Source: Acidisphaera sp. S103
Lineage (GTDB): Bacteria; Pseudomonadota; Alphaproteobacteria; Acetobacterales; Acetobacteraceae
Length of the DNA: 64,000 bases
NCBI RefSeq assembly: GCF_009765975.1
Contig: NZ_LMUJ01000036.1
Span: forward strand, 88,588 to 152,587
Direction: 5' to 3'
Position numbers and translations under genes: made by a program. This document shows positions 1 to 64,000 of the stretch, piece after piece. The notes under the pieces are model-generated. The model saw only the letters and a list, made by a program, of their open reading frames with translations, ran no database searches and had not been told where the DNA came from. Within the stretch, counting starts at the first letter, position 1. Each line of letters opens with the position of its first letter.

Positions 1-39
1 CAGACAAAGCGTGGCGGCGAGCACTTTCAACTTCGCCAT
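1..39 (-). CDS. 5' end of an exported protein (partial)
   Basis: The first 13 codons of a minus-strand gene that runs off the left edge. They read MAKLKVLAATLCL, the lysine-then-hydrophobic start of a Sec signal peptide. A purine-rich ribosome binding site (GGGGAAAG) precedes the ATG by about six bases. The product is probably periplasmic or secreted. Nothing of the mature protein is visible, so no family can be named. Confidence 0.5.
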   Translation of the reverse strand, partial: MAKLKVLAATLCL

Positions 40-437
40 GACAGGACTTTCCCCATTTATTAATTGTCAAAACATGCCCGAATCGTCATCCCGACCTTGG
101 CACGGGTCATGACGCGACTGAATCAGCCGAGTGTGGCTTCTAGGCCCGATTGGAACAACCAGCAATGCGAACGCCGCAATGACGATGTTGCGGCACCGGA
201 TGGTTTCCGATGGACCGGAGATTGCTGGTTCGCGACATCATGCCTGGCGTTTCCTTTTTTGTATTCAAATCAGCGCTCACGAACGTGGGAGCGCCCCGCA
301 CTCTGCAATATCTCTGTAGTGCGGTCAAACGAGGGTCTGTTCGGGGATGGCTTGTCCAGCGGCAAACCGGAACGCTACAACAGGCGTCAACAGGGTCCAC
401 GCCCGCTAGACGAGTTCGCCATATACAGGGAAACGCC

Positions 438-1292
438 ATGCCAAGCATCGTTCGTTTCAACGATCTCGAAGCCTCCTGGAACACCAGACAGGCGCGGCAA
501 CCGGGCTATATGCGTTGGCTCGTCACCTGGGTTGGCGGGCCCGCCGAATATATCAACACCAATCCAGACGATGCGATCGAAAGCACGCAATGCGCTGTGG
601 GCATGATGTATCTGCCACGCGGCCAGCGGCAGGCCGGCAAGCACACGCATGGCGTCACCGAGGTCTACATCGTTTTACGCGGCCAATTGGAGGGGTTCGA
701 TGCATCCGGCCATCCGCATCGCTCGGGGCCGATGGATTGTACCTACATTCCCGCGGGGTGTCCGCATGGGGTCCGCAACTGCGGATTGGACGATGTCGTA
801 TTGATCTGGGTACATGATGGCATCGAACGCAACGATGCGGCGGTCTACTATGCGGATGATCATCCGTTCGGAGATGTGCCGCCAATAAAGCTTGTGCGCT
901 TCGCCGACCTGGAGGCCGCGTTTCCGGAGCCAGATGCTCGCGAACCGGGAACAATGCGATGGTCGGTGAACTGGGTCGGTGGTTTCGCCGGGTCGGTCGA
1001 TCCCAACCCCGACAGCGCGGTCCGGAACGACAAGATCAGCATCGGCATGACGGTTTTGGAGCCAGGCAACAGTATTCCACGCGCGGCGCGGCGGGTGACA
1101 CGGTTGTATCTTGTCGTTGAAGGTCAGCTGATTACCAAATTGGAGAACACCAATACATGCCTCGGCTATCTGGACGGCTTGCATGTGCCGGCAGGCGAGG
1201 CGGTGGCTCTTCGCAACAATGGTCCGTCTCTCCTACGATTGCTTTGGGTAGACTGTCAGCCAATCCAGAGCGGGATTTCGGCCCCGAACTGA
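438..1292 (+). CDS. Double-cupin domain protein
   Basis: A 284-residue protein made of two tandem cupin domains, each opening with a VRF-DLEA element and then MRW-V-WVGG. The N-terminal copy (about residues 1-140) has a full metal-binding cupin motif 1, HTHGVTEVYIVLRGQLEG, and motif 2, YIPAGCPHGVRN. In the C-terminal copy the histidines are lost: motif 1 reads PRAARRVTRLYLVVEGQL and motif 2 VPAGEAVALRNN, so only the first domain should bind metal. The ATG at 438 was chosen because AGGGAAA lies just upstream and the cupin repeat begins there; the frame is open further upstream. Cupins of this layout occur in small-molecule catabolism, but the substrate cannot be inferred. Confidence 0.85.
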   Translation: MPSIVRFNDLEASWNTRQARQPGYMRWLVTWVGGPAEYINTNPDDAIESTQCAVGMMYLPRGQRQAGKHTHGVTEVYIVLRGQLEGFDASGHPHRSGPMDCTYIPAGCPHGVRNCGLDDVVLIWVHDGIERNDAAVYYADDHPFGDVPPIKLVRFADLEAAFPEPDAREPGTMRWSVNWVGGFAGSVDPNPDSAVRNDKISIGMTVLEPGNSIPRAARRVTRLYLVVEGQLITKLENTNTCLGYLDGLHVPAGEAVALRNNGPSLLRLLWVDCQPIQSGISAPN

Positions 1293-1381
1293 TCGAAGCA
1301 ACTCAACTTCCTCGTTCGGGACCATTTCGCTTGCATCACCGCCAACACCAGACACATCGTCCAGATGGCCTCCCAACAGTA

Positions 1382-2539
1382 CTACGAACAATCGTTCGGC
1401 GCCTCGCGGCCGGCGAAGCGATCCGCGATCCAGGAGTCGGCGTCGCGGGCGCTGCGCATGCCGGCGAACCCGTGCCCGACGCCTGCCATCTCGTCGAGGG
1501 TCACACGGCTGCCCGCGGCGCAAAGGCGTCGCACATAGTCTTGCGTGATGCGCGGCGGGACGATGCGATCATCGGTGCCCTGGGCAATGAACACCGGGAT
1601 GTCGGGCGGCAGCGTGCCGGGTGTGTTGCGGGCCACCAGCTCGGCCCACGGCTCCGTCGTCGACAGATCGGGGACCGTCAGGAAGGCCGTCTCGAGCGGT
1701 CGCTCCGTGTGCTCCCGAAGATAGAGACCATAGATCGACTCGATGCACTCATTCGCCAGCCGGTCGATGACCGGTATGGCCGATGGTGCTGCCACCTTGG
1801 CGATCGGCGCATTATACAGGCGGGACCAGGACCAAAGCGTCATGGCCGTCAGGTTCTTGCCGGCTGGCGTGTCGAGATCCGCCTGAAGCAGTTCGGCAAG
1901 TTCGGTTGCCGGTGCGGCGGCCGCGACCCCGACGAGCTGCAGTTCAGGCGCATAGTGCGCGGCGATGATGGCGGAGAACAGTACTGCCTGGCCACCTTGC
2001 GAGTGGCCCCAGAGGGCGAAACGCGAACTCGCATCGGCCCCGGCGATGGCACGCGCGGCCCGCACCGAATCGAGCACTGCGCGCGCCTCGCTGACGCCGA
2101 CCAGATATGGGTGCGGCCCCTCGGTTCCCAGGCCGGGATAGTCTGTCGCGGCGACGATGTAGCCGTGCTGAACCATGTCGCGCAGGCCCTGGATCTGTTG
2201 GAAGTGAAAGAACGCGAGGGATGGCGCGCAGCGGGGAACCACGCCGGTTGTCGGATGCGCCCAGGCAACGATCGGCCGACCGCCCGGCGGTACCGGTCCG
2301 GCGGGAATGACCACAAGCCCGGAGACGACAATCGGCCGGCCATCCAGGCCGGTGGATCGGTACAGCACCCGGTACGCCGTCGCGGCGAATGGCGCACCGG
2401 AAATCGCCTCCTGTTGCAGCACGGTGCCCGGCCTGTCCTGTGTCTGGATGGCACGACCCGGCGCCGGCGACGCACCGAATGCGCATCCGGCTATCAGCAG
2501 CAGACACAAGCAGCAGCATTTCGTCAGAGCACGGCACAT
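1382..2539 (-). CDS. Secreted lipase-like alpha/beta hydrolase
   Basis: A 385-residue protein starting MCRALTKCCCLCLLLIAGC, a signal peptide ending in a lipobox-like LIAGC, so it may be a lipoprotein. The body fits the secretory lipase / LIP family (PF03583-like): AWAHPTTG oxyanion region, ATDYPGLG, nucleophile elbow GHSQGG near residue 190, acid region around AQGTDD and histidine in GVGHGF near the C terminus. It probably hydrolyses an ester in the periplasm or at the cell surface. The start at 2539 removes 62 upstream residues that lack protein-like character. It lies 100 bp downstream of another exported-protein gene on the same strand and may be co-transcribed with it. Confidence 0.85.
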   Translation of the reverse strand: MCRALTKCCCLCLLLIAGCAFGASPAPGRAIQTQDRPGTVLQQEAISGAPFAATAYRVLYRSTGLDGRPIVVSGLVVIPAGPVPPGGRPIVAWAHPTTGVVPRCAPSLAFFHFQQIQGLRDMVQHGYIVAATDYPGLGTEGPHPYLVGVSEARAVLDSVRAARAIAGADASSRFALWGHSQGGQAVLFSAIIAAHYAPELQLVGVAAAAPATELAELLQADLDTPAGKNLTAMTLWSWSRLYNAPIAKVAAPSAIPVIDRLANECIESIYGLYLREHTERPLETAFLTVPDLSTTEPWAELVARNTPGTLPPDIPVFIAQGTDDRIVPPRITQDYVRRLCAAGSRVTLDEMAGVGHGFAGMRSARDADSWIADRFAGREAPNDCS

Positions 2540-2639
2540 TGGCTCAGTCCTGTTCGGGCGTCTCGAAGATGGCCGGATGGCGATGGCAACCGATGCCGGC
2601 AACGGCCATGCGGCCAGGCACAGCGTCGGGGCAGCGGTG

Positions 2640-3155
2640 TCAGGGTAACTCTTTCCAATACGGGGCGATGAAGCCGCGCGCATCGACGTCCTGCACCTGC
2701 CGGACGATCTGCGGCGCGGTGCCATGGCAACGCCAGGCGTAGATGGTGTCGTGCCCGGTCGCTACCATCGGAATGAACGCGGCATCCGGATGCTCACGAC
2801 ACCAGTTCACCTCGCCCGCCCCCGGCGTTCGGCTGGTGTTTGCCGGGCTGCAGGGAAGGTTGGCCCCTGTCGTGCAGACCAGCACGTGTCTGTCGGCACA
2901 GCGGAACACGGTCGTGCGGATTGCCGCGTCGGCTGGCATGCTGGTGCCGAACGCCGCGTTGACCGCTGGTACGAAACTCTCCGGGATCGGTCGCGGCGTG
3001 TCATCGGTGCCGATCTGCGTACAGGCGGCTGCCGGCTGCGCGGCGTGTGCCGTGGCAATCGGCAACGCGAGCGCTGCCAGCACCAGAACCGCGAGCAATC
3101 GCCGGAACGGCATCGGTTGAATCGCGGACGCCTTGATCATGGGATCGACTGACAT
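2640..3155 (-). CDS. Small exported cysteine-rich protein, unknown function
   Basis: 171 residues. The start at 3155 is set by GGAGG eight bases upstream. A signal peptide is clear: RRLLAVLVLAALALPIATAHA, cleaved after AHA at about residue 38. The mature part has six or more cysteines in pairs (CTQIG, FRCADRHVLVC, LPCSP, NWCREH, WRCHG), which suggests disulfides in the periplasm. I do not recognise the family. It precedes the lipase-like gene by 100 bp on the same strand, so the two may act together outside the cytoplasm. Confidence 0.75.
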   Translation of the reverse strand: MSVDPMIKASAIQPMPFRRLLAVLVLAALALPIATAHAAQPAAACTQIGTDDTPRPIPESFVPAVNAAFGTSMPADAAIRTTVFRCADRHVLVCTTGANLPCSPANTSRTPGAGEVNWCREHPDAAFIPMVATGHDTIYAWRCHGTAPQIVRQVQDVDARGFIAPYWKELP

Positions 3156-3304
3156 GTGGGCAGCCTCCGTATCAGCAGTTGCGCTTGCGTATTCGCCAGA
3201 ATTGCACGTTGGCCGAAGCTGTGTCGCTTGCTCACCGTCGGCGGCAGGCAGCCATCCGGCATCAACCGTCGCGCCGGATGTACGTCGCTGCTGCTGGCTG
3301 TTGG

Positions 3305-3595
3305 TCAGCAATTGGGCATCCACCTCCAGTGCCAGCCGCCGTACGGTCCCTGGACCCACGCCCGATGGCTGCCGCAATAGAACCGAGGTCCCGACCAGAC
3401 CGGGCCTGGACCATGACCGAAGCGGTGACATGCCCCGCCGGGTCCACGATACCAGCCGGCTCCACAACCATCGGCGGCAAGCACGATGGCTCCATTCGAT
3501 TCTGCGAATGGCGCGGTCGCGATCGCAGCATCCGCGGTCGATGCGGCGCCAAGCAGACCTGCAACAATCGCGCAGGCAGCAAACGATTTCATCAT
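3305..3595 (-). CDS. Small exported GCG/W-rich protein
   Basis: 96 residues, preceded by a strong GGAGGGTGAA directly before a double ATG. An N-terminal signal peptide (MMKSFAACAIVAGLLGAASTADA) is followed by a short mature part rich in Gly, Trp and Cys with the motif DGCGAGWYRGPGGACHRFG and a C-terminal GGWHWRWMPNC. This resembles the 'GCG_CRPN' short secreted proteins common in Bradyrhizobium and relatives, whose function is unknown. The two CG motifs and the terminal cysteine may form disulfides. The match to the family is from memory of its motif. Confidence 0.7.
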   Translation of the reverse strand: MMKSFAACAIVAGLLGAASTADAAIATAPFAESNGAIVLAADGCGAGWYRGPGGACHRFGHGPGPVWSGPRFYCGSHRAWVQGPYGGWHWRWMPNC

Positions 3596-3599
3596 TTCA

Positions 3600-4181
3600 C
3601 CCTCCAGGTTATTCCAATCGGATAGCCACTTTCGCCGGGCCGCGATCGCCTCGTTTCCTGAGTGGGTGACAGCGTCATTCGGCGACGCTGTCGGCGTCGG
3701 AAAACGGAAATCGTCAGCTCTTGCACATCGTCCGGTGGCGAGCATTGGATCGGTCGTTGCCGCCGTCGTGGTGCGCTGTCGGAAATAAGTCGATGCGAAT
3801 TCCAACCACAAATACTGGTTCGTTATCCAGGTATCGGTGGCGGATATAGCCGGTTCCGGTGAGGTGGACCGTGACGCCGGTGGCGCGTCGCCAGGCGGAT
3901 CATGGCCACGGCGGTTTGAGGGCGACGTTCACATGGCCAGGGCGACGATCACGGCGGCGCCAACGAATGGCCGAATTGGACAAAGGCCGGCACAAAGGGG
4001 GCAATCGCCGTCTCCGGGGACCACGCCGGACCTTACCGAACGAATCCTGGATACCGATTTCGGCAGAAATTCAACTTACCATCAGGACTTCAAGGGTGGC
4101 CTTCGGTAGCTGATCCCTGGGCCGCGGTGCCGCACGACGTCTTGCCGCGCAATGAATGAAACCGATAAGGGGGTTCCTTCC
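3600..4181. other. Intergenic, no gene recognised
   Basis: About 580 bp between the divergent small exported protein and the LysR gene. Open frames here (for example 3837-4109) have no ribosome binding site and low-complexity Arg/Gly-rich translations. The last 200 bp must carry the LysR promoter. I see no convincing palindrome. Confidence 0.4.
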
Positions 4182-5174
4182 ATGCCAGTGCAACTGCGCC
4201 ACCTGCGCTATTTCACGCGGATCGTCGAGGCGGGGAGCTTCTCGCGCGCCGCTTCGGTCGTACACATCGCCCAGCCCGCCCTGAGCCAGCAGATCGCCGA
4301 ACTGGAACTCGACCTGGGCGTGACGCTATTGCACCGCAGCGCGCGGGGGGTGCGGCCGACACCGGCCGGTGACATCCTGTATCACGAGGCGGTCTCGATC
4401 CTCGGCCGCGTCGAGCAACTTGCAGAGCTGCTGCGCTCCGGCGGACCGGAAATCGAGGGGACAGTGAACCTCGGAGCATCATCCACCCTGGCCGCGACCC
4501 TGTTCGGATCGTTCGTCAAGGCGTGCCGTGCGGCGCTTCCGAAGGTGACCCTGCGCTGCTGTTCCGACGGCGCCACCACGCTGAAGGCTCGACTTGAGGC
4601 ACACACCCTGCATCTGGCGTACGCTTTCGAAGACGATTTCTCGCCGGCATTCGCGCGCCAGTCGGTATTTCGCCAATCCTGTTACCTGGTCCGGAATGCG
4701 CCGCTGCCCGGCAATCCGGCGACGGTGTCGCTGCGGGATCTGACCGCCCTGCCACTGGTCCTTCCGGCGGCTCCGAACGTCGTGCGCAGCAAGCTCGATC
4801 GGGTCTTCGCCGGGGCCGGCCTGGCGCCGCATATCGCGGCGGAGACCGACGTGATGTCCAACAGCTTGTCCGCGGTGCATGCCGGCATCGGCGGCGCCAT
4901 CATGCCGAAAAGCGACTTCTCCGACGTTCCCGGCAACGGCAGCCTGTTCACCACCCTGATCGAGCCGAAAATCCAGTTGACGGCTTCGGTATTGTGGCTG
5001 GCGGACGAAGCGCTGACGCAAGCGGCCGAGGCTGTGCGCGACTTGCTGATCGCCTTTGTCGAGAAGGAGTGCCTCGCATCCTTGCCACCAGGCGCTGAAC
5101 CTGTTGCGCGGGTCGCCTGTCTGGACTCTGCACGCGCCCGCCGTCAGCAACCCACACTCGCCCGGGCGGCATAA
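4182..5174 (+). CDS. LysR-family transcriptional regulator
   Basis: 330 residues. The N-terminal winged helix-turn-helix is typical: LRHLRYFTRIVEAGSFSRAA, then PALSQQIAELELDLGVTLLHR with RGVRPTPAG. This spacing and wording is closest to the Nac/Cbl-like branch. The C-terminal effector domain (about residues 90-300) is complete. The ATG at 4182 follows AAGGGGG by eight bases; an in-frame ATG at 4152 has no ribosome binding site. No divergent partner lies close by: the next gene upstream is 587 bp away. The likely target is therefore not obvious. Confidence 0.92.
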   Translation: MPVQLRHLRYFTRIVEAGSFSRAASVVHIAQPALSQQIAELELDLGVTLLHRSARGVRPTPAGDILYHEAVSILGRVEQLAELLRSGGPEIEGTVNLGASSTLAATLFGSFVKACRAALPKVTLRCCSDGATTLKARLEAHTLHLAYAFEDDFSPAFARQSVFRQSCYLVRNAPLPGNPATVSLRDLTALPLVLPAAPNVVRSKLDRVFAGAGLAPHIAAETDVMSNSLSAVHAGIGGAIMPKSDFSDVPGNGSLFTTLIEPKIQLTASVLWLADEALTQAAEAVRDLLIAFVEKECLASLPPGAEPVARVACLDSARARRQQPTLARAA

Positions 5175-5205
5175 TCAGAGCATGATCGCGCTGGGCGGAA
5201 CGTCC

Positions 5206-5239
5206 AGAGCGCGTGAATCATGCGATCAAACAACGCTCT
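5206..5239. terminator. Hairpin between convergent genes, with repeated GCGATCAAACAA core
   Basis: AGAGCG at 5206-5211 pairs with CGCTCT at 5234-5239 in the gap between the convergent LysR and winged-helix/TPR genes, so it may terminate both. The loop holds GCGATCAAACAA, a 12-mer that recurs in another intergenic region near 29857-29868. There is no T-tract. Confidence 0.35.
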
Positions 5240-5271
5240 CGAACATACAGGCTAGGTCCCCGCCGTCGCGG

Positions 5272-6849
5272 TCATGCTCTCTCGCCGGTCGCCATGCGCA
5301 GACCTGACAGGAAGAGTTCCCGTTGCTCCGCGACCCGAAGATGATCCACGGTGGGAATCACGACAGAACTGACCGCGCGCAGTCGTGCCACGACGTCGCG
5401 TGCCGCTTCGAGCTGCTTCATATGCGCATAGCTTGCGGCTAAAAACCGATAGGGATCCGGATAGGTCGGGTCTTCCTGAATCGCCAGCAGAAACCTCGGC
5501 ACCGCGTCTTCGAACCGCCCGGTCAGGAAATGCGCGATGCCGATGACCGACCCCACCCAACCGACCCGGACGCGTGGGCTGAGACGAAGGGCCTTCTCGA
5601 CATGCTCGATGCCCTCGTCCGTTTGGCCGGTCCAGACCCGCATCGTGCCGCTGATGTACCAGCCGCGTGCGAAACTCGGGCTGAGCATCATCGCGCGATC
5701 CACCAGTGTGATCATCGTGGCGGCGTCTTCGCCGAAATACATGAGGATGTTTGCGGCATGCGCCATGACAGAGGGATCATCGGGCGCCGCCTGCAGAGCC
5801 CGTCGCGAGAGGTCGATCGATTTGCGTCCGTCGGACCCTGGGTCGTCGCTTCGGCCATCGAAGACCAACCGAAAATAGCAGACCGACGCAAAGGACAAGG
5901 CGGGGCCGTAGCTCGGATCGCGGGCGATAGCCTGCTCCATGAGCACGAGCGCCTCGCGGAAGCGCGCGGCGGATGACAGGGCGGTCGCGTAGCCGCGCAG
6001 ATATAGGTCATAGGCGGTCAGATCGGCGGTCGGGCGTTCCACGGCGCGGATCGTTTCCGCGGCCTGGAGTGTCGGTTCAATGATGCCGGCGACTGCCAGC
6101 GCTATTTTGTCTTGCAGGGCGAACACGTCCTCCATCGGACCATCATAGCGTTCGGCCCAGAGATGTGCGCCGTTGCTGGCGTCGATCAACTGTGCCGTCA
6201 CACGTACAACGCTTGCGGACCGGCGGACCGATCCTTCAAGCACGTATCGCGCGTTCAGTTCCTGCCCGACCTGTTTGATGTCGACGGCACGTCCTTTGTA
6301 AGTAAACGTGGAGTTTCGTGCCAGCACAAACAGCCATCGGATGCGCGACAGCGCCGTGATGATTTCCTCCACCATGCCGTCGGCGAAGTAGTCCTGCTCC
6401 GTATCGCCGCTCATGTTCTGGAATGGCAAAACGGCGATCGTCGGCGGGTTGCCTGCGACCGCCGCCGGGGGTGGAAGCGCATCGAATACCGGGATTTCCG
6501 GCGAGCCTGGGATCTTCCGTTGCTCGTCTTTCGATACCGGGCCTTCGAAACGGTAACCCCGACGCTGCACGGTTCGTAAAAGACGCTGCCCATCCGCGCC
6601 CAAGGCACGCCGGATTTCCGTGATACACTGCGCGATACTGTCGTCGGATACGATGACATCCGGCCAAATCGTCCGCATCAGTTCGTCGCGATCGATCAAC
6701 CGGCCTGCATTTTCGACGAAATGACGAAGCATGGCGAATGCCTTCGGACGGAGCGCCAACTCCTCACCGTCGTCTCCCAACAGAAGCCCGCCGTCGAGGT
6801 CGAGCCTAAACCGATCGAACCGATAAATGGCCCTGGGTTCGTCTTCCAT
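5272..6849 (-). CDS. Winged-helix DNA-binding protein with TolB-like and TPR domains
   Basis: 525 residues. Residues about 5-100 form an OmpR/PhoB-type winged helix (YRFDRFRLDLDGG, ALRPKAFAMLRHFVENAGRL, RRALGADGQRLLRTVQRRGYRF). A central domain starting IAVLPFQNMSGD and running through DYFADGMVEEIITALSRI resembles the TolB-N/FlgO-like module found in CadC-type and adenylate-cyclase-like regulators. The remainder is a tetratricopeptide array (ALVLMEQAIARDPSYGPAL, VEKALRLSP). There is no receiver domain and no transmembrane helix. Start chosen at the ATG at 6849 because the longer frame would need a TTG. Such proteins are common in Bradyrhizobium and relatives; their inputs are unknown. Convergent with LysR. 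Confidence 0.88.
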   Translation of the reverse strand: MEDEPRAIYRFDRFRLDLDGGLLLGDDGEELALRPKAFAMLRHFVENAGRLIDRDELMRTIWPDVIVSDDSIAQCITEIRRALGADGQRLLRTVQRRGYRFEGPVSKDEQRKIPGSPEIPVFDALPPPAAVAGNPPTIAVLPFQNMSGDTEQDYFADGMVEEIITALSRIRWLFVLARNSTFTYKGRAVDIKQVGQELNARYVLEGSVRRSASVVRVTAQLIDASNGAHLWAERYDGPMEDVFALQDKIALAVAGIIEPTLQAAETIRAVERPTADLTAYDLYLRGYATALSSAARFREALVLMEQAIARDPSYGPALSFASVCYFRLVFDGRSDDPGSDGRKSIDLSRRALQAAPDDPSVMAHAANILMYFGEDAATMITLVDRAMMLSPSFARGWYISGTMRVWTGQTDEGIEHVEKALRLSPRVRVGWVGSVIGIAHFLTGRFEDAVPRFLLAIQEDPTYPDPYRFLAASYAHMKQLEAARDVVARLRAVSSVVIPTVDHLRVAEQRELFLSGLRMATGERA

Positions 6850-7000
6850 CACCCGTCTCTTCGCCAATTGCGGGCAGTTCAGACGAAGATCCGGTTAATT
6901 TCAACCATAGCGCCCTGGTCGGGCAGCGATCGAAGGAGGCAAGGAGATCATCGCTCGCTTGCCCAGCAAGATCGCCGCTGGCAAACGTACGCCAAGCGGA

Positions 7001-7156
7001 TCAGTGGGCCAACTTCGCGACATAACCCCCGGCGATGCCTTGCATGGAAGGGGTGGCACCTGCGCCCACGAAAATACGTGTGAATCCGGCCTTCATGGCA
7101 TCCTCCTCCAGATCTTCGTCGGCCTCTCTGGCAAAGTCGGTCACGATATCGGACAA
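7001..7156 (-). CDS. Possible small acidic ORF, unknown
   Basis: A minus-strand frame ending SLSDIVTDFAREADEDLEED, then AMKAGFTRIFVGAGATPSMQ and GIAGGYVAKLAH. The translation looks like a real small protein: balanced composition, an acidic helix and a Gly-rich segment. No ATG is placed well: 51 residues from a TTG at 7156, or 31-33 residues from an ATG after GGAGGAGG near 7102. It runs into the leader of the divergent amidohydrolase gene. I do not recognise it; it could be a remnant of a longer gene. Confidence 0.3.
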   Translation of the reverse strand: MSDIVTDFAREADEDLEEDAMKAGFTRIFVGAGATPSMQGIAGGYVAKLAH

Positions 7157-7182
7157 TGAACCGAACAGACAGGAGGACGGCC

Positions 7183-8010
7183 ATGCCAGTGATCGACGTT
7201 CAGGTGCATCCCTTCGATCGCAATCACCCCGGCCGGCCCTGGGCTGGCCCCTCGCACGGCCTGGATTCCGCGACGGGCGAGCAGATGGTCGCCGCCATGA
7301 CCAGTGTCGGCGTCGACGGCGCGATCATGGTGTCGTCGTTCAGTGCCTATGAGTACGATCCAAGTTATGCGCTTGAGGTTTACAACACCTATCCGGACAA
7401 ATTTCGCGTCGTGACGCCCGTGGATGCGACCGATCCGGCGATCGATGATGTGGTATCGAAATGGGCGGCCACACCAGGCGCACGAGGCATCAGGATCCGC
7501 ATGCGCGACGGCCTGCCGACGGATGCCGGTCATCCCGGCCTGAATCGTGCTTTCTCCGCCGCCGCCAGGCATGGCTTGCCGGTCAATTTGCTGTGCTGGG
7601 GGATCCTGGACAAAGGCCTTCCACATATCCGGCAACATCCCGATACGGTCATCGTGATCGACCACCTCGGCCTGCTGCAGCCCGCCCGTCCGCCGGTTCC
7701 TGCCGATGTCTGGGCTGATCTGCCGAAGCTGCTCGCTTTGGCCGAATACCCGAACGTAAGGGTGAAGGTCAGCGGCGCCTGCACGATGTCGCACCTTCCG
7801 TTCCCCTACGACGACATCTGGGAACCGGTCCTGCGGGTCATCGATGCGTTCGGACTGGATCGCTGCATGTGGGGCACCGACTGGACGCGAACGATCGGCA
7901 TGCTGACCTATGAACAGGGCGTCGCGCCGTTCCGCGATACCAAACGTCTGTCCGAGAACGACAAGGCCATGCTCATGGGCGGAACGTTGCAGAAAATCTA
8001 CAAGTGGTGA
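7183..8010 (+). CDS. Amidohydrolase-family (TIM-barrel) hydrolase
   Basis: 275 residues of the amidohydrolase_2 family (PF04909). AGGAGG lies seven bases before the ATG at 7183. The N-terminal strand reads VIDVQVHPFDRNHPGRPW: the first metal-ligand His of the usual HxH is Gln, as is common in the LigI-like/PDC-hydrolase branch (DAQVH). Other landmarks are DHLGLL near residue 163 and the C-terminal MWGTDW Asp. It probably hydrolyses a lactone or cyclic carboxylic acid in the cytoplasm. It is monocistronic, with a pseudogene fragment downstream. Confidence 0.85.
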   Translation: MPVIDVQVHPFDRNHPGRPWAGPSHGLDSATGEQMVAAMTSVGVDGAIMVSSFSAYEYDPSYALEVYNTYPDKFRVVTPVDATDPAIDDVVSKWAATPGARGIRIRMRDGLPTDAGHPGLNRAFSAAARHGLPVNLLCWGILDKGLPHIRQHPDTVIVIDHLGLLQPARPPVPADVWADLPKLLALAEYPNVRVKVSGACTMSHLPFPYDDIWEPVLRVIDAFGLDRCMWGTDWTRTIGMLTYEQGVAPFRDTKRLSENDKAMLMGGTLQKIYKW

Positions 8011-8262
8011 AGTGCGGATAGTAGCGCGGCAGGTGACATTCTGACCTTTCGCGCCATGGTCGACGGATGGGTTCTGTCACAGCTTTTAAGGGCGTGCCTT
8101 TACGATCTGCCGCTGGTGACGGCAGGACCAAGGTTCCTGTCGGCCCGCCGGCATCAGTAATCTACCGTCGCTTTCACCAACGAAGGCTTCAGCAGGTAGT
8201 CACGAGCCTCCGTTGCCAGCACGCGCGCCCTACGATGTCCAGGCTGCATCTCCGATACCCGC

Positions 8263-8388
8263 CACCCTATCCAAAACGCGATCTACCAAGGCGGCATCAC
8301 GATAAAAGACGGGATGGCAGCACTCAGTAAAATCCCAGGCTTCGGCGTAGATATCGATTGGGACGCCGTCGAGAGATTCCGCGCTTGA
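8263..8388 (+). pseudogene. C-terminal fragment of an enolase-superfamily (mandelate racemase/MLE-type) enzyme
   Basis: About 41 in-frame codons ending HPIQNAIYQGGITIKDG, then MAALSKIPGFGVDIDWDAVE and RFRA-stop. The PG-GV-IDWDAVERF ending is characteristic of dehydratases of the mandelate racemase / muconate lactonizing enzyme family. No start or upstream part exists; the frame is disrupted before 8263. A full-length homologue lies at 14310-15419, but its C terminus differs. I infer a degraded gene. Confidence 0.5.
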
Positions 8389-8433
8389 ATAAATAACGGT
8401 GTGGCCAGGACTTCGACCCTGACCCTCGATGCC

Positions 8434-9306
8434 TTAAACAAAAAACGCGAGAAACCGGCTCAACGTCTCCTCCGGCGCCTGCTCCGGAATGAAATGGCCG
8501 CTGATCACCGGCCCGCCTTCCACATGCGTGGCATATTCCCGCCAAACATCCAGCACATTGTCGAACACCGCCTGCGTATGGCTTTCCGCCCCCCACATGA
8601 TCAGCAGCGGCACATCCGTCTTGCGCCCGAAATCGGCATCATCCATCGCCAGATCGATTGTCGCGCAGGCACGGTAATCGGCGCACGACGCCATAATCAT
8701 CTTCGGCGTGAAGCAGCGCACATATTCCGCCCAGGCTTCGGGCGTAAAAATGTCCCGCCCCGCCGGCGGCCGCACCATCATCGTGTCCAGAAACTGCTCC
8801 GGCGGCACTGCCGCCATCATCGCTTCCGGCAGCCCGCGCCCTTGCGGCATGAACACCCAGTGCCACGACTTCATCGCCCAGGACCGCGAGGCATTGTGCC
8901 AGACATGCCGGCTGGGAAGAATATCCAGGATGGCGCATTTGATCACCGCGTTCGGATGATCCTGCACCATCCGATGTGCCGTGCGCCCGCCGCGGTCATG
9001 GCCGGCGACATAGAACCGCTCGTAACCAAGTGCCCGCATTACCTCGATCTGATCCTGCCCCATCGCTCGGAATGAGTAATTGGAGGCCGTCTCGTCCGGT
9101 TCTGGCGCCGAACTGTCGCCATAGCCACGCAAATCCGTCGCCACCACATGGTACCGTTCGGCAAGCTGGTTGGCGATTTTGTGCCAGCAGACATGCGTTT
9201 GCGGATTTCCATGCAGCAACAGCAACGGCGGACCTTCACCCCCTTGCCGAACCCGAATCCGAGCGCCGGTCGTTTCGATAAACGTATCCGTGAAGTTCTC
9301 GAACAT
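8434..9306 (-). CDS. Fluoroacetate/haloacetate-dehalogenase-like alpha/beta hydrolase
   Basis: 290 residues. The oxyanion segment is LLLLHGNPQTHVCWHKIA, and the nucleophile elbow AGHDRGGRTAHR carries Asp where esterases have Ser, as in haloalkane and haloacetate dehalogenases. The catalytic His is in ISGHFIPEQAPE. A His-Trp pair (MKSWHWVFMPQ) sits where fluoroacetate dehalogenases bind the leaving halide, and LDILPSRHVW precedes it as in that family. Length and motif order match. It would release halide from short haloacids in the cytoplasm; epoxide hydrolase is the main alternative. The start at 9306 follows GAAGGAAA. Divergent from the MmgE/PrpD gene. Confidence 0.85.
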   Translation of the reverse strand: MFENFTDTFIETTGARIRVRQGGEGPPLLLLHGNPQTHVCWHKIANQLAERYHVVATDLRGYGDSSAPEPDETASNYSFRAMGQDQIEVMRALGYERFYVAGHDRGGRTAHRMVQDHPNAVIKCAILDILPSRHVWHNASRSWAMKSWHWVFMPQGRGLPEAMMAAVPPEQFLDTMMVRPPAGRDIFTPEAWAEYVRCFTPKMIMASCADYRACATIDLAMDDADFGRKTDVPLLIMWGAESHTQAVFDNVLDVWREYATHVEGGPVISGHFIPEQAPEETLSRFLAFFV

Positions 9307-9500
9307 CGATAATTTCCTTCCTCTCGATCGCCCGCCGGGCATGTCACGGCAAAATGCCATGAACACGAAAAATACGCTGATAAGTCAGACGTGTCATTTA
9401 GCCCCAGGATTACTGAATTGTCCTTATCGATCAACGTTGATAGTGCTGATGGAAAGGGCAGGGCGGTTTGAAGGAAAGACAATAGCGCTTGCCGCCCGAG

Positions 9501-9672
9501 GATCCATGCTGGGTGCCTTCCTGGGCATCTTCTCCGGCCCCGGCCCCTTACTCGCCTCTTTTGTCTCCTACGCGACGGAACGCCGCATCGCCAAAGACCC
9601 ATTCCGCTTCGGCAAAGGCGCGATCGAGGGCGTCGCCGGCCCCGAGGTCGCCAACAACACTGCAACCGCGCC
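9501..9672 (+). pseudogene. Internal fragment of a TctA-type tricarboxylate transporter
   Basis: In the leader of the next gene an open frame reads MLGAFLGIFSGPGPLLASF, VSYATERRIAKDPFRFGKGA and IEGVAGPEVANNTATA. The phrases PGPG-ASF-SYA-E and FGKGAIEGVAGPEAANNAA are hallmark parts of TctA, the large membrane subunit of tripartite tricarboxylate transporters. Only about 57 of roughly 500 residues remain, without start or stop. Homology ends abruptly at both sides, so this is debris of a deleted tct locus. Confidence 0.7.
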
Positions 9673-9835
9673 CCCTTCGATCTCGGCACATTATGCCTCA
9701 AAGGCCCAACTGCACCTGCCGTCTGGAATTCGGTACTGGCATACTGATCACGTCGACACGATGAGGACGCGCGACGCGGGAGGCATGCCGGGAATTGCCG
9801 CGGCACGCGCCGCCACCGCAGGAGGAGGAAACGAC

Positions 9836-11197
9836 ATGGAAGCAACCGCCGTACTGTCCGCATTTGCCAGCAGGACCCGCCCGCACGACATCAGTGCCGA
9901 GGCGATTGCTGCGACCAAGCGGCATATCCTGGATTGCGCCGGCGTGGCGCTCGCGGCCGCGACGGAACCGGCGGGGCGCATCATCCTCGATATCACGGAG
10001 GAACAGGGTGGCGCAGCGCAGGCAAGGGTATTCGGGTCGGGCCTGCGCACGACCACTGTTGCGGCGGCTTGGGCCAATGGGGCGCTCGCGCATCTGCTGG
10101 ACTATGACGATACCGGGTTCTCGCACCCGACGGCTTGCATTTTGCCGGCCGCGCTGGCGATGGCGGAAAGCATTGGCGCGAGCGGTAGCGATCTGGTGGC
10201 TGCCGTTTGCGTCGGCCTGGAAGTCTTCGAGCGGCTGTCATCATCCGGGCGACAACACGAGCCGGCACTGCGGCGCCGCGGCTTTCATCCCACGTCGTTG
10301 TATGGGTGTTCGGCGGCCGCGGCGGCGGCGGGCAACATCGTCGGACTGAACCCCACGCAGATGGCGGTCGCCATCGGACTCGCGGCGGCCAACGCCGGTG
10401 GACTGACGCAGCATTTCGGCACCTGGGGCAAGGGCATCCACGCCGGCAACGCGGCGCGCGCGGGCGTGACGTCTGTGTTGCTGGCGCGGAAAGACTATCT
10501 CGCCGACCTTGAATGTATCGAGGGCGACTATGGGTTCTTCTCAGCGTTCCATGGCCCGGGCAACTATGATCTCGGCAAGATGGCGGATGGGCTGGGCACG
10601 CATTGGTCGATCGTCGATCCAGGCCTGACCATCAAGAATTATCCATGCTGCGGCGGCAATCTACGCGCCCTCGATGCCGCGCAGGCATTGCTGCGGGAGA
10701 ACGACATTCGGTTCGACGACGTGGCCAGGCTGGAGGTCGATGTGCATCCGGACCTACTGCATGTCGTGCGATTTCATAAGCCCAGGCAGGGCTTCCGTGG
10801 CAAGTTCTCGATCGATTATGTGCTGGCAGCGATGCTGCTCGATGGGCGCGTCGATCTGGACTCGTTCACCGACGCGTACTGCAACGCGCCGCGGATGCGG
10901 GCGTCGCTGGACAAGGTGCAGGTCAACGCTCACGCCGGATGGCCGAATGACGCGACGGCGCGTCGCAAGTCCCCGGTCACCATCACGATGAATGATGGAC
11001 GGACGTTCACCAGGACCGTGGAGAAGGTACGCGGCAGCCCGGGCAACCCGATGACGCGCGACGAGTTGGTTGGCAAGTATCGTGGTTGCGCATCGCGCGT
11101 TCTGCAGGGCGAACGGTTGGAGCAGTCGATCGCGATGTTAGAGGCGCTTGATAAGACCCCGGCGGTCAAGGAGCTTATGGACACGCTGACGATCTGA
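9836..11197 (+). CDS. MmgE/PrpD family protein
   Basis: 453 residues, full family length. GGAGGAGG lies seven bases before the ATG at 9836. N-terminal all-helical domain: RHILDCAGVALAAATEPAGR, LAHLLDYDDTGFSHPTACIL, and GTWGKGIHAGNAARAGV; the smaller alpha/beta domain follows with NYPCCGGNLRALDAAQ and GKFSIDYVLAAMLLDGRVDL. The family includes 2-methylcitrate dehydratase, cis-aconitate decarboxylase and many uncharacterised catabolic enzymes; no methylcitrate genes are nearby, so the substrate is open. It does not sit in an operon: a TctA fragment lies upstream and fragments lie downstream. A paralogue is at 21874-23223. Confidence 0.9.
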   Translation: MEATAVLSAFASRTRPHDISAEAIAATKRHILDCAGVALAAATEPAGRIILDITEEQGGAAQARVFGSGLRTTTVAAAWANGALAHLLDYDDTGFSHPTACILPAALAMAESIGASGSDLVAAVCVGLEVFERLSSSGRQHEPALRRRGFHPTSLYGCSAAAAAAGNIVGLNPTQMAVAIGLAAANAGGLTQHFGTWGKGIHAGNAARAGVTSVLLARKDYLADLECIEGDYGFFSAFHGPGNYDLGKMADGLGTHWSIVDPGLTIKNYPCCGGNLRALDAAQALLRENDIRFDDVARLEVDVHPDLLHVVRFHKPRQGFRGKFSIDYVLAAMLLDGRVDLDSFTDAYCNAPRMRASLDKVQVNAHAGWPNDATARRKSPVTITMNDGRTFTRTVEKVRGSPGNPMTRDELVGKYRGCASRVLQGERLEQSIAMLEALDKTPAVKELMDTLTI

Positions 11198-11476
11198 TTG
11201 GCGATGGCGGGCGCAGGTTCTGTCGCAGATTTTGCCGCCCGATCAGCGCACTCTCGGCTCCCGGGCATGCACGTGTCGCGTTCGCTCGTGCCTGGTGAAC
11301 GCTGATCATCGATCGAGTGATCGCCGGGCCGTCGAAGCATTGGGCTCGGCAATCCTGGCGATCGAAGTGTACCTGCTCGCGACGGACGTATTCTATCGCG
11401 ACCGACTCGATAACGCGCGCGTCTGGGGCCGCGTGGGGTTGGCGGGGCGGCCACACGCCGAACGAGACTCATACCA
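11198..11476. other. Intergenic, no gene recognised; possible lone IS6-type end
   Basis: About 280 bp after the MmgE/PrpD gene. At 11216 GGTTCTGTCGCAGATTTT resembles the terminal repeat of IS6-family elements (GGTTCTGTTGCAAA type). A similar GGTTCTGTCACAGCTTTT lies at 8080. No transposase is present. A plus-strand frame (11232-11480) has no recognisable product. Confidence 0.3.
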
Positions 11477-11604
11477 CTAGCTGGCGTACTCTGGTCTGCT
11501 CGGTGAAAAGACATCGAGATTGAGAACCGGCTCATCGCCGACCACCTCACCCCAATGCTCCACATTCGGCGGAACCACCAGCAGGCCGCCGGGTCCGAAA
11601 GGCG
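11477..11604 (-). pseudogene. C-terminal fragment of a cupin protein
   Basis: Minus-strand codons reading PFGPGGLLVVPPNVEHWGEV then VGDEPVLNLDVFSPSRPEYA and S-stop. VVPPNVEHWGE-LDVFSP is the usual end of single-domain cupins (motif 2 with its His). The frame is joined directly to the LivH fragment upstream, in a different reading frame, so no start remains. Confidence 0.6.
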
Positions 11605-11860
11605 GTATATTGTGTGGGCGTGATCAGGATCCCGGCCAACGCCCGAAGGGCAGCGCTCAGCGCGAACGCCAGGGACAACATTCGCGCCACCGGAATGCCC
11701 TGCAATGCCGCCGCCTCGCGGTCGATGGCGCAGGCCCGCATTGCCTTGCCGGTGCGGGTCAGCCCGAAGAACACGGCCAGCGCCAGGATCGCAAGCGCCG
11801 ACGTCCCCACGATCCACAGCAGTTGATATCCAACGGCGACACCGCCGATCATCAACGGCG
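11605..11860 (-). pseudogene. Internal fragment of a LivH-type branched-chain amino acid permease
   Basis: About 85 minus-strand codons: GYQLLWIVGTSALAILALAV, FFGLTRTGKAMRACAIDREA, AALQGIPVARMLSLAFALSA, ALAGILITPTQYTAF. TRTGKAMRACA-DREAA-L-GI and FALSAALGALAG are signature segments of LivH permeases in the HAAT ABC family. Both ends are truncated, one into a cupin fragment and one into an opposite-strand aldo/keto reductase fragment. Confidence 0.75.
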
Positions 11861-11863
11861 GGC

Positions 11864-11959
11864 GACGCGATCGCCGCGGTGGACGTAAGACTGTCCGGAG
11901 ATGAGATCGCCGCACTTGAGGAACCTTACGTTCCGCACGAGGTCGTCGGCTTCCTATAG
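11864..11959 (+). pseudogene. C-terminal fragment of an aldo/keto reductase
   Basis: Plus-strand codons GDAIAAVDVRLSGDEIAALE then EPYVPHEVVGFL-stop. A-DV-LS-DEIAALE-PYVPH is the standard C terminus of AKR oxidoreductases that reduce carbonyls with NADPH. It abuts the LivH fragment, which points the other way, so the junction is a rearrangement point. Confidence 0.65.
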
Positions 11960-12136
11960 TCCGAGAAAGGTCAGAAGCTGTCGGACCGCGCAGCCGCAGG
12001 GAGTGAGAAGCGCGCGCGAGATCGTCGAAAACGAGCAGCAGTTTTCGTTGAACCATGCGCCCTGCGCCAGCCCACGCCATCGCCCCTATGCCCAGGCTCC
12101 AGTGGATTTTTTGCTATTTGAACCGCGGCGCAGACA

Positions 12137-13333
12137 CTATGCAGGAAGGCAGGAAGGACCGATCGGCTCAAAACTCTTGTAAGTCAGGATAAACTCCTGG
12201 TGCCCCAGTGACTCGGAACACGTCTTCGTCCCGTTCCCCAGAGACACCACCAGATCGCGGATTTCCTGACCGACCTCCGCCAGCTCCGCCCGGCCTTCCA
12301 GGATGCGGCCGGCATCGACGTCCATGTCCTCATGCATCCGGCGATAGGTTTCGGGGTTGGCGCAGATCTTCACCACCGGTGAAATCGCCGACCCCACCAC
12401 CGACCCGCGTCCGGTGACGAACAGCACGGCATGACTGCCGCAGGCGATCAATTCGGCAATCTCGGCGTTGTCGTTGATATTGGGGAAACCGAAGCGCACC
12501 TCTCCGTCGGGTACGACATCCAACAGGTAAAGCCCGCCGCGCGGCGGCACATCGCCCGGCTTGATCAGCCCCGCGATGTGCGAAGACCCCGATTTGGCAT
12601 ACGCCCCCAGCGATTTCTCTTCGATCGTGGACAGCCCGCCTTCCGCATTGCCCGCGGCAAACGAGCCGTAGCCCAGCGTCTCGTAATAGCGTGCGGCCTT
12701 GGCCACGGCGCCCTCGATCTCGCGCCCCAATTCCGGTGTCGCGGCACGCGCTGCCATGATGTGTTCGCAGCCGATCAACTCACCGGTTTCCTCAAAGATG
12801 CACGCCGCCCCTTCGTCGACCAGCAGATCGAACGCGATGCCCGCGGCGGGATTGCCGGTCAGGCCGGACGTGCCATCCGATCCGCCGCAGACGGTGCCGA
12901 TCACCAACTCCGAAACGTTCATCGCCACGGTCGGTGCCGCATCCAGTTCGGCCCGCCGGTCCGCGACCCAGGCGCGTCCCTCGGCGATCGCCGCACGCGT
13001 GCCGCCGGTCCGTTGAATGGTGATCGTATGCACCGGGCGTTCGGACGCGGCGACAAACTCGGCCAGCCGAAACCGGTCGAAACTCTCGCACCCCAGCGAC
13101 ACCAGCAGCACCGCACCCACATTGGGATGCGTACACAGCCGCTCCAGCATCAAATGCGCGTAATCGTTCGGGTAGCAGCCGGGAAAACCGATGACATGCA
13201 CATCGTTCTCGCGCAGCGGCAGCGCGATTTCCCGAGCCACGTGGTGAGCACATTCCACCAGATACGCCACCGCGACGACGTTACGGATGCCTTTGCGCCC
13301 GTCGTGACGCAGCCAGCCGCGCATGACACTCAT
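12137..13333 (-). CDS. UxaA-family dehydratase, large (C-terminal-type) subunit
   Basis: 398 residues matching the catalytic part of altronate/galactarate/sulfolactate dehydratases (UxaA_C). Recognisable segments are GWLRHDGRKGIRNVVAVAYL, IGFPGCYPNDYAHLML, VSLGCESF, IQRTGGTRAAIAEG, TVCGGSDGTSGLTGNPA, FEETGELIGCEH, LGYGSFAAGNAEGGLSTIEEKSLGA, and VVKICANPETYRRM. The conserved cysteines probably hold iron. It overlaps the SAF subunit by 4 bp (ATGA), as in the split SuyA/SuyB arrangement. It would dehydrate a sugar acid or other 2-hydroxy acid. Last gene of the GntR operon. The last 15 residues (FEPIGPSCLPA) are low in conservation and may be altered at the junction with the fragment region. Confidence 0.85.
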   Translation of the reverse strand: MSVMRGWLRHDGRKGIRNVVAVAYLVECAHHVAREIALPLRENDVHVIGFPGCYPNDYAHLMLERLCTHPNVGAVLLVSLGCESFDRFRLAEFVAASERPVHTITIQRTGGTRAAIAEGRAWVADRRAELDAAPTVAMNVSELVIGTVCGGSDGTSGLTGNPAAGIAFDLLVDEGAACIFEETGELIGCEHIMAARAATPELGREIEGAVAKAARYYETLGYGSFAAGNAEGGLSTIEEKSLGAYAKSGSSHIAGLIKPGDVPPRGGLYLLDVVPDGEVRFGFPNINDNAEIAELIACGSHAVLFVTGRGSVVGSAISPVVKICANPETYRRMHEDMDVDAGRILEGRAELAEVGQEIRDLVVSLGNGTKTCSESLGHQEFILTYKSFEPIGPSCLPA

Positions 13334-13650
13334 TGGCTCGCTCCCTGTAACGATATGCTCTGCGTGTAGTCGCTGGCGATATTATGCACATGCACATGCT
13401 CGCCGGCGGCGATATCGCGTGTCGCCGTTCCGATCGGCGCGCCGTATTTGCTGACTTTCTCGCCCGCCGCGATCGGACGGCGCGCCAACTTGTGGCCCAG
13501 CGGCATGGCCCGAACCATCGTCACGTCCGCACCGCGAATCTGGATCGTTTCCCCCACACCGATCGGCGAGCGCGTGATCAGCACGTTGTCGTCCGCATGC
13601 AGCAGCAGCAGGCGGCGATCGGTATCCGCGTCCGGCATAAGGGCGGCCAT
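13330..13650 (-). CDS. UxaA-family dehydratase, small SAF-domain subunit
   Basis: 106 residues. The fold is the N-terminal SAF domain that caps altronate/galactarate dehydratases: LLLHADDNVLITRSPIGVGE, MVRAMPLGHKLARRPIAAGE, VSKYGAPIGTATRDIAAGEH, VHVHNI. GHK-A-R-I--GE--KYG-PIG is diagnostic. Encoded separately and overlapping the large subunit by 4 bp, so the two form one enzyme. Confidence 0.88.
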   Translation of the reverse strand: MAALMPDADTDRRLLLLHADDNVLITRSPIGVGETIQIRGADVTMVRAMPLGHKLARRPIAAGEKVSKYGAPIGTATRDIAAGEHVHVHNIASDYTQSISLQGASQ

Positions 13651-14297
13651 CAGAATTTACCGTGACGCAGATAGGCTTCCTGCGGATCGACGCCCGACAG
13701 AATGGCCGAACGCACCTTGTTCTCGGTTGCGATGGCGGTCTCAGACTTGCCGATCACGTCCTCGACGATCGCCTTGGGCACGCGGATCGCACCGTCGCGG
13801 TCGCCCAGGATGTAATCGCCGGGTTGCACGACCACGTCGCCGATCTTGATTTCCACATCGGTCGCGCGCGGCTTCCACCACGCCACGATATCGCGCGGCG
13901 TGAAGCCACGGCACCAGGTCTGGAACCCGAGCTCCAGCAGGAAGTCGATATCGCGCGCGAACCCGTCCACCAGGCAACCGCGTACACCCTTGTTGCGCAG
14001 GGTCTCGGCCGACAACTCACCCATATGCGCCACGATCCGGTCGTTCGGCTGATTGATCCAGATATGACCCGCCGGCGCCTTGGACAACAGCCCCGTCCAC
14101 GCCAGCAACGTGTCGTGCGCGTCAAAATCGGCGGACGTCATGCCCTCGATGGTGAACGCCGGTCCCGCCATGCGGCGTTCCGGCATGATCGGTCGTAGTT
14201 CCGGCGGAAAGGTGAAGTCGCGCAAACCCATGCCGCGCATCACGTCATGCACCACACCTGTATAGCAACGCTCCAACCGTTCGGTCAGCGCATCCAT
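13650..14297 (-). CDS. RraA-family protein (4-hydroxy-4-methyl-2-oxoglutarate aldolase-like)
   Basis: 215 residues. RraA/HMG-aldolase hallmarks are present: AGPAFTIEG, the RGCLVDGFARDIDFL segment containing the metal-pocket R-G--D--RD pattern, then GDVVVQPGDYILGDRDGAIRVP. Known members are either pyruvate-releasing class II aldolases or, as RraA, RNase E inhibitors. Position between the racemase-family enzyme and the UxaA pair (TGATG overlap) argues for an aldolase or related catabolic role on a 2-oxo acid, not the RNase inhibitor. Confidence 0.87.
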   Translation of the reverse strand: MDALTERLERCYTGVVHDVMRGMGLRDFTFPPELRPIMPERRMAGPAFTIEGMTSADFDAHDTLLAWTGLLSKAPAGHIWINQPNDRIVAHMGELSAETLRNKGVRGCLVDGFARDIDFLLELGFQTWCRGFTPRDIVAWWKPRATDVEIKIGDVVVQPGDYILGDRDGAIRVPKAIVEDVIGKSETAIATENKVRSAILSGVDPQEAYLRHGKF

Positions 14298-14309
14298 TAT
14301 CCTGTCTCC

Positions 14310-15419
14310 TTAAACCGCCGTGAATCCCAGCGAAGCGTCCGCCATCTTTTCGATCGCCGGCCAATCCCACGCGATGCCAATGCCGGGTTCGGTCGAAGGC
14401 ACCGCCCGTCCGTTCTCGATCCGCATCCCCTCGGTCGTAATGCTGTCCAACTGCGGGATGTATTCCACCCAGCGCGCATTCGGCACCGCGCAGCACAGCG
14501 CGACATGCAGCTCCATCAGGAAATGCGGGCAAACCGGCACATTGAATGTCTCCGCCAGATGCGCGACCTTCAGCCATGGCGTGATCCCACCGATGCGCCC
14601 GACATCCACCTGCACGATCGAACATGCGCCGGCCGCGATGTATTCGCGGAAATGCAACGGGCTGTAGATGCTTTCGCCGACAGCGATGGGCACCGCCGTA
14701 CTGCGCGCCAGCCGCACATGCCCACCCAGATCGTCGGCCGGCAGAGGTTCCTCGAACCAGGCTATATCCAGCGGCTCATACTGCCGCGCTCGGCGGATCG
14801 CTTCGTCAACGGTGAAGGCCTGGTTGGCATCGGTCATGATTTCCATGGCTGGCCCGATCGCATCGCGCACCGCCGACAGCCTGGCCACGTCCTCGGACAC
14901 ATGCGGCCGGCCGATCTTGATCTTCACACCGCCGAACCCGGCTTCCTTCGCCCGCAGCGCATCATCCACCAGCGCCTGCGGTTCCAGATGCAACCATCCG
15001 CCTTCAGTCGTATATAGCGGCACCGATGGCTGCGCGCCCCCGGCCATGACATGCAGCGGCAACCCCGCCTTGCGGCAGCGCAGATCCCATAGCGCCGTAT
15101 CCACCGCCGCCTGTGCGATGGCTGTGATCGCCCCCACGGTCGTTGCATGTGTCATGAACATCAGGTCGCGCCAGATGCGCTCCACCTCCGCCGCATCCCG
15201 CCCGAGCAGGGCAGGGGCGAAGGTGCGTTCGATCAGCTTCATCACCGAAGCGCCGCCGGTGCCGATCGTGTAGGAATAGCCGGCCCCGGTCGCACCATCC
15301 GAATCGGTGATGCGCACGATCGGCGTTTCCTGCGACACGAAACTCTGGATCGCATCGACGCGCTTCACCTTGGGCACGAGGTCCACAAGCAGCGCCTCGA
15401 CCTTGACGATCTTCGCCAT
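14310..15419 (-). CDS. Mandelate racemase/muconate lactonizing enzyme family protein
   Basis: 369 residues of the enolase superfamily. The N-terminal capping domain contains QETPIVRITDSDGATGAGYS. The barrel shows the KxK base (GGVKIKIGRPH), metal ligands in MTDANQAF, WFEEPLPADD and VGESIY, and a His base in VCPHFLMELH. The Lys plus His pair is typical of the mandelate racemase subgroup, which holds acid-sugar dehydratases and racemases. Together with the UxaA pair and RraA it points to catabolism of an aldaric or aldonic acid. Located 12 bp upstream of the RraA gene in the operon. Confidence 0.9.
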   Translation of the reverse strand: MAKIVKVEALLVDLVPKVKRVDAIQSFVSQETPIVRITDSDGATGAGYSYTIGTGGASVMKLIERTFAPALLGRDAAEVERIWRDLMFMTHATTVGAITAIAQAAVDTALWDLRCRKAGLPLHVMAGGAQPSVPLYTTEGGWLHLEPQALVDDALRAKEAGFGGVKIKIGRPHVSEDVARLSAVRDAIGPAMEIMTDANQAFTVDEAIRRARQYEPLDIAWFEEPLPADDLGGHVRLARSTAVPIAVGESIYSPLHFREYIAAGACSIVQVDVGRIGGITPWLKVAHLAETFNVPVCPHFLMELHVALCCAVPNARWVEYIPQLDSITTEGMRIENGRAVPSTEPGIGIAWDWPAIEKMADASLGFTAV

Positions 15420-15438
15420 TGGTTACGCCTTCCCCCGG

Positions 15439-16257
15439 TTATGAATAACGCGGCAATTCGGCGTTCACCGTGCCCATCCATTTCTGCTGCAGCGGCTGGA
15501 TCTCCTGGTTCGTCCACAGCATGAACAGCGCGGTGTTGACCCAGTGCAGCAGATCGGCATCACCACGGCGCAGCCCGATCGCCATCGGCGCCTGCGACAC
15601 CACGTATTTCGTCTCCAGTGCCAACGCCGGGTTGCGATCGCGGATGGCGACACCCAGCGCCGCCGACGTCACGATCGCCTGGACCTGTCCGGCCAGCAGC
15701 GCCTGGCTGGTGCTCGCGTCGTCGTCGTAGCGCTGGATATCGGTGCCCTCGGGCGCATGGCGCGTCACCGCGATGTCGTTGGTGGTGGAGCGCGTAACGC
15801 CGATACGCTTGCCCTTCAGGTCGGCGTTGCCGGTCAGCCCGAGCGACTTGGGCGCGAGCGCCACCTGCTGATCCACGAACACGCAGTTGGAAAACGCGAT
15901 CGCCTTGGCCCGTTCCGACGTGATGGAGAACGACGAGATCACGATGTCCACCTTGCCCGAAGTCAGCGACGGGATCCGGTTGGCGGCGACGATATCGACG
16001 ATCTGAACCTTCACCCCGAGTTCCTTGGCGATCAGCTTCGCCGTGCCGACATCGTAGCCGTCCGGTTCCATGTTCGAGTTGGTCAGCCCATAGGGCGGCG
16101 TGCCCAGCGAGGTGCCCACGATCAGCGACCCACGCTTGATGATCGTGTCCAGCGTGTCGCCGCCCGGTGCAGACTGGGCTCGGGCATCCTCGACCGTGGC
16201 AGCCAACGCCAGCGGCAACGCAGCGGCCCCGAAAGCAAGGCGGCGGGAGATCGTCAT
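15439..16257 (-). CDS. ABC transporter periplasmic binding protein, polar amino acid type
   Basis: 272 residues, SBP_bac_3 family. Signal peptide with a twin Arg start (MTISRRLAFGAAALPLALAA) cleaved near DARAQ. Mature protein: IIKRGSLIVGTSLGTPPYGL, DGYDVGTAKLIAKELG, VDIVISSFSITSERAKAIAF, LKGKRIGVTRSTTNDIAV, QALLAGQVQAIVTS. It binds the ligand for the two permeases encoded directly upstream. Related proteins bind amino acids or small carboxylates, so a hydroxy acid is plausible given the operon. Confidence 0.92.
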   Translation of the reverse strand: MTISRRLAFGAAALPLALAATVEDARAQSAPGGDTLDTIIKRGSLIVGTSLGTPPYGLTNSNMEPDGYDVGTAKLIAKELGVKVQIVDIVAANRIPSLTSGKVDIVISSFSITSERAKAIAFSNCVFVDQQVALAPKSLGLTGNADLKGKRIGVTRSTTNDIAVTRHAPEGTDIQRYDDDASTSQALLAGQVQAIVTSAALGVAIRDRNPALALETKYVVSQAPMAIGLRRGDADLLHWVNTALFMLWTNQEIQPLQQKWMGTVNAELPRYS

Positions 16258-16283
16258 ATGTATTCCTCCGGTTTGTTGATGGG

Positions 16284-16952
16284 TCAGATCAGTGACGGTT
16301 CGACATGTCCGCGCCCCATCCGAGCCTCCAGCCGGCGGCTGGCAAGTGAGATCGGATAGCAGATCGCGAAGTAGAAGGCGGCCACGGTCAGAAAGACCGC
16401 CAGCGGCTGAAACGTAACATTGGAAACAATCTGCCCCGCCCGCGTCAACTCACGGAAGCCGATGATCGAGGCCAGGGCGGTGTTCTTCACCAACTGCACG
16501 ATGAACCCCACGGTCGGTGGAATGGCGGGCCGTATCGCCTGCGGCACGACAACCAGCCGCAGCGTGGCCATCCGGCCCAGACCCAGCGCGCCCGCTGCCT
16601 CCCATTGGCCGGTCGGCACGCCCTCGATGGCACCGCGCCAGATGTCGCCGAAGAAGGCCGAGGCATACAATGTGAAAGCCAACGCCGCCGCCGCCAACGG
16701 CGGAACGTCCAGCCCGGCGAAGGCCGCGCCAAAGTAGGCCAGGAACAGTTGCACCAGCAGTGGCGTCCCCTGCACGATCGTGACGAAGGCGATCGCGATC
16801 CATTGCAGCGCGCGCGTCCGCGACACGCGCAGCACGGCGATCATCATCCCACCCACCGCGCCACCGCCCAATGCGATCCCGGCGAGCGCGGCCGTCCACA
16901 GCGCGGCGTGCGCCAGAAACACCACATGCCCGAAGGAAAATGTTTGGAACAT
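16284..16952 (-). CDS. ABC transporter permease, HisMQ type (second)
   Basis: 222 residues starting MFQTFSFGHVVFLAHAALWT, with about five membrane helices and the EAA loop EAAGALGLGRMATLRLVVVPQ, then LVKNTALASIIGFRELTRAG. The HisMQ signature VQGTPLLVQLFLAYFG is present. Two bases separate it from the first permease. Together the two would form a heterodimeric inner-membrane channel. A longer open frame reaching 17639 is an antisense-free extension through the neighbouring permease in another frame and is not used. Confidence 0.92.
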   Translation of the reverse strand: MFQTFSFGHVVFLAHAALWTAALAGIALGGGAVGGMMIAVLRVSRTRALQWIAIAFVTIVQGTPLLVQLFLAYFGAAFAGLDVPPLAAAALAFTLYASAFFGDIWRGAIEGVPTGQWEAAGALGLGRMATLRLVVVPQAIRPAIPPTVGFIVQLVKNTALASIIGFRELTRAGQIVSNVTFQPLAVFLTVAAFYFAICYPISLASRRLEARMGRGHVEPSLI

Positions 16953-16954
16953 CG

Positions 16955-17623
16955 CTAGCGCCCAACGAACTTGAACGGGCAAACCACGCGCTCCAGCCCC
17001 GATAGCAGGCTGCGCAATACGAAAGTCAGCACGAGGTAAATCGCCGCGACCACCAAGTACGCTTCGAACGAGCGAAACGTCAGCCCCTGGATGTTGTTCG
17101 CCGACGCCGTCAGGTCGGTCACCGAGATCGCGGAAACCAGGCTCGTTGCCAGCATCACCAGCACGAACTGGCTCATCAGTGCCGGGTACACCGCGGCCAA
17201 TGCCTGCCCTGCCTCCACGTTCCGCAACGTGCGCCAGCGCGACAGGCCCAGTGCCCGCGCCGCCTCCAACTGCCCCTTCGGGATCGACTGGATGCCGGAT
17301 CGCAGGATTTCGGTGGCGTATGCGCCGGTATAGATGCCCAATGCCAGCACGGCGGCAACCGGCGGCGTGAAGCGGATACCGGCGGCGGGAAGCCCGAAGT
17401 AGATGATATAGATCTGCACCAGCAGCGGCGTGTTGCGGATCGTCTCCACATAGACCGTCGGCACCAGCCGGAGCGCGCCGTGGCGGGACAGGCGGGCCGC
17501 CGCACCCAGCGAGCCCAGCAGCAGCCCCAGCATCATCGACAGGATCGCCAGCCAGATCGTCGTGGTGGCCCCCCAAGCCAGTTCCGGCCAGCGTGCGAAC
17601 GTGCCGGAGAAATCGAACATCAT
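16955..17623 (-). CDS. ABC transporter permease, HisMQ type (first)
   Basis: 222 residues. Typical features: TTTIWLAILSMMLGLLLGSL, VETIRNTPLLVQIYIIYFGL, and the EAA loop LEAARALGLSRWRTLRNVEA followed by MSQFVLVMLATSLVSAISV. Its ATG overlaps the end of the GntR gene by 4 bp. No ATP-binding subunit is encoded in this operon or anywhere in the window, so the transporter must borrow an ATPase from another locus. Confidence 0.92.
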   Translation of the reverse strand: MMFDFSGTFARWPELAWGATTTIWLAILSMMLGLLLGSLGAAARLSRHGALRLVPTVYVETIRNTPLLVQIYIIYFGLPAAGIRFTPPVAAVLALGIYTGAYATEILRSGIQSIPKGQLEAARALGLSRWRTLRNVEAGQALAAVYPALMSQFVLVMLATSLVSAISVTDLTASANNIQGLTFRSFEAYLVVAAIYLVLTFVLRSLLSGLERVVCPFKFVGR

Positions 17624-18303
17624 CGGGCTGCGACCCCATCCCCGTCGGGCAACCGCGACAGGATTTCGTCGCGGCTCAGCACCAGATGACGCTCCAGCGC
17701 GGCGCGGGCGGCGGTCGCGTCGGCGTCCCGTACAGCGGCAATGACCGCGGCATGCTCTGCTGCCAGGCGTTCCAGCGGGTAGGTGGCGAGCGAATAGACC
17801 CGCACCGTATGCGTCTGCATCATCACGCGCTCATGCCAGTCCACCAGCGTTTGATTGTTGGACAGCGCCACGATTAACCGGTGAAAGGCACGATCCTGCG
17901 CCAGCGCGTCGATCAGGCCGGCTTCGGTCCCCTGCGCCCGATACGCGAGCAGATTGGCCTGCGTCGCGTGCAGGTGTTCCGACAGCGCACGGTCGATGCG
18001 CCGTTCCGCGAAGGCACGAGACATAGCGTGCAACTCGATCAGTTCGCGTGCCTCATAGAGGTTGCGGACATCCGCGGCGGTAAAACGGCGCACCACGGCC
18101 CCGCGCCGTGTCTCCATTGCCACCAACCCATCCTGATCCAGCTTTACCAGCGCCTCCTTGATCGGCGTCGCGCTGATCGCGAGCGTCAGTGACAGTTCCT
18201 CAGGCAGCAGCCGATGTCCGGCTGGCAGGCGGCCGGACATGATCTGTTCGCGCAGATCGAAATAGGCCTGTTCGGCCAGGGTGGAGCGGACGATGGAGCC
18301 CAC
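17620..18303 (-). CDS. GntR-family (FadR/FCD) transcriptional regulator
   Basis: 227 residues. N-terminal winged helix: LAEQAYFDLREQIMSGRLPA, EELSLTLAISATPIKEALVK, GLVAMETRRGAVVRRF. The C-terminal FCD domain contains the metal/ligand-binding pattern ALAQDRAFHRLIVALSNNQT and LERLAAEHAAVIAAV. It is the first gene of the operon and overlaps the permease gene, so it should autoregulate and control uptake and catabolism in response to the substrate. The 18-bp palindrome upstream is its probable operator. Confidence 0.93.
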   Translation of the reverse strand: MGSIVRSTLAEQAYFDLREQIMSGRLPAGHRLLPEELSLTLAISATPIKEALVKLDQDGLVAMETRRGAVVRRFTAADVRNLYEARELIELHAMSRAFAERRIDRALSEHLHATQANLLAYRAQGTEAGLIDALAQDRAFHRLIVALSNNQTLVDWHERVMMQTHTVRVYSLATYPLERLAAEHAAVIAAVRDADATAARAALERHLVLSRDEILSRLPDGDGVAAR

Positions 18304-18365
18304 GGAACGTTTCCTGCCCGGCTTCAGCGCGGGTCCTTGAATTGGTTTAGAGGCAGAGAACTTTC

Positions 18366-18383
18366 TATAGAAAATTTTCTATA
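18366..18383. promoter_or_regulatory. Probable GntR operator, perfect 18-bp palindrome
   Basis: TATAGAAAATTTTCTATA is a perfect inverted repeat in an otherwise GC-rich region, centred about 70 bp upstream of the GntR start codon. A second overlapping inverted repeat, TTTCTATAGAAA, starts at 18362. FadR-type regulators bind short AT-rich palindromes of this kind in their own promoters. The link to the adjacent regulator is inferred from position. Confidence 0.6.
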
Positions 18384-18908
18384 TCCGGTCAACTCAGGCT
18401 CGACGAGGGACCCGTTTGGCATCAATCACCAGGAGCAAGGCTGTTTCTGACAAGGCAGCTCAACGGATAGCGGAAGGTGTGCCGCCGAGGCGGCCGGACT
18501 GGCTCCCCGTCCTTCTACATCGAGGAAACGGCGGGCATGCTCGGCCCGGCCAGTCGCTGCTGACCGGCATCATCGTCGCGGGCGTACAGGTGCCGTTCGA
18601 TGGCACCGATCGAACGACCCTGTCGCGATATGCGACGTCCGTATGCGTCGCTCAATCCATATGAACGGGCGCGCGATATTCTGGCGGAGGCTTTTATCGT
18701 GCGGCGTATCGGCGATCGACAGGATCGCGGCCCGAGGATCGAACGGCCGCTGAATCTGGTTGGCATGCAGGAGTCATTCGCCGATCGTTATCCGCACGGA
18801 AGAGATGCCGATCCCATCATGGCCTTGCACGGTTATCGTTGGATGCTGCCATTCTGGGACGCTGTTTTTTGCAACTGATGGCACCAAGCGTGTCATCCAG
18901 GCGTGGCA
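18384..18908. other. Intergenic, no gene recognised
   Basis: About 520 bp between the GntR promoter and the end of an MFS gene. Frames at 18416-18664 and 18600-18878 are open but lack ribosome binding sites and resemble no family I know. They could be degraded coding sequence. Confidence 0.35.
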
Positions 18909-20294
18909 TCATCGTGACAGGACTTCCAGGCTTTGACGATTGCTCGTCGGCCCCATGATCCAAACCGCCAGCACGATCACAAGCATGGCGATGGCGATCA
19001 TCGAAAACACGCCCACCGTGCCGTGCGCTGCGAGCAGGAACGTGATCGCATATCCTACCAAAATCGAACTGACCCGGCTCCAGCTGAACGTAAAACCGAG
19101 CGCCTGCGCGCGTATGCGGGTGGGGAATAGTTCGGCTGCGTATGGATGGAAAATGGCTATCATCCAGTTCATGCATAGTGACACCAGTGCGCCGCAAAGC
19201 AGGATCGACCAATTCGTTCGGGCCAGCGAAAACAGCAAACCAAACACGCCAATACCGATCGCCGTCCCGACTAACTGCCATTTCCGCTCGATTCGTTCAG
19301 CGAAAATCAGACCTAGTGCCGCACCCACGGGCGCCAGAAGTGCGATTGTCGCGGTGAATTCCAATGAATGGGCGATAGCGAACCCCTCTCGCACCAGCAT
19401 GATTGGAACCCAGGTGATGAAGCCGAATGCTGCGATCGTCTGGCTGAACTGAAACAGTGACAACATGATCGTGCGGCGCCGATACAGCGGGCTGAACATC
19501 TCGTGCCAGGAGCCGCGTGTGACAACGGGTTCGACGTGTTCCGGATCAGGCTGCGGCAGGTCGCGACCAAGTTCGTGACGTACTCGCGCCTCCATTCGCT
19601 CCATCGCTGCGTTCGCCTCAGCGTGGCGGCCACGGCTCTGCAGCCAGCGTGGTGACTCAGGTAAATTCCGGCGGATGAACAGTACGAAAACACCACCCAG
19701 CGCACCGATAATGACGATCCAACGCCACCCGTCGAGGCCCAGTATCCTGTGCGGTACAAGCAGCCATGACAGCAGCAGCGCCACGGGTCCGGATGTCAGC
19801 ACGACCATGATGCTGAACGCCATGTAGCGCCCGCGCCACCGCCGCGGCGTGATCTCCGCAATGAACGAGTCGTTGTTGATGAGCTGCACGCTGATGCCGA
19901 AACCGGCAATAAATCGCAACCCGTCGATGACCATGGCAGAACTTTGGAACGCGGTGAGGAATATGGCGACCGAATAGGCAAGCATCGACCACGTGAAGGT
20001 CGAACGCCGCCCAAAGCGATCGGAAATCCAACTGAACACGAACGCGCCGACGAACATCCCCAGAAAAAACGAGGCAAGAAAGCTGGCGAAGCTGTTCCAG
20101 GCCAGCATTCCGACGCTGGTGGTCGTGAATATGTGCTGCGTCAGGCCCAGTGATATGCCGCCCGGCATGGCGAACTCGTAGAACTCAAACCAGCCGCCAA
20201 TGGCTATAAGCGCGACGAGTTGCACGAAATAACGCGTCGGAGGCAGCCGATCGAGGCGTGCAAGGATTGAACACATAGGCTGATCGCTCTGCAT
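18909..20294 (-). CDS. MFS transporter (metabolite:H+ symporter type)
   Basis: 461 residues with 12 predicted helices. N-terminal half: IGGWFEFYEFAMPGGISLGL, then the A-loop SWISDRFGRRSTF between helices 2 and 3, and RFIAGFGISVQLINNDSFIAEITPRRWRGR before the central loop with FIRRNLPESPRWL. These match the sugar/metabolite:proton symporter branch. The ATG at 20294 is preferred because GGAG lies eight bases upstream; an in-frame GTG at 20327 would add 11 residues. A second MFS gene is encoded 175 bp upstream on the same strand. Confidence 0.9.
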   Translation of the reverse strand: MQSDQPMCSILARLDRLPPTRYFVQLVALIAIGGWFEFYEFAMPGGISLGLTQHIFTTTSVGMLAWNSFASFLASFFLGMFVGAFVFSWISDRFGRRSTFTWSMLAYSVAIFLTAFQSSAMVIDGLRFIAGFGISVQLINNDSFIAEITPRRWRGRYMAFSIMVVLTSGPVALLLSWLLVPHRILGLDGWRWIVIIGALGGVFVLFIRRNLPESPRWLQSRGRHAEANAAMERMEARVRHELGRDLPQPDPEHVEPVVTRGSWHEMFSPLYRRRTIMLSLFQFSQTIAAFGFITWVPIMLVREGFAIAHSLEFTATIALLAPVGAALGLIFAERIERKWQLVGTAIGIGVFGLLFSLARTNWSILLCGALVSLCMNWMIAIFHPYAAELFPTRIRAQALGFTFSWSRVSSILVGYAITFLLAAHGTVGVFSMIAIAMLVIVLAVWIMGPTSNRQSLEVLSR

Positions 20295-20469
20295 ATAGGC
20301 ATCTCCGTCGAACCACTTTGGAATCACACTGCGGCGAGAATCGTCCGAGCGGCAACACTCAATTGAGACGTGCGGCGTCGGCGCGTCGGTCGCTCAACGC
20401 GGCTCACACCGATGCCGCCAGTGCTGATGGCTAAGCAGGATGGAAATAGTACCGGTATCGATATAACGC

Positions 20470-21795
20470 TCACAATGGCAGGATATCGTCCTTCGTCTCC
20501 CGCCCCAACGCCATCGCCACGATCGCCAGCACGGCGAAGCCGGTGATCGCGGCCGTGGCCAAAGCGAAATTCCCGCCGAACGGAACCACCAGCAAACCAG
20601 CCACCAGCGGTCCAAATGCCGTGACCACCCGCCCCGACCCACTACAGAACGATACCGCCGTCGCCCGCACATGCGTTGGGAACAATTCCGGCAAATACAC
20701 AGCCAGGCCGGCGAAGATCCCGAACACCGAGAACCCGAAGATCGGCAGCACATACGGATAATAGCTATAGTCCTGCAACAACACGTACAGGACCAGCCCG
20801 GAGACCAGCGTCACCGAACTATACAGCACATTCGCCCCACGCCGCCCGATCGCATCCGCAATGAACCCATACGCCGCCTGTCCCAGCATCCCGCCGATCC
20901 CGAACAGGATCATACCGTGCCCAATGAACGGAGCCGCCGCCGCACCCGTAATCCCGTTCCGAACCAGCATTTGTCCCTGAATCGTCGGCAGCCACACGTT
21001 GCTGGGCCAAATCCCCAGCAACGCGCCAAGGGAGAACAGCACCCCGACCATGGTTGCGTAACGATTCTCCCGGTTGAACAGTTGTTTCGGCGCGAAACCA
21101 AGGAATCGGCGATCCTCCACGCTCAGCGTCCGAGACGCCTTCAGCGCCTGACGCCGGGCGTGGACGACCTGGAATCGTTCCGGTTCCTCCATGCCGCGGC
21201 GCAAGGCCAGCAACACCAACGCGGGAATCACGCCAGCAAACAATGGATACCGCCACCCCAAGGGGCCAAGCCAGGCAAACAACTGCCCACCAAACACGCT
21301 GCCGAACGACGCGCCGGTCATCATGAACCCCAGCATCCGGGCGCGAGGCAGATCGGCAAACGCCTCGGCAACCAACGGAATACCGACGACAAACTCCGCC
21401 CCGGTCCCCACACCGGCGCAAAAACGGCAAATGCCAAACACAACGGTATTCGGCGACAGCCCTTGCAGCGCCGTAAAGATCGCCACCAGCACCACGCTCA
21501 ACGCCAGGGTCCGGATGCGGCCGATATAATCGCCGACGACACCGAAACACATGCCGCCCAACGCCCAACCAAGCAGCCCCACCATACTTAGCAGCCCGCC
21601 AACCCGTCCAACCGCGGCAATCGACGGATTGCCGCCCAGCAGGTCCGTCAGTGCCGGATGCAAGACCAGTGCGAACAGATTGAAATCGGTATTGTCGAGC
21701 GCCCAACCGAACCACGCCAGCAGCAAGACCCGCCACTGATAGGATGTAATGTCGCGCAGCCACCCACGCCCACGCGCCGTACTGCTGCTCGGCAT
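20470..21795 (-). CDS. MFS transporter (metabolite:H+ symporter type)
   Basis: 441 residues with 12 helices. Landmarks: LLAWFGWALDNTDFNLFALV, GVVGDYIGRIRTLALSV (A-loop), FCRFCAGVGTGAEFVVGIPL and AEAFADLPRARMLGFMMTGA, central loop RRGMEEPERFQVV, and YLPELFPTHVRATAVSF in the second half. The GTGAEF and PTHVRATA motifs are those of the aromatic-acid/sialate-like symporters. GGGGGAAA precedes the ATG at 21795. It is divergent from the MmgE/PrpD gene, 78 bp away, so the pair may share regulation, with the carrier importing the enzyme's substrate. Confidence 0.9.
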   Translation of the reverse strand: MPSSSTARGRGWLRDITSYQWRVLLLAWFGWALDNTDFNLFALVLHPALTDLLGGNPSIAAVGRVGGLLSMVGLLGWALGGMCFGVVGDYIGRIRTLALSVVLVAIFTALQGLSPNTVVFGICRFCAGVGTGAEFVVGIPLVAEAFADLPRARMLGFMMTGASFGSVFGGQLFAWLGPLGWRYPLFAGVIPALVLLALRRGMEEPERFQVVHARRQALKASRTLSVEDRRFLGFAPKQLFNRENRYATMVGVLFSLGALLGIWPSNVWLPTIQGQMLVRNGITGAAAAPFIGHGMILFGIGGMLGQAAYGFIADAIGRRGANVLYSSVTLVSGLVLYVLLQDYSYYPYVLPIFGFSVFGIFAGLAVYLPELFPTHVRATAVSFCSGSGRVVTAFGPLVAGLLVVPFGGNFALATAAITGFAVLAIVAMALGRETKDDILPL

Positions 21796-21873
21796 CGATT
21801 TCCCCCAATTTCTTGCTGCCCAGGCTTGTTCACCGGACACGCTCTGTCAATCTGCTGGCCGGAGGACAGAATC

Positions 21874-23223
21874 ATGGCGGAAGAAGCGACACAGGCACTG
21901 GCGGGGTATGCGGCAACGCTCGACGTCGATGCCATCCCCGACAAGGTGCGCATGCAGTGCAAGAACCTCCTGCTGGATGCGCTCGCCTGCGCCGTGGCTG
22001 GTCATGCCGGTGAGGAAACGCCCCAGGTCGCCGCCTTCGCCACGGCTTTGGCGCCAGGCGCCGACACCAGCATCATCGGCGGCGCGTACCTGTCCCTCAC
22101 CGGCGCCACGATCTTGAACGCATTCCTGATCACCGCCGTCACCATGTGCGACGCGCATCGCGCCACCCTGACCCACGTGACGCCGGAAGTGGTGCCTCCC
22201 GCGCTGGCGATCGCCGAACGCGACAATCTGTCCGGCCGTGACTTTCTAGCCGCCCTGGCGGCAGGATTCGAGGTCACCACGCGCATCGGCCTCGGCCTCG
22301 ATTTTCCAGCCTTTCGCGCACGCGGATTTCATGGGCCGGGCATTCTCGGCCCGTTCGGAGCCGCCGCCGCGGTGGGACGCCTGCTGCGGTTCGACGCGGC
22401 GACTATGGCGCGTAGTTTCGGGCTCGCCGGCAGTCAGGCGGCGGGGACGTTCGCAGCCTGGGGCACACCGACAGTCAAATTCCACCAATGTCGCGGCGCA
22501 ATGTCCGGCCTGATGGCAGCGCTGCTGGCGCAGCAAGGATTCGTCGCCAATCCTGACTTCCTGACCTGCCCCGACGGCGGCCTGTTCAGCGCCTATTCGG
22601 ACAGAGGATATCCCGAACGGGTGACCGAGGATCTCGGCACGCGCTGGGAACTAGGCGAAATCGCCCTGCGCCCCTGGCCCGCCGCCGCCGCGATCCAGGG
22701 AATGATCTCCGCTCTGTTCGATCTGCTGGAACAACACGATTTCCGTGCCGAAGACGTGCGCCACGTGCATGTCGCGCTCGGGCAGCGTGCCTACGACATG
22801 CATGGCTTCTATGCCACATACAAAGGCAAATTCCAGGCGATGCTATCGGCGCACTACGCGGCCGCGGCGGTCTTGCACGACCGCGACCTGTCGCTGCACC
22901 AGTTTGAGCCGGAACGGTATGAGGCATCGGATATCGTCCGTTTCGCCACGGAAAACGTCAGCGTGTCGCTCGACACCGCCCTGACCGGTCCCGAGGCGAC
23001 GGTTGAACTCCGGCTGCAAAACGGCACCACACTTGCCGCGCGCTGCATCCACACCAGAGGCTCGCCAGAGAACCCACTGACAACAGAACAGGTGCGGGCG
23101 AAGTTCCGGCGTTATGCCGCATCGGTTCTGTCCGCCAACCAGATAGACGGCGTGATCCAAACCGTGGCGCGGTTGGAGGATGTTGGTTCGATGCGGACGC
23201 TTACCGGGATGCTGAGGCGTTAG
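21874..23223 (+). CDS. MmgE/PrpD family protein
   Basis: 449 residues, GGAGGAC seven bases before the ATG. Segments VRMQCKNLLLDALACAVAGH, AFLITAVTMCDAHRATLTHV, AGTFAAWGTPTVKFHQCRGA, LRPWPAAAAIQGMISALFDL, TYKGKFQAMLSAHYAAAAVL and HTRGSPENPLTTEQVRAKFR follow family order. Compared with the copy at 9836, the DYDDT active-site loop is replaced by MCDAH, so the two probably act on different substrates. Divergently paired with an MFS carrier. Confidence 0.88.
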   Translation: MAEEATQALAGYAATLDVDAIPDKVRMQCKNLLLDALACAVAGHAGEETPQVAAFATALAPGADTSIIGGAYLSLTGATILNAFLITAVTMCDAHRATLTHVTPEVVPPALAIAERDNLSGRDFLAALAAGFEVTTRIGLGLDFPAFRARGFHGPGILGPFGAAAAVGRLLRFDAATMARSFGLAGSQAAGTFAAWGTPTVKFHQCRGAMSGLMAALLAQQGFVANPDFLTCPDGGLFSAYSDRGYPERVTEDLGTRWELGEIALRPWPAAAAIQGMISALFDLLEQHDFRAEDVRHVHVALGQRAYDMHGFYATYKGKFQAMLSAHYAAAAVLHDRDLSLHQFEPERYEASDIVRFATENVSVSLDTALTGPEATVELRLQNGTTLAARCIHTRGSPENPLTTEQVRAKFRRYAASVLSANQIDGVIQTVARLEDVGSMRTLTGMLRR

Positions 23224-23355
23224 CCGCCACGATCGCCGCGTTCAGCGTCTTCGCCCCCTGGGGCTAACTCCTGGTCCATGACGCGGCTGATGTGCCAACG
23301 TTAGTGGCCGCCGGTATAACCTGTCCGGGCGGTCGGAATATCCGACATAGGCGAC

Positions 23356-23571
23356 ATGATCCTGGTGGTGGACCGCGACCGAGCCTGTGGACGCCGACCG
23401 CTGATGCTGCGGGATGTCGCCGGCGTGGATAGAGCGGACGAGACGCATGGGGTCGTGTTGTGGCGCATGCGATGCCAGACGTGCCGCGGATGCGTCGCCG
23501 ATGCATGGCTGGCGCCTGGGGTGGGGATGCGCGGAGCGACGGTGCCGATTTGGGGTCGGGAGGCGCGATGA
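23356..23571 (+). CDS. Possible small protein with CxxC motif
   Basis: A 71-codon frame starting MILVVDRDRACGRRPLMLRD and containing WRMRCQTCRGCVADAWLAPG with a C-terminal RGATVPIWGREAR. The cysteine cluster and the WL-PG--MRG-TVPIWG phrase look protein-like, as in short zinc-ribbon-type proteins. There is no clear ribosome binding site, and the true start could be upstream. The remaining intergenic sequence between 23224 and 23668 shows nothing else. Confidence 0.3.
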   Translation: MILVVDRDRACGRRPLMLRDVAGVDRADETHGVVLWRMRCQTCRGCVADAWLAPGVGMRGATVPIWGREAR

Positions 23572-23668
23572 GGGGCGAGTCGCACTCGCACCATCAAATC
23601 CTTGGCACAATCCGATTCTGTGCCATCATCGTGCCATTCGCTGTAAATTGTTGAAATTTCATATATAA

Positions 23669-23744
23669 TGGTGCCCAGGGGCGGAATCGAACCACCGACA
23701 CTGCGATTTTCAGTCGCATGCTCTACCAACTGAGCTACCTGGGC
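23669..23744 (-). tRNA. tRNA-Phe (GAA)
   Basis: The minus strand folds as a complete 76-nt tRNA. Acceptor stem GCCCAGG pairs with CCTGGGC, followed by discriminator A and an encoded CCA. The D-arm is AGCTCAGTTGGTAGAGC, the anticodon arm TGCGA-CTGAAAA-TCGCA with anticodon GAA, and the T-arm GGTGG-TTCGATT-CCGCC. It sits downstream of yacG, as in many alphaproteobacteria. Confidence 0.97.
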
Positions 23745-23830
23745 ACACCGTGGCCGAACCAAGGGAGCGGCAACGAGGCCGGGTGCTTAACCCATGCCCG
23801 CACGCGGATCAAGCCGGTTTCGACCGATCC

Positions 23831-24013
23831 TCAAGCCGCATCCGAAGATGGCGGCGGATCGTCGTCCAACTCCGCCGGCGGTCCCGGAACGCGGTAAACG
23901 CCGGTCAGCCAGCGCCCCAGATCGACCTCCTGGCAGCGAGGCGTGCAGAACGGCCTGTAAGCCTCGGACGAACGCCGCCCGCAGATGGGGCACGCTGGTG
24001 GTTGTTTAGCCAT
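23831..24013 (-). CDS. yacG: DNA gyrase inhibitor YacG (zinc ribbon)
   Basis: 60 residues: PACPICGRRSSEAYRPFCTP then RCQEVDLGRWLTGVYRVPG. The four cysteines CPxC ... C-x3-C and CQEVDLGRWL are the YacG signature. In E. coli the protein binds zinc and inhibits DNA gyrase through GyrB. Its start lies eight bases inside the end of the ribonuclease gene, so translation is probably coupled. Confidence 0.95.
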   Translation of the reverse strand: MAKQPPACPICGRRSSEAYRPFCTPRCQEVDLGRWLTGVYRVPGPPAELDDDPPPSSDAA

Positions 24014-25106
24014 GGTCTTTCTCCAGCACCCACGCCGTCGCCGGCAGCGACGGGTCCGAACGCAGTGTAACCCCCCGTCCGGTGCGTCGCGCAAGGTCAG
24101 CCAGCGCCGCCGTGTCGCCCTGCAACGCCGACACCACCGCCGGGTGAGCCCGTACTGCCGGCATCCCGCGCGGGTCCCGCCCGAACGCTGCCATCACGGC
24201 CCGCAACGCCATCAGTCCTGCCGCCAGCGGCCCCGCCAGCAATTCGTGCAACGGCGGATGCACCCGCGAACGCACGATTTCAGCCAAACCCAAAGCGGTA
24301 AAACCGAGGAACCTGGGCCGCAGCGGATCGCCCGCCAGGGCGGCGACGAAATCCGGTCCCAGGCCCGCCCGCTTGCGCGGCGACAGCCCGGCGAGGTCAA
24401 CGACGATCCCCCCCGACAAATTCCGCAGCCTGATCTGTTCCGCCAACGCCGGCACCACCGCTCGGTTCAGCGCCTCATGCCGGGACCGAGCCCCACCCGC
24501 ACCGGTCAGCGCGCCGCCGGCGTCCACGTCGATCGCAACCAGCGCCGGCGTCGGCCAGATCGACAGGCTGGCACCCCCCGGCAGCACCACGACCGGCTCC
24601 GACAGCGCGTCGATCGCCTCCGCCACGTCCTCCTCCCAGACCGACGGCGTGACGGACACGCGGGCACCCAGCCGCAAACCCGCCGCCACCCCCGCGTCGT
24701 CTACCAGCACGGCCGCGTCGGGGTAACGGCCGGCGAGGCGTGCCACAGGGTCGGGACCGCGGTGGATCAACCCCACCGGTCCACCGGCCGCGGGATCGCA
24801 ACCCCTGGCGGTCAGGCGAGGCCCCTTATGGCCTTGTGCGGCGCGCGTGATCCGCACGGTCAGGATGGTGCCGGCGGTCAGCCCCTTGGCGCCCTCGCTG
24901 TCGGGCAGGAAGCCCTCGGCATCGGCCAGGGCGACGAACGCACCCGCCATGGCGGGGACATGGGCCATGATCCGGCCGCGATGCACATCGCCGACGCCGT
25001 CCGGCGTACCGAACCGCCACAGGAAAAAATCCACCAGCCGGTTGTCGTCAACGACGGCGATCCGAGCCTCGCCAGGGCTGGTGGCGACGCGAATCGAGAT
25101 CGTCAC
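24006..25106 (-). CDS. rng: Ribonuclease E/G family protein
   Basis: 366 residues, the short RNase G-like type without the long C-terminal scaffold. RNA-binding S1-like region near HRGRIMAHVPAMAGAFVALA; catalytic domain with VAIDVDAGGALTGAGGA and GGIVVDLAGLSPRKR, whose two Asp residues match the magnesium-binding pair of RNase E. The start is a GTG that overlaps the maf stop codon (GTGA). The family cleaves single-stranded 5' ends of rRNA precursors and mRNAs. The zinc-link cysteines of RNase E are not evident. Confidence 0.88.
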   Translation of the reverse strand: MTISIRVATSPGEARIAVVDDNRLVDFFLWRFGTPDGVGDVHRGRIMAHVPAMAGAFVALADAEGFLPDSEGAKGLTAGTILTVRITRAAQGHKGPRLTARGCDPAAGGPVGLIHRGPDPVARLAGRYPDAAVLVDDAGVAAGLRLGARVSVTPSVWEEDVAEAIDALSEPVVVLPGGASLSIWPTPALVAIDVDAGGALTGAGGARSRHEALNRAVVPALAEQIRLRNLSGGIVVDLAGLSPRKRAGLGPDFVAALAGDPLRPRFLGFTALGLAEIVRSRVHPPLHELLAGPLAAGLMALRAVMAAFGRDPRGMPAVRAHPAVVSALQGDTAALADLARRTGRGVTLRSDPSLPATAWVLEKDHG

Positions 25107-25693
25107 GGCACCTGCCAGCCATGCCCGCGCAGCAACTGCGCGGTTTCGAACAACGGCAACCCCACCACGCCGGAGTGGCTGCCGGACAGGAAGCGCACGA
25201 AACTGGCCGCCTCGCCGTTGATCGCATAGCCGCCGGCCTTGCCCTCGCCCTCCCGCGTGGCGACGTAGCGTTCGATCTGGGTATCCGTCAGGCGGTTGAA
25301 CGTGACGACACTCTCGACCAGCCGGTCGGTGACGCGGCCACCGGGACCGGTCAGCACGATCGCGGTCATCACCCGGTGGCGCCGCCCCGACAGCAGCGTC
25401 AGGCAGGCACGCACCTGCGCCGCACTCTCCGCCTTCGGCAGGATACGGCGGCCAGCGGACACAACGGTGTCGGCGGCCAGCACCAGATGATCAGGCGAAA
25501 TCACCGCCGCCGCCTTGGCTCGGGCCATGCGGATCGCGTAGGGGCGCGGCAATTCGTCGCGCCGGGGAGTCTCGTCGATGTCGGGGGAGACGACCTGATC
25601 CGGCACGATGCCGATTTGCTTCAACAGCATCAGTCGTCGCGGGCTGGAGGAAGCCAGGATCAGCGGGGGCGGAGTCACCCGCTGGTTTTGCAC
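25103..25693 (-). CDS. maf: Maf-family nucleotide pyrophosphatase
   Basis: 196 residues: PLILASSSPRRLMLLKQIGI (phosphate-binding S-SPRR), DIDETPRRDELPRPYAIRMA, VLAADTVVSAGRRILPKAES, then GKAGGYAINGEAASFVRFLS and GSHSGVVGLPLFETAQLL. Maf proteins hydrolyse modified or canonical NTPs to monophosphates. Start is a GTG at 25693, one base after the infA stop. Operon order infA-maf-rng-yacG. Confidence 0.95.
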   Translation of the reverse strand: MQNQRVTPPPLILASSSPRRLMLLKQIGIVPDQVVSPDIDETPRRDELPRPYAIRMARAKAAAVISPDHLVLAADTVVSAGRRILPKAESAAQVRACLTLLSGRRHRVMTAIVLTGPGGRVTDRLVESVVTFNRLTDTQIERYVATREGEGKAGGYAINGEAASFVRFLSGSHSGVVGLPLFETAQLLRGHGWQVP

Positions 25694-25694
25694 G

Positions 25695-25913
25695 CTACTT
25701 GAAGCGGAAGGTGATGCGGCCCTTGGACAGGTCGTAGGGCGTCATCTCGACATTCACCCGGTCGCCAGCCAGCACGCGGATGCGGTTCTTCCGCATCTTG
25801 CCACTGGTGTGGGCAAGAATGGAGTGCTCGTTATCCAACTTCACACGAAACATGGCGTTGGGCAGAAGCTCCATCACCGTACCGCTGAATTCGATCATGT
25901 CTTCTTTTGACAT
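25695..25913 (-). CDS. infA: Translation initiation factor IF-1
   Basis: 72 residues, the universal length: [72 protein letters not shown]. This single S1/OB-fold domain binds the ribosomal A site during initiation. It starts the conserved minus-strand block. The frame is open 86 codons further upstream but with no conserved residues. Confidence 0.98.
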
Positions 25914-26393
25914 CAGGCCTCTTGGTTCTGTTGATTCGGCGGGAACATGATGTTCGGCGGGGGTAAGGTCAAGTCGCGCCTGTAACCGGAGGGCGGAAAG
26001 ATGCTTGGCGCGAGGGTTCCGGCGCGCCGTTTGGCCTTTACGAGACGATGCGAGGCCCGAAAACCAAATGCTTCGATAAGTTTTGCGTGGCCGCTCCCGC
26101 ACGGATTTCGCGCGGGACGCGGCAGTGCGTGCGGCGGAGGACGTGCTGATGGAAACCACTTTCCTGCGCATGAGCCAGGATGGTTTTGCCGAGCCGGGAC
26201 GATCCTTTGGTGCTGTTTCGGTCTATTCCGGATATCGAGGTGTCATTGTAGGCGGCTGCATTGAAGCTGCCGCAATAATTGACGGCGGCATTGCCGATCT
26301 TCAGCCGCGTGCCTTCCGGGCGTGCTCATCCTGGCCGTGTCAGCCTGGCGTGCGTGGAAAATTCGTGCCGATTCATGATTTGGTAATTCTCTT
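25914..26393. other. Intergenic; infA promoter region
   Basis: About 480 bp upstream of infA holding its promoter. Open frames on both strands (25914-26171 minus, 26083-26445 plus) have no recognisable protein content or ribosome binding site. No structured element was found. Confidence 0.4.
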
Positions 26394-26433
26394 CACGGAG
26401 AACGACGGAGGATCACGAAGCGCCACGGAGGGC
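26394..26433. repeat. Left inverted repeat of a GxxExxY cassette
   Basis: This arm, built from repeated CACGGAGG/CACGAAG words, is the inverse of the sequence at 26821-26860. By eye 33 of 40 positions pair. It ends four bases before the start codon of the enclosed gene. See the right arm and the gene. Confidence 0.75.
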
Positions 26434-26437
26434 GGCT

Positions 26438-26812
26438 ATGCTTGAACATCGCGACCTGACCGAACGGGTCATCGGATTGGCGATCGAGGTTCACCGAACG
26501 GTAGGGCCGGGGCTTCTGGAAGCGGTCTACGAGACCGGCCTGTGCGTCGAACTTAAGCTGGCCGGCATTCCTTTTCGGCGTCAGGTCAATATTCCTGTTG
26601 TTTACAAAGGTACGTCAATCTCGCTCGGATTTCGGGCGGATATTGTGGTCGCGGATGCGGTGATTCTGGAGATCAAAGGCGTCGCGGCCCTTATCCCGGC
26701 ACACGAAGCGCAAATTTTGACCTATCTGCGTATGAGCCACGTCCGCGTCGGCCTGCTGTTGAATTTTCACGCGCCTCGCCTGAAAGACGGTTTACTGCGC
26801 TTCATCGTGTGA
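26438..26812 (+). CDS. GxxExxY family protein
   Basis: 124 residues. It carries the name-giving motif GPGLLEAVYETGL at residues about 22-34 and the later RADIVVADAVILEIKGV with a D-E-K arrangement. PF13366 is thought to have a restriction-endonuclease-like fold; the D...ExK residues fit that, but the function is not established. Length is typical. The gene fills almost all the space between two near-identical inverted repeats, so it looks like a self-contained mobile cassette between infA and a DUF2891 gene. Confidence 0.9.
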   Translation: MLEHRDLTERVIGLAIEVHRTVGPGLLEAVYETGLCVELKLAGIPFRRQVNIPVVYKGTSISLGFRADIVVADAVILEIKGVAALIPAHEAQILTYLRMSHVRVGLLLNFHAPRLKDGLLRFIV

Positions 26813-26820
26813 GGCGTGAT

Positions 26821-26860
26821 GCCCTCCGTGGCTTTTCGTGGTCCTCCGTCTCCCTTCGTG
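26821..26860. repeat. Right inverted repeat of a GxxExxY cassette
   Basis: Begins GCCCTCCGTGGCTTTTCGTG nine bases after the stop codon and is the inverse of 26394-26433, whose reverse complement begins GCCCTCCGTGGCGCTTCGTG. In RNA the two arms would form a long stem closing over the whole gene. Confidence 0.75.
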
Positions 26861-27097
26861 CAAAAATTCGCGGAGTAGCGTCAAAGTACCAACGCGGGCC
26901 GAATCGTTGAAACGAAGATGCAAACCCCAATGAAATTGGCTACGCGGCAGCCCGGGTGGAGCGTCTTCTTTTGCCATCGACAGCATCGGTCGGCCCGGCC
27001 CCATAGGGGCGCCGGTCTGCTCCGATTCGACTCATGCTTTGCAATCCACTGTCCAGAGAGGCGTCGATTCTCTCTCAGCACGTGGTCGATAAGCGGA

Positions 27098-28075
27098 TTA
27101 TCCTCCACCCAACGCCAGCACCGCAAAACTGCACAGCCAGTGCTCGCCCATGTAGTCGCCACCGACATGCGGCAAGCTGGCATCGACGTGAGCCTGGGCT
27201 GTCCGCCGTATCGCCTCCGGATCGGGGGTGAACGCCGCCAGCGCCTGCCAGCACCATGCCCGGCTCAGGTTCAGCCCATCCAGATGCGCGATCTTCCCGT
27301 CGCTCCGGTCGCTGACGATCGCCGGCGTGAACAGACTGGCCGGCAACCCCTGGCCCACCTGAGGCAGGAATCCGGCGAACCACCCGCGGAATTCCGCATC
27401 GGGCAGCGCCGCGCGCATGCATTCCGCCTCGATCAGCGTGGGCGACAGGAACTCGTCTCCACCCGGCTCCCACGCCTGGCAACCGGCGTCCCCGGCATAC
27501 CAACGCCGAACCGTGTCCGTCAGCAACGCCCGCAGCGCCGAGTCCGGATAATCCAGCGCCAGCCGAACCGCGAACGCGGTGTTCGTATGCACCCCGGCCC
27601 TGATCGGGTACGTCGCCAACGGCAGGAACGCCATGAACCTGGCCGCGAAAGCACGGGCCAGCGGTTGCAGCGCCGCCGCCCAGGCCCGTCCCTCCGGCGT
27701 CTCATGCAATGCCAGTTCCGCCGCCAGCTTCAGCAGCCACGCCCAGCCGTACGGCCGCTCGAACCCCCGAGACGCCGGCCGATCGAGATACGCACACTCC
27801 GCCGCCACAAGGTCCGGCACCAGATGCGCGTCGAACAACGCGCGGATTGCCCCGGCGCGCGGCATCCCCGGAAACCGCCGGTACAAATTCGCCAGCATCC
27901 AATAGCCATGCACGCAGGAATGCCAGTCGAAGCTACCGTAGAACACCGGATGCAGGTCCCGAGGGCCGCGCACATCCTGGGGTCCGGCCAGCACGTGGTC
28001 CAGCTTGTTGGGGTATTCGCGGGTGACGTGCCCCAACGCAATCCCGGCAAACGCATGGGCAAGATCTTGTTCCAT
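27098..28075 (-). CDS. DUF2891 domain protein
   Basis: 325 residues. The family hallmarks are LHPVFYGSFDWHSCVHGYWM near residue 45 and FERPYGWAWLLKLAAELALH, then HTNTAFAVRLALDYP and GDEFLSPTLIEAECM. The fold is expected to be an all-alpha toroid like those of glycoside-processing enzymes, with no signal peptide here. No activity has been assigned to the family. The start at 28075 is the ATG that leaves the usual N terminus; an upstream in-frame ATG at 28111 or 28108 is possible. Confidence 0.8.
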   Translation of the reverse strand: MEQDLAHAFAGIALGHVTREYPNKLDHVLAGPQDVRGPRDLHPVFYGSFDWHSCVHGYWMLANLYRRFPGMPRAGAIRALFDAHLVPDLVAAECAYLDRPASRGFERPYGWAWLLKLAAELALHETPEGRAWAAALQPLARAFAARFMAFLPLATYPIRAGVHTNTAFAVRLALDYPDSALRALLTDTVRRWYAGDAGCQAWEPGGDEFLSPTLIEAECMRAALPDAEFRGWFAGFLPQVGQGLPASLFTPAIVSDRSDGKIAHLDGLNLSRAWCWQALAAFTPDPEAIRRTAQAHVDASLPHVGGDYMGEHWLCSFAVLALGGG

Positions 28076-28334
28076 CGACCACCGACCCGAAAGTATTGTC
28101 CGCCCCATCATAAGGGCCGCCCAAGCCGCAGGGCGAATCACGCGGCCCGCGACCAGCAATTCTCATCTGGCCCTGCAGGCCACGCCCAGTCCCAAATTAT
28201 CATTGCGACGCTAAGGCCTTCCGAAGCCTCCTGTGGCAGAAGGAGAACTGCTGGCACGCAACACCACCGATGGTTCATCCTATCCACGCGTTAAAACGGC
28301 CGTTATCATGACCGCGCGACCAGATCGGAGCACG

Positions 28335-29816
28335 ATGACAATGACCCGACATCAGGCCTCTCTTCGCCATCTTCTTGCGGCTGCCATGATCGCCACCCTG
28401 ATGATCGGTGCGGCGGCCCTTCCCGCGCGAGCCGATGACGCCGCCATGAACGAATCCCAAATCATCCACCGTCTGTTGCCGACCGTGGTCAACATCCACG
28501 TCCAGAAGGTAGAGGCGGTCACGCCGCCCACCGCCGCGGCCGCCACCGTCGACGCACCCGCCACGGATTCCGCGAAACTGGCATCCGAGGGCGCCACGAC
28601 CATCAAGGGCTATGTCGGTTCCGGCTTCATCATCGATCCGTCCGGCTTGATCGTGACCAACTATCACGTCGTGGACGGTGCCTACCTGATCGTCGTCACG
28701 CTGTCCGACGGCACGCGGCTGGAGGGCACGGTGACCAGCGCGTCGAAGCTCGCCGACCTGGCGCTGGTGCAGGTGAAGGCGGATCATCCTTTACCGGCGG
28801 CGCATTGGGGCGACAGCGACACGCTGCAGGTCGGCGACCAGGTCTTCGCCGCCGGCAATCCGTTCGGACTGGGTCTTACGGTGACTGGCGGCATCGTCAG
28901 TGCGCTCAATCGGAACATCATGAACTCGCCGTATGACGACCTGATCCAGACCGACGCCACGTTGAATCACGGCAATTCCGGCGGCCCGCTGTTCGACATG
29001 CAGGGCAATGTGATCGGAGTCGATTCGACGATCATCTCACCCACCACAGGTTCGGTCGGCCTGGGTTTCGCCATCCCGTCGAACAGTGCCCACTTCGTGG
29101 TCGACCAGTTGCGGACCTATGGCTGGGTCCACCCCGGTTGGATCGGCGTGAAGGTCCAGACGATGACGGACGAAATCGCCGCCGCCATGGGCTTGGCCCA
29201 ATCCGAGGGTTCCGTGGTGTCGTGGGTGCTGTCGGGTGGACCGGCGATGAAGGCCGGCCTGCAGGTCCGCGATGTCATTTTGCAATTCGACGGCAGGACA
29301 CCCAGCGACGAACGAGCGCTGCTGCGCGCCATCGCCCATACCTCCGCGGGCGTTGCGACGTCGATAGTGGTACTGCGCGACGGCAAGCGGCTCACGCTTC
29401 CGCTCACCGTTGACGCATGGCCTCGCAATCAGTGGGAGGCACTGGACGCGCCAGCCCCGATCCTGCGACCGAACAACCCTGTTCCACCCCATCTCGGCCT
29501 GACGCTGGCGCCGATCTTACCGGCGGACAAAACCAAGCTTGGGTTGGTGGATGATCTCAAGGGCGTCCAGGTGACGAACGTCGTAAAGGATTCCGATCCG
29601 GCGACCCGCGGCATGACCGCCGGAGACGTCATTCTGCGCGTGCAGGACAAGCCGGTTACCACGCCGGCCGAGGTCTGGGCCGGCGTCGACGCGGTGCGCG
29701 CCGAGAAGCGCGATTTTGTCATGATGCTGATCTACCCCAAGGTGCGTACTGTGCCAGGCCCGGAATGGGTGGCGCTGCGGCTGGTTGCAAAGGACAAGAT
29801 CGCTTCGGGCGGCTAG
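28335..29816 (+). CDS. DegP/Do-type periplasmic serine protease
   Basis: 493 residues. Signal peptide HLLAAAMIATLMIGAAALPA ends near ARAD. Trypsin-like domain with triad His in GLIVTNYHVVDG, Asp in ASKLADLALVQV and Ser in LNHGNSGGPLF; FAAGNPFGLG is also conserved. Two PDZ domains follow, the first from about residue 265 (GWIGVKVQTMTDEIAAAMGL) and the second from about 385 (LGLTLAPIL ... GVQVTNVVKDSDPATRGM). It should degrade or refold misfolded envelope proteins. An Ala/Thr-rich loop (VTPPTAAAATVDAPATDSAK) replaces the regulatory loop before the protease core. Monocistronic. Confidence 0.93.
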   Translation: MTMTRHQASLRHLLAAAMIATLMIGAAALPARADDAAMNESQIIHRLLPTVVNIHVQKVEAVTPPTAAAATVDAPATDSAKLASEGATTIKGYVGSGFIIDPSGLIVTNYHVVDGAYLIVVTLSDGTRLEGTVTSASKLADLALVQVKADHPLPAAHWGDSDTLQVGDQVFAAGNPFGLGLTVTGGIVSALNRNIMNSPYDDLIQTDATLNHGNSGGPLFDMQGNVIGVDSTIISPTTGSVGLGFAIPSNSAHFVVDQLRTYGWVHPGWIGVKVQTMTDEIAAAMGLAQSEGSVVSWVLSGGPAMKAGLQVRDVILQFDGRTPSDERALLRAIAHTSAGVATSIVVLRDGKRLTLPLTVDAWPRNQWEALDAPAPILRPNNPVPPHLGLTLAPILPADKTKLGLVDDLKGVQVTNVVKDSDPATRGMTAGDVILRVQDKPVTTPAEVWAGVDAVRAEKRDFVMMLIYPKVRTVPGPEWVALRLVAKDKIASGG

Positions 29817-29907
29817 CGCGTGATGACCGGACGCGGAATCGCCGAGGTCTGAATTACGCGATCAAACAAAGAGTTATACCAACCGTCGTTGACGTCGGCG
29901 CTTCATT

Positions 29908-29937
29908 CCCGTCATAGCCCGGCGTGTCCGGGCCATC
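29908..29937. repeat. Dispersed REP-like palindrome
   Basis: CCCGTCATAGCCCGGCGTGT followed by CCGGGCCATC. GCCCGG at 29917-29922 pairs with CCGGGC at 29928-29933. Variants of the same unit lie at 36620, 50884, 53991-54180 and 57744, always outside genes. GCGATCAAACAA, shared with the 5206 hairpin, lies about 40 bp before it. Confidence 0.6.
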
Positions 29938-30160
29938 TGGTCCAGCACGGGCGGCGATTGGTGGTCAGGACAAGCCGAGCCATGACGGTAGGGGTAGTAC
30001 GTCAGAAGCAATGCCAATTGTTACTGGATCTGGACGGCTGAGCGAAAGCAAAGTCATCCTGCTCTAAACACGGCCGGCTGGCCTGTGCGCGACAGTTTCT
30101 GGCCGGACATCGACGCAAGGCCAGTTCTATCGTGCCGGCGATCATCAGGAGCCGACTGCC

Positions 30161-30823
30161 ATGGGCATTCTTCACGATCCGGAACTGGAACAATTGCTGG
30201 CTGCCCTGCACGCCAGAAGCGACGCGCAGATCCCGGTGATCGCCGGCTACACTGCCCAGCAGGCAACACCCGATGAGATGAAGGACTTCCGCCGCGACAA
30301 ACTGGTCGCGCTCGACCGCGACAAAGCGGAATTTTGCTACCAGCTCTGCCGAGCGTCCGACGCCCGGCGGATCGTCGAAATCGGCACCTCTTACGGGGTT
30401 TCGACCCTGTATCTCGCCGCCGCCGTGCGCGACAACATCCGAACCAACGGCGGCGCCGGCACGGTCATCGGCACCGAATACGAGCCCGAAAAGGCCGCCG
30501 CCGCGCGCGCTCATTTCGCCCAGGCGGGCCTGAGCCAGTTAATCGATCTGCGTGAAGGCGACCTGCGCGAGACTCTGAAGCAGATCGACGGTCCCGTGGA
30601 CTTCGTGCTGGTAGACATCTGGATCGCCATGGCTCGGCCGGCACTGGAACGGGTGGCCCAGCACCTGCGGCCCGGCGCCATCGTCGTCTGCGACAACACC
30701 GAACAGCATCGCGAGGCTTACGCCGACTATTTCGCCTTCCTGAACGACCCCGCCAACCGCTTTCGCACGATGACCCTGCCGTTCGGCGGCGGCTTCGAAC
30801 TGTCGGTGCGCTGCCCGGCTTGA
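30161..30823 (+). CDS. Class I SAM-dependent O-methyltransferase-like protein
   Basis: 220 residues. AGGAG lies nine bases before the ATG. SAM-binding motif I is RRIVEIGTSYGVSTLYLAAA, followed by the acidic TVIGTEYEPEKAAAARAHF, EGDLRETL and VDFVLVDIWIAMARPALERV. The layout is that of methyltransferase_24 / catechol O-methyltransferase-like proteins. The substrate is unknown. A GNAT gene follows 76 bp downstream on the same strand. Confidence 0.87.
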   Translation: MGILHDPELEQLLAALHARSDAQIPVIAGYTAQQATPDEMKDFRRDKLVALDRDKAEFCYQLCRASDARRIVEIGTSYGVSTLYLAAAVRDNIRTNGGAGTVIGTEYEPEKAAAARAHFAQAGLSQLIDLREGDLRETLKQIDGPVDFVLVDIWIAMARPALERVAQHLRPGAIVVCDNTEQHREAYADYFAFLNDPANRFRTMTLPFGGGFELSVRCPA

Positions 30824-30899
30824 AAGAGGTCAATCGGACCAGCCCAACAGAACCAATCGGACCTTTCCAGTCAGCCCATTTAAACTGACAAATCCAGTC

Positions 30900-31643
30900 A
30901 TGCCCGACGCCCTTGAACAGCCCTACCCACGCCCGCCTTCAGGACGCCCCGTTCCCAACCCACCACCCGGGCTGGTCCCGGCTCGCACCATACTGTCCGG
31001 CCGGCATATCCAATGGGAGCCGCTAAACCCGTCCGTTCATGCCGCGGACCTCTACCAGGCTGGCCACGGTTCGCCGGAGGCATTGCGGGTCTGGGACTAT
31101 CTGCCTGCCGGACCATGGCCGGATCAGCCGTCTTTCCTGGCATGGCTGAAAACCCAGGCCGCCGCCTTCGACCCCATCCGGTTCGCGCTGCGGTCCCATG
31201 CGAGCGGAACGGTCGCCGGAATGGCCGGCTACCTCGACATCCGTCCGTTGGATGGCGTCATTGAGATCGGCGGCATCTGGTTCGCCCCGGCGCTACAGCG
31301 AACCCGCGCGGCCACCGAGGCGCTTTTGCTTCTGCTGTCCTATGCCATGGACGACCTCGGCTATCGCCGCATGCAGTGGCGCTGCAACGCGCTCAACCTC
31401 AAATCGCGCAACGCCGCGCGCCGCCTGGGCTTCCGGTTTGAGGGCGTATTCTACAATCACATGGTCACCAAGGGCCGCAATCGCGACACCGCCTGGTATT
31501 CCATCCTGGACGACGAGTGGCCCGAAGTCCGAGCGATCATCAAAACCTGGCTCGACGACGCCAATTTCGACCCCGCCGGCAACGCCCGCCACTCACTGTC
31601 CGAGGCGATGCAGCGGCGTCCGCCAACGGCTTCCGGACGCTGA
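30900..31643 (+). CDS. GNAT-family N-acetyltransferase (RimJ/RimL-like)
   Basis: 247 residues. After a Pro-rich N terminus the GNAT fold starts near residue 38: IQWEPLNPSVHAADLYQAGH, FALRSHASGTVAGMAGYLDI, EIGGIWFAPALQRTRAATEA and MQWRCNALNLKSRNAARRLGF RFEGVFYNHMVTKGRNRDTA split across the acetyl-CoA-binding region. N--SR-AA-RLGF-FEG is typical of RimJ-type enzymes that acetylate protein N termini or small amines. Target unknown. Confidence 0.9.
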   Translation: MPDALEQPYPRPPSGRPVPNPPPGLVPARTILSGRHIQWEPLNPSVHAADLYQAGHGSPEALRVWDYLPAGPWPDQPSFLAWLKTQAAAFDPIRFALRSHASGTVAGMAGYLDIRPLDGVIEIGGIWFAPALQRTRAATEALLLLLSYAMDDLGYRRMQWRCNALNLKSRNAARRLGFRFEGVFYNHMVTKGRNRDTAWYSILDDEWPEVRAIIKTWLDDANFDPAGNARHSLSEAMQRRPPTASGR

Positions 31644-31729
31644 TCCTGCCGATTGGCTGTGGCTTCGAAATGCGTCAGCCTGGGGGAGCCGCGACCGTCA
31701 GCTGATGCTCATTGGCAACCTCGACAAGT

Positions 31730-32119
31730 TTAGCGATATCCGGCTTCTCGGGCGAGATCGCGCGGTGCACATCGGTGAAAATGCGATGCCGCCTCGCGCG
31801 ACGTCATGGAAATCATCTCCCCACCGCCCTTGCCGAAGCGGAGCCAGTGTGTCGTTCCGGCTGGCAGATGCACCAGCGTGCCCGGGACGGCGATCATGTC
31901 CTCGGCACCGACGCCGAACGCGATATCGCCCTTCACCACGTAGAAGGATTCATCCCACGGGTGGCTGTGAGGCGGCGGCCCGCTGCCTTCGGGACCCGCC
32001 TGACGAAAAATCTCATAACTGCCGGTTTGTGCACCCGACGCGAGAACCGTGATTTTCTCGCCGACGACGTCTAACGGATCCGGCGCGGTTGCCGGGGTGA
32101 CAACGAATGCTGCGCGCAT
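31730..32119 (-). CDS. Single-domain cupin protein
   Basis: 129 residues. Cupin motif 1 is complete: GPPPHSHPWDESFYVVKGDI (H-H-E), and motif 2 reads VHLPAGTTHWLRFGKGG (P-G-H). The metal site should be functional. The ATG at 32119 follows GGGGGAG. The substrate is unknown. It is separated by about 450 bp of non-coding DNA from the divergent MFS gene. Confidence 0.88.
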   Translation of the reverse strand: MRAAFVVTPATAPDPLDVVGEKITVLASGAQTGSYEIFRQAGPEGSGPPPHSHPWDESFYVVKGDIAFGVGAEDMIAVPGTLVHLPAGTTHWLRFGKGGGEMISMTSREAASHFHRCAPRDLAREAGYR

Positions 32120-32567
32120 GGAACTCCCCCTGTATATTTGTCCGACATTTACCCAACGGGCGGCCGATCCACCCATCTGGGCAGTAGGTCAGGGCGTGGT
32201 GGTTTCACGATATAGTCTGGCGTCATTCCGACTATAATACATCCTTATGGTAACCGCCGCTACGATTCATGCCATCATGACTGTAAGTCATAATGCCGCG
32301 TACTTTGGAGGGGCGGCAAAAGGATTACAGTAGATTGGGGATTATTGGCTCGGATCGCGAAGACAATCGATAACTCGATCGTGATCTTTTGTAAGGGGCC
32401 CGTCTGCATCCATCGGCAAACCATGCTTCGACGCGGCGCCAAGAATTAGAGTAAGAAGCGGCAGCGCGATGCGGTGAAGTCCCGCCGCGCTGGTGACCCC
32501 ACAATGATGGGTTCGCGCCGCCGAAGTGCGTCCAAACAATCTAAAAAAAGAGACGGGAGAACGCTTC
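32120..32567. other. Intergenic; possible dehydrogenase remnant
   Basis: About 450 bp between divergent cupin and MFS genes. AT-rich stretches at 32215-32340 probably hold promoters. A minus-strand frame ending at 32342 reads IALPLLTLILGAASKHGLPM then DADGPLTKDHDRVIDCL; GL---KDHD--ID recalls the C terminus of 3-hydroxyisobutyrate-dehydrogenase-like proteins. The resemblance is weak. Confidence 0.3.
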
Positions 32568-33845
32568 ATGTCAGCGACAGCCGCCAATACAGTTCCGATT
32601 CCGTGGTGGAAAGAACCAACCAAGGATCAATGGCTCGCCTGGGTCGCCGCCTGGCTCGGATGGACCCTCGATGCCTTCGATTTCACCATCTTCCTGCTGC
32701 TGATGGTGCCGATTTCCAAGACCTTCGGCGTGCCGCTGACCGAGGTTGCCGTCGTCTTCACTCTGACCCTGTGGATGCGCCTGGTCGGCGCCACCGCCTC
32801 CGGCTGGGTCTCCGACCGGATCGGCCGCAAAAAGCCGTTGATGATCTCGATCGCCTGGTTCTCGGTCTGTAACCTCTTGGCCGGCTTGGCACCGAGCTTC
32901 TTGCTGCTGTTGCTGTTCCGCACGGCCCTGGGCATCGGCATGGGCGCCGAATGGCCGGCCGGTGCCGCGCTGGCAATGGAAACGTGGCCGCAACGTTCAC
33001 GCGGCTTCATGGGATCGGTCCTGCAAGGCTCCTGGGGTTTGGGAGCGCTGCTCTCCAGCGCAGCCTACGCCTTGCTCTATGACTCCATCGGCTGGCGCGG
33101 CCTGTTGCTGATCGGCGTGCTGCCCGCTTTGGTGATTGTCTACATCCGTAAATACGTCAAAGAACCGCCGGTGTGGATCGAAAACCGGCGCAAGCAACGC
33201 GAGGAGAACCGCGAGTTCCGCACACCTCTGTTCAGCATTTTCAAACCGGCCGTGCTCGGCAATACCCTCACGGCGTGCTGGATGATGGCCAGCGCGTTCG
33301 TCGTCGGCTACTCGGTCGGCGGCATGTTCCCCTCTTACCTGCAGAGGGACCTCGGCCTTCCCACCGCCTATGTCGCCCTGCCGATCATGCTGCAGAGCCT
33401 GATGTTCTTCCTCTCGGCAATCCTCTGGGGCTGGTTCTCCGACCGTTATGGCCGGCGGCTGACTCTCATCATCACCGCTCTCGTAACGATTCCGATTGCG
33501 CCATTCTATCTTCTGACCACCAACTATACGATGATCGTCATATTCTTCACGTTGCAAGGTTGGTTTGGTGGCGGTGGCATGCACACGCAATGGCCGCATT
33601 ACCTGTCCGAACGCTTCCCGACCGAGGTGCGGGCGACAGCCACCGGATTCTGCTATCATCAGGGCGCGATCTTCGGCGGCCTGGTGGGGCCGGTGCTGGC
33701 TTACTTCGCCACCAGTTGGCACATGGGCTTCGCGATACCGATGATGATCGGCACCACCGTCGCCGCCGGTTCGGTGTTCATCGCGATGTTGTTCAGCCCC
33801 GAAACGAAGGGCACGCAGCTGGTTGCGGATATTCAGCTGGCGTGA
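32568..33845 (+). CDS. MFS transporter (sialate/aromatic-acid-type symporter)
   Basis: 425 residues, 12 helices, GGGAGAA nine bases before the ATG. LGWTLDAFDFTIFLLLMVPI, GWVSDRIGRKKPLMISI (A-loop), RTALGIGMGAEWPAGAALAM and ETWPQRSRGFMGSVLQGSWG, WFSDRYGRRLTLIITAL (second A-loop), and YLSERFPTEVRATATGFCYH. GMGAEWPAG and RGF-GS-LQGSW are the wording of NanT-like metabolite:H+ symporters. It should import an organic acid. No catabolic gene adjoins it. Confidence 0.92.
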   Translation: MSATAANTVPIPWWKEPTKDQWLAWVAAWLGWTLDAFDFTIFLLLMVPISKTFGVPLTEVAVVFTLTLWMRLVGATASGWVSDRIGRKKPLMISIAWFSVCNLLAGLAPSFLLLLLFRTALGIGMGAEWPAGAALAMETWPQRSRGFMGSVLQGSWGLGALLSSAAYALLYDSIGWRGLLLIGVLPALVIVYIRKYVKEPPVWIENRRKQREENREFRTPLFSIFKPAVLGNTLTACWMMASAFVVGYSVGGMFPSYLQRDLGLPTAYVALPIMLQSLMFFLSAILWGWFSDRYGRRLTLIITALVTIPIAPFYLLTTNYTMIVIFFTLQGWFGGGGMHTQWPHYLSERFPTEVRATATGFCYHQGAIFGGLVGPVLAYFATSWHMGFAIPMMIGTTVAAGSVFIAMLFSPETKGTQLVADIQLA

Positions 33846-33855
33846 TGACAGCCGC

Positions 33856-33892
33856 CCCGCCTGCATCCCCGCGAATGCGGCTTGCAGGCGGG
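33856..33892. terminator. GC-rich nested hairpin after an MFS gene
   Basis: CCCGCCTGCA (33856-33865) pairs perfectly with TGCAGGCGGG (33883-33892); within the loop CCGC-GAAT-GCGG forms a second small stem. It begins 11 bp after the MFS stop. There is no T-tract, so it may be a transcript-stabilising hairpin instead of an intrinsic terminator. Confidence 0.45.
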
Positions 33893-33947
33893 ATTCGGCA
33901 TGGCCTAACGTGCAGTCAGAGCGCGTTAGGTCTTGCTGAGGTACTCG

Positions 33948-34274
33948 ATGTCTGACCCCGTGTTGCGTGTGTCCATCCTACGGTGTGACGCGACGAAGTT
34001 CGCGCTGTTGCAAAGGATGATGTTGGACGCCGAGGCATCCCTTCGGCCCGGCATCGAGGCAATGCCAGGGCTGCTCTCCTTCTACGCCGGCGCGGATGAG
34101 GCAACACTGTCGCTGATCAATACCAGTGTTTGGGACACGCTGGACCACGCCAGGCAACTTGATACCTTCCAGCCCATGCTGGATGCGGGAAAGCGATTTG
34201 TCGCCGAAGGCGCGACGTTCCAGCGCCCGATCATGCACTACACCTCACTGTGGCATTTTGGCCAACGCACATAA
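33948..34274 (+). CDS. ABM-like dimeric alpha/beta-barrel protein
   Basis: 108 residues. The sequence VLRVSILRCDATKFALLQRM, then EAMPGLLSFYAGADEATLSL and INTSVWDTLDHARQLDTFQP fits the antibiotic-biosynthesis-monooxygenase / dimeric alpha-beta-barrel fold: strand, long helix, a GLLSFYAG strand, then a W-strand. Such proteins act as small oxygenases or isomerases, or have no known activity. Start at 33948 after GAGG; an in-frame ATG at 33933 has no ribosome binding site. Confidence 0.7.
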   Translation: MSDPVLRVSILRCDATKFALLQRMMLDAEASLRPGIEAMPGLLSFYAGADEATLSLINTSVWDTLDHARQLDTFQPMLDAGKRFVAEGATFQRPIMHYTSLWHFGQRT

Positions 34275-34376
34275 GCCTGGTATAGTCCTTTGCCTTTGGC
34301 CATCCGGCTCGCCCCCCGCCGTCCGCTGCCCGAAGCAACGCAACGGCGGGACCCGAACCAGCAACCGCCGCCAACG

Positions 34377-35150
34377 TCACCCCCGATAAATCGGAGCCCC
34401 CGACGGCGCCCCGGTCAGCCCGCCATCCACCACGATCTCCGCCGCGGTGATGTTCGTCGCATCGTCCGATGCCAGAAACAAAATCGTATTGGCAATCTCC
34501 GCCACCTCACTGATCCGCCCGCTCGGTACCGCCCGCACCATCGCGGGCTCCATCTCCGCCAGCGCATTCGGCCCACGCCCGAACCGAGACCAGATCGGCG
34601 TCCGCGTCGCCCCCGGCACCACCACGTTCACCCGAACCCCGGCCGTCGCCAGTTCCGACGCCAACACCCGCCCCAGAGAGCTCACCGCACCCTTGCTGGC
34701 GGCGTAGGCGGCATAACCCGGCATACCCAGCACCGCATGCACCGACCCGATCAGCACCACCGACGCCCCCTGGCGCAAATACGGCGCCGCCGCCTGCACC
34801 GTCAGGAACACCCCGGTGACATTGGTGGTCAATATCCGTCCAAACTGCTCCGCCGAGGTGCCGCCTACCGGTGTCCCACCGGCGATCCCCGCATTCGCCA
34901 CCACGATATCCAGATGACCGAACGCTTCGCCCGCCGCGCGGATCGCCGCCTCATTGGCCGCCGCATCCATGATGTCCGCGCGAAACGCCAACGCATTCGG
35001 CCCCAGACTGGCGACAGCCTCATCCAGCGTCGCCTGGTCGCGCCCGGTGATCGCCACCTTCGCCCCTTGCTCGACGAAAACCCGAGCGGTCGCCAGCCCG
35101 ATCCCGCTGTTGCCGCCTGTGATCAAGGCCGCTTTACCGTCCAGTCGCAT
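34377..35150 (-). CDS. SDR-family oxidoreductase
   Basis: 257 residues of a classical short-chain dehydrogenase. NAD(P)-binding ALITGGNSGIGLATARVF, ADIMD, VVANAGIAGG, catalytic Ser in VLIGSVHAVLGMPG and YAAYAASKGA (YxxxK), then VVVPGATRTPIW. An Arg two positions after the second strand (ITGRDQ) suggests NADP. GGAGACTTTC directly precedes the ATG. Divergent from a flavin monooxygenase gene around a palindrome, so the two are probably co-regulated and may act in sequence. Confidence 0.93.
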   Translation of the reverse strand: MRLDGKAALITGGNSGIGLATARVFVEQGAKVAITGRDQATLDEAVASLGPNALAFRADIMDAAANEAAIRAAGEAFGHLDIVVANAGIAGGTPVGGTSAEQFGRILTTNVTGVFLTVQAAAPYLRQGASVVLIGSVHAVLGMPGYAAYAASKGAVSSLGRVLASELATAGVRVNVVVPGATRTPIWSRFGRGPNALAEMEPAMVRAVPSGRISEVAEIANTILFLASDDATNITAAEIVVDGGLTGAPSGAPIYRG

Positions 35151-35202
35151 GAAAGTCTCCCTAGGTTGCATGACAATATCAACCTCAGAGTGGGGATCAA
35201 GA

Positions 35203-35215
35203 TTGCATAATGCAA
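35203..35215. promoter_or_regulatory. Palindromic operator candidate in a divergent promoter
   Basis: TTGCATAATGCAA is a perfect 6-1-6 inverted repeat midway between the SDR and monooxygenase start codons (136 bp apart). A further half-site TTGCAT occurs at 35166-35171. Sites of this size are bound by GntR, TetR or MarR proteins. No regulator gene adjoins it. Confidence 0.5.
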
Positions 35216-35286
35216 CCCACAAACGCTCTTGACCCGTCCGCCCACACGCCCGAATTGTCCACCCCAGACATGCCGGAGCAAGCCAC

Positions 35287-36516
35287 GTGACCCCGATCCC
35301 GGTTCCCGAACCCGATATGACCCCCGAACGTCTGTGGGAACGCGCCATCGCCCTGCGCCCCCTGCTGCGAGCGCAGCAAGATGAGGCCGACGAACTCGGC
35401 ACCTACTCCCCGGACGTGCACGAAGCCTTCCGCCAGGCCGGCTTCTACCGTGTCACCCAGCCCCGCCTGTTCGGCGGCTATGAATTTGAACTGCGAACCA
35501 ACTACCGCCTGATCGTCGAGATCGCCCGAGGCCACCCCGCCGCCGGCTGGTGTCTGTCCCTAGGCGGCTCCCACGCCTACGTCGTCGGCTCGCACTGGCC
35601 CGAGCAGGCCCAACGAGAACTGTTCGGCACCGACGGCCACTTCATCGCCCCGCACCGCCCGGCCACCATGGGCACCCTGAAACCGGTGGACGGCGGCTAC
35701 ATCCTGAACGGCCAGTGGAACTATTGCTCCGGCATTCCCTACGCGACACACCTGCTGTGCGGCGCCACGCTGGACGGGGCAGGGGACCCGCGCCAGGTGG
35801 TGGTGCCGCGGGCGTCGTTCGAGGTCCTCGACGACTGGGGCGGCGATCGCACCCTGGGCATGCGCGCCAGCGGTTCCCACAGCGCCCGCATCCGAGACGC
35901 CTTCGTCCCCGAACACATGGTGATCCGCCTCGACTGGATGGGCGCCCGCCCCGACGGCCTGGAGAACGGCACGGCCGGCACCCGCCTGCACGGCAACCCG
36001 ATGTATCTCGGCCGCATGATGGGACCATATCATTGCTCTCTGGTATCGGTGGTGGTTGGCGCCGCCTGGGCCGCACTGGACGAATTCGAAACGCTGATGC
36101 TGCGCAACCGTTCCTTGGCCGATCCAACCCTGCTATGGGCCGACCACCCCGACTACCTGCGCCCATTCGGTCTTGCCATGTCAATGACCGAGGCCGCCGA
36201 AACGATCTTATACGGCGTAGCCGACCGCTACATGGCCCACTGCCGCGCCTGGGACCGCGACCGTACCCCCTTCACCGTCGAGGACAATTTGCGCCTATGG
36301 GCACTCGCCCAACAAGCCGGAGGCCTGGCCCGCCAGGCGGTGGAACTGCTGTTCCAAAACTCCCTGTCCGCCCCAACAAAAAAAGGCAGCCGCCTGGACC
36401 GCTACTACCGAGACGTGGCGATGTACAACTCCCACGTCTCGGCTCTACAGAACAACCAGGCGACCTACGTAGCCCGCGCCCATTTCGGCCGCCCAACCGG
36501 CTTCCGGGGCCTATGA
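35287..36516 (+). CDS. Acyl-CoA-dehydrogenase-like flavin monooxygenase
   Basis: 409 residues. The acyl-CoA dehydrogenase fold is clear: DEADELGTYSPDVHEAFRQA then GFYRVTQPRLFGGYE in the N-terminal helical domain; YILNGQWNYCSGIPYATHLL in the middle domain; DDWGGDRTLGMRASGSHSARIRDAFVPEH split by the usual R-S-GS motif; and a C-terminal helical bundle ending LFQNSLSAPTKKGSRLDRYY RD. This is the group D monooxygenase type (HsaA, PgaA-like), which needs a separate flavin reductase; none is nearby. Start is a GTG at 35287; an ATG at 35317 would drop 10 residues. Probable aromatic hydroxylase, substrate unknown. Confidence 0.85.
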   Translation: MTPIPVPEPDMTPERLWERAIALRPLLRAQQDEADELGTYSPDVHEAFRQAGFYRVTQPRLFGGYEFELRTNYRLIVEIARGHPAAGWCLSLGGSHAYVVGSHWPEQAQRELFGTDGHFIAPHRPATMGTLKPVDGGYILNGQWNYCSGIPYATHLLCGATLDGAGDPRQVVVPRASFEVLDDWGGDRTLGMRASGSHSARIRDAFVPEHMVIRLDWMGARPDGLENGTAGTRLHGNPMYLGRMMGPYHCSLVSVVVGAAWAALDEFETLMLRNRSLADPTLLWADHPDYLRPFGLAMSMTEAAETILYGVADRYMAHCRAWDRDRTPFTVEDNLRLWALAQQAGGLARQAVELLFQNSLSAPTKKGSRLDRYYRDVAMYNSHVSALQNNQATYVARAHFGRPTGFRGL

Positions 36517-36619
36517 CACCGCCCGCGTGTCCACTCCCGTCCCGTCCCGCCGCGCCCGTCCCGCCGCGCCCGCCACCCGTAGTCGCCTGTCATCCGACGC
36601 CGCCCAATCCCCCCGCGTC

Positions 36620-36641
36620 ATGGCCGGCGCAGGCCGGCCAT
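36620..36641. repeat. Dispersed REP-like palindrome
   Basis: ATGGCCGGCGCAGGCCGGCC followed by AT, a near-perfect inverted repeat between two convergent genes. It is a shortened form of the unit found at 29908, 50884, 53991 and 57744. It may stop transcription from both sides. Confidence 0.55.
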
Positions 36642-36668
36642 CCACGCCTTTGAGCAGACGACGTCTCC

Positions 36669-37859
36669 TCAAACCGCCCGGTTCCCCGCCCCCCAATTCT
36701 CCTCCAAATTCCGCACCAACGCCGGACTAAAGTGGCAGGACGCCTGTTCCCGAGCGTAAACCGCGCAATACCGCCGGAACAAATCCAACGGTTCCACCGC
36801 TACCCGCAACGCCCGCCGGTTCCCAATCGCCCCCACCGCCCCAGAACTGGTCAGCAACGCCACCGTATCTTCAATCGCCTCATCCATCCCCCCATCCGGG
36901 ATGATTTCATCACAAAGCAAACGACCCTCGGCACTATCACTCTCAATCCGCCGCTCCGCCTGAATCAACTGCCGTGCCAGCCGATCCCCGGTAAACCGAG
37001 CCAACCGCAAATTGGCCGCCCCCGGAATAATACCTTCCTTCCGAGCAGGCAACGTAATGAACGACCCGCGCGTCGCAAGAACATAGTCCATGGCAAGCAA
37101 AATCTGGCAGTGCCCGCCAATAGCCCACCCCTCGACCGCCGCGATCCACGGCTTCTCCCGCGCCACGCCATTCACATCATCCGGCAGCACGTCCGGTGTC
37201 GCCACACCACGGAAATACTTGTGCATGAAACCAAGTTCCCGTTGCAGATACCACACGAACGGGATCGAGCCATGATACAGATGCGTCAGATTAATGCCGC
37301 TGCCAAAGATCCGCCGCCCAGCATACTTGGCATGCTGCACCGGTTGCCCCCGCAACACCGCAATATCCGTCCCGGGATCGAGTATCGCCACATCGACCCC
37401 GATTTCCATCGCCTCGATGGTCCCCTGATCCTCCGCATTCAAATACCGAGGATTACTGCTCAACAAATGCGCCGCCCGCCCGTGCCGTTCCACCCGAACC
37501 GCCCCCAGATCGACGAACCCCTGAGCATCCAGTGCCGCCAACGCCACCGCCGTCTCCGGCCGAGGCAGCAACATCGCATGACACAGATGCGTGCCACACC
37601 GAGGATTCGCCAGGATATGCGCCAGCAGCAGGCTCTGATCGACCTCAATCCCCTCCTTATCCTTCAGCTTTCGCCCCGCTTCCTCCGCCAGCGCCGCCCG
37701 TGTCGGCACCAGCCCTGGATACGCATCGGCAGCCCGCAGCACCAACTCCTCGACCCGCACGAACCGAGTCAATCCGTTGGTCAAACGATCATACACCGAC
37801 TCCACATGATCGCGCAGGAACGCCATCCGTTCGGAACGATTGGCCAGCATCGGCATCAC
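36669..37859 (-). CDS. DpgC-like crotonase-fold protein (cofactor-independent dioxygenase type)
   Basis: 396 residues, longer than ordinary enoyl-CoA hydratases (about 260) and with an extra N-terminal helical domain, as in DpgC, the (3,5-dihydroxyphenyl)acetyl-CoA 1,2-dioxygenase of glycopeptide biosynthesis. Family wording is present: AYPGLVPTRAALAEEAGRKL, KDKEGIEVDQSLLLAHILAN PRCGTHL (interrupted here), NPRYLNAEDQGTIEAMEIGV, then HAKYAGRRIFGSGINLTHLY and LQRELGFMHKYFRGV; the crotonase oxyanion region is WIAAVEGWAIGGHCQILLAM. DpgC uses O2 without metal or flavin to convert an arylacetyl-CoA to an aryl glyoxylate. Overlap by 4 bp with a PaaK-type ligase gene fits an arylacetyl-CoA substrate. 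Whether it is oxygenase or hydratase is inferred from homology. Confidence 0.85.
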   Translation of the reverse strand: MMPMLANRSERMAFLRDHVESVYDRLTNGLTRFVRVEELVLRAADAYPGLVPTRAALAEEAGRKLKDKEGIEVDQSLLLAHILANPRCGTHLCHAMLLPRPETAVALAALDAQGFVDLGAVRVERHGRAAHLLSSNPRYLNAEDQGTIEAMEIGVDVAILDPGTDIAVLRGQPVQHAKYAGRRIFGSGINLTHLYHGSIPFVWYLQRELGFMHKYFRGVATPDVLPDDVNGVAREKPWIAAVEGWAIGGHCQILLAMDYVLATRGSFITLPARKEGIIPGAANLRLARFTGDRLARQLIQAERRIESDSAEGRLLCDEIIPDGGMDEAIEDTVALLTSSGAVGAIGNRRALRVAVEPLDLFRRYCAVYAREQASCHFSPALVRNLEENWGAGNRAV

Positions 37860-39142
37860 CCTTTCGGTCGAAGATCCACCACCCGTTTCGCCTTGCCCTG
37901 GGATCGTTCCAGCGTCCCCGGTTCCACCGCCCGCACTTTCGTCGTAACGCCGGCAAACACCTTGATCTGATGTTCCGCCCGCCGCTCGATCTCCGCCCGT
38001 TCGGCGTCACCCAGAGCAGCCCGCGTCTCCACCACCACATCGAGCTCATCCAGGCTGCCCGGCCGCCGCAGTTCCAGCACATAATGCGGCGCCAGCTTCG
38101 CGTCCTTCGCCAGCACCGTCTCGATCGCCGAGGGAAACACATTCACCCCCCGGATGATCAGCATATCGTCACTACGCCCGCCAATACGATCCATCCGCCG
38201 CATCGGCCGGTTCGCCGGCGGCAACAAACGAGTCAGATCGCGCGTGCGATAGCGAACCAGAGGCATGCCTTCCTTGGTCAGCGTGGTAAAAACCAGCTCC
38301 CCCATGTCTCCGTCCGCGACCGGCTGGCCGGTGGCCGGATCGATGATCTCCGGAAAGAAATGATCTTCCCAAATCGTCAGTGCGCCCTTTGAATCAGCGC
38401 ACTCCTGCGCCACACCCGGCCCCATGACCTCCGACAACCCGTAAACATCCAGCGCCTCCAGCCCCAGCCGCCGCTCCAGTTCGGCACGCATCCCTTCACC
38501 CCAAGGTTCCGCGCCGAAAATACCCAGCCGAAGACTACATGCGCGCGCATCGATCCCCTGCCGATCGAACTCGTCGGCAATCGCCAACAGATAGGACGGC
38601 GTGACCATGATAATATCAGGCGTGAAGTCGTTGATGATCTGCACCTGCCGTTCGGTGAACCCGCCACTCACCGGAATGACCGCCGCGCCCAAATATTCGC
38701 CGCCGTAATGCGCGCCCAGGCCGCCGGTGAACAACCCGTACCCATATGCCACATGGATCTTGTCCGAAGCCCGTCCGCCCGCCGCCCGAATAGACCGAGC
38801 CATCAGCAACGACCACACCTCGATGTCGTTCTTCGTGTAACCACAAACCGTCGGCTTCCCCGTCGTTCCGCTGGACGCATGGATGCGCACGATCCGGTCC
38901 ATCGGCACCGCAAACATCCCAAACGGATAGTTCTGCCGCAGGTCTTCCTTGGCCGTCAGCGGAAACCGGCTGATATCTTCCAACCGCCGCAGATCGTCCG
39001 GATGCACGCCGGCCGCATCGAACCGAGACCGATAATGCGGCACCTGCTCATATGCCCGCCGCACCACATCCCGCATGCGATCCAACTGCAAGGCTCGCAG
39101 TTCATCGACGCTTGCGGTCTCGATCGACTCGACGCCTCCCAT
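37856..39142 (-). CDS. Phenylacetate-CoA ligase-like (PaaK-type) aryl-CoA ligase
   Basis: 428 residues. PaaK/adenylate-forming features: MRDVVRRAYEQVPHYRSRFD, ISRFPLTAKEDLRQNYPFGM, P-loop-like RIHASSGTTGKPTVCGYT, IFGAEPWGEGMRAELERRLG, DVYGLSEVMGPGVAQEC, YRTRDLTRLL and GGRSDDMLIIRGVNVFPSAI ETVL (broken here). It would activate a phenylacetic acid or similar aryl acid to its CoA thioester with ATP. The ATG at 39142 follows GGAGGGAAC; an ATG at 39163 adds seven residues. It overlaps the DpgC-like gene by ATGA, which suggests that its product is the DpgC substrate. Confidence 0.92.
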   Translation of the reverse strand: MGGVESIETASVDELRALQLDRMRDVVRRAYEQVPHYRSRFDAAGVHPDDLRRLEDISRFPLTAKEDLRQNYPFGMFAVPMDRIVRIHASSGTTGKPTVCGYTKNDIEVWSLLMARSIRAAGGRASDKIHVAYGYGLFTGGLGAHYGGEYLGAAVIPVSGGFTERQVQIINDFTPDIIMVTPSYLLAIADEFDRQGIDARACSLRLGIFGAEPWGEGMRAELERRLGLEALDVYGLSEVMGPGVAQECADSKGALTIWEDHFFPEIIDPATGQPVADGDMGELVFTTLTKEGMPLVRYRTRDLTRLLPPANRPMRRMDRIGGRSDDMLIIRGVNVFPSAIETVLAKDAKLAPHYVLELRRPGSLDELDVVVETRAALGDAERAEIERRAEHQIKVFAGVTTKVRAVEPGTLERSQGKAKRVVDLRPKG

Positions 39143-39166
39143 GACTGTTCCCTCCACGTGCATCCT

Positions 39167-39955
39167 CTATCGCATTGGCAGCGTCCTCAGCCACGCCAGC
39201 GCCGGTTCGATCCCCGCGTCGGGCGTGCCGAGATGGACTGCGCTGACATGTGCCATGTGGTTCAGGTTGTTCGCCGGCAGCGTCGCGAACCAGGCATCCG
39301 CATTGCCCTGCGAGCGATCGTCATCGCCGGCGACCCACAGCACCGGCACCGTTATCTTCGGAAGACTGCGCGGGAACACCGCGGGACCCTCGGGGTCAGT
39401 AAAACTCAGGAAAATCGCGGCGGTGGTGTAAACCGTGAAGTGGTTGCCATTATTGGTCGCGGTAAAGCGCGCTCGGTCGTTACCATGGCCGTTCGAGACC
39501 ATCTGCCGCGCCTGAGTTACGCTCTCCTGCACGCTCTGATTACGGACCAGACCTTGGGGATTGCCCGCCGGGGCCAACGCGATGACGCCGGCGATGTCGG
39601 GATGGGTCGACGCATATGTCAGCGCCGCATTGCCACCTTCACTCTGACCGGCGATGACGATGCGACGGGCGCCCATCGCCCGCAATTTCCCAGCAGCGGC
39701 GTCGATGTCATGCAGGCAGTCGGGGAAGGGGGCGTCATAAATGCGGTTGCGTGACCAGCACATTTCCGGCGCCTGGACCGCGTAGCCGGCATTCTTCAAC
39801 GCCATTTCAAAGCGGGACGTGACGATGCTTCCCGGCAGGCCCTGAGTGCCATGCAACACGACGACGCCGATATCGCTTCCGGCCCAAACCGGCCCCGCGA
39901 TCCCCGCGGCCAGCACAGACGTCAGGATGGTTCGCCGCCGAAAATGCCCGGCCAT
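39167..39955 (-). CDS. Exported alpha/beta hydrolase
   Basis: 262 residues. A twin-arginine-like signal, MAGHFRRRTILTSVLAAGIA, ends near VWAGS, so it is probably periplasmic. Hydrolase motifs are VVVLHGTQGLPGS, nucleophile elbow IAGQSEGGNAAL near residue 105, APAGN, WVAGDDDRSQG (acid) and a C-terminal HMAHVSAVHLG. It lies between the CoA-transferase (5 bp) and the ligase (24 bp) in the operon, so it may release the aryl acid from an ester outside the cytoplasm before uptake. That role is inferred. Confidence 0.83.
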   Translation of the reverse strand: MAGHFRRRTILTSVLAAGIAGPVWAGSDIGVVVLHGTQGLPGSIVTSRFEMALKNAGYAVQAPEMCWSRNRIYDAPFPDCLHDIDAAAGKLRAMGARRIVIAGQSEGGNAALTYASTHPDIAGVIALAPAGNPQGLVRNQSVQESVTQARQMVSNGHGNDRARFTATNNGNHFTVYTTAAIFLSFTDPEGPAVFPRSLPKITVPVLWVAGDDDRSQGNADAWFATLPANNLNHMAHVSAVHLGTPDAGIEPALAWLRTLPMR

Positions 39956-39960
39956 CGTGC

Positions 39961-41163
39961 CTAAATCACCCCCTCCGCCTGTAACCGTTCGATTTCCGCA
40001 TCCGACAAACCCAGCCGCCCTTGGTAAATTTCCGAGTTGTGCGCACCAAGTTCCATGCCCAGCCAGTTGACCTTCCCCGGCGTCTCCGTCAGCCGAGGCA
40101 CCAGATTCGGCACCGCCAGTTCACCCACCCGGGAGTCCGGCACCCGCAGTATATTCCCCCGGGCAGCGTACTGCGGGTCCTCGAATATTTCCTCAATCGA
40201 ATAGACCGGCCCACACGGAACCTGACTGGTCTCGCAACGAAACATCAGTTCCGCCCGATCCAACGTCGCCGTCCACGCCCCGACCGTTTCATCCACGACT
40301 GCCCGATCGCGTTCCCTGGCCGCAAGGGTACCCCAACGATCCGCATCCGCCAATTCCGGCCGCCCCATCGCCTCGGCGAGTCGGGAAAATATCTTGTCGT
40401 TGGTGCAGGCGATGGCGATCCAGCGCCCATCCTTGGTCGGATAGTGGCTGTGCGGAACGACATTGACCGTCCCAGGCCCCATGCGCTGCCGCACCGTCCC
40501 CTTATAGGCAAACGCTGGCGCAAGCTCATCCAGGATACGAAAGATCGGCTCATACAGCCCAATATCCACGACCTGCCCGCGTCCGGTCTTCTCCCTCGCC
40601 TGCAACGCCAGCAGAGTACCCAGCGCGCCGTACAGCCCCGCCATATAATCCGGAATCGTCGCCGACCCAGGCGTCACCGGCGCCCGATCCGGATACCCCG
40701 CCAGGAACGACAGCCCGCCAAACGCATTGCCAATACGCCCGAACCCCGGACGGTCCTTATACGGCCCCGTCTGCCCATACCCCGAAATCCGCACCATGAT
40801 CAGCCGAGGATTCACCGCGCTCAGCACATCGTAGCCCAGGCCCCATTTCTCTAACGTACCTGGCTGAAAATTCTCCACCATCACATCAGACTCGGCGACC
40901 AGCCGCTTCAACAAAGCCGCCCCATCTGGCTTGCGCAAATCCAACGTAATGCAGCGCTTGTTCCGCGATTCCGACAGCCACGGCAGCGAATCCCCGCATT
41001 CCGTCATCGTACCGAACCGCCGCGTGGCATCGCCCACAACAGGAAGCTCGATCTTGATCACATCCGCCCCGAACTCGCCCAACTGAGTGGCGCAGAACGG
41101 CCCCGCCAGGAAGGTGGACACATCCAGGACCTTGCAGCCCTGCAACGCCTGCACATCGATCAT
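39961..41163 (-). CDS. CaiB/BaiF (family III) CoA-transferase
   Basis: 400 residues. GCKVLDVSTFLAGPFCATQL, GADVIKIELPVVGDATR, the NKRCITLDLRKPDGAALLKR segment, VMVENFQPGTLEKWGLGYD, VRISGYGQTGPYKDRPGFGR and the catalytic Asp in TIPDYMAGLYGALGTLLAL are all standard. It transfers CoA between carboxylic acids. Overlap by 4 bp with the CitE-like gene suggests that it charges the lyase's substrate. Confidence 0.93.
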   Translation of the reverse strand: MIDVQALQGCKVLDVSTFLAGPFCATQLGEFGADVIKIELPVVGDATRRFGTMTECGDSLPWLSESRNKRCITLDLRKPDGAALLKRLVAESDVMVENFQPGTLEKWGLGYDVLSAVNPRLIMVRISGYGQTGPYKDRPGFGRIGNAFGGLSFLAGYPDRAPVTPGSATIPDYMAGLYGALGTLLALQAREKTGRGQVVDIGLYEPIFRILDELAPAFAYKGTVRQRMGPGTVNVVPHSHYPTKDGRWIAIACTNDKIFSRLAEAMGRPELADADRWGTLAARERDRAVVDETVGAWTATLDRAELMFRCETSQVPCGPVYSIEEIFEDPQYAARGNILRVPDSRVGELAVPNLVPRLTETPGKVNWLGMELGAHNSEIYQGRLGLSDAEIERLQAEGVI

Positions 41164-42005
41164 CGCACAGCCGCCAATACACGCCGAGCGCGTTGCACAA
41201 TGGGATAGTCGATGAATTGTCCATCCAGTTGTATCGACGCCAACCCCTTCGCCTCGGCTTCGTCAAAGGCCGCAACAACCAGTTTCGCCCGCGCGACCGT
41301 GGCCTCATCAGGACTGAACGCCGCGTTGGTAGGCGCCACCTGATCGGGATGGATACACATCTTACCCTGAAACCCCAGCGCCGCCGCATGCTTTGCCGAC
41401 GCAATGAAACCATCCGCGTCTCGCAAATCCGCCCAGACCGTATCCATCGGCGGTTCCCACCCCGCCGCCCGAGACTCCATCACGCAAGCCGCCCGATGCG
41501 GCAACAACTCCGCCTCCGACCGGCTCCAAACCATGCCCATATCCAAGGTGAAATCACCCGCCCCGAACGCTAGGCACTTAGCCCGCGTGCCCGAACGGCA
41601 GATCCGCGAAAGATTGCTGATGCCAAGCGTCGTTTCGATGATCGGGATCAGGTCGATCCCACCAACCGGCAGCCCGCGTTCCCGTTCCAGATTACTGATC
41701 AGCCAGTCCGCAGTGCGCAGCTCATGACCATGTTCCACCTTCGGCAGGATGATCCCGTCCAACCCCTTCTGCACCACCGCGACCAAATCGCCATGGCACC
41801 AATCCGTCGTCAGCGCATTGACCCGCACATACAGCTTGCCAACCCGAGGCGCGCCAAACGCCCCAACCACCACCGGCCGCGTCGCGACCTTCTCCGACAC
41901 CGCAACCGCATCTTCCAGGTCCAGGATCACCCCATCGGCCGGCAATCCCAGCGCCTTCTCCACCCGGCGCGCATGATTGCCGGGCGCGAACAGCATGCTC
42001 CTCAT
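41160..42005 (-). CDS. CitE/HpcH-HpaI family lyase
   Basis: 281 residues. MRSMLFAPGNHARRVEKALG, ADGVILDLEDAVAVSEK (metal-binding E-D), YVRVNALTTDW, DGIILPKVEHGHEL, IPIIETTLGISN, CLAFGAGDFTLDMGM and GFQGKMCIHPDQV follow CitE-like proteins in order. Relatives cleave or form malyl-, citramalyl- or hydroxymethylglutaryl-CoA-type thioesters. It overlaps the CoA-transferase gene and the monooxygenase gene by 4 bp each. Confidence 0.92.
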   Translation of the reverse strand: MRSMLFAPGNHARRVEKALGLPADGVILDLEDAVAVSEKVATRPVVVGAFGAPRVGKLYVRVNALTTDWCHGDLVAVVQKGLDGIILPKVEHGHELRTADWLISNLERERGLPVGGIDLIPIIETTLGISNLSRICRSGTRAKCLAFGAGDFTLDMGMVWSRSEAELLPHRAACVMESRAAGWEPPMDTVWADLRDADGFIASAKHAAALGFQGKMCIHPDQVAPTNAAFSPDEATVARAKLVVAAFDEAEAKGLASIQLDGQFIDYPIVQRARRVLAAVR

Positions 42006-43366
42006 TGCGCCGCCCTCCGTCCATTATGCCAATCAACCGCCCGAGGAACCGGCAGCCCCAGGTTCTCCCGCAATGTCGTGCCCAGATAATCCTTCTGGAA
42101 CAGCCCACGCCGTTGCAACTCCGGCACCAGCAGCCGCACGACGTCCTCATAAGCGCCCGGCATATGCGTCGCAGCCAGAACGAAACCGTCGCACGCCGGC
42201 GCGGTGAACCATTCCTCCATCTGATCGGCCACCGATTTCGGCGTGCCGCAGAACACCTTGTGTTCGGCAATGGTGCCGCGCCCGGATACCTCGACAAAAT
42301 CACGCACCGTGGGGTTCTTCTTGCCCGAGAACTTCACCACCCGTTCCCGGAACCCGTGCCACGAAAACCCAGCCAGTTCCTCATCGCTGAATGGCTCGTC
42401 GTACCCTTTGGATCCAAAATCATAGTTCAGCACTTCAGAGATCAGCACCAGTGCATCGACCGGTTTCATCGATGCCTCGATGACGGCCCGCTTGTCCTGG
42501 GCAGCTTCTTCCGATTCCGCGACGATCACGTAACAGGCCGGCGCCACCTGCACCAGGGACGGATCGCGCCCGGCAGCGGCGATGGCTTTCTTGAAGTCGG
42601 CGTATTGCTGCTTGCCGGCTTCCAGATTGTGATAAATTACGAACACCAGTTCCGCCCATTGCGCGGCGAACGACTGCCCGCGTCCCGACTGGCCCGCCTG
42701 GATCAGCACCGGATGACCCTGCGCCGACCTGGGCACACTGAACGGCCCACGCGATTTGAAATACCGCCCCACATGATCCAACCGATGCACCTTCGCCGGA
42801 TCGGCGAAACGACCGTCCTTATCCAAGATCAGAGCATCATCTTCCCACGTATTCCAATGCCCCATCACCACTTCCATGAACTCATCCGCTCGGTCGTAAC
42901 GAGCATCATGTTCCATGTGTTCGGCGTGACCAAAATTCAGCGCCTCCGCGCTATTCAGCGACGTAACGATATTCCACGCCACGCGGCCTTTCAGCATCAG
43001 GTCCATCGTCGCGAACACACGCGCCACGTGATACGGCTCGTAATACGTCGTGGAATACGTCGTCCCCAGCCCCAACTTCGACGTCGCCATGCCCATCGCC
43101 ATCAGGATCGTCGACGGATCCATCTTCACCACACGCACACCGGCACCGACCGCCTCGGCGTGGTGACCGGTGTATAGATCGGGCATCGCCAGGCGATCAT
43201 CGAAGAACGCCAACTGTATCTTCCCGTCCTCCAACGTGCGAGCAATACGCTGGTAATATTCCGGTGTCATAAAGTCAGACATCGACGACGGATGTCGCCA
43301 CGATCCCGGCAGATTGGAACAATTCTGCGCCTGCAAGAACGCAACCAAGGTCATCATGCGGTTCAT
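42002..43366 (-). CDS. Luciferase-like flavin-dependent monooxygenase (NtaA/SnaA/DszA type)
   Basis: 454 residues, the length of the NtaA/SnaA/DszA group. Segments: NLPGSWRHPSSMSDFMTPEY, ARTLEDGKIQLAFFDDRLAM, TSKLGLGTTYSTTYYEPYHV, DLMLKGRVAWNIVTSLNSAE, EFMEVVMGHWNTWEDDALIL, SVPRSAQGHPVLIQAGQSGR GQSFAAQWAELVF (broken here). It needs reduced FMN from a separate reductase, not encoded nearby. Such enzymes cleave C-N, C-S or ester bonds by oxygenation. It overlaps both neighbours by 4 bp. Confidence 0.92.
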   Translation of the reverse strand: MNRMMTLVAFLQAQNCSNLPGSWRHPSSMSDFMTPEYYQRIARTLEDGKIQLAFFDDRLAMPDLYTGHHAEAVGAGVRVVKMDPSTILMAMGMATSKLGLGTTYSTTYYEPYHVARVFATMDLMLKGRVAWNIVTSLNSAEALNFGHAEHMEHDARYDRADEFMEVVMGHWNTWEDDALILDKDGRFADPAKVHRLDHVGRYFKSRGPFSVPRSAQGHPVLIQAGQSGRGQSFAAQWAELVFVIYHNLEAGKQQYADFKKAIAAAGRDPSLVQVAPACYVIVAESEEAAQDKRAVIEASMKPVDALVLISEVLNYDFGSKGYDEPFSDEELAGFSWHGFRERVVKFSGKKNPTVRDFVEVSGRGTIAEHKVFCGTPKSVADQMEEWFTAPACDGFVLAATHMPGAYEDVVRLLVPELQRRGLFQKDYLGTTLRENLGLPVPRAVDWHNGRRAAQ

Positions 43367-43683
43367 CGTGTCGTCTCCGGAATCTCGACATCCAGCAGCG
43401 GAGCATGCTGCTGACAGCCATAAACATCGGTATCACCAAAATCCCCCGCCGGAACCAGCCGGGGAAACGTCGCCTTGAACGCGAACGCGGCATCATACGG
43501 GGTGAACAGAACATGCTCCTCGGGCACATTGTATAGACGCGCGAACAACGCCGCGCACAGCACCCCAGTGGCTTTCACCCGCTGAAACGTCTCGGCATCC
43601 TCGAACACCACATCCACGGTCAGCTCGAACGGCCCGGCATTCTTGCTCTTGCAGACTTTCGCGACATCTTTCAGCAGCGCCAT
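43363..43683 (-). CDS. DUF4387 protein
   Basis: 106 residues: MALLKDVAKVCKSKNAGPFE, LTVDVVFEDAETFQRVKATG, LFARLYNVPEEHV and FKATFPRLVPAGDFGDTDVYGCQQHAPLL in two parts. This family regularly accompanies, or is fused to, AtuA-type proteins. SKNAGPFELT-D--F is its signature. It starts one base after the AtuA-like stop and overlaps the monooxygenase start, so all three are probably translated together. Function unknown. Confidence 0.85.
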   Translation of the reverse strand: MALLKDVAKVCKSKNAGPFELTVDVVFEDAETFQRVKATGVLCAALFARLYNVPEEHVLFTPYDAAFAFKATFPRLVPAGDFGDTDVYGCQQHAPLLDVEIPETTR

Positions 43684-43684
43684 G

Positions 43685-45052
43685 TCACAACGCCTCATAA
43701 TGAATAGGGAACGGCTCAACCGGATCGTCCAGTTCGGCGACGTGATACACGCTGAAGCGGTAAACCGGCCCCACCTCGATATCCGAAGGCGAGAACGGGA
43801 ACGCCATGTTCCCCTCCCGGCACAATCGCCCGGGAAAATCGGTGTGCAGCATGTTGGTGCGCGCCATGCCCAGAACCGCACTGGCCATTTCCTGACTCAC
43901 CTGGGAAACAACCTCCAACACAAACCCCAGCTCATGCGGCACCGCGTCGCGCAGCGGCTCTCGGGCCGCCATCACGCCATCACGTCCGTAAACACGAATG
44001 CCAAGCTGGTAACTATCCGGAGACGCACCAAACGCCGCCGCCTTCGAGGCAACTTCACCACGGACACTGGAAATAAAGTCGTCCAACCGCCCGATCAGCA
44101 ACGGGTCGCGCGTGCCGCAAACGCACACCGACCGATACCCCGCCAGCGCAACCCCCTCCAATTTGACAGTATACCGCTCGGCCTTCACCCATCGCATACC
44201 AGAAATCCGCACCGCCCGATCGCTGACCGCCTCAAACCGGCAATCGGACGTGTCCAGCATCCCTCCCGGCTCGATATGATGGATCGGACTGCTGTTCTCG
44301 TGCAGCGAGTGGTTGGCGATCGACAGCGGCGTGCAACGGCGCGCCGGATTGGTCGGCTCGCATTCGACATGGTCGTCACGTACCGTAACGAACAGACAGT
44401 CATGCCCCTTCGGGATCGACGGCGTCGCCCCGCATTCCAGCATTTTGCCGGCATACCAGGCCGGGGCAGGGGGCAAACCCGCCCGCGTCGCCGCCGCCAC
44501 CCAGGACGCCGGATCGCTCGCCCGCCCCGCCAGCACCACTTGCGCCCCATTATCCAGCGCCGAGACAAACGGTTCCGGCCCCATCATCGCCACCACGCGT
44601 GTGGATGCATCGATCGTTGCATCCGCCAACACCGGCTGCCGAACCAACGGCTTCACCCGCCCCGCCGCCACCCGCCTTTTCAACGACGCCTTGTCCTGCT
44701 CCGCCTCGATCAGCGCCATCTTGAAATGCAGCCCGTCCTCCCGAGCGATCTCCCGCGCCATTCCCGCCACCAGATCAAGATGCGGCGCCGCGCCCGCCCC
44801 GCCGCAAGTCCCGATCACCATCGGAATCCCCGCCCGCACCGCCGCGTTCAGCATCAATCGCAGATCACGCCGGATGGCGATGGGGGAACAGAACGGCTTG
44901 CCCGACCCCAGGTAATGCGGCCCCGGATCGACGCTGCCGCCATCCACGCCGATCACATCCGGCCGGCGATCAAGCCCAGCCTGTAGCGAGGCCTCAGGAA
45001 ACCCGTACCCAAGGATCGCGCTGGTGGACAGCAGACGAATTTCCCGGCTCAT
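43685..45052 (-). CDS. AtuA-family protein (acyclic terpene utilisation, DUF1446)
   Basis: 455 residues. ILGYGFPEASLQAGLDRRPD, VIGVDGGSVDPGPHYLGSGK, MVIGTCGGAGAAPHLDLVAG, VVLAGRASDPASWVAAATRA, LGKMLECG-type KMLECGATPS, CEPTNPARRCTPLSIANHSL and DPLLIGRLDDFISSVRGEVA match AtuA-like proteins. AtuA is essential for citronellol/geraniol use in Pseudomonas but its reaction is not known. No geranyl-CoA carboxylase genes (AtuC/AtuF) are present, so this operon should serve a different substrate. First gene of the eight-gene operon. Confidence 0.88.
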   Translation of the reverse strand: MSREIRLLSTSAILGYGFPEASLQAGLDRRPDVIGVDGGSVDPGPHYLGSGKPFCSPIAIRRDLRLMLNAAVRAGIPMVIGTCGGAGAAPHLDLVAGMAREIAREDGLHFKMALIEAEQDKASLKRRVAAGRVKPLVRQPVLADATIDASTRVVAMMGPEPFVSALDNGAQVVLAGRASDPASWVAAATRAGLPPAPAWYAGKMLECGATPSIPKGHDCLFVTVRDDHVECEPTNPARRCTPLSIANHSLHENSSPIHHIEPGGMLDTSDCRFEAVSDRAVRISGMRWVKAERYTVKLEGVALAGYRSVCVCGTRDPLLIGRLDDFISSVRGEVASKAAAFGASPDSYQLGIRVYGRDGVMAAREPLRDAVPHELGFVLEVVSQVSQEMASAVLGMARTNMLHTDFPGRLCREGNMAFPFSPSDIEVGPVYRFSVYHVAELDDPVEPFPIHYEAL

Positions 45053-45129
45053 GCGGCAGGCTCAACATCTGGCATCGATCATTTCCTCCTATAGAGGGAA
45101 TGCACTGATCCCACGTCACGGGCAAGCGT

Positions 45130-46419
45130 TCACCCACCCAGCCGCAGCGCAATACTCCGAGCATGCGCCTGCAACCCCTCGGCCTCCGCCAACGCCACCC
45201 CCGCCGGCCCGATAACCGCCAGCGCCGCCTCCGAGGCCGACACGAACGTCGTCCGCTTCAGAAAATCGAACACTGACAACCCGGACGCAAACCGAGCCGT
45301 CCGCCCCGTCGGCAGCACATGGTTCGGCCCGGCGACATAATCCCCCACCGCCTCCGGACAGAACGCCCCCAGGAACACCGCCCCCGCATGCCGCACCCGG
45401 GCAAACACCGCCTCCGGATCGCGCAACATCAACTGCAAATGCTCCGGAGCCAACCGGTCTACCAACCCGACCGCCTGGTCCCAGTTCTCCACCACGATAA
45501 CCGCCCCATGCGCATCCCAGCTCGCCCCCGCGATCGCAGACCGGGGCAGGGTGGGCAACTCCGCCGTCACCGCCGCCGCCACCGCATCCGCGAACCCCGC
45601 ATCATCCGTGATCAGGATCGACTGCGCCGCCTCATCGTGCTCCGCCTGAGCCAACAGATCGACCGCAATCCGCCGAGGGTCATTCGACCGGTCCGCCAAC
45701 ACCACCACCTCCGACGGCCCGGCGATGTTGTCGATGCCGACCCGCCCGAACACCTGCCGCTTCGCCTCGGCCACATACGCGTTCCCCGGCCCGACGATCC
45801 GGTCCACTGCCGCGATCGACGCCGTGCCATACGCCAGCGCCGCCACCGCCTGAGCCCCGCCGATCCGATAGATCTCCGACACCCCGGCGCGCCGAGCCGC
45901 CGCCAGCACCAGCGGGTTCAACACCCCATCCGGCGTCGGCACGCACATCGCGATGCGCGCCACCCCCGCTGCCCGCGCCGGGATCGCATTCATCAGCACC
46001 GACGACGGATATGCCGCCTTGCCCCCCGGCACATACAGCCCGACCGCATCCAGCGCCGTCCACCGCATGCCCATCGTCACCCCGGCCGCGTCCGTCATCC
46101 GCAAATCGGCCGGCAACTGCGCCCTGTGAAACGCCTCGATCCGCGTCGCCGCCAGATCCAACGCCGCCGCCAGTTCAGCCGGAATCCCCGCCACCGCCGC
46201 ATCGACCTCGGCCGAGGACACAAGCAACCGGTCCGCCGTCAGCACCATCCGATCGAACCTGGCAGTATAATCTATAACCGCCGCATCGCCGCGCGCTCGG
46301 ACATCGGCCAGAATGCCGGCCACGACACGATCCACCGTCTCGGTAGTTTCGCGGGCCTGGGAGAGCAACGCCACGAACTGGGGTTCGAAGCCGGGATCGG
46401 AGATGCTAAGGCGGATCAT
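45130..46419 (-). CDS. hisD: Histidinol dehydrogenase
   Basis: 429 residues of full HisD length. VGLYVPGGKAAYPSSVLMNA, IPARAAGVARIAMCVPTPDG, RIGGAQAVAALAYGTASIAA, VDRIVGPGNAYVAEAKRQVF, GIDNIAGPSEVVVLADRSND and LAQAEHDEAAQSILIT carry the zinc ligands (Gln, His) and NAD site; the catalytic His pair is in DRLAPEHLQLM. It makes histidine from histidinol in two NAD-dependent steps. No other his gene is in the window, as is usual for dispersed alphaproteobacterial his genes. Confidence 0.97.
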   Translation of the reverse strand: MIRLSISDPGFEPQFVALLSQARETTETVDRVVAGILADVRARGDAAVIDYTARFDRMVLTADRLLVSSAEVDAAVAGIPAELAAALDLAATRIEAFHRAQLPADLRMTDAAGVTMGMRWTALDAVGLYVPGGKAAYPSSVLMNAIPARAAGVARIAMCVPTPDGVLNPLVLAAARRAGVSEIYRIGGAQAVAALAYGTASIAAVDRIVGPGNAYVAEAKRQVFGRVGIDNIAGPSEVVVLADRSNDPRRIAVDLLAQAEHDEAAQSILITDDAGFADAVAAAVTAELPTLPRSAIAGASWDAHGAVIVVENWDQAVGLVDRLAPEHLQLMLRDPEAVFARVRHAGAVFLGAFCPEAVGDYVAGPNHVLPTGRTARFASGLSVFDFLKRTTFVSASEAALAVIGPAGVALAEAEGLQAHARSIALRLGG

Positions 46420-46444
46420 GCCGCTGCTGTAGCCGATCCGAACC

Positions 46445-46480
46445 GGCGCGTCATGGGGTCTCGTGAAACCCCAACGCGCC
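46445..46480 (-). terminator. Hairpin downstream of the ferritin-like gene
   Basis: GGCGCGT at 46445-46451 pairs with ACGCGCC at 46474-46480, and inside it TGGGGT pairs with AACCCCA. It begins three bases after the ferritin-like stop codon and lies upstream of hisD. There is no T-run, so Rho-independent termination is uncertain. Confidence 0.45.
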
Positions 46481-46482
46481 GA

Positions 46483-47067
46483 TCAATCCTCCAGACGAGG
46501 CTTGCCTTCATGCGCGATCAGCAGGTCGTGCATGTCTGTCGCGTGCTCTTCTTCGACCGACAGGATCCCCTCCAGCATCACCCGCGTAGCCGGGTCGTCG
46601 TTGTCGAAATAGCGCACCAACTCCCGGTAATGATCCACCGCGATCCGTTCGGCGATCAGGTTCTCCTTGATCATGTCCACCAGATTACCGCCCTCGGAGT
46701 ATTGCGATGCCGAACGGCTCGCCATTCCCTCGGGGTTGAAGTTGGGCTTGCCACCAAGTTGGTCGATCCGCTCCGCGACCGCCATCGCATGGGCCTGTTC
46801 TTCTTTCGCATGCTGGGCAAACTCGGCCTTGATGCCCTCGCTGGAAATGCCGGTCGCGGTCACCGCATGCATCGTGTAGCGCAACACGCAGACGATCTCC
46901 GTGGCCAATACCGACTGCAGGATTTCGATCGTCTTCTTGACGTCGCCGCCATACGTGGACGTCACCACCCCCGAGGACATGTTCTTCCGCGCACGCTCGC
47001 GCAACGTTTTGACATCGCTCAGAAAGGGCTTGCCGGACGCGTCTTTGCTCACAGGGGCGTTACTCAC
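46483..47067 (-). CDS. Ferritin-like (bacterioferritin/DPS-type) protein
   Basis: 194 residues. A four-helix ferritin-like domain follows a 45-residue tail: ILQSVLATEIVCVLRYTMHA, AEFAQHAKEEQAHAMAVAER (E..EE..H di-iron motif), DQLGGKPNFNPEG, then NLIAERIAVDHYRELVRYFD and LEGILSVEEEHATDMHDLL (E..E..H). Both iron-ligand sets are complete. The start is a GTG with AAGGAGAT nearby. It should store iron or protect against peroxide. Confidence 0.9.
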   Translation of the reverse strand: MSNAPVSKDASGKPFLSDVKTLRERARKNMSSGVVTSTYGGDVKKTIEILQSVLATEIVCVLRYTMHAVTATGISSEGIKAEFAQHAKEEQAHAMAVAERIDQLGGKPNFNPEGMASRSASQYSEGGNLVDMIKENLIAERIAVDHYRELVRYFDNDDPATRVMLEGILSVEEEHATDMHDLLIAHEGKPRLED

Positions 47068-47170
47068 CGCGATCTCCTTCTGGGGTCGATGGACCGAACC
47101 CCTAACGCAAGGCTCGCCCCCCGGTTGCCAGCAGCCCCGACGCCTCGCGGCTTGACATTCCCGTCATTCG

Positions 47171-47758
47171 CTACGCCGGCCTGACCCCGCCATCGGTCAA
47201 CCCCACCTGCGCATGACGACGGCGCACGCCGATCGCCCGCATGATGGCATACTGGATCAGGAACAGCCCGGCCTTGCTGGCGATGGCATACGACGACATG
47301 AACGCCGACCACGTCGTCACGCTGAAATGCAACGCGACCACGATATTCAGTCCGGCCGAGAAGAACATCAGCGCCGCCCAGACGAAGCCAAAGATGAATG
47401 CGACGTCCGGCACCAGTTCCTGCACGATCGGCGGCAGATAGCGGTTCATCCAGCCCGGTTTCAGCATGACGGTGCCAACCACACCATAGATGACACTCGG
47501 CTTCAGCATCACGAACCGCGGATCGCCGGTCAGCAGCGCCGCGCCGCCCGACCCCACCACAAGGAACAGACTCAGATACTGCATGGTATCGATCGGCCGC
47601 TTTCGCACATACTCATAGCCAATCTGGGCGATCCCCAGCGCCATGCCGCAACCGACCGCCACGCTCATGTTCTTCGTCGCGAGATAAACCACGAGTAAAG
47701 CGAACGTCGAGGCCATATCCAACAGTAGCAGTTTCGCTGCCTTCAGCATATTTTGCAT
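47171..47758 (-). CDS. YciB/IspZ-like inner-membrane protein
   Basis: 195 residues with about five hydrophobic helices. KLLLLDMASTFALLVVYLAT, IAQIGYEYVRKRPIDTMQYL, VGSGGAALLTGDPRFVMLKP, SVIYGVVGTVMLKPGWMNRY and LNIVVALHFSVTTWSAFMSS align with the intracellular septation protein A (YciB) family: the D-RF---KP and KPGWMNRYLP phrases are typical. It is involved in cell-envelope synthesis in enterobacteria. The 22-bp gap to the carotenoid oxygenase gene suggests one transcript. Confidence 0.8.
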   Translation of the reverse strand: MQNMLKAAKLLLLDMASTFALLVVYLATKNMSVAVGCGMALGIAQIGYEYVRKRPIDTMQYLSLFLVVGSGGAALLTGDPRFVMLKPSVIYGVVGTVMLKPGWMNRYLPPIVQELVPDVAFIFGFVWAALMFFSAGLNIVVALHFSVTTWSAFMSSYAIASKAGLFLIQYAIMRAIGVRRRHAQVGLTDGGVRPA

Positions 47759-47780
47759 CGGACTATCCCTTTCTGCTCGG

Positions 47781-49178
47781 TCAGGCCGGATGTCCGACCC
47801 AGTTGCCATGGAACCCGAACGGCACGCGGTGCGGCAGTTGAACCGTCGCGACCGGCCCCCGCTCGATCGCATCCGTATCCAGCACGATCAGGTCGCTGCG
47901 CCGCTCCCCACCGCGCCACACCACGGCCAGCACCCATCCATCGCCTTCCGCCGCCAGCGGCCCGCGCGGCACGAATACCGGCTCCGAGACCGCATCGCCC
48001 GCCGGCAGCGTGTAGGCCGCTCGCTGCCCCGACACGAAGTCGAGCCAGACAAGCGTGTCCAGCCAACCCTCGTCGCGGGTTTTCCCGGCAAACGTCCCGA
48101 AGCGGTTGCGCAGCCCCGCGCGACGCTCATCCAGGCGGGGGAATTCGCCGTTCATGCCGTCGAGTTCGCTGCGTTTGAGAGCATCCGTGCCGGCATCCAG
48201 ATCAAGCGTCCAGCGCACCAGCCTGCCGCGCGTCGCGCCGGGGGCCGAGGGCTGGCCATCCGCGCGCGGAAACAGGGGCGGTTCGTCATACTGGATCACA
48301 TCGGCGACGATCTTGCTTCCCTCGTCCCAGGCATTGAGCACATGGAACACATAACAATTTTCCGCGCGGAACCAGCGCAGCGAGGCAACGCCCCGGTCGC
48401 GCCGGATAACCCCGATATGGCTGCCGAGATCGGGTTCCCAGGCGTACGGCATCTGCCCGGCCTCCGCCCGCGCCAGGCTGCCGCTCAACGGCAGGATCGG
48501 GAACAGCACGTGCCGTTCGGTGACGGCGAAATCATGCACCATGCTGCAATAGGGGGCCTCGAACCGCTCGACGCGCCCCGGGCGTCCGTCCGAACCGATC
48601 GTCCCGTAAGTCATGCCCGGGGTCAGAGGGCCGCCCACCGAGTAGCCGAAGAACACCAGTTCCCCGGTGACCGGATCGATCTTCGGATGCGCGGTGAACG
48701 GCCCTTCAAGCACTCCGCCGAAGCTTTGCACGCCACGCGTCGCCAGCGTCGCGGGATCGAGTTCGAATGGCAGATGTGCCTCCTCCAGCGCCAATAGCCG
48801 GCCGCCGTGCCAGATGATGTTGGTGTTGGCGATCCCGGTGTCGGGAACCTGGATATCCGAACACGACGCGTCACCGAAAACCGCCACCAGCGGCCGTTCG
48901 GCGGCCCGTTCGGCGATCCATTTGTCCGTGCGAACCCACCGATTGCGATAGGACGCACGGCCGTTCCGCAGCGCGAACGCGTGAACCATCCCGTCACCAG
49001 CGAACCAATGATTCTCCATCGGGTTGAGAGGCGGAAATTGCGGGTTCGGCCCATTGCGGAACAACGTGCCGTTCATCCCACGCGGCAAATCACCCACGAT
49101 CCGCAGATCCGCCAGGCCGTATCCACGGTCGATCGGCGCGAAATTGTCATCCGGATCCAAATTGAAATCGTTCGGCAT
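47781..49178 (-). CDS. Carotenoid oxygenase (RPE65/CCD family)
   Basis: 465 residues. Four iron-binding His are visible in family context: PFTAHPKIDPVTGEL, CSMVHDFAVTERH, YVFHVLNAWDEG and the C-terminal GFHGNWV. Further landmarks are GTLFRNGPNPQFPP at the N terminus and WFAGDGMVHAFAL. The family cleaves carbon-carbon double bonds of carotenoids, stilbenes or lignin-derived phenylpropanoids with O2. It is divergent from a TetR gene that may repress it. The substrate cannot be set from sequence. Confidence 0.94.
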   Translation of the reverse strand: MPNDFNLDPDDNFAPIDRGYGLADLRIVGDLPRGMNGTLFRNGPNPQFPPLNPMENHWFAGDGMVHAFALRNGRASYRNRWVRTDKWIAERAAERPLVAVFGDASCSDIQVPDTGIANTNIIWHGGRLLALEEAHLPFELDPATLATRGVQSFGGVLEGPFTAHPKIDPVTGELVFFGYSVGGPLTPGMTYGTIGSDGRPGRVERFEAPYCSMVHDFAVTERHVLFPILPLSGSLARAEAGQMPYAWEPDLGSHIGVIRRDRGVASLRWFRAENCYVFHVLNAWDEGSKIVADVIQYDEPPLFPRADGQPSAPGATRGRLVRWTLDLDAGTDALKRSELDGMNGEFPRLDERRAGLRNRFGTFAGKTRDEGWLDTLVWLDFVSGQRAAYTLPAGDAVSEPVFVPRGPLAAEGDGWVLAVVWRGGERRSDLIVLDTDAIERGPVATVQLPHRVPFGFHGNWVGHPA

Positions 49179-49196
49179 CTTGGATGCACTCCAGAT

Positions 49197-49208
49197 ATTG
49201 ACATTGAC
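49197..49208. promoter_or_regulatory. Direct repeat in a divergent promoter
   Basis: ATTGACATTGAC, two direct ATTGAC copies, stands in the 95-bp gap between the divergent carotenoid oxygenase and TetR genes, next to an AT-rich AACATATG. It contains a TTGACA that could serve as a -35 element for the TetR gene. Confidence 0.3.
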
Positions 49209-49273
49209 AACATATGGCTAGGCGCTCCCGCCCCGCCTTGTCAACAACAATCTTTCCACCGTAAACATCCCCC

Positions 49274-49897
49274 ATGGACCACTCCGAAGCCACGGCCGTC
49301 GCCCGCCCCTACCACCACGGCGACCTGAAAACCGCGTTGCTCACGCAAGCCGAGGCGATCCTCGAACGCGACGGCATCCAGGCCCTCACGCTACGAGCAG
49401 CCGCTCGGGCTGCCGGCGTTTCCCACGCGGCCCCGGCCAATCATTTCGGCGACCTGACCGGCCTGCTCAGTGAGCTTGCCGCCGTCGGATTCATCCGGTT
49501 CAGCGCGATGCTGACCGCCGCGCGCGCCACCGGTGGCGGCGGCCAGCCGTCAGGCTCCAGGGCGATGGGCCAGGCCTACGTGACGTTTGCCCGCACCTAC
49601 CCGAACCTGTTCATCCTGATGTTCCGTGGCGAGCGGCTCGACACCACCCGTCCGGCCTTGCGCGACGCAATGGACGCCGCGGCCCAGGCGCTCCGCTCTG
49701 TCGGTGCCCCCCCTGCCGTGCCTCTGCCACCACTACAGGCGGCCGCGCGGGCGGCGGCACGCTGGTCGCTGGTCCACGGCTTCGCGATGCTGCTGCTCGA
49801 CGGCCGGCTCGCCGGAATGATCGGGTCGTTATCCCCGAACGAGGATGCCGACGACCTGCTGGACGCCGTTCTCGCGGTGACGCGGTTCGACGGCTGA
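49274..49897 (+). CDS. TetR-family transcriptional regulator
   Basis: 207 residues. N-terminal TetR helix-turn-helix: HHGDLKTALLTQAEAILERD, IQALTLRAAARAAGVSHAAP and ANHFGDLTGLLSELAAVGF. The C-terminal domain (FARTYPNLFILMFRGERLDT) is the TetR_C_33/WHG type. Divergent from the carotenoid oxygenase gene, which it probably controls together with itself. An alpha/beta hydrolase gene follows 81 bp downstream. Confidence 0.92.
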   Translation: MDHSEATAVARPYHHGDLKTALLTQAEAILERDGIQALTLRAAARAAGVSHAAPANHFGDLTGLLSELAAVGFIRFSAMLTAARATGGGGQPSGSRAMGQAYVTFARTYPNLFILMFRGERLDTTRPALRDAMDAAAQALRSVGAPPAVPLPPLQAAARAAARWSLVHGFAMLLLDGRLAGMIGSLSPNEDADDLLDAVLAVTRFDG

Positions 49898-49978
49898 TCC
49901 GGCCGGAGGCTTGTCAGAATTATCCCGCCGCAGCAGGTTGCAGACCGAAATCGCCCGGAATGACGGTGGGGGGAGACA

Positions 49979-50776
49979 ATGGCGCTGATCCATCATGTCG
50001 TAGCAGGCCAGGGACGGCCGCCGATTGTGTTCGTGCACGGCTTTGGCTGTGCCCACGGCGACTGGGACGCCCAGGTGGCGCATCTGTCGCCACGTCACCA
50101 AACGGTCGCCGTCGATCTGCGCGGACATGGCGCCAGCCCGGGATCGGCCGCGGACTGCTCCATCGAGCGGTACGGTGCCGATGTCGCCGACGTCATGCGG
50201 GCGTTGTCATTGCCGCCGGCGGTGCTGGTGGGCCACAGCATGGGATGCCGGGTGGTGACCGAGGCCGCGCTGCAGGCGCCGGCCCACACCGCGGCGGTGA
50301 TCCTGGTCGACGGCAGCCAGTTCGCCGCCTCGATGGCAACGGTGCTGCGGCAACGTTTCGCGGCGCCGGACGGCTATGCGACGCTGGTGAACGGTTTGTT
50401 CACCGACATGTTCACCACCAGGAGCGACCCGGCCGTGGCCGCCGCCGTCGGCGCGCGTGCCGCCACGCTACCGCGTGAGATCGGCGAGAAAATGCTGACC
50501 GACATGCAGCGCTACGATGTCGGTCGTCTGGCAGCATCGCTGGCCAGCCTGCGCGTGCCCGTCATGGCGCTGCAATCGACCTACAGCAACGAGAAGCGTG
50601 AACGCCGCCCGATGACCGAGGGGCAAATCACCCCATACCTCGACATGGTGCGCACCAACATCCCCTGGGTCGAAATAGAGATCGTCCCCGACACAGGCCA
50701 CTTCCCGCAGCTCGACGAGAGCGCACGGACAAACGCGCTGATCGATCGGTTCATCACGGCACTGCCGGCGGTATAA
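49979..50776 (+). CDS. Alpha/beta hydrolase
   Basis: 265 residues, GGGGGGAG immediately before the ATG. PIVFVHGFGCAHGDWDAQVA (oxyanion), VAVDLRGHGASPGS, nucleophile elbow LVGHSMGCRVVTEAAL near residue 86, LVDGSQF, acid region around VMALQSTY and the catalytic His in IVPDTGHFPQLDE. A complete triad makes it an active esterase, lactonase or C-C hydrolase. Substrate unknown. Confidence 0.9.
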   Translation: MALIHHVVAGQGRPPIVFVHGFGCAHGDWDAQVAHLSPRHQTVAVDLRGHGASPGSAADCSIERYGADVADVMRALSLPPAVLVGHSMGCRVVTEAALQAPAHTAAVILVDGSQFAASMATVLRQRFAAPDGYATLVNGLFTDMFTTRSDPAVAAAVGARAATLPREIGEKMLTDMQRYDVGRLAASLASLRVPVMALQSTYSNEKRERRPMTEGQITPYLDMVRTNIPWVEIEIVPDTGHFPQLDESARTNALIDRFITALPAV

Positions 50777-50828
50777 CCGGTCCGGACGCCGAGGCATCCG
50801 CACACGCCCCGTTGGCCCGCCCACTCCC

Positions 50829-50914
50829 ACTCTCACCGTCACCGGCGCGCACACTTTCACCGTCACCGGCGTGCACACTTCCACCGTCATGGCCGGGCGG
50901 CGTCCCGGCCATCC
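50829..50914. repeat. 24-bp tandem repeat running into a REP-like palindrome
   Basis: Two near-identical 24-bp units (50829-50852 and 50853-50876) of the form ACTCTCACCGTCACCGGCGC followed by GCAC, and a third partial unit that turns into the dispersed palindrome CCGTCATGGCCGGGCGGCGT and CCCGGCCATCCG (50884-50914). It lies in the 295-bp gap before the next gene. Otherwise that gap holds nothing recognisable. Confidence 0.6.
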
Positions 50915-51071
50915 GCCCCCCGACGTTCATGCGAAGGGTACCCGAACACACGAAGAGCCAACCGCGGCCGATCCGGTCAAGCCGTCCGACCCTGACGCCC
51001 ACGCGGCGCCGCCCCCTATCGCGGGCCAGTCACAGGCGTATCCTGTCCGCACCCAAACAGAAAGCAGGCCC

Positions 51072-51530
51072 ATGTTTTCGGTCGGACAGACAGTCTATCA
51101 CAGGACCGGCAAGCACAGCGGCACGGTCCTGGAGTGCGACGGCGACACCACCTACTTGGTGCAAGCCAACGGCGTCGAAATCGATTTTCCGACGCGTGAC
51201 CTGACCGCGACCCCCCCGGCGACGAAAACCGGGCCGGCCCCTGCATCCGCCACCCCGTCGCGCGTCCTCACCATCAACGACATCACGCCGGAGCATCGCA
51301 AGGTCCTGGCCGTCATCCCGCCGCGAACGCTGCAATCGGTGGCGTCGCTGTTCGAGCGGCGGCCGAAAGCCGGACGTTTCAGCGCCCTCGATGTGGCGCA
51401 GAAGCTGAACTACATCGCCGAGGTCACCGCCGTGCCGTACCGGACGATGAAGGAATTCAGCGACCGTCCCGGCGATATGGGCCTGATGATGGCGCGCGGG
51501 CTCGCGATCAGCCTGGGGTCCGCGCTCTGA
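51072..51530 (+). CDS. Hypothetical protein with small N-terminal beta domain
   Basis: 152 residues. The N terminus MFSVGQTVYHRTGKHSGTVL and ECDGDTTYLVQANGVEIDFP looks like a small SH3-like or KOW-like barrel. A linker rich in Ala/Pro/Thr follows, then a helical domain: INDITPEHRKVLAVIPPRTL, QSVASLFERRPKAGRFSALD and VAQKLNYIAEVTAVPYRTMK. No family is recognised. The frame is open upstream to 50871, but that part is Pro/Arg-rich and crosses the tandem repeat, so the ATG at 51072 is preferred. It abuts the convergent small gene next to it with no gap. Confidence 0.65.
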   Translation: MFSVGQTVYHRTGKHSGTVLECDGDTTYLVQANGVEIDFPTRDLTATPPATKTGPAPASATPSRVLTINDITPEHRKVLAVIPPRTLQSVASLFERRPKAGRFSALDVAQKLNYIAEVTAVPYRTMKEFSDRPGDMGLMMARGLAISLGSAL

Positions 51531-51728
51531 TCACACGTCGTCGGGGCTAAGGGTCACGATCATCTCGGCGGATTGCTTGTGAAAGTCCGCCTCGCGCTCC
51601 AGCGTTTTGGGAAATCGGCTGCGCCTCGACTGCACGAGGGCCTGTTTGGCCTTGGCCTCATGCCAATCGCGCGCGGCGAGCAGGGCCGCGTCCCAGCCCC
51701 GCTGAAACTCCTCGGTCGCATCCGCCAT
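51531..51728 (-). CDS. Small hypothetical protein
   Basis: 65 residues: MADATEEFQRGWDAALLAAR, DWHEAKAKQALVQSRRSRFP, then KTLEREADFHKQSAEMIVTL. AGGAGG seven bases before the ATG supports it strongly. Predicted to be largely helical and charged; no family is recognised. Its stop codon abuts the stop of the convergent 152-residue gene. Confidence 0.75.
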   Translation of the reverse strand: MADATEEFQRGWDAALLAARDWHEAKAKQALVQSRRSRFPKTLEREADFHKQSAEMIVTLSPDDV

Positions 51729-51743
51729 CGGCGTCCTCCTGTA

Positions 51744-52514
51744 TTACGGCTTGGAATCGTATAGCCCGGCCTTGTGACCCGCCGCGATAGCGTCCAGCAG
51801 TGCCGGATCCACGCCCAGCGAGCGCAGCGTTGCCAGTGGGATGACCGCATCCGTCCCGCAGGCGGCGATCACGTGCGGCAGGCCGGACGGCTCCATCGCC
51901 ACGCCTTCACGCGCCGCGTCCGGCCACAGCATGAATTGCAGCTCTGTGTCGCGCAGCGCCGGCGCGCAGTCCGCATCCGGCTTCGACAGCTTCAGATACA
52001 GCGCCGTCAACGCCGGTGAGGCCATCACGCCCAGCCGGGTTCCGTCGGCTGCGGTGTCCAGCGAGGCTTTCCCCGCCAGCGTCTTCGGCAGCAGCCGCTC
52101 CCAGTTCAGCGGCGCCCCGGTACCCAGGTCGTAGGCCAGCGCGAAGCTGTCGGTGTCGGGATGGGCGCCCCCGCAGAACAGGTCGTCGGACGCGACCAGG
52201 GCGAGATACCCCGGCCCGCGCATCGCCACCGTCACGCTGCGCTGCCATCCGGCATCCTTCTGGTCCGCCAGCGGGCCGGACGCACCCGCATCGCAGTCTT
52301 TCGCGGCCGAGCGCAACCGGTCATCGGCGGCGCTCAGGGCTTTATTGATGCGCTGCGACGCGGCTCCATCGGGTGCCGCGATGCGCGGAAACGCCATCAG
52401 GCCGGCGCCAAGGGCGGGTCCCGCCACCAGGCGGGCGGCATCCGGGGGTGCCGATCGGGCCGAACCGGCCACCAGGGATAGAACCAGGATGAAACACGAC
52501 AGACGAAGGCTCAT
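51744..52514 (-). CDS. Exported DUF3298/RsiV-like protein
   Basis: 256 residues. A signal peptide (LRLSCFILVLSLVAGSARSA) precedes a mature domain with SAAKDCDAGASG, VTVAMRGPGYLALVASDDLF and CGGAHPDTDSFALAYDLGTG then APLNWERLLP. GGAHP-----A-YDL-TG----L--L is the pattern of DUF3298 (RsiV C-terminal-like) domains. Probably periplasmic. The ATG at 52514 was taken in place of a GTG two codons upstream. Function unknown; the four cysteines may form disulfides. Confidence 0.75.
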   Translation of the reverse strand: MSLRLSCFILVLSLVAGSARSAPPDAARLVAGPALGAGLMAFPRIAAPDGAASQRINKALSAADDRLRSAAKDCDAGASGPLADQKDAGWQRSVTVAMRGPGYLALVASDDLFCGGAHPDTDSFALAYDLGTGAPLNWERLLPKTLAGKASLDTAADGTRLGVMASPALTALYLKLSKPDADCAPALRDTELQFMLWPDAAREGVAMEPSGLPHVIAACGTDAVIPLATLRSLGVDPALLDAIAAGHKAGLYDSKP

Positions 52515-52626
52515 TGTCACGGCTCGATCTCAATTGCGGGCATCACCCTATGCGAGGCCGGGGTGCCGGCGAAAGCAGGCCCGTTATGATCTTGGCGCCC
52601 TCCCACAAAGGACGGATAATCCCACC

Positions 52627-52938
52627 ATGACAAACATCCCATCGCGCGCCGACCGGATCCGCGACATCCTGACCGGGGCATTCGCGCCAACCGAACTGAC
52701 CGTTCAGGACGACAGCGCCCATCATGCCGGTCACGCCGGCGCCCAGGCCGGCGGCCAATCCCACTTCAGCGTGCTGCTGGTCAGCGCCGCCTTCCAGGAC
52801 GTCAGCCGCGTCGCCCGGTCCCGCGCCGTGCATGCCGCCCTGGCGGCGGAATTCGGTTCGGCCGAACTGGGCGGCATGCACGCCCTGGCCCTGACCCTGC
52901 GCACGCCCGGGGAGTACGCCGCCCGACCCGGAGGATAA
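52627..52938 (+). CDS. bolA: BolA family protein
   Basis: 103 residues. RADRIRDILTGAFAPTELTV then QDDSAHHAGHAGAQAGGQSH FSVLLVSAAFQDVSRVARSR (broken here) and MHALALTLRTPGEY give the BolA fold with its conserved FxVxxVSxxFxxxxxxxRxR and C-terminal HALxLxxxTPxE. BolA proteins bind monothiol glutaredoxins with an Fe-S cluster and affect stress morphology. No glutaredoxin gene adjoins it. Confidence 0.93.
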   Translation: MTNIPSRADRIRDILTGAFAPTELTVQDDSAHHAGHAGAQAGGQSHFSVLLVSAAFQDVSRVARSRAVHAALAAEFGSAELGGMHALALTLRTPGEYAARPGG

Positions 52939-53057
52939 TCCCCACCATCCTCACCCACCAGGAATTTAGAGTATTTTCTTCTCTCGAAGAACTCGTTATG
53001 GCTGTATCACGGAAAATATCTGCTGAACGGTAGGTTTGAGAGAAGGGGCTGCCTTGA

Positions 53058-53522
53058 ATGTCCGCGGATAAAGATATCGATCGTCTCGACCGGGAAATCC
53101 TCCGATTGATATCGGTCGACGCCTCGCTGTCCCTGGCCGACATCGCCTCTAAGGTTGGGCTGACCCCGACGCCGTGCTGGAAACGCATCCGCCGGATGGA
53201 GCAGGACGGCATCATCCAGCGCCGCGTCGCCATCCTGGACGCGGACAAGGTCGGCCTGCCCGTTTCGGTCTTCGTCGCCGTCGAAACCGCCGATCATTCC
53301 AGCGACTGGCTCGGCCGATTCGCCAAGGTGATCCAGGACACGCCGGAGATCGTCGACGCCTGGCGCATGAGCGGTGACGTCGATTATCTGCTGCATGTGG
53401 TGGTCGCCGATATCGCCTCCTACGACCATTTCTACCGCAAGCTGATCGCCGCCGTGCCGCTGCGCAACGTCAGCAGCCGCTTCAGCATGGAGCGGATGAA
53501 GGACGCGCCGTTGCCGGTATGA
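53058..53522 (+). CDS. Lrp/AsnC-family transcriptional regulator
   Basis: 154 residues. Helix-turn-helix: IDRLDREILRLISVDASLSL, ADIASKVGLTPTPCWKRIRR and MEQDGIIQRRVAILDADKVG. The RAM effector domain contains VFVAVETADHSS, EIVDAWRMSGDVDYLLHVVV and MERMKDAPLPV. AAGGGG is nine bases before the ATG. The 119-bp upstream gap is AT-rich and probably holds an autoregulated promoter. No amino-acid gene lies next to it. Confidence 0.93.
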   Translation: MSADKDIDRLDREILRLISVDASLSLADIASKVGLTPTPCWKRIRRMEQDGIIQRRVAILDADKVGLPVSVFVAVETADHSSDWLGRFAKVIQDTPEIVDAWRMSGDVDYLLHVVVADIASYDHFYRKLIAAVPLRNVSSRFSMERMKDAPLPV

Positions 53523-53537
53523 ACACCATCGCGTGCC

Positions 53538-53562
53538 AAAAAAATCAAATTTTTTTCGCGCT
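53538..53562. terminator. A/T-run hairpin after the Lrp gene
   Basis: A run of seven A and a run of seven T separated by TCAAA, flanked by short GC pairs, begins about 15 bp after the Lrp stop. The T-run could act in plus-strand termination. It lies upstream of the RHH gene. Confidence 0.35.
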
Positions 53563-53621
53563 GTGAACCTTCTCTTAATAAATTCCTGATCTTCTCCCCT
53601 CCGGCAATTAGGAGGTGGCCA

Positions 53622-53921
53622 ATGGCTGTCAGTCGTCTAGTCAACCGAAACGTTGTCGCGGAGCGCGGTCGGACCAGCATGCGGCTGGAACCCGAACTCT
53701 GGGACTTGCTGAGTGAAATCTGTGAGCGCGAAGCGCAGGATATGAGCACGTTGGTGCGTCAGATCGAAGCGGCCGGGCACGCGGGCGGCCGCACAAGCGC
53801 GGTCCGTGTCTACGTCACGACCTATTTCTACACAGCCGCGACCGAGGTCGGGCATGCGGCAGCCGGTCACGGGCCACTGCTGCGCAGAGTGGCACCGGAA
53901 CTGGCCCGCTCCGCCGCCTGA
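53622..53921 (+). CDS. Ribbon-helix-helix (RHH_4) protein
   Basis: 99 residues. RTSMRLEPELWDLLSEICER then EAQDMSTLVRQIEAAGHAGG and RTSAVRVYVTTYF is the RHH_4 (PF13467) pattern: a beta strand RTSMRLE followed by two helices, with the RTSAVRVYVTTYF ending typical of alphaproteobacteria. AGGAGGT lies five bases before the ATG. It is a probable DNA-binding regulator whose target is unknown. A tandem-repeat array begins 70 bp downstream. Confidence 0.85.
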   Translation: MAVSRLVNRNVVAERGRTSMRLEPELWDLLSEICEREAQDMSTLVRQIEAAGHAGGRTSAVRVYVTTYFYTAATEVGHAAAGHGPLLRRVAPELARSAA

Positions 53922-53990
53922 CGATCGCCTGAACGCGGAAATCCGCGTGCTATGGGCCATACGCAAGTGCCAGCAAAATGGTGGGCTTGC

Positions 53991-54180
53991 GGCCCACCCG
54001 TCACGGCCGGGCGTGTCTGCAGCCCACCCGTCACGGCCGGGCGTGTCTGCAGCCCACCCGTCACGGCCGGGCGTGTCTGCAGCCCACCCGTCATGGCCGG
54101 GCGTGTCTGCAGCCCACCCGTCATGGCCGGGCGTGGCTGTGGCCCATCCGTCATGGCCGGGCGTGTCCCGGCCATCTACG
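53991..54180. repeat. 30-bp tandem array derived from a REP-like palindrome
   Basis: Six exact-period 30-bp units starting at 53991, 54021, 54051, 54081, 54111 and 54141, of the form CCCACCCGTCACGGCCGGGC GTGTCTGCAG in two halves. Early units have CACGG and later ones CATGG. The last unit continues into GTGTCCCGGCCATCTACG, which completes the palindrome seen elsewhere in the window; the other units hold only its left half. No spacers separate the units. Frames across it give QPTRHGRACL repeats and are not taken as genes. Confidence 0.9.
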
Positions 54181-54330
54181 CACGCACGATGGGACAAATG
54201 CCTGGGACCCTTCCAGCCATGACGGTAACGCAATCATACACGGGCGTCCGACGCGGTGATTCCGAAACGCTTGAGTGGCCTTCTCCCAACACCCTGTTCC
54301 CGAGCACCGGCCAAAACGACCCACCCACCC

Positions 54331-54345
54331 TTAACGATACGTTAA
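54331..54345 (+). promoter_or_regulatory. CtrA-type box (TTAA-N7-TTAA)
   Basis: TTAACGATACGTTAA matches the full CtrA consensus of alphaproteobacteria and is also a perfect palindrome when extended to CTTAACG-ATA-CGTTAAG (54330-54346). It ends 42 bp before the glycosyltransferase GTG start, a usual place for CtrA control of a promoter. CtrA binding itself is inferred. Confidence 0.6.
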
Positions 54346-54387
54346 GACTTCCCCTGTAGGACGGGTTCTTCTCACGGAGACCTCAGG

Positions 54388-56784
54388 GTGAGCCAGTCTT
54401 TCCGCGTTTCACGCATCCATGTCGCGGCCGCGATCGACGCCACGCTGTTCCGAACCTTGACCTTCGCGAGATCGCTCCATGGCCGGTCGCCCTGGATGGC
54501 AAGACAGCTTCGCCGGTGCGTGCTGCTGGTGTGGTGGACCGTCACGCTGCAGCTTCACACGCAACTCGGCCGCTGCCTGCGCGTTCGTCTGGACCGTCGT
54601 GCCGCGCCCCGCGCCGAACCCGTGCAACCGATGGCAACGGTGGACCCGCGGCAGTTGAAGGTGCCGTTCTCCGACCAGCCGGTCGTCTCCGTGATCGTTC
54701 CGACCTACGGGCAGTTGCCGTTCACCCTGGGCTGCCTGGCGTCGATCGCGGCGCACGCGCCGTCGCTGCCGATCGAGGTGATCGTGATCGACGACGCATG
54801 GAACGGCGCCGGCGCGGCGCAACTGGACCAGGTGCGCGGTATCCGTTTTATACGAAATGAAACCAATATCGGCTTCCTGCACAGTTGCAACAAGGCAGCC
54901 AGGGTGGCGAAAGGGCGCTACCTCTATTTCCTCAACAACGACACCCAGGTGCTGAATGACTGGATGGATCCGATGGTGTCGCTGTTCCAGCACTGGCCGG
55001 GAACCGGGGCGGTCGGTGCCAGACTTCTGTATCCGGGTGGCCGGTTGCAGGAAGCCGGCGGAATCATCTGGCAGGATGCCTCGGGCTGGAACTTCGGCCG
55101 GATGGATGATCCGGCCAAATCGGCATACAACTACGTGCGGGAGGTGGATTACTGTTCCGGTGCGGCACTGATGGTGGAACGATCGGTGTTCGACGACTTG
55201 GGCGGTTTCGACGAACGCTATGCGCCAGCCTATTGTGAGGACACCGATCTGTGCTTCCGCCTCCGGCAAATCGGCCTGAAGACGCTGTATCAGCCCAGCG
55301 CTCGGGTCGTGCATCACGAGGGCGTCTCACACGGGCGGGATGTCACCACCGGCATCAAGTCCCGCCAGGTCGTGAACCAGGCCATCTTCGCCGATATATG
55401 GGCGGACGTCCTGGCGCGAGACCATTACTTGAACGGTGAGAACGTCTTCCGCGCGCGCGACCGGGCGATGCATCGCAAGATAGTGCTGGTGATCGACCAT
55501 TACGTCCCCACCCCGGACCGCGACGCAGGGTCGCGCACGATCATGGCGCACCTGCACGTGCTGCTGCAAACCGGGCATGTGGTGAAATTCTGGCCGCACA
55601 ACCAAGCCTACAGTCCGGGTTACACCGAGGTCCTGCAAGGCATGGGGATCGAGGTCCTGCAAGGTCCCGGTCAGGCCCCGCTCGAGAGCTGGATCAAGGA
55701 GGCCGGCCGCGAACTCGATGTCGTCCTGGTCAGCCGGCCCGACGTCGCCGAGGATGTGATCCTCTCAATTCGCCGCCATTCCCGAGCCCGGATCGTCTAC
55801 TACGGTCACGACCTGCATTTTCGCCGCATGCACCAGCAAGCCGAGGTCACGCACGACGACGCGCTGCTGCGCCGCGCCGAACACATGCGTCTGCGGGAAT
55901 ACGCAATATGGCGGCAGGCCGATCTGTCGCTGTACCCGTCGGAGGAGGAAGCGCAAATCGCCTCCGCCCTGCAACCCGATGCGAAGATCGGGTCCGTCGT
56001 GCCCTATTGCTTCGATACGTTCGCCGAACCGCGGGCGGCAACCCCGCAACCCCGCATCATCTTCGTCGCCGGCTTCGCACACACACCGAATGAGGATGCC
56101 GTGCTGTGGTTCGTGGCGGACATCCTGCCATCGATCCGAACCGCGGTTCCCGGGGTGCATCTGTCGATCGTCGGATCCAATCCCACCGCACAGGTGCGCG
56201 CCCTGGCCTCAGACGATATCACTATTCGCGCCAATGTGACCGAGGCCGAACTGGCGGCGGCATACGACGATGCCCGCGTGGCCGTGGTGCCGTTGCGCTG
56301 CGGCGCCGGCGTGAAGCTGAAAGTGATCGAGGCATTGCGCGCCGGCCTGCCGTTGGTGACCACGCAGGCAGGGGCGCAAGGGCTGCCGGGATTGTCGCAG
56401 GTCGTCGCGGTCGAGGATGATGTCGCGGCGTTCTCGGCCGCGGTCGTGGCGTTGCTGCGGGACGACGCCGCCTGGGAAAAACGCAGCCGCCAGCAGGTCG
56501 CTTTCGCACAAGCCCGGTTTTCGCGCGATGCGATGACCGGGTCGCTGTTGGCCGCGCTGGATGTCGCGACGCGATCCGGCCGCATTGTCAGACCCGCCCG
56601 TCCGTGGCTGGATGGCACCCTGATCGAGGGGAGAAGCCGCCATGGCCATGCAACAGCAGGATCGCAAGCCATTTCACCACCCGCGCGTTCGTCCGGATTG
56701 GCTGGCGAAGCTGACGGAAGAAGTGCTCGATCCCGCCCAGCCGATCATCGACCCGCACCATCACCTGTGGAAAGCACGGCCTGA
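54388..56784 (+). CDS. Two-domain glycosyltransferase (GT2 + GT4-like)
   Basis: 798 residues from a GTG with GGAGA upstream. After a basic, partly hydrophobic N terminus (to about residue 90), a GT2 domain carries [74 protein letters not shown] and [20 protein letters not shown]. From about residue 365 a GT-B domain follows: [51 protein letters not shown] and [20 protein letters not shown]. Such fusions build O-antigen, capsule or adhesin glycans in the cytoplasm. The last 50 residues are Ser/Arg/Pro-rich and overlap the next gene by 143 bp in another frame, so they look like read-through past a lost stop. Confidence 0.9.
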
Positions 56785-57691
56785 TCCCTATCTGCTGGCG
56801 GATCTGGTCGCCGATCTTCGCACCGGCCACAATGTGCTGGCCACGGTGTTCATCCAGTGCGGGTCGGCCTATCGCAAGGACGGTCCGGATGAGCTGCGGC
56901 CGGTGGGTGAGACCGAATTCGTCGCCGCCGCCGCGACGGAATGCAAAAGCGGCGCCTATGGTAACCTGCGTGCCTGCGCCGGCATCATCGGTCACGCGGA
57001 CTGTTTGTTGGGGGACCGGATCGACGCGGTATTGGAAGCCCACATCCAGGCCGGCGGTGGGCGCTTCAAGGGCATCCGCCACAGCGGCACCTACGACCCC
57101 GGGATCGCCCCCACCGCACCGCCGGGCGCGCCGCCGGGCCTGTATCGCGACCCGGCATTCCAAGCCGGATTCGCCCGCCTGCATCGTCTGGGGATGACGT
57201 TCGAGGCGTGGCTGTATCATCCGCAACTAGGCGATCTCCTGGACCTGTTGCGCGCATTCCCCGATCAAAAGGTCGTGCTGAACCATTTCGGCGGTCCACT
57301 CGGTGTCGGTCCCTATGAGGGACGACGGCCCGAAGTCTTCGCCCAATGGCGCGCCCACACCGTCGAACTGGCGACCTGCGAGAATCTATACCTCAAACTC
57401 GGCGGCCTGGCGATGAACGTGAACGGTTTCGGCTATCACCATGAGCCGCTGCCGCCATCGTCCGGCGAGATGGCGTCCGCGTGGCGCCCCTACGTCGAGA
57501 CCGCCGTGGCGGCGTTCGGCGTCAACCGCTGCATGTTCGAAAGCAACTTTCCGGTGGACAAGGGCATGTGCAGCTACCCGGTACTGTGGAACGCCTTCAA
57601 ACGCCTCGCCGCCGGCTGCTCAGCGGACGAAAAGGCCGCATTGTTCCATCGGACCGCGCAACAGTTTTACGAACTGCCGGCGGTGGGGTGA
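56642..57691 (+). CDS. Amidohydrolase-family (TIM-barrel) hydrolase
   Basis: 349 residues of the amidohydrolase_2 family. The metal-binding start [20 protein letters not shown] has an intact HxH; later motifs are [49 protein letters not shown] (His) and the C-terminal [13 protein letters not shown] in place of the usual G-D. GGGGAGAAG precedes the ATG. Relatives hydrolyse lactones (L-fuconolactone, PDC) or related carboxylates. The N-terminal 47 codons, including HxH, lie inside the end of the glycosyltransferase gene. Confidence 0.9.
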
Positions 57692-57743
57692 AGCCAAAGT
57701 CGTGGGTGGCGGGAGAATTGCTGGCCGGATCTACCGCGGTGTA

Positions 57744-57775
57744 TCCGTCATGGCCGGGCGTATCCCGGCCATCCG
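57744..57775. repeat. Dispersed REP-like palindrome
   Basis: ATCCGTCATGGCCGGGCGTA followed by TCCCGGCCATCC. GGCCGGG pairs with CCCGGCC around a short loop. Same unit as at 29908, 50884 and the end of the 53991 array. It lies in the gap between two convergent genes. Confidence 0.65.
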
Positions 57776-57885
57776 CGCTTCGTCCATCTGTGCGAAGCTG
57801 GCCGCGACACGCCCAATCACGGCGATAGGGAGAAGCAGCTGATCCTGACGCAGTTCCATCGAACCAGCCCTGAACGTCCGTCGTC

Positions 57886-59004
57886 TCAAACCTCGCCCCA
57901 AACCTCCCGCGCCACCTCCACGCAGCGCGACAGTTTCGCCCATTGCTGGTCCTCCGTCAGCGTGTTGCCTTCCTCGGTCGAGGCAAACCCGCATTGCGGC
58001 GACAGCGCCAGTTGTTCCAGCGGCAGGAACTTCGAGGCCTCATCAATGCGCCGCTTCAGTTCGTCCTTGCTTTCCAGTTCACCCGTCTTGCTGGTCATGA
58101 TCCCCAGCACGACGATCTTCGGCCCGCGCGGGACGAAACGCAGCGGCTCGAACCCACCGGCGCGGTCGGTGTCGTATTCCATGAAATACGCATCCGAATT
58201 GATCTGGTTGAACAACACCTCGGCCACCGGCTCATAACCACCGGAAGCCACCCAGGTGGAGCGGAAATTGCCGCGGCACAGGTGCATCGAGATGACCATG
58301 CCCTCCGGCTTGCCCTCGATCGCCTGGTTCAGCATCCCACTGTAGATTTCCAGCAGGTTTTCGACATGCTCGCCACGCGCTTTCAGCATCGCGATCTGCT
58401 CCGGGTCGCACAGATAGGCGATATTGACCTCATCGAGTTGCAGATACCGGCAGCCCGCCGCACCAAACGCGCCAACGGCCTTTTTGTAGGCCACGCCAAG
58501 GTCGGCGAAGAACGGATCCAGCGTCGGATACGTTGCGGGGTCGATCGCTTCCCGCCCACCGCGGAAATGCACCACCGACGGCGACGGGATGGTTTGTTTC
58601 GCCACCGCCGTCCGGACATGACCGGCGAGGAACTGGTAATGGTCGATCATCGTCGGCTTGGTCCAGCCGATCCGGCTGTTCACACGCAACTTGTGCCCGA
58701 GCGGAACGTTGCCCTGGAACTGGATTTTCTGTTCGGGTTCGTAGATTTCCACGCCATCCAGCCCCGCAACGAAATCATAATGCCAATAGGCGCGGCGGTA
58801 TTCGCCGTCGGTCGCCGCGCGCAGGCCGATTGCCTCCTGCCTGGCGATTGCGGCGGCGATGCAGGTGTCTTCGACCTCACGCAGTGCGTCATGCGGCAGC
58901 GTGCCGGCCTTCCATTTGGCCCGCGCCTCCTGCAGCACCTTGGGGCGCAGCAGGCTACCGACATGATCGGCTCGGAACGGCGGCGTGGCACGAGACGTCG
59001 TCAT
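57886..59004 (-). CDS. Cobalamin-independent methionine synthase-like protein (YxjG type)
   Basis: 372 residues, equal to the C-terminal catalytic half of MetE. FRADHVGSLLRPKVLQEARA, EAIGLRAATDGEYRRAYWHY, YLQLDEVNIAYLCDPEQIAM, MVISMHLCRGNFRSTWVASG (His and Cys zinc ligands), VLGIMTSKTGELESKDELKR and LALSPQCGFASTEEGNTLTE (Cys zinc ligand) are typical of YxjG/YxjH-like proteins. It probably moves a methyl group to a thiol; the methyl donor is unclear because the N-terminal MetE half is absent. AGGAGAA precedes the ATG. It follows a hydrolase gene by 21 bp. Confidence 0.92.
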   Translation of the reverse strand: MTTSRATPPFRADHVGSLLRPKVLQEARAKWKAGTLPHDALREVEDTCIAAAIARQEAIGLRAATDGEYRRAYWHYDFVAGLDGVEIYEPEQKIQFQGNVPLGHKLRVNSRIGWTKPTMIDHYQFLAGHVRTAVAKQTIPSPSVVHFRGGREAIDPATYPTLDPFFADLGVAYKKAVGAFGAAGCRYLQLDEVNIAYLCDPEQIAMLKARGEHVENLLEIYSGMLNQAIEGKPEGMVISMHLCRGNFRSTWVASGGYEPVAEVLFNQINSDAYFMEYDTDRAGGFEPLRFVPRGPKIVVLGIMTSKTGELESKDELKRRIDEASKFLPLEQLALSPQCGFASTEEGNTLTEDQQWAKLSRCVEVAREVWGEV

Positions 59005-59025
59005 GATGGGTTCTCCTGTCGAAGA

Positions 59026-59817
59026 TCAGAGTGTCCGGGTCCAATCGCGCACGGCGCGGACAACGGCTTCGGGTTGTTCGGGGATCAAGGCATGGCTGGC
59101 ATCGGCGATGACGACGACGGTCACCCGAGCCGCGCCAAGATCGTCGACGATGCCGTTGCGCGTGTCCGCCGGCCGCCAGGGATCGCATTCGGCCTGGATA
59201 TCCAGCACCGGTGCCGAACCGGCGCCCCACCAGTCGCCTTGTGGAGTCGCGGCACTGGCGGCCCGCTGGCTCCTGGACGCCACCGGATGCCAGTTGCCCA
59301 GCCAGGGCGACGGATCGTGGCCGGGGGCGAAGAACGCGACCTGAAGCGCCGCCAACCGAACCGGATCGGGCAGGGCCGTATCGACACATTTCGCCAGGTG
59401 GTCGCGCAGCGCCGGATTGGCCGACTTCGCCGCCGCCGCGGCCAGGATCATGCCGCGCACCAGATGCGGATGATCCGCCGCCACGCAACGCCCGACCCAT
59501 TGCCCGAACGCATGGCCCAGGACGAAGGCGGACCCGCCGGCCAGACGCTCGATCGCGACTGCCACGTCCCGCGCATAATCGTGCAGGGTCAATCCATCCA
59601 TCGGACCCGTGCTGCCGCACATGCCCCGGGGCTGCGGCCGCAACACACGAAAACCTTTCGCCGCGAACATCTCGGAAATCTCGTCGAAATCCTCGGAATC
59701 GCGCGACGAGGACGGCAGCAGCACCAGGCAGTCCGCCAGGTCCTCGCCTGGTTCGTCCAGGATCACGTCGATCGAGACGTCATTGTATGCCACGGAAACC
59801 CGCCGACGCTGGCTCAT
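59026..59817 (-). CDS. Alpha/beta hydrolase-fold protein lacking the serine nucleophile
   Basis: 263 residues. The fold is clear: ADCLVLLPSSSRDSEDFDEI, FRVLRPQPRGMCGSTGP, LHDYARDVAVAIERLAGGSA, DIQAECDPWRP and IADASHALIPEQPEAVV (His). The elbow, however, reads VLGHAFGQWVGR, with Ala where Ser is expected. It may be inactive as an esterase, or use another nucleophile or mechanism. GGGGAGGAT precedes the ATG at 59817. It is encoded just upstream of the MetE-like gene, so the two are probably co-transcribed. Confidence 0.85.
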   Translation of the reverse strand: MSQRRRVSVAYNDVSIDVILDEPGEDLADCLVLLPSSSRDSEDFDEISEMFAAKGFRVLRPQPRGMCGSTGPMDGLTLHDYARDVAVAIERLAGGSAFVLGHAFGQWVGRCVAADHPHLVRGMILAAAAAKSANPALRDHLAKCVDTALPDPVRLAALQVAFFAPGHDPSPWLGNWHPVASRSQRAASAATPQGDWWGAGSAPVLDIQAECDPWRPADTRNGIVDDLGAARVTVVVIADASHALIPEQPEAVVRAVRDWTRTL

Positions 59818-59865
59818 CCGCCATCCTCCCCTTGTGCTTGCGCGCACACTAGGGGCCGGACCCGA

Positions 59866-59955
59866 TTAAATCCACCATCGCAAGATGAAAGCCAGGACAA
59901 CAGTGGCGCGCAAATTTCTGGCGAGTTTGCCGTAATGGGTGGCAATCCGACCCTG
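59866..59955 (-). pseudogene. C-terminal remnant of an IS5-family transposase
   Basis: Minus-strand codons RIATHYGKLARNLRATVVLA then FILRWWI-stop. RIATRYDKLARNF-A-V-LA---W is the last segment of IS5/IS427-type transposases. Only about 30 residues remain and no terminal repeats are seen, so an element was once here and has decayed. Confidence 0.6.
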
Positions 59956-60016
59956 GGCCTGTGGTAGTCGACGGGGGCTGACCGCCGCGTTGTGACAAGA
60001 CCGGCGGCCGCCCAAC

Positions 60017-60976
60017 CTATCCCTGCCAGCGTAACGTTTCAGACGGCGCTTCAGCGAACGCGTCGCGGTAAGCCGCACTAAATCGCGCAAGCTGCCAGAA
60101 CCCGAAGCGCATGGCGATTTCGGTCACCGTCTCGGTGCGTGGGTCGGCGGCGAGCAGGGCATTTCGCACGCCTTTCAGGCGGTACGCGCGGGCGTATCGC
60201 ATCGGCGGCACCCCCGTGAACTCCATGCACACCTCGTGCAGCGTGCGCCGCGAGGCGCCGGCGGAGCGGCAAAGGTCTTCGATGCTCAGGCCGGCGTCGT
60301 CGCGTTCGCATAACGCGGCTTCCACACGGCTCATGATCAGGCGGTGCCGGCGCACCGCCGCCCGGTCGTACTCCAAGATGCCGCCACTGAGGCAGTCAAC
60401 CAGTGCCTCCGTCAGTAGGCCTGACAATGCGGCGCGGGTCGGGGGCCTGTCCGCGGCCTCGGGCGTCGTGGCGGCGAGGTCCGCGACGTCTCGCACCAGC
60501 CGCAGCAGACGTCCCTGCGCGAGTAAGGACGTACGGATCGTCGCCGCGTCGATGGCCGAGGGCGCAACGTCGCGGCCCACCAGAGTTCCTCCGGCCGATG
60601 CCAGGGCGTCGTAGCGGACCACGAGAGAGCCCCAGGGAAACGGTTCGTCGGACTGCGAGCGGGTGGTGAACACTTCATTGGGACGTGGATGAAACAATAC
60701 GTCGTGCCCTACCTCGCGCCCGGACATCAGGCGGGGACGGGCCGGTTCCGTGGCGAATGTGAAGATGTGGTTGTTGGATGTCGCGCCGATCAGGCTGAGT
60801 CCGACCGTCGCCTCGCCGCGCCTGACACATACGTCGCCGAGATCCATGAAAGCCATGCGCGCGGTGAACTGGCGCGGCGCCCGCCCATTCATCCGAATGC
60901 CACCGAGGCCATTGAAAGCAGCATAGTCCTCGGCTGAACGAAAGTGCCGCGCATAGGCGCGGGGTTGGCCGATCAT
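60017..60976 (-). CDS. AraC-family transcriptional regulator
   Basis: 319 residues. The C-terminal double helix-turn-helix contains DAGLSIEDLCRSAGASRRTL, HEVCMEFTGVPPMRYARAYR, LKGVRNALLAADPRTETVTE and IAMRFGFWQLARFSAAYRDA. The N-terminal 200 residues form a ligand or AraC-binding-like domain with no clear signature. It resembles the OruR/FeaR-type group with F--EFTGV-P. The target is unknown; its promoter faces the 400-bp gap before the next plus-strand gene. Confidence 0.9.
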   Translation of the reverse strand: MIGQPRAYARHFRSAEDYAAFNGLGGIRMNGRAPRQFTARMAFMDLGDVCVRRGEATVGLSLIGATSNNHIFTFATEPARPRLMSGREVGHDVLFHPRPNEVFTTRSQSDEPFPWGSLVVRYDALASAGGTLVGRDVAPSAIDAATIRTSLLAQGRLLRLVRDVADLAATTPEAADRPPTRAALSGLLTEALVDCLSGGILEYDRAAVRRHRLIMSRVEAALCERDDAGLSIEDLCRSAGASRRTLHEVCMEFTGVPPMRYARAYRLKGVRNALLAADPRTETVTEIAMRFGFWQLARFSAAYRDAFAEAPSETLRWQG

Positions 60977-61047
60977 CGGCGGTTTCCGATTCGTGTCTGG
61001 TTAAATGCGCGGGTCCATCCATTGCGCAACAATTAGCCGACTTCACG

Positions 61048-61211
61048 ATGGCTAGCCATATCGATCCGGCCATGGAAAGGTTAACCTTGCGCCGCCAAGC
61101 CTTCAACGCGCCGACGTTACGCCGGCTCCCACCCCGGCCCCTGAGCCGGCCTCACTCGCCTTATTGCTCTCCGGCGTTCTGGGCCTGCGCGCCGTCCGCC
61201 GCCGAGAATAA
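61048..61211 (+). pseudogene. PEP-CTERM-like C-terminal remnant
   Basis: An open frame without start codon ends TPAPTPAPEPASLALLLSGV then LGLRAVRRRE-stop. The layout P-E-P, then a hydrophobic helix, then an Arg cluster is that of PEP-CTERM sorting signals recognised by exosortases. A stop lies in frame just upstream, so no exported protein can be made from it here. It may be the tail of a deleted gene. Confidence 0.45.
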
Positions 61212-61385
61212 CGACCACGCCTGATCTGTGCCTGCCCAGGCGCGGCGTTACGAAACCGGGGTTGGGGCACACGCGGCCGATCCTGTTAAGCATTCGTCAA
61301 GGTTCCGGGCCTACGCTGGGGCGTATCCGGGCGGTCTCCCAATGCCCGTAGAAGGTCCGCGGCAATATGATCGCACCGTCCAGGC
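61212..61385. other. Intergenic, nothing recognised
   Basis: No gene, palindrome or repeat was identified. It must contain the promoter of the following pair of plus-strand genes. Confidence 0.35.
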
Positions 61386-62513
61386 ATGTCTGAAACCGAG
61401 CTTCCGCGGCTGAAACCGTATCATCCGATGACGTTCCAGGAACGCGGGGTGGCGGTGCCGTTCACCACCCCGCTTCTCGGGGGCACGCGCGCCCGGCCCA
61501 CGGACAAGCAGCGGGTCGAGCTCGTCATCCCCAATCCCGCGGGCGGGCGAGGGGTTTACATCATGCCCTGGGCGGGGATCGCCGCGTGGTGCCAGCCAAC
61601 GCTGCATGACTCGGTGTTCAACGACAGGATCGCCTCGTTGAAAAACGTCACGCCCGCCGCGATCCGGCGCGTGGCCTTGCAGCTCTCCGCCGAGGGCCTG
61701 GCGGGCGAGGAAGCGATGGAAGCCGCGTGCCAGGCGGTGAACCTGGAAAAAGGCGACAGGCTGGTCACCAACTACCAATTGCTGATGACCCTTGTGGAGC
61801 AGGTCGGTGGCCGTTTTGCCGCACAGTCAACCACCAATGGGTCCGGCAAGCCCGACCTGATGACACAGGCCCGGTTGACGGTTGAATGGATCTCGCCACG
61901 CCTGGGCCGGACGGCGAGCTGGACGGCCACCGCGCTGGAGGCGCTGTCCGACGTCCTGACGAATATCGGCGTTGGTCCCAGCGGCGCGACAGGCCGGTTG
62001 CCTCGGCTGCTCGCCATGCTTCGCAACCTCCGAACCGCGATGGCGGAATGGAGCGCCACACGGCAGAATGACGATCAGGTGGAGTACGTCAGCATGGCCT
62101 GCACCGTGGCCGACCTGACATTGTCGCTGGCCCAGGCGACCCTGGCGCAGGCGCAGGCACTGACCGGCGACATGGTGCGGCTTCTGCGAAACTGGGGCAC
62201 CGATCCGGGGTCTATCAGCCAGCTTGCCACCCGCCCCGAATGGCTGCTGGATGGCTGGGAGCAGATTTGTCTCATATGGAACCACGCCCGGGACGACGCC
62301 GGACGGCGGGCTGCCCTGGTCGAGATCATCGGGCTTATCCCGATCTTGCCGAAAGAAGCCAGCGAGTGGTCCGAGATCAAATGCGACATGGACCGGGCGA
62401 TCCGCTTCCGCCGGCTGGTGTCACTGAATGAGGACTGGCGCACCGGCTCGATCGTCTTCGAGCTGATTGCCCGAAACGAGCATCTGCGGGCGATCGCATG
62501 CCGGCCGGCGTGA
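61386..62513 (+). CDS. Hypothetical protein, unknown family
   Basis: 375 residues. The N-terminal third is mixed: YHPMTFQERGVAVPFTTPLL, VELVIPNPAGGRGVYIMPWA, WCQPTLHDSVF. The rest is nearly all helical with LTVEWISPRLGRTASWTATA, GRLPRLLAMLRNLRTAMAEW and an EYVSMACTVADLTLSLAQAT segment. No signal peptide or membrane helix. Codon use and GC are like the neighbours. The ribosome binding site is weak. It precedes another unknown gene by 78 bp on the same strand, and the pair may act together. Confidence 0.75.
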   Translation: MSETELPRLKPYHPMTFQERGVAVPFTTPLLGGTRARPTDKQRVELVIPNPAGGRGVYIMPWAGIAAWCQPTLHDSVFNDRIASLKNVTPAAIRRVALQLSAEGLAGEEAMEAACQAVNLEKGDRLVTNYQLLMTLVEQVGGRFAAQSTTNGSGKPDLMTQARLTVEWISPRLGRTASWTATALEALSDVLTNIGVGPSGATGRLPRLLAMLRNLRTAMAEWSATRQNDDQVEYVSMACTVADLTLSLAQATLAQAQALTGDMVRLLRNWGTDPGSISQLATRPEWLLDGWEQICLIWNHARDDAGRRAALVEIIGLIPILPKEASEWSEIKCDMDRAIRFRRLVSLNEDWRTGSIVFELIARNEHLRAIACRPA

Positions 62514-62591
62514 CGTCGAACCGGGACAGGAGGGGACACGGCGATCTTCGGGATCGCACATCCCGACTTCTATTTCAGGAGGCCGCAATCG

Positions 62592-63860
62592 ATGCAAACT
62601 AGATCCGCGGACCCGGCCGGACGTGCGGCACACGCGTTGCGCCATCAATTGCGTCAGGCGGACGACCAGAAGATCATACGCATCACGGCCATGCTGGACG
62701 ATGTCGCCGATCCGGCGGGGAAGCAGGCAATCCTCGATCCGTTGCGGGACCGGCTGGGCTCGCTGAAACCCGTCCGTCCGCTTCGTTTCGCCCGTTTGCT
62801 GTTCACGCCGTTTGAGCCCGTGATCGTGCCCCCCAGCGCGTGGCGTCCGGGTGACGTGGCGATCCCCCGTTCCGTGCTGACACCGCTGTCCGCCGTCGTG
62901 CGGACCGGCTTCGGCGCCGAGGCATCGGCCATCGACGCGATCATCGCCAGTCACAAAACCGACGCGACAGACGTGGTTACCGTCGCAGGCTTGGCGCTGT
63001 GGCCACGTGCCGCCGAACTGCTTGCGGTGTCGCCAACCCCGGGGGACTGGGAAACCACGGGATTGCGTTCGACGGTCTATCCACCTCTGGCCGGGGCTGT
63101 CGTCACCGTGCCGCGCCGCGCCGCGTGGCTGCGATGCCTCGCGCGGGACCAAGCCATTGGGGCTTTGGCGGCGGATCAGCGAACGATCGAGAACATCCTG
63201 CGGTCGATGGCCGATGAGCCGCCCGAGGGATGTGCGATGGTCGTCGCGCTTATCCTGTTGCAGGCGCCGCACGCGGTCCCCGTTCTCCGCGAATGCGTGG
63301 CATCGGTGCGGAACGCGGCCGAGAAAGCGATATTGCTGCGGGCACTGGCGCGCGGGATGGAACAGGTTCTGACCCGGCTGGAGGCGCCGTCGGGGGTCAT
63401 GGACGAAATAGCCCGGGCACCGTTGGCGGCGGCGGGGCAGGAGGTGCGGCGGATCGCCGCATTCCTGGGTGAGATGGATAACGATTCCGGCGCCGCCGCC
63501 CATCGGCCCCGCCTGAAGGCGATGCGGGAAAGGCTCGACCAGGCCTGCCGGGAAAGGTTCGCCGAGGGGCTGGCCGAGGGTCTCGTGCAACCCCTGGCCA
63601 CCGCATCCGATGCGCTGGACGCGGCCGGTCAGACGCTGTTGGAGACCTGCGCCCGGGATTTGCGTTCGCTTGAAACGGTGGCGCGCAAGGTCGGCGGCTC
63701 CGGCAGCTACGACCAGTTACTGCATCAAGCGGCGGACACCGTGCTTGTGGCGGCGAAGTCGGGCACCCTGACCCCGATCAGAACGTTTCGGCTGGTCGAG
63801 ATCCTGGCTGGATCGGATGTCGCCACGTCGATGTACCGCGACACCGTCGCCAAATCCTGA
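62592..63860 (+). CDS. Hypothetical helical protein, unknown family
   Basis: 422 residues, AGGAGG ten bases before the ATG. Segments include RHQLRQADDQKIIRITAMLD, LRFARLLFTPFEPVIVPPSA, WRPGDVAIPRSVLTPLSAVV and AWLRCLARDQAIGALAADQR. Mostly helical, cytoplasmic, with a coiled-coil-like stretch near LKAMRERLDQACRERFAEGL. No family is recognised. Downstream it converges on an enoyl-CoA hydratase gene. Confidence 0.8.
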   Translation: MQTRSADPAGRAAHALRHQLRQADDQKIIRITAMLDDVADPAGKQAILDPLRDRLGSLKPVRPLRFARLLFTPFEPVIVPPSAWRPGDVAIPRSVLTPLSAVVRTGFGAEASAIDAIIASHKTDATDVVTVAGLALWPRAAELLAVSPTPGDWETTGLRSTVYPPLAGAVVTVPRRAAWLRCLARDQAIGALAADQRTIENILRSMADEPPEGCAMVVALILLQAPHAVPVLRECVASVRNAAEKAILLRALARGMEQVLTRLEAPSGVMDEIARAPLAAAGQEVRRIAAFLGEMDNDSGAAAHRPRLKAMRERLDQACRERFAEGLAEGLVQPLATASDALDAAGQTLLETCARDLRSLETVARKVGGSGSYDQLLHQAADTVLVAAKSGTLTPIRTFRLVEILAGSDVATSMYRDTVAKS

Positions 63861-63890
63861 GGTCGGCGCCCAGCCGTGATGGCGCCGGCT

Positions 63891-64000
63891 TCAGGCCCCA
63901 CGCCAGACCGGCGGCCGCTTGTCGAGGAACGCGTCCATGCCCTCGCGGAAATCCCGGCTGGTGTAACACAGGCGGATCAGGTCTTCGTCCGGCGGCAAGT
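63891..64000 (-). CDS. Enoyl-CoA hydratase/isomerase, C-terminal end (partial)
   Basis: The last 36 codons of a minus-strand gene that enters from the right edge: LPPDEDLIRLCYTSRDFREG then MDAFLDKRPPVWRGA-stop. CYTSRDFREGMDAFL-KRPP-W is the usual C terminus of crotonase-family enoyl-CoA hydratases, where the last helix covers a neighbouring active site. The start and the oxyanion region are outside the window. Confidence 0.85.
   Translation of the reverse strand, partial: LPPDEDLIRLCYTSRDFREGMDAFLDKRPPVWRGA

Follow-up and report, generated by a model that had tools for sequence, protein, structure and literature searches.

Closest described systems

The paa phenylacetate pathway combines activation by PaaK with the ring oxygenase PaaABCDE. 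An anaerobic route to phenylglyoxylate, in which the side chain undergoes alpha-oxidation and the ring stays intact, is provided by the phenylacetyl-CoA:acceptor oxidoreductase of Thauera and Aromatoleum. DpgC is a (3,5-dihydroxyphenyl)acetyl-CoA 1,2-dioxygenase (PDB 2np9, 5kag). For the biosynthesis of the phenylglycine in pristinamycin, the excerpted text of PMC7089894 names PglA as a dioxygenase whose substrate is phenylacetyl-CoA and with which paaABCDE competes. The degradation of itaconate through citramalyl-CoA comprises a CoA transferase, a hydratase and an (S)-citramalyl-CoA lyase, as given in the excerpt of PMC12290011. The name citramalate lyase CmlA/CmlB comes from the PDB records 9erq and 9evf, a literature search having given no paper on it; in E. 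coli KE47 the AtuA/DUF4387 pair comes after the methylaspartate ammonia-lyase gene, and a class I fumarase is encoded close by.

The locus described here was found in a window of 64,000 nucleotides (the whole stretch of DNA analysed) from Acidisphaera sp. S103, which is related to the purple bacterium Rhodopila. We consider it reasonably probable that the locus consists of two joined catabolic modules, A (AtuA-DUF4387-LLM-CitE-CaiB) and B (PaaK-DpgC), each with the chemistry proposed below; no metabolic link between the two is claimed.

Genes of the locus

All eight neighbouring minus-strand ORFs of the original prediction were found, and Pfam and NCBIfam profiles support the families of all eight gene calls (Table 1), the CaiB protein reaching no NCBIfam cut-off. 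The families agree with the predicted CoA-dependent catabolic enzymes: PaaK scores above its NCBIfam cut-off, in line with CoA activation of an aryl acid, the O2-dependent oxidation is supported by homology, and the lyase and CoA-transferase pair is present. The predicted 4-base overlaps and gaps of at most 24 bases hold at most junctions. LLM/CitE, CitE/CaiB and PaaK/DpgC overlap by 4 bases, while the gap is 1 base between AtuA and DUF4387, 5 bases between CaiB and the hydrolase, and 3 or 24 bases between the hydrolase and PaaK, depending on whether the longer or the shorter PaaK start is used. The junction between DUF4387 and LLM departs from this spacing with the shorter LLM start, which leaves a gap of 80 bases; the longer start gives a 4-base overlap. 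Co-transcription of the genes is presumed. Between positions 36400 and 46600 of the window, no inverted repeats were found at the module boundaries, and the direct repeats consisted of five weak two-copy families.

Table 1. Features of the locus, with positions in the window and profile scores.
Feature	Position	Strand	Profile score or content
AtuA-family protein, CmlA-like (putative citramalate lyase subunit A), module A	43685..45052	-	PF07287 65.1 bits, cut-off 22.8
DUF4387 protein, CmlB-like (putative citramalate lyase subunit B), module A	43363..43683	-	PF14330 115.5 bits, cut-off 27
LLM, NtaA/DmoA-family FMN-dependent monooxygenase, module A	42002..43282, alternative start 43366	-	TIGR03860 472.8 bits, cut-off 279.7
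CitE-like CoA-ester lyase, module A	41160..42005	-	PF03328 153.8 bits
CaiB family III CoA-transferase, module A	39961..41163	-	PF02515 392.8 bits
Accessory alpha/beta hydrolase, outside both conserved modules	39167..39955	-	PF12146 35.6 bits
PaaK phenylacetate-CoA ligase, module B	37856..39142, alternative start 39163	-	TIGR02155 670.5 bits, cut-off 646.3
DpgC/PglA-type cofactor-free dioxygenase (by homology), crotonase superfamily, module B	36669..37859	-	NF042432 386.8 bits, cut-off 530
Module A leader, between hisD and AtuA	45053..45129	-	promoter-like pair, ribosome-binding site, 8-codon ORF
hisD, upstream neighbour of module A	45130..46419	-	

The PaaK-DpgC module

PaaK passes its equivalog cut-off (670.2 bits in a genome-wide profile search), and no second gene of the genome matches at E ≤ 1e-100. 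The DpgC-like protein matches the DpgC of the PDB with an E-value of about 1e-87 over residues 7-374 of 396 and is approximately 45% identical to it, but it stays below the DpgC equivalog cut-off and is grouped apart from the antibiotic enzymes in the tree. Six active-site residues of DpgC, E189, R254, Q299, I235, G296 and I324, are all identical in it. The other sequences of its type in the alignment, 17 of 17, have them too, and the two Streptomyces rows from NRPS clusters differ at I324 only (Leu). Here the gene is paired with paaK, and dpgA, dpgB and dpgD are not among the eight operon genes; beside the Streptomyces dpgC genes, dpgA/dpgB were found in three cases and dpgD in one.

Module B probably serves the breakdown of phenylacetate by an O2-using route replacing the usual one, a route apparently undescribed. 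PaaK would convert phenylacetate to phenylacetyl-CoA. Needing neither metal nor cofactor, the DpgC-like enzyme would use O2 to oxidise the alpha carbon of this thioester, with phenylglyoxylate (or benzoylformyl-CoA) as the product. Phenylglyoxylate may then be decarboxylated or oxidised to benzoate or benzoyl-CoA and passed on to the box epoxidation pathway, the module standing in for the paa epoxidase. Such a route would share its activation step with the paa pathway, and its overall alpha-oxidation and intact ring with the route of Thauera and Aromatoleum, but in contrast to the latter it would be O2-dependent, single-subunit and cofactor-free. The proposed substrate and the competition with paaABCDE are also those given for PglA in the excerpt of PMC7089894; PglA, however, serves an antibiotic, whereas the partner here is PaaK, and the homology compared was that to proteins of pgl-like clusters.

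The original prediction that the paa ring oxygenase is absent agrees with the host genome (97% complete), which gave no match at E ≤ 1e-60 to PaaA, the sole subunit queried. PaaA was missing from all 23 DpgC-bearing genomes examined, the ring-oxygenase search covering this subunit alone. In the family sample (299 genomes, 14 of them DpgC-bearing, including the host) PaaA was present in 0 of the 14 and in 85 of the 285 others (p = 0.013), and in the class in 0 of nine further DpgC genomes and 47 of 375 others (p = 0.61, not significant), both p-values ignoring relatedness. BoxB was detected in 12 of the 14 DpgC genomes, one of these matches being a contig-edge fragment below the cut-off, and in 10 of 26 comparison genomes picked from a listing (p = 0.007, likewise ignoring relatedness); it was not found in the remaining two DpgC genomes. 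The BoxB of the host (G000:C80) scores 856.3 bits (cut-off 499.1). Its neighbours are a BoxC-like gene scoring under its cut-off (615.3 against 712.3 bits) and a benzoate-CoA ligase gene scoring over its own (708.9 against 375.25 bits). In a single case, G114, boxB is placed directly upstream of paaK-dpgC, at a contig edge and outside a further set of 80 named DpgC loci. In those 80 loci no match to BoxB or BoxC near DpgC was found at E 1e-25, and the benzoate-CoA ligase query had a single match, of 29%, in L088.

Benzoylformate decarboxylase was considered as a universal next step and rejected. All 7 genomes of the genus had a gene of this kind, whether or not they carried DpgC (436-444 bits, cut-off 493), scores in the other 11 DpgC genomes were at most 209 bits, and matches, none over the cut-off, occurred also in 14 of 14 control genomes.

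In a wider form, the proposal is that many proteobacteria degrade phenylacetate aerobically with a cofactor-free dioxygenase acting on phenylacetyl-CoA, the ring remaining intact, and continue to the box pathway, this third, catabolic DpgC branch forming a transferable two-gene paaK-dpgC cassette which excludes the paa epoxidase; to us this generalization appears evenly poised between holding and failing. If true, it would explain aerobic phenylacetate use by bacteria with PaaK but without PaaA, and would place an antibiotic-pathway enzyme family within general carbon metabolism.

That the substrate of module B is instead hydroxylated (3-hydroxy- or 3,5-dihydroxyphenylacetate) and yields hydroxyphenylglyoxylate by DpgC-like chemistry seems unlikely. 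The conserved E189, R254 and Q299, which presumably contact the ring hydroxyls in DpgC, would fit such a substrate, but the same residues are present in Streptomyces homologues within phenylglycine (pgl)-like clusters and thus do not diagnose hydroxyls; furthermore, PaaK matches the phenylacetate model and the BoxB association points to benzoyl-CoA. Still less credible is a DpgC-like protein working as an enoyl-CoA hydratase or thioesterase rather than an oxygenase, with PaaK supplying phenylacetyl-CoA for detoxification or signalling, since the crotonase superfamily membership and the score below the DpgC cut-off are opposed by the long match to DpgC and the six kept residues.

Gene order in other genomes

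Module A is complete in six of the seven sampled same-genus genomes, five of these other than the host. It occurs without module B beside it in G099, G156, G235 and G265, the last three having no DpgC match in the genome and G099 carrying the two modules on different contigs. PaaK and DpgC are adjacent in 13 of the 14 DpgC-bearing genomes of the family sample, the 14th locus ending at a contig edge, and in 40 of the 80 named loci DpgC is directly preceded by a PaaK gene of its own strand. As the five-gene block recurs in relatives and the PaaK-DpgC pair in many genera, the gene order is more than chance. The full row of eight genes, on the other hand, did not appear in any of the 13 DpgC-bearing genomes of the sample besides the host, or in the 80 named loci. 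Only the host and G199 showed the fused arrangement; G199 lacks the hydrolase and keeps the other seven genes in unchanged order.

The hydrolase has a signal-like N-terminus (judged by eye) and had been assigned an extracytoplasmic ester cleavage. It gave no match in the G199 locus (L058) or, with a threshold of 1e-10, at any of the 80 named loci, so that this reading is without comparative support, and the exported hydrolase was rejected as a pathway member. The original prediction had also placed all eight genes in one pathway. There the hydrolase would free an aryl acid from an aryl ester or aryl-substituted acid, PaaK and DpgC would oxidise it, and the LLM and the lyases would break down the rest. 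The tight same-strand packing in the window and the unchanged order in G199 speak for such a pathway, but the modules are apart in most relatives examined, module A is present in three genomes with no DpgC match, and the hydrolase is not conserved; we regard a single pathway as improbable and retain the reading of two joined modules.

PaaK is absent from 28 of the 80 DpgC loci despite more than 2.5 kb of upstream sequence, and at one annotated Reyranella-type locus regA/regB and an acyl-CoA dehydrogenase adjoin DpgC in place of PaaK, indicating that the DpgC-like family may not be uniform. The isolate Hyphomicrobium sp. CS1BSMeth3 (L101) carries the pair, and Rhodopila globiformis DSM 161 (L082) has a dpgC-like gene with no PaaK adjoining it. 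No conserved third partner of PaaK-DpgC emerged when one or two flanking ORFs per side, where present, were taken from 44 PaaK-bearing loci, L077 being set aside (128 of 138 ORFs scanned; the L075 hisD and nine ORFs of small or very great length excluded); the commonest Pfam family among the first 25 of 161 listed was TctC, in 6. The hisD gene directly precedes PaaK-DpgC in G099 and L075.

The leader of module A contains the promoter-like pair CTTGCC-N17-GCATTC, a ribosome-binding site and an ORF of 8 codons, the last of which, the stop, overlaps the beginning of AtuA. It is common to the host, G199 and the stand-alone module A of G099, and the promoter-like pair rests on these three related genomes. 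Four further genomes of the genus gave no alignment to the leader, and a consensus sigma-70 promoter scan gave no site in it. The three DpgC-bearing same-genus genomes sharing the leader may form one clade.

The AtuA-DUF4387 module

The AtuA-like protein matches chain A of PDB 9erq/9evf (E = 5.5e-116, 391 bits) and the DUF4387 protein matches 9erq_B (E = 4.9e-23, 84.7 bits), both subunits near full length and their genes side by side as in CmlAB. The AtuA-like protein is 41-88% identical to 13 relatives, and DUF4387 is carried by 83 of the 299 genomes of the family sample. On sequence grounds, the pair is probably a CmlAB-type lyase cleaving citramalate-like acids, although the E. coli pair is accompanied by glutamate/methylaspartate genes and the neighbours here are a flavin oxygenase, CaiB and CitE. 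Terpene degradation, suggested earlier from AtuA, was dropped because of the CmlA/CmlB match, and no geranyl-CoA carboxylase of the Atu pathway is among the operon genes. A mesaconate hydratase or isomerase was dropped as well, because a class I fumarase is present in the same E. coli cluster and the PDB name is that of a lyase. The AtuA/DUF4387 pairs of many genomes would gain a concrete testable function, citramalate cleavage, and AtuA homologues should not be labelled terpene enzymes.

The LLM passes the membership cut-off of the NtaA/DmoA subfamily, its best solved relative being DszA, followed by YtnJ. For CitE the best NCBIfam profile is citE (216.1 bits, below the cut-off of 443.4), and the score against the RipC citramalyl-CoA lyase is 152 bits, below the cut-off of 375. 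In the proposed module, the flavin-dependent oxygenase would first make a malate/citramalate-type hydroxy acid or free one from a larger molecule. The CmlAB-type lyase could cut the acid directly, citramalate giving pyruvate and acetate, or CoA transfer by CaiB could be followed by cleavage with the CitE-like lyase to a 2-oxo acid and acetyl-CoA. The latter follows the CoA-transferase and CitE-type lyase logic of the itaconate/citramalyl-CoA route as excerpted from PMC12290011, but the present operon has no hydratase, includes the LLM oxygenase, and its CitE stays below the RipC cut-off.

Close LLM relatives adjoin CmlAB, CaiB+CitE, or both, which suggests that the two serve as alternatives in cleaving a single class of product. 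Of the plasmid-bearing organisms whose LLM was 63% identical or more, 5 of 5 had CmlAB or CaiB+CitE adjoining it (five of seven records examined), the former in Methylobacterium, Diaphorobacter and Cupriavidus and the latter in Pseudosulfitobacter and Variovorax. Flavin reductase (two queries) and TctC (one query) gave no match next to module A at E 1e-6 in L058, L060-L066 and the window. With more distant LLMs (54-61%), an AtuA/DUF4387 pair is also found about 7 kb away in 2 of 14 regions.

Gene content and gene order in relatives

All eight genes of the original prediction, which had proposed a single CoA-dependent catabolic operon, were present as described in the window (source assembly 8.37 Mb in 116 contigs, 97% complete), and the family assignments were upheld by Pfam and NCBIfam with some refinements. 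PaaK scored above its NCBIfam equivalog cut-off (670.5 vs 646.3) and the luciferase-like monooxygenase (LLM) was identified as an NtaA/DmoA-type FMN monooxygenase (472.8, cut-off 279.7). The DpgC-like protein stayed under its cut-off (386.8 vs 530), and CitE and CaiB reached no NCBIfam cut-off.

The single eight-gene unit was not supported, as the gene order of relatives divides the operon into module A (AtuA–DUF4387–LLM–CitE–CaiB) and module B (PaaK–DpgC), the exported hydrolase lying between them in the window. A search of 299 genomes of the family found DpgC in 14 and DUF4387 in 83, and 20 regions were then mapped with the window proteins. With these two queries the junction of the modules was found only in the window and in genome G199, where the fused locus lacks the hydrolase. 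Module A occurs without module B beside it in G099, G156, G235 and G265, and is complete in six of the seven sampled genomes of the same genus (probably Rhodopila), including the window and G199; in the seventh, G290, the contig ends after DUF4387, leaving the module incomplete. PaaK and DpgC are adjacent in 13 of the 14 DpgC-bearing genomes of the family, the remaining one (G074) being cut by a contig end and having one stop inside the DpgC frame.

The order hisD–PaaK–DpgC is present in G099 and in locus L075. In the window, module A starts 77 bases beyond hisD and has a leader like that of the stand-alone module A in G099. On the simplest, tentative reading, module A would have come to be placed, together with its own leader, between hisD and PaaK. 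In G199, no hisD was present in the 20 kb region examined. In the three genomes that share it, the leader combines the promoter-like pair CTTGCC-N17/18-GCATTC with a strong ribosome-binding site and an ORF of only 8, 10 or 14 codons, whose stop overlaps the start of AtuA. No alignment of the promoter-like pair was obtained in the four other Rhodopila genomes.

Features flanking the operon
Feature	Position	Strand	Remarks
HsaA-like flavin monooxygenase, oxygenase subunit	35287-36516	+	convergent with DpgC; 133.7 bits, cut-off 450
AtuA leader	45053-45129	-	common to three Rhodopila genomes, including the stand-alone module A of G099

A gene 85% identical to the HsaA-like gene was observed about 5 kb from PaaK–DpgC in another locus (L088). 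ARAGORN also reported a 97-base tRNA-Asn (anticodon att; 39416-39512) antisense to the hydrolase gene, which is probably a false call.

Module A

The AtuA protein matched chain A of PDB 9erq/9evf over residues 1-453 (391 bits) and DUF4387 matched chain B (84.7 bits); the chains are named citramalate lyase subunits CmlA and CmlB. The assignment of citramalate lyase activity follows these names, since the literature search gave no account of the enzyme among the matches listed, judged by titles and abstract starts, and no text with the term DUF4387. On an E. coli chromosome the pair follows glmS, glmL, glmE and methylaspartate ammonia-lyase, with symporter and class I fumarase genes coming next, an order that fits a conversion of glutamate through mesaconate and citramalate to pyruvate and acetate. 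A second AtuA (41% identical), with DUF4387 in reversed order, is present elsewhere in the source genome (L060, G000:C29).

When plasmids were searched with AtuA and LLM, an LLM of 60–80% identity was found in seven records from five organisms, and one record of each organism was examined. In Methylobacterium, Diaphorobacter and Cupriavidus the LLM lies beside AtuA–DUF4387, with no CitE or CaiB match, and in Pseudosulfitobacter and Variovorax beside CitE–CaiB, with no AtuA. The conjugative Pseudosulfitobacter plasmid P7 (35.8 kb), carrying CitE–CaiB–LLM–flavin reductase–RibB–IclR and a TRAP transporter, is a mobile form of module A without the CmlAB pair. A Rhodococcus relative of the LLM (51%) is near CaiB and CitE matches, and G199 has an additional LLM (64%) divergent from a 41% AtuA and DUF4387. 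In 14 regions with other LLMs (54–61% identity; three in the source genome) no CmlAB, CaiB or CitE partner directly adjoins the LLM; in two of them a more distant AtuA/DUF4387 pair lies at about 7 kb, and CaiB homologues of 26–40% identity occur in four. From these neighbourhoods we infer that CmlAB and CaiB plus CitE may be alternative cleavage routes for the product class of this LLM clade, and that Rhodopila would have both. Among the LLM relatives of known structure are DszA, YtnJ and nitrilotriacetate monooxygenase, whose reactions break C-S or C-N bonds.

On a haloarchaeal plasmid (L071, Halomarina sp. BND7) LLM–AtuA–DUF4387 was observed divergent from CaiB–CitE, together with amidohydrolase, isochorismatase and aconitase-type genes; this LLM is of another kind, giving no match to that of the window at 1e-8.

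Module B

Among the best 80 of 386 DpgC-like relatives in genome contigs, PaaK (at least 50% identity) immediately precedes the DpgC-like gene on the same strand in 40 loci, has another arrangement in five and is missing from 28 for which over 2.5 kb of upstream sequence was examined; seven were undecidable. Metagenome assemblies make up many of the sampled genomes, and some records carry doubtful titles, such as L142, a PaaK–DpgC locus in a metagenome assembly titled Bordetella parapertussis, probably through a binning or naming error. Because the commonest Pfam family occurred in at most six of the 128 flanking ORFs scanned (138 chosen), PaaK–DpgC looks like a stand-alone cassette. In a Reyranella-type locus (L121) the DpgC-like gene, without PaaK, is beside regA/regB and an acyl-CoA dehydrogenase, and ORFs from this neighbourhood were found again in about 20 related loci.

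The DpgC-like protein keeps all six of the active-site residues that were checked. In a 27-sequence tree, the 19 rows of the window's kind formed a starred group apart from actinobacterial DpgC and PglA-like proteins; nearly all of the 19 are proteobacterial, with one titled Chloroflexi and another Deltaproteobacteria. Two Streptomyces PglA-like genes adjoin E1 alpha/beta-type, alpha/beta hydrolase, MbtH and aminotransferase genes between NRPS genes, the same kind of layout as in the pgl genes, whose PglA is reported to oxidise phenylacetyl-CoA, a substrate for which paaABCDE compete (PMC7089894).

Distribution of PaaA, PaaK and BoxB

Module B would most likely convert phenylacetate to phenylacetyl-CoA, which would react with O2 without cofactor to phenylglyoxylate or its CoA ester and be further converted to benzoyl-CoA. 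No description of this route was found among the matches listed, and no text naming both PaaK and DpgC, in a literature in which subscription titles are mostly outside the search. As a candidate for the step to benzoyl-CoA, a benzoylformate decarboxylase-like protein is present in all seven Rhodopila genomes (445 bits, cut-off 493); matches in the other 11 DpgC genomes reached at most 209 bits.

Of the 299 genomes of the family, 85 have PaaA (TIGR02156), but it was detected in none of the 14 DpgC-bearing ones (Fisher p = 0.013, relatedness ignored). In the class-wide sample it was present in 47 of 385 and in none of the ten with DpgC, the source genome among them (p = 0.61 without that genome, relatedness ignored). 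The seven Rhodopila genomes divide into three with DpgC but not PaaA (the source genome, G099 and G199), three with PaaA but not DpgC (G156, G235 and G265), and G290, which lacks both. Exactly one PaaK was found at E 1e-100 in every genome of the two groups of three, and in the DpgC group it is the DpgC-linked gene.

Of the 14 DpgC genomes, 12 gave a BoxB match (TIGR03225), one of them as a contig-edge fragment only, vs 10 of 26 hand-chosen others (four Rhodopila, twelve without and ten with PaaA; p = 0.007, relatedness ignored). This fragment belongs to G114, where it precedes PaaK–DpgC on the same strand at a distance of a few bases. Fourteen well-known control genomes gave no DUF4387, DpgC or BoxB, three PaaA and six PaaK (one over cut-off). 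In the source genome BoxB, a BoxC-like gene and benzoate-CoA ligase are clustered on a contig other than the window's, and another luciferase-like oxidoreductase was observed near boxB in the box cluster (L184, G000:C80:168001-184000).
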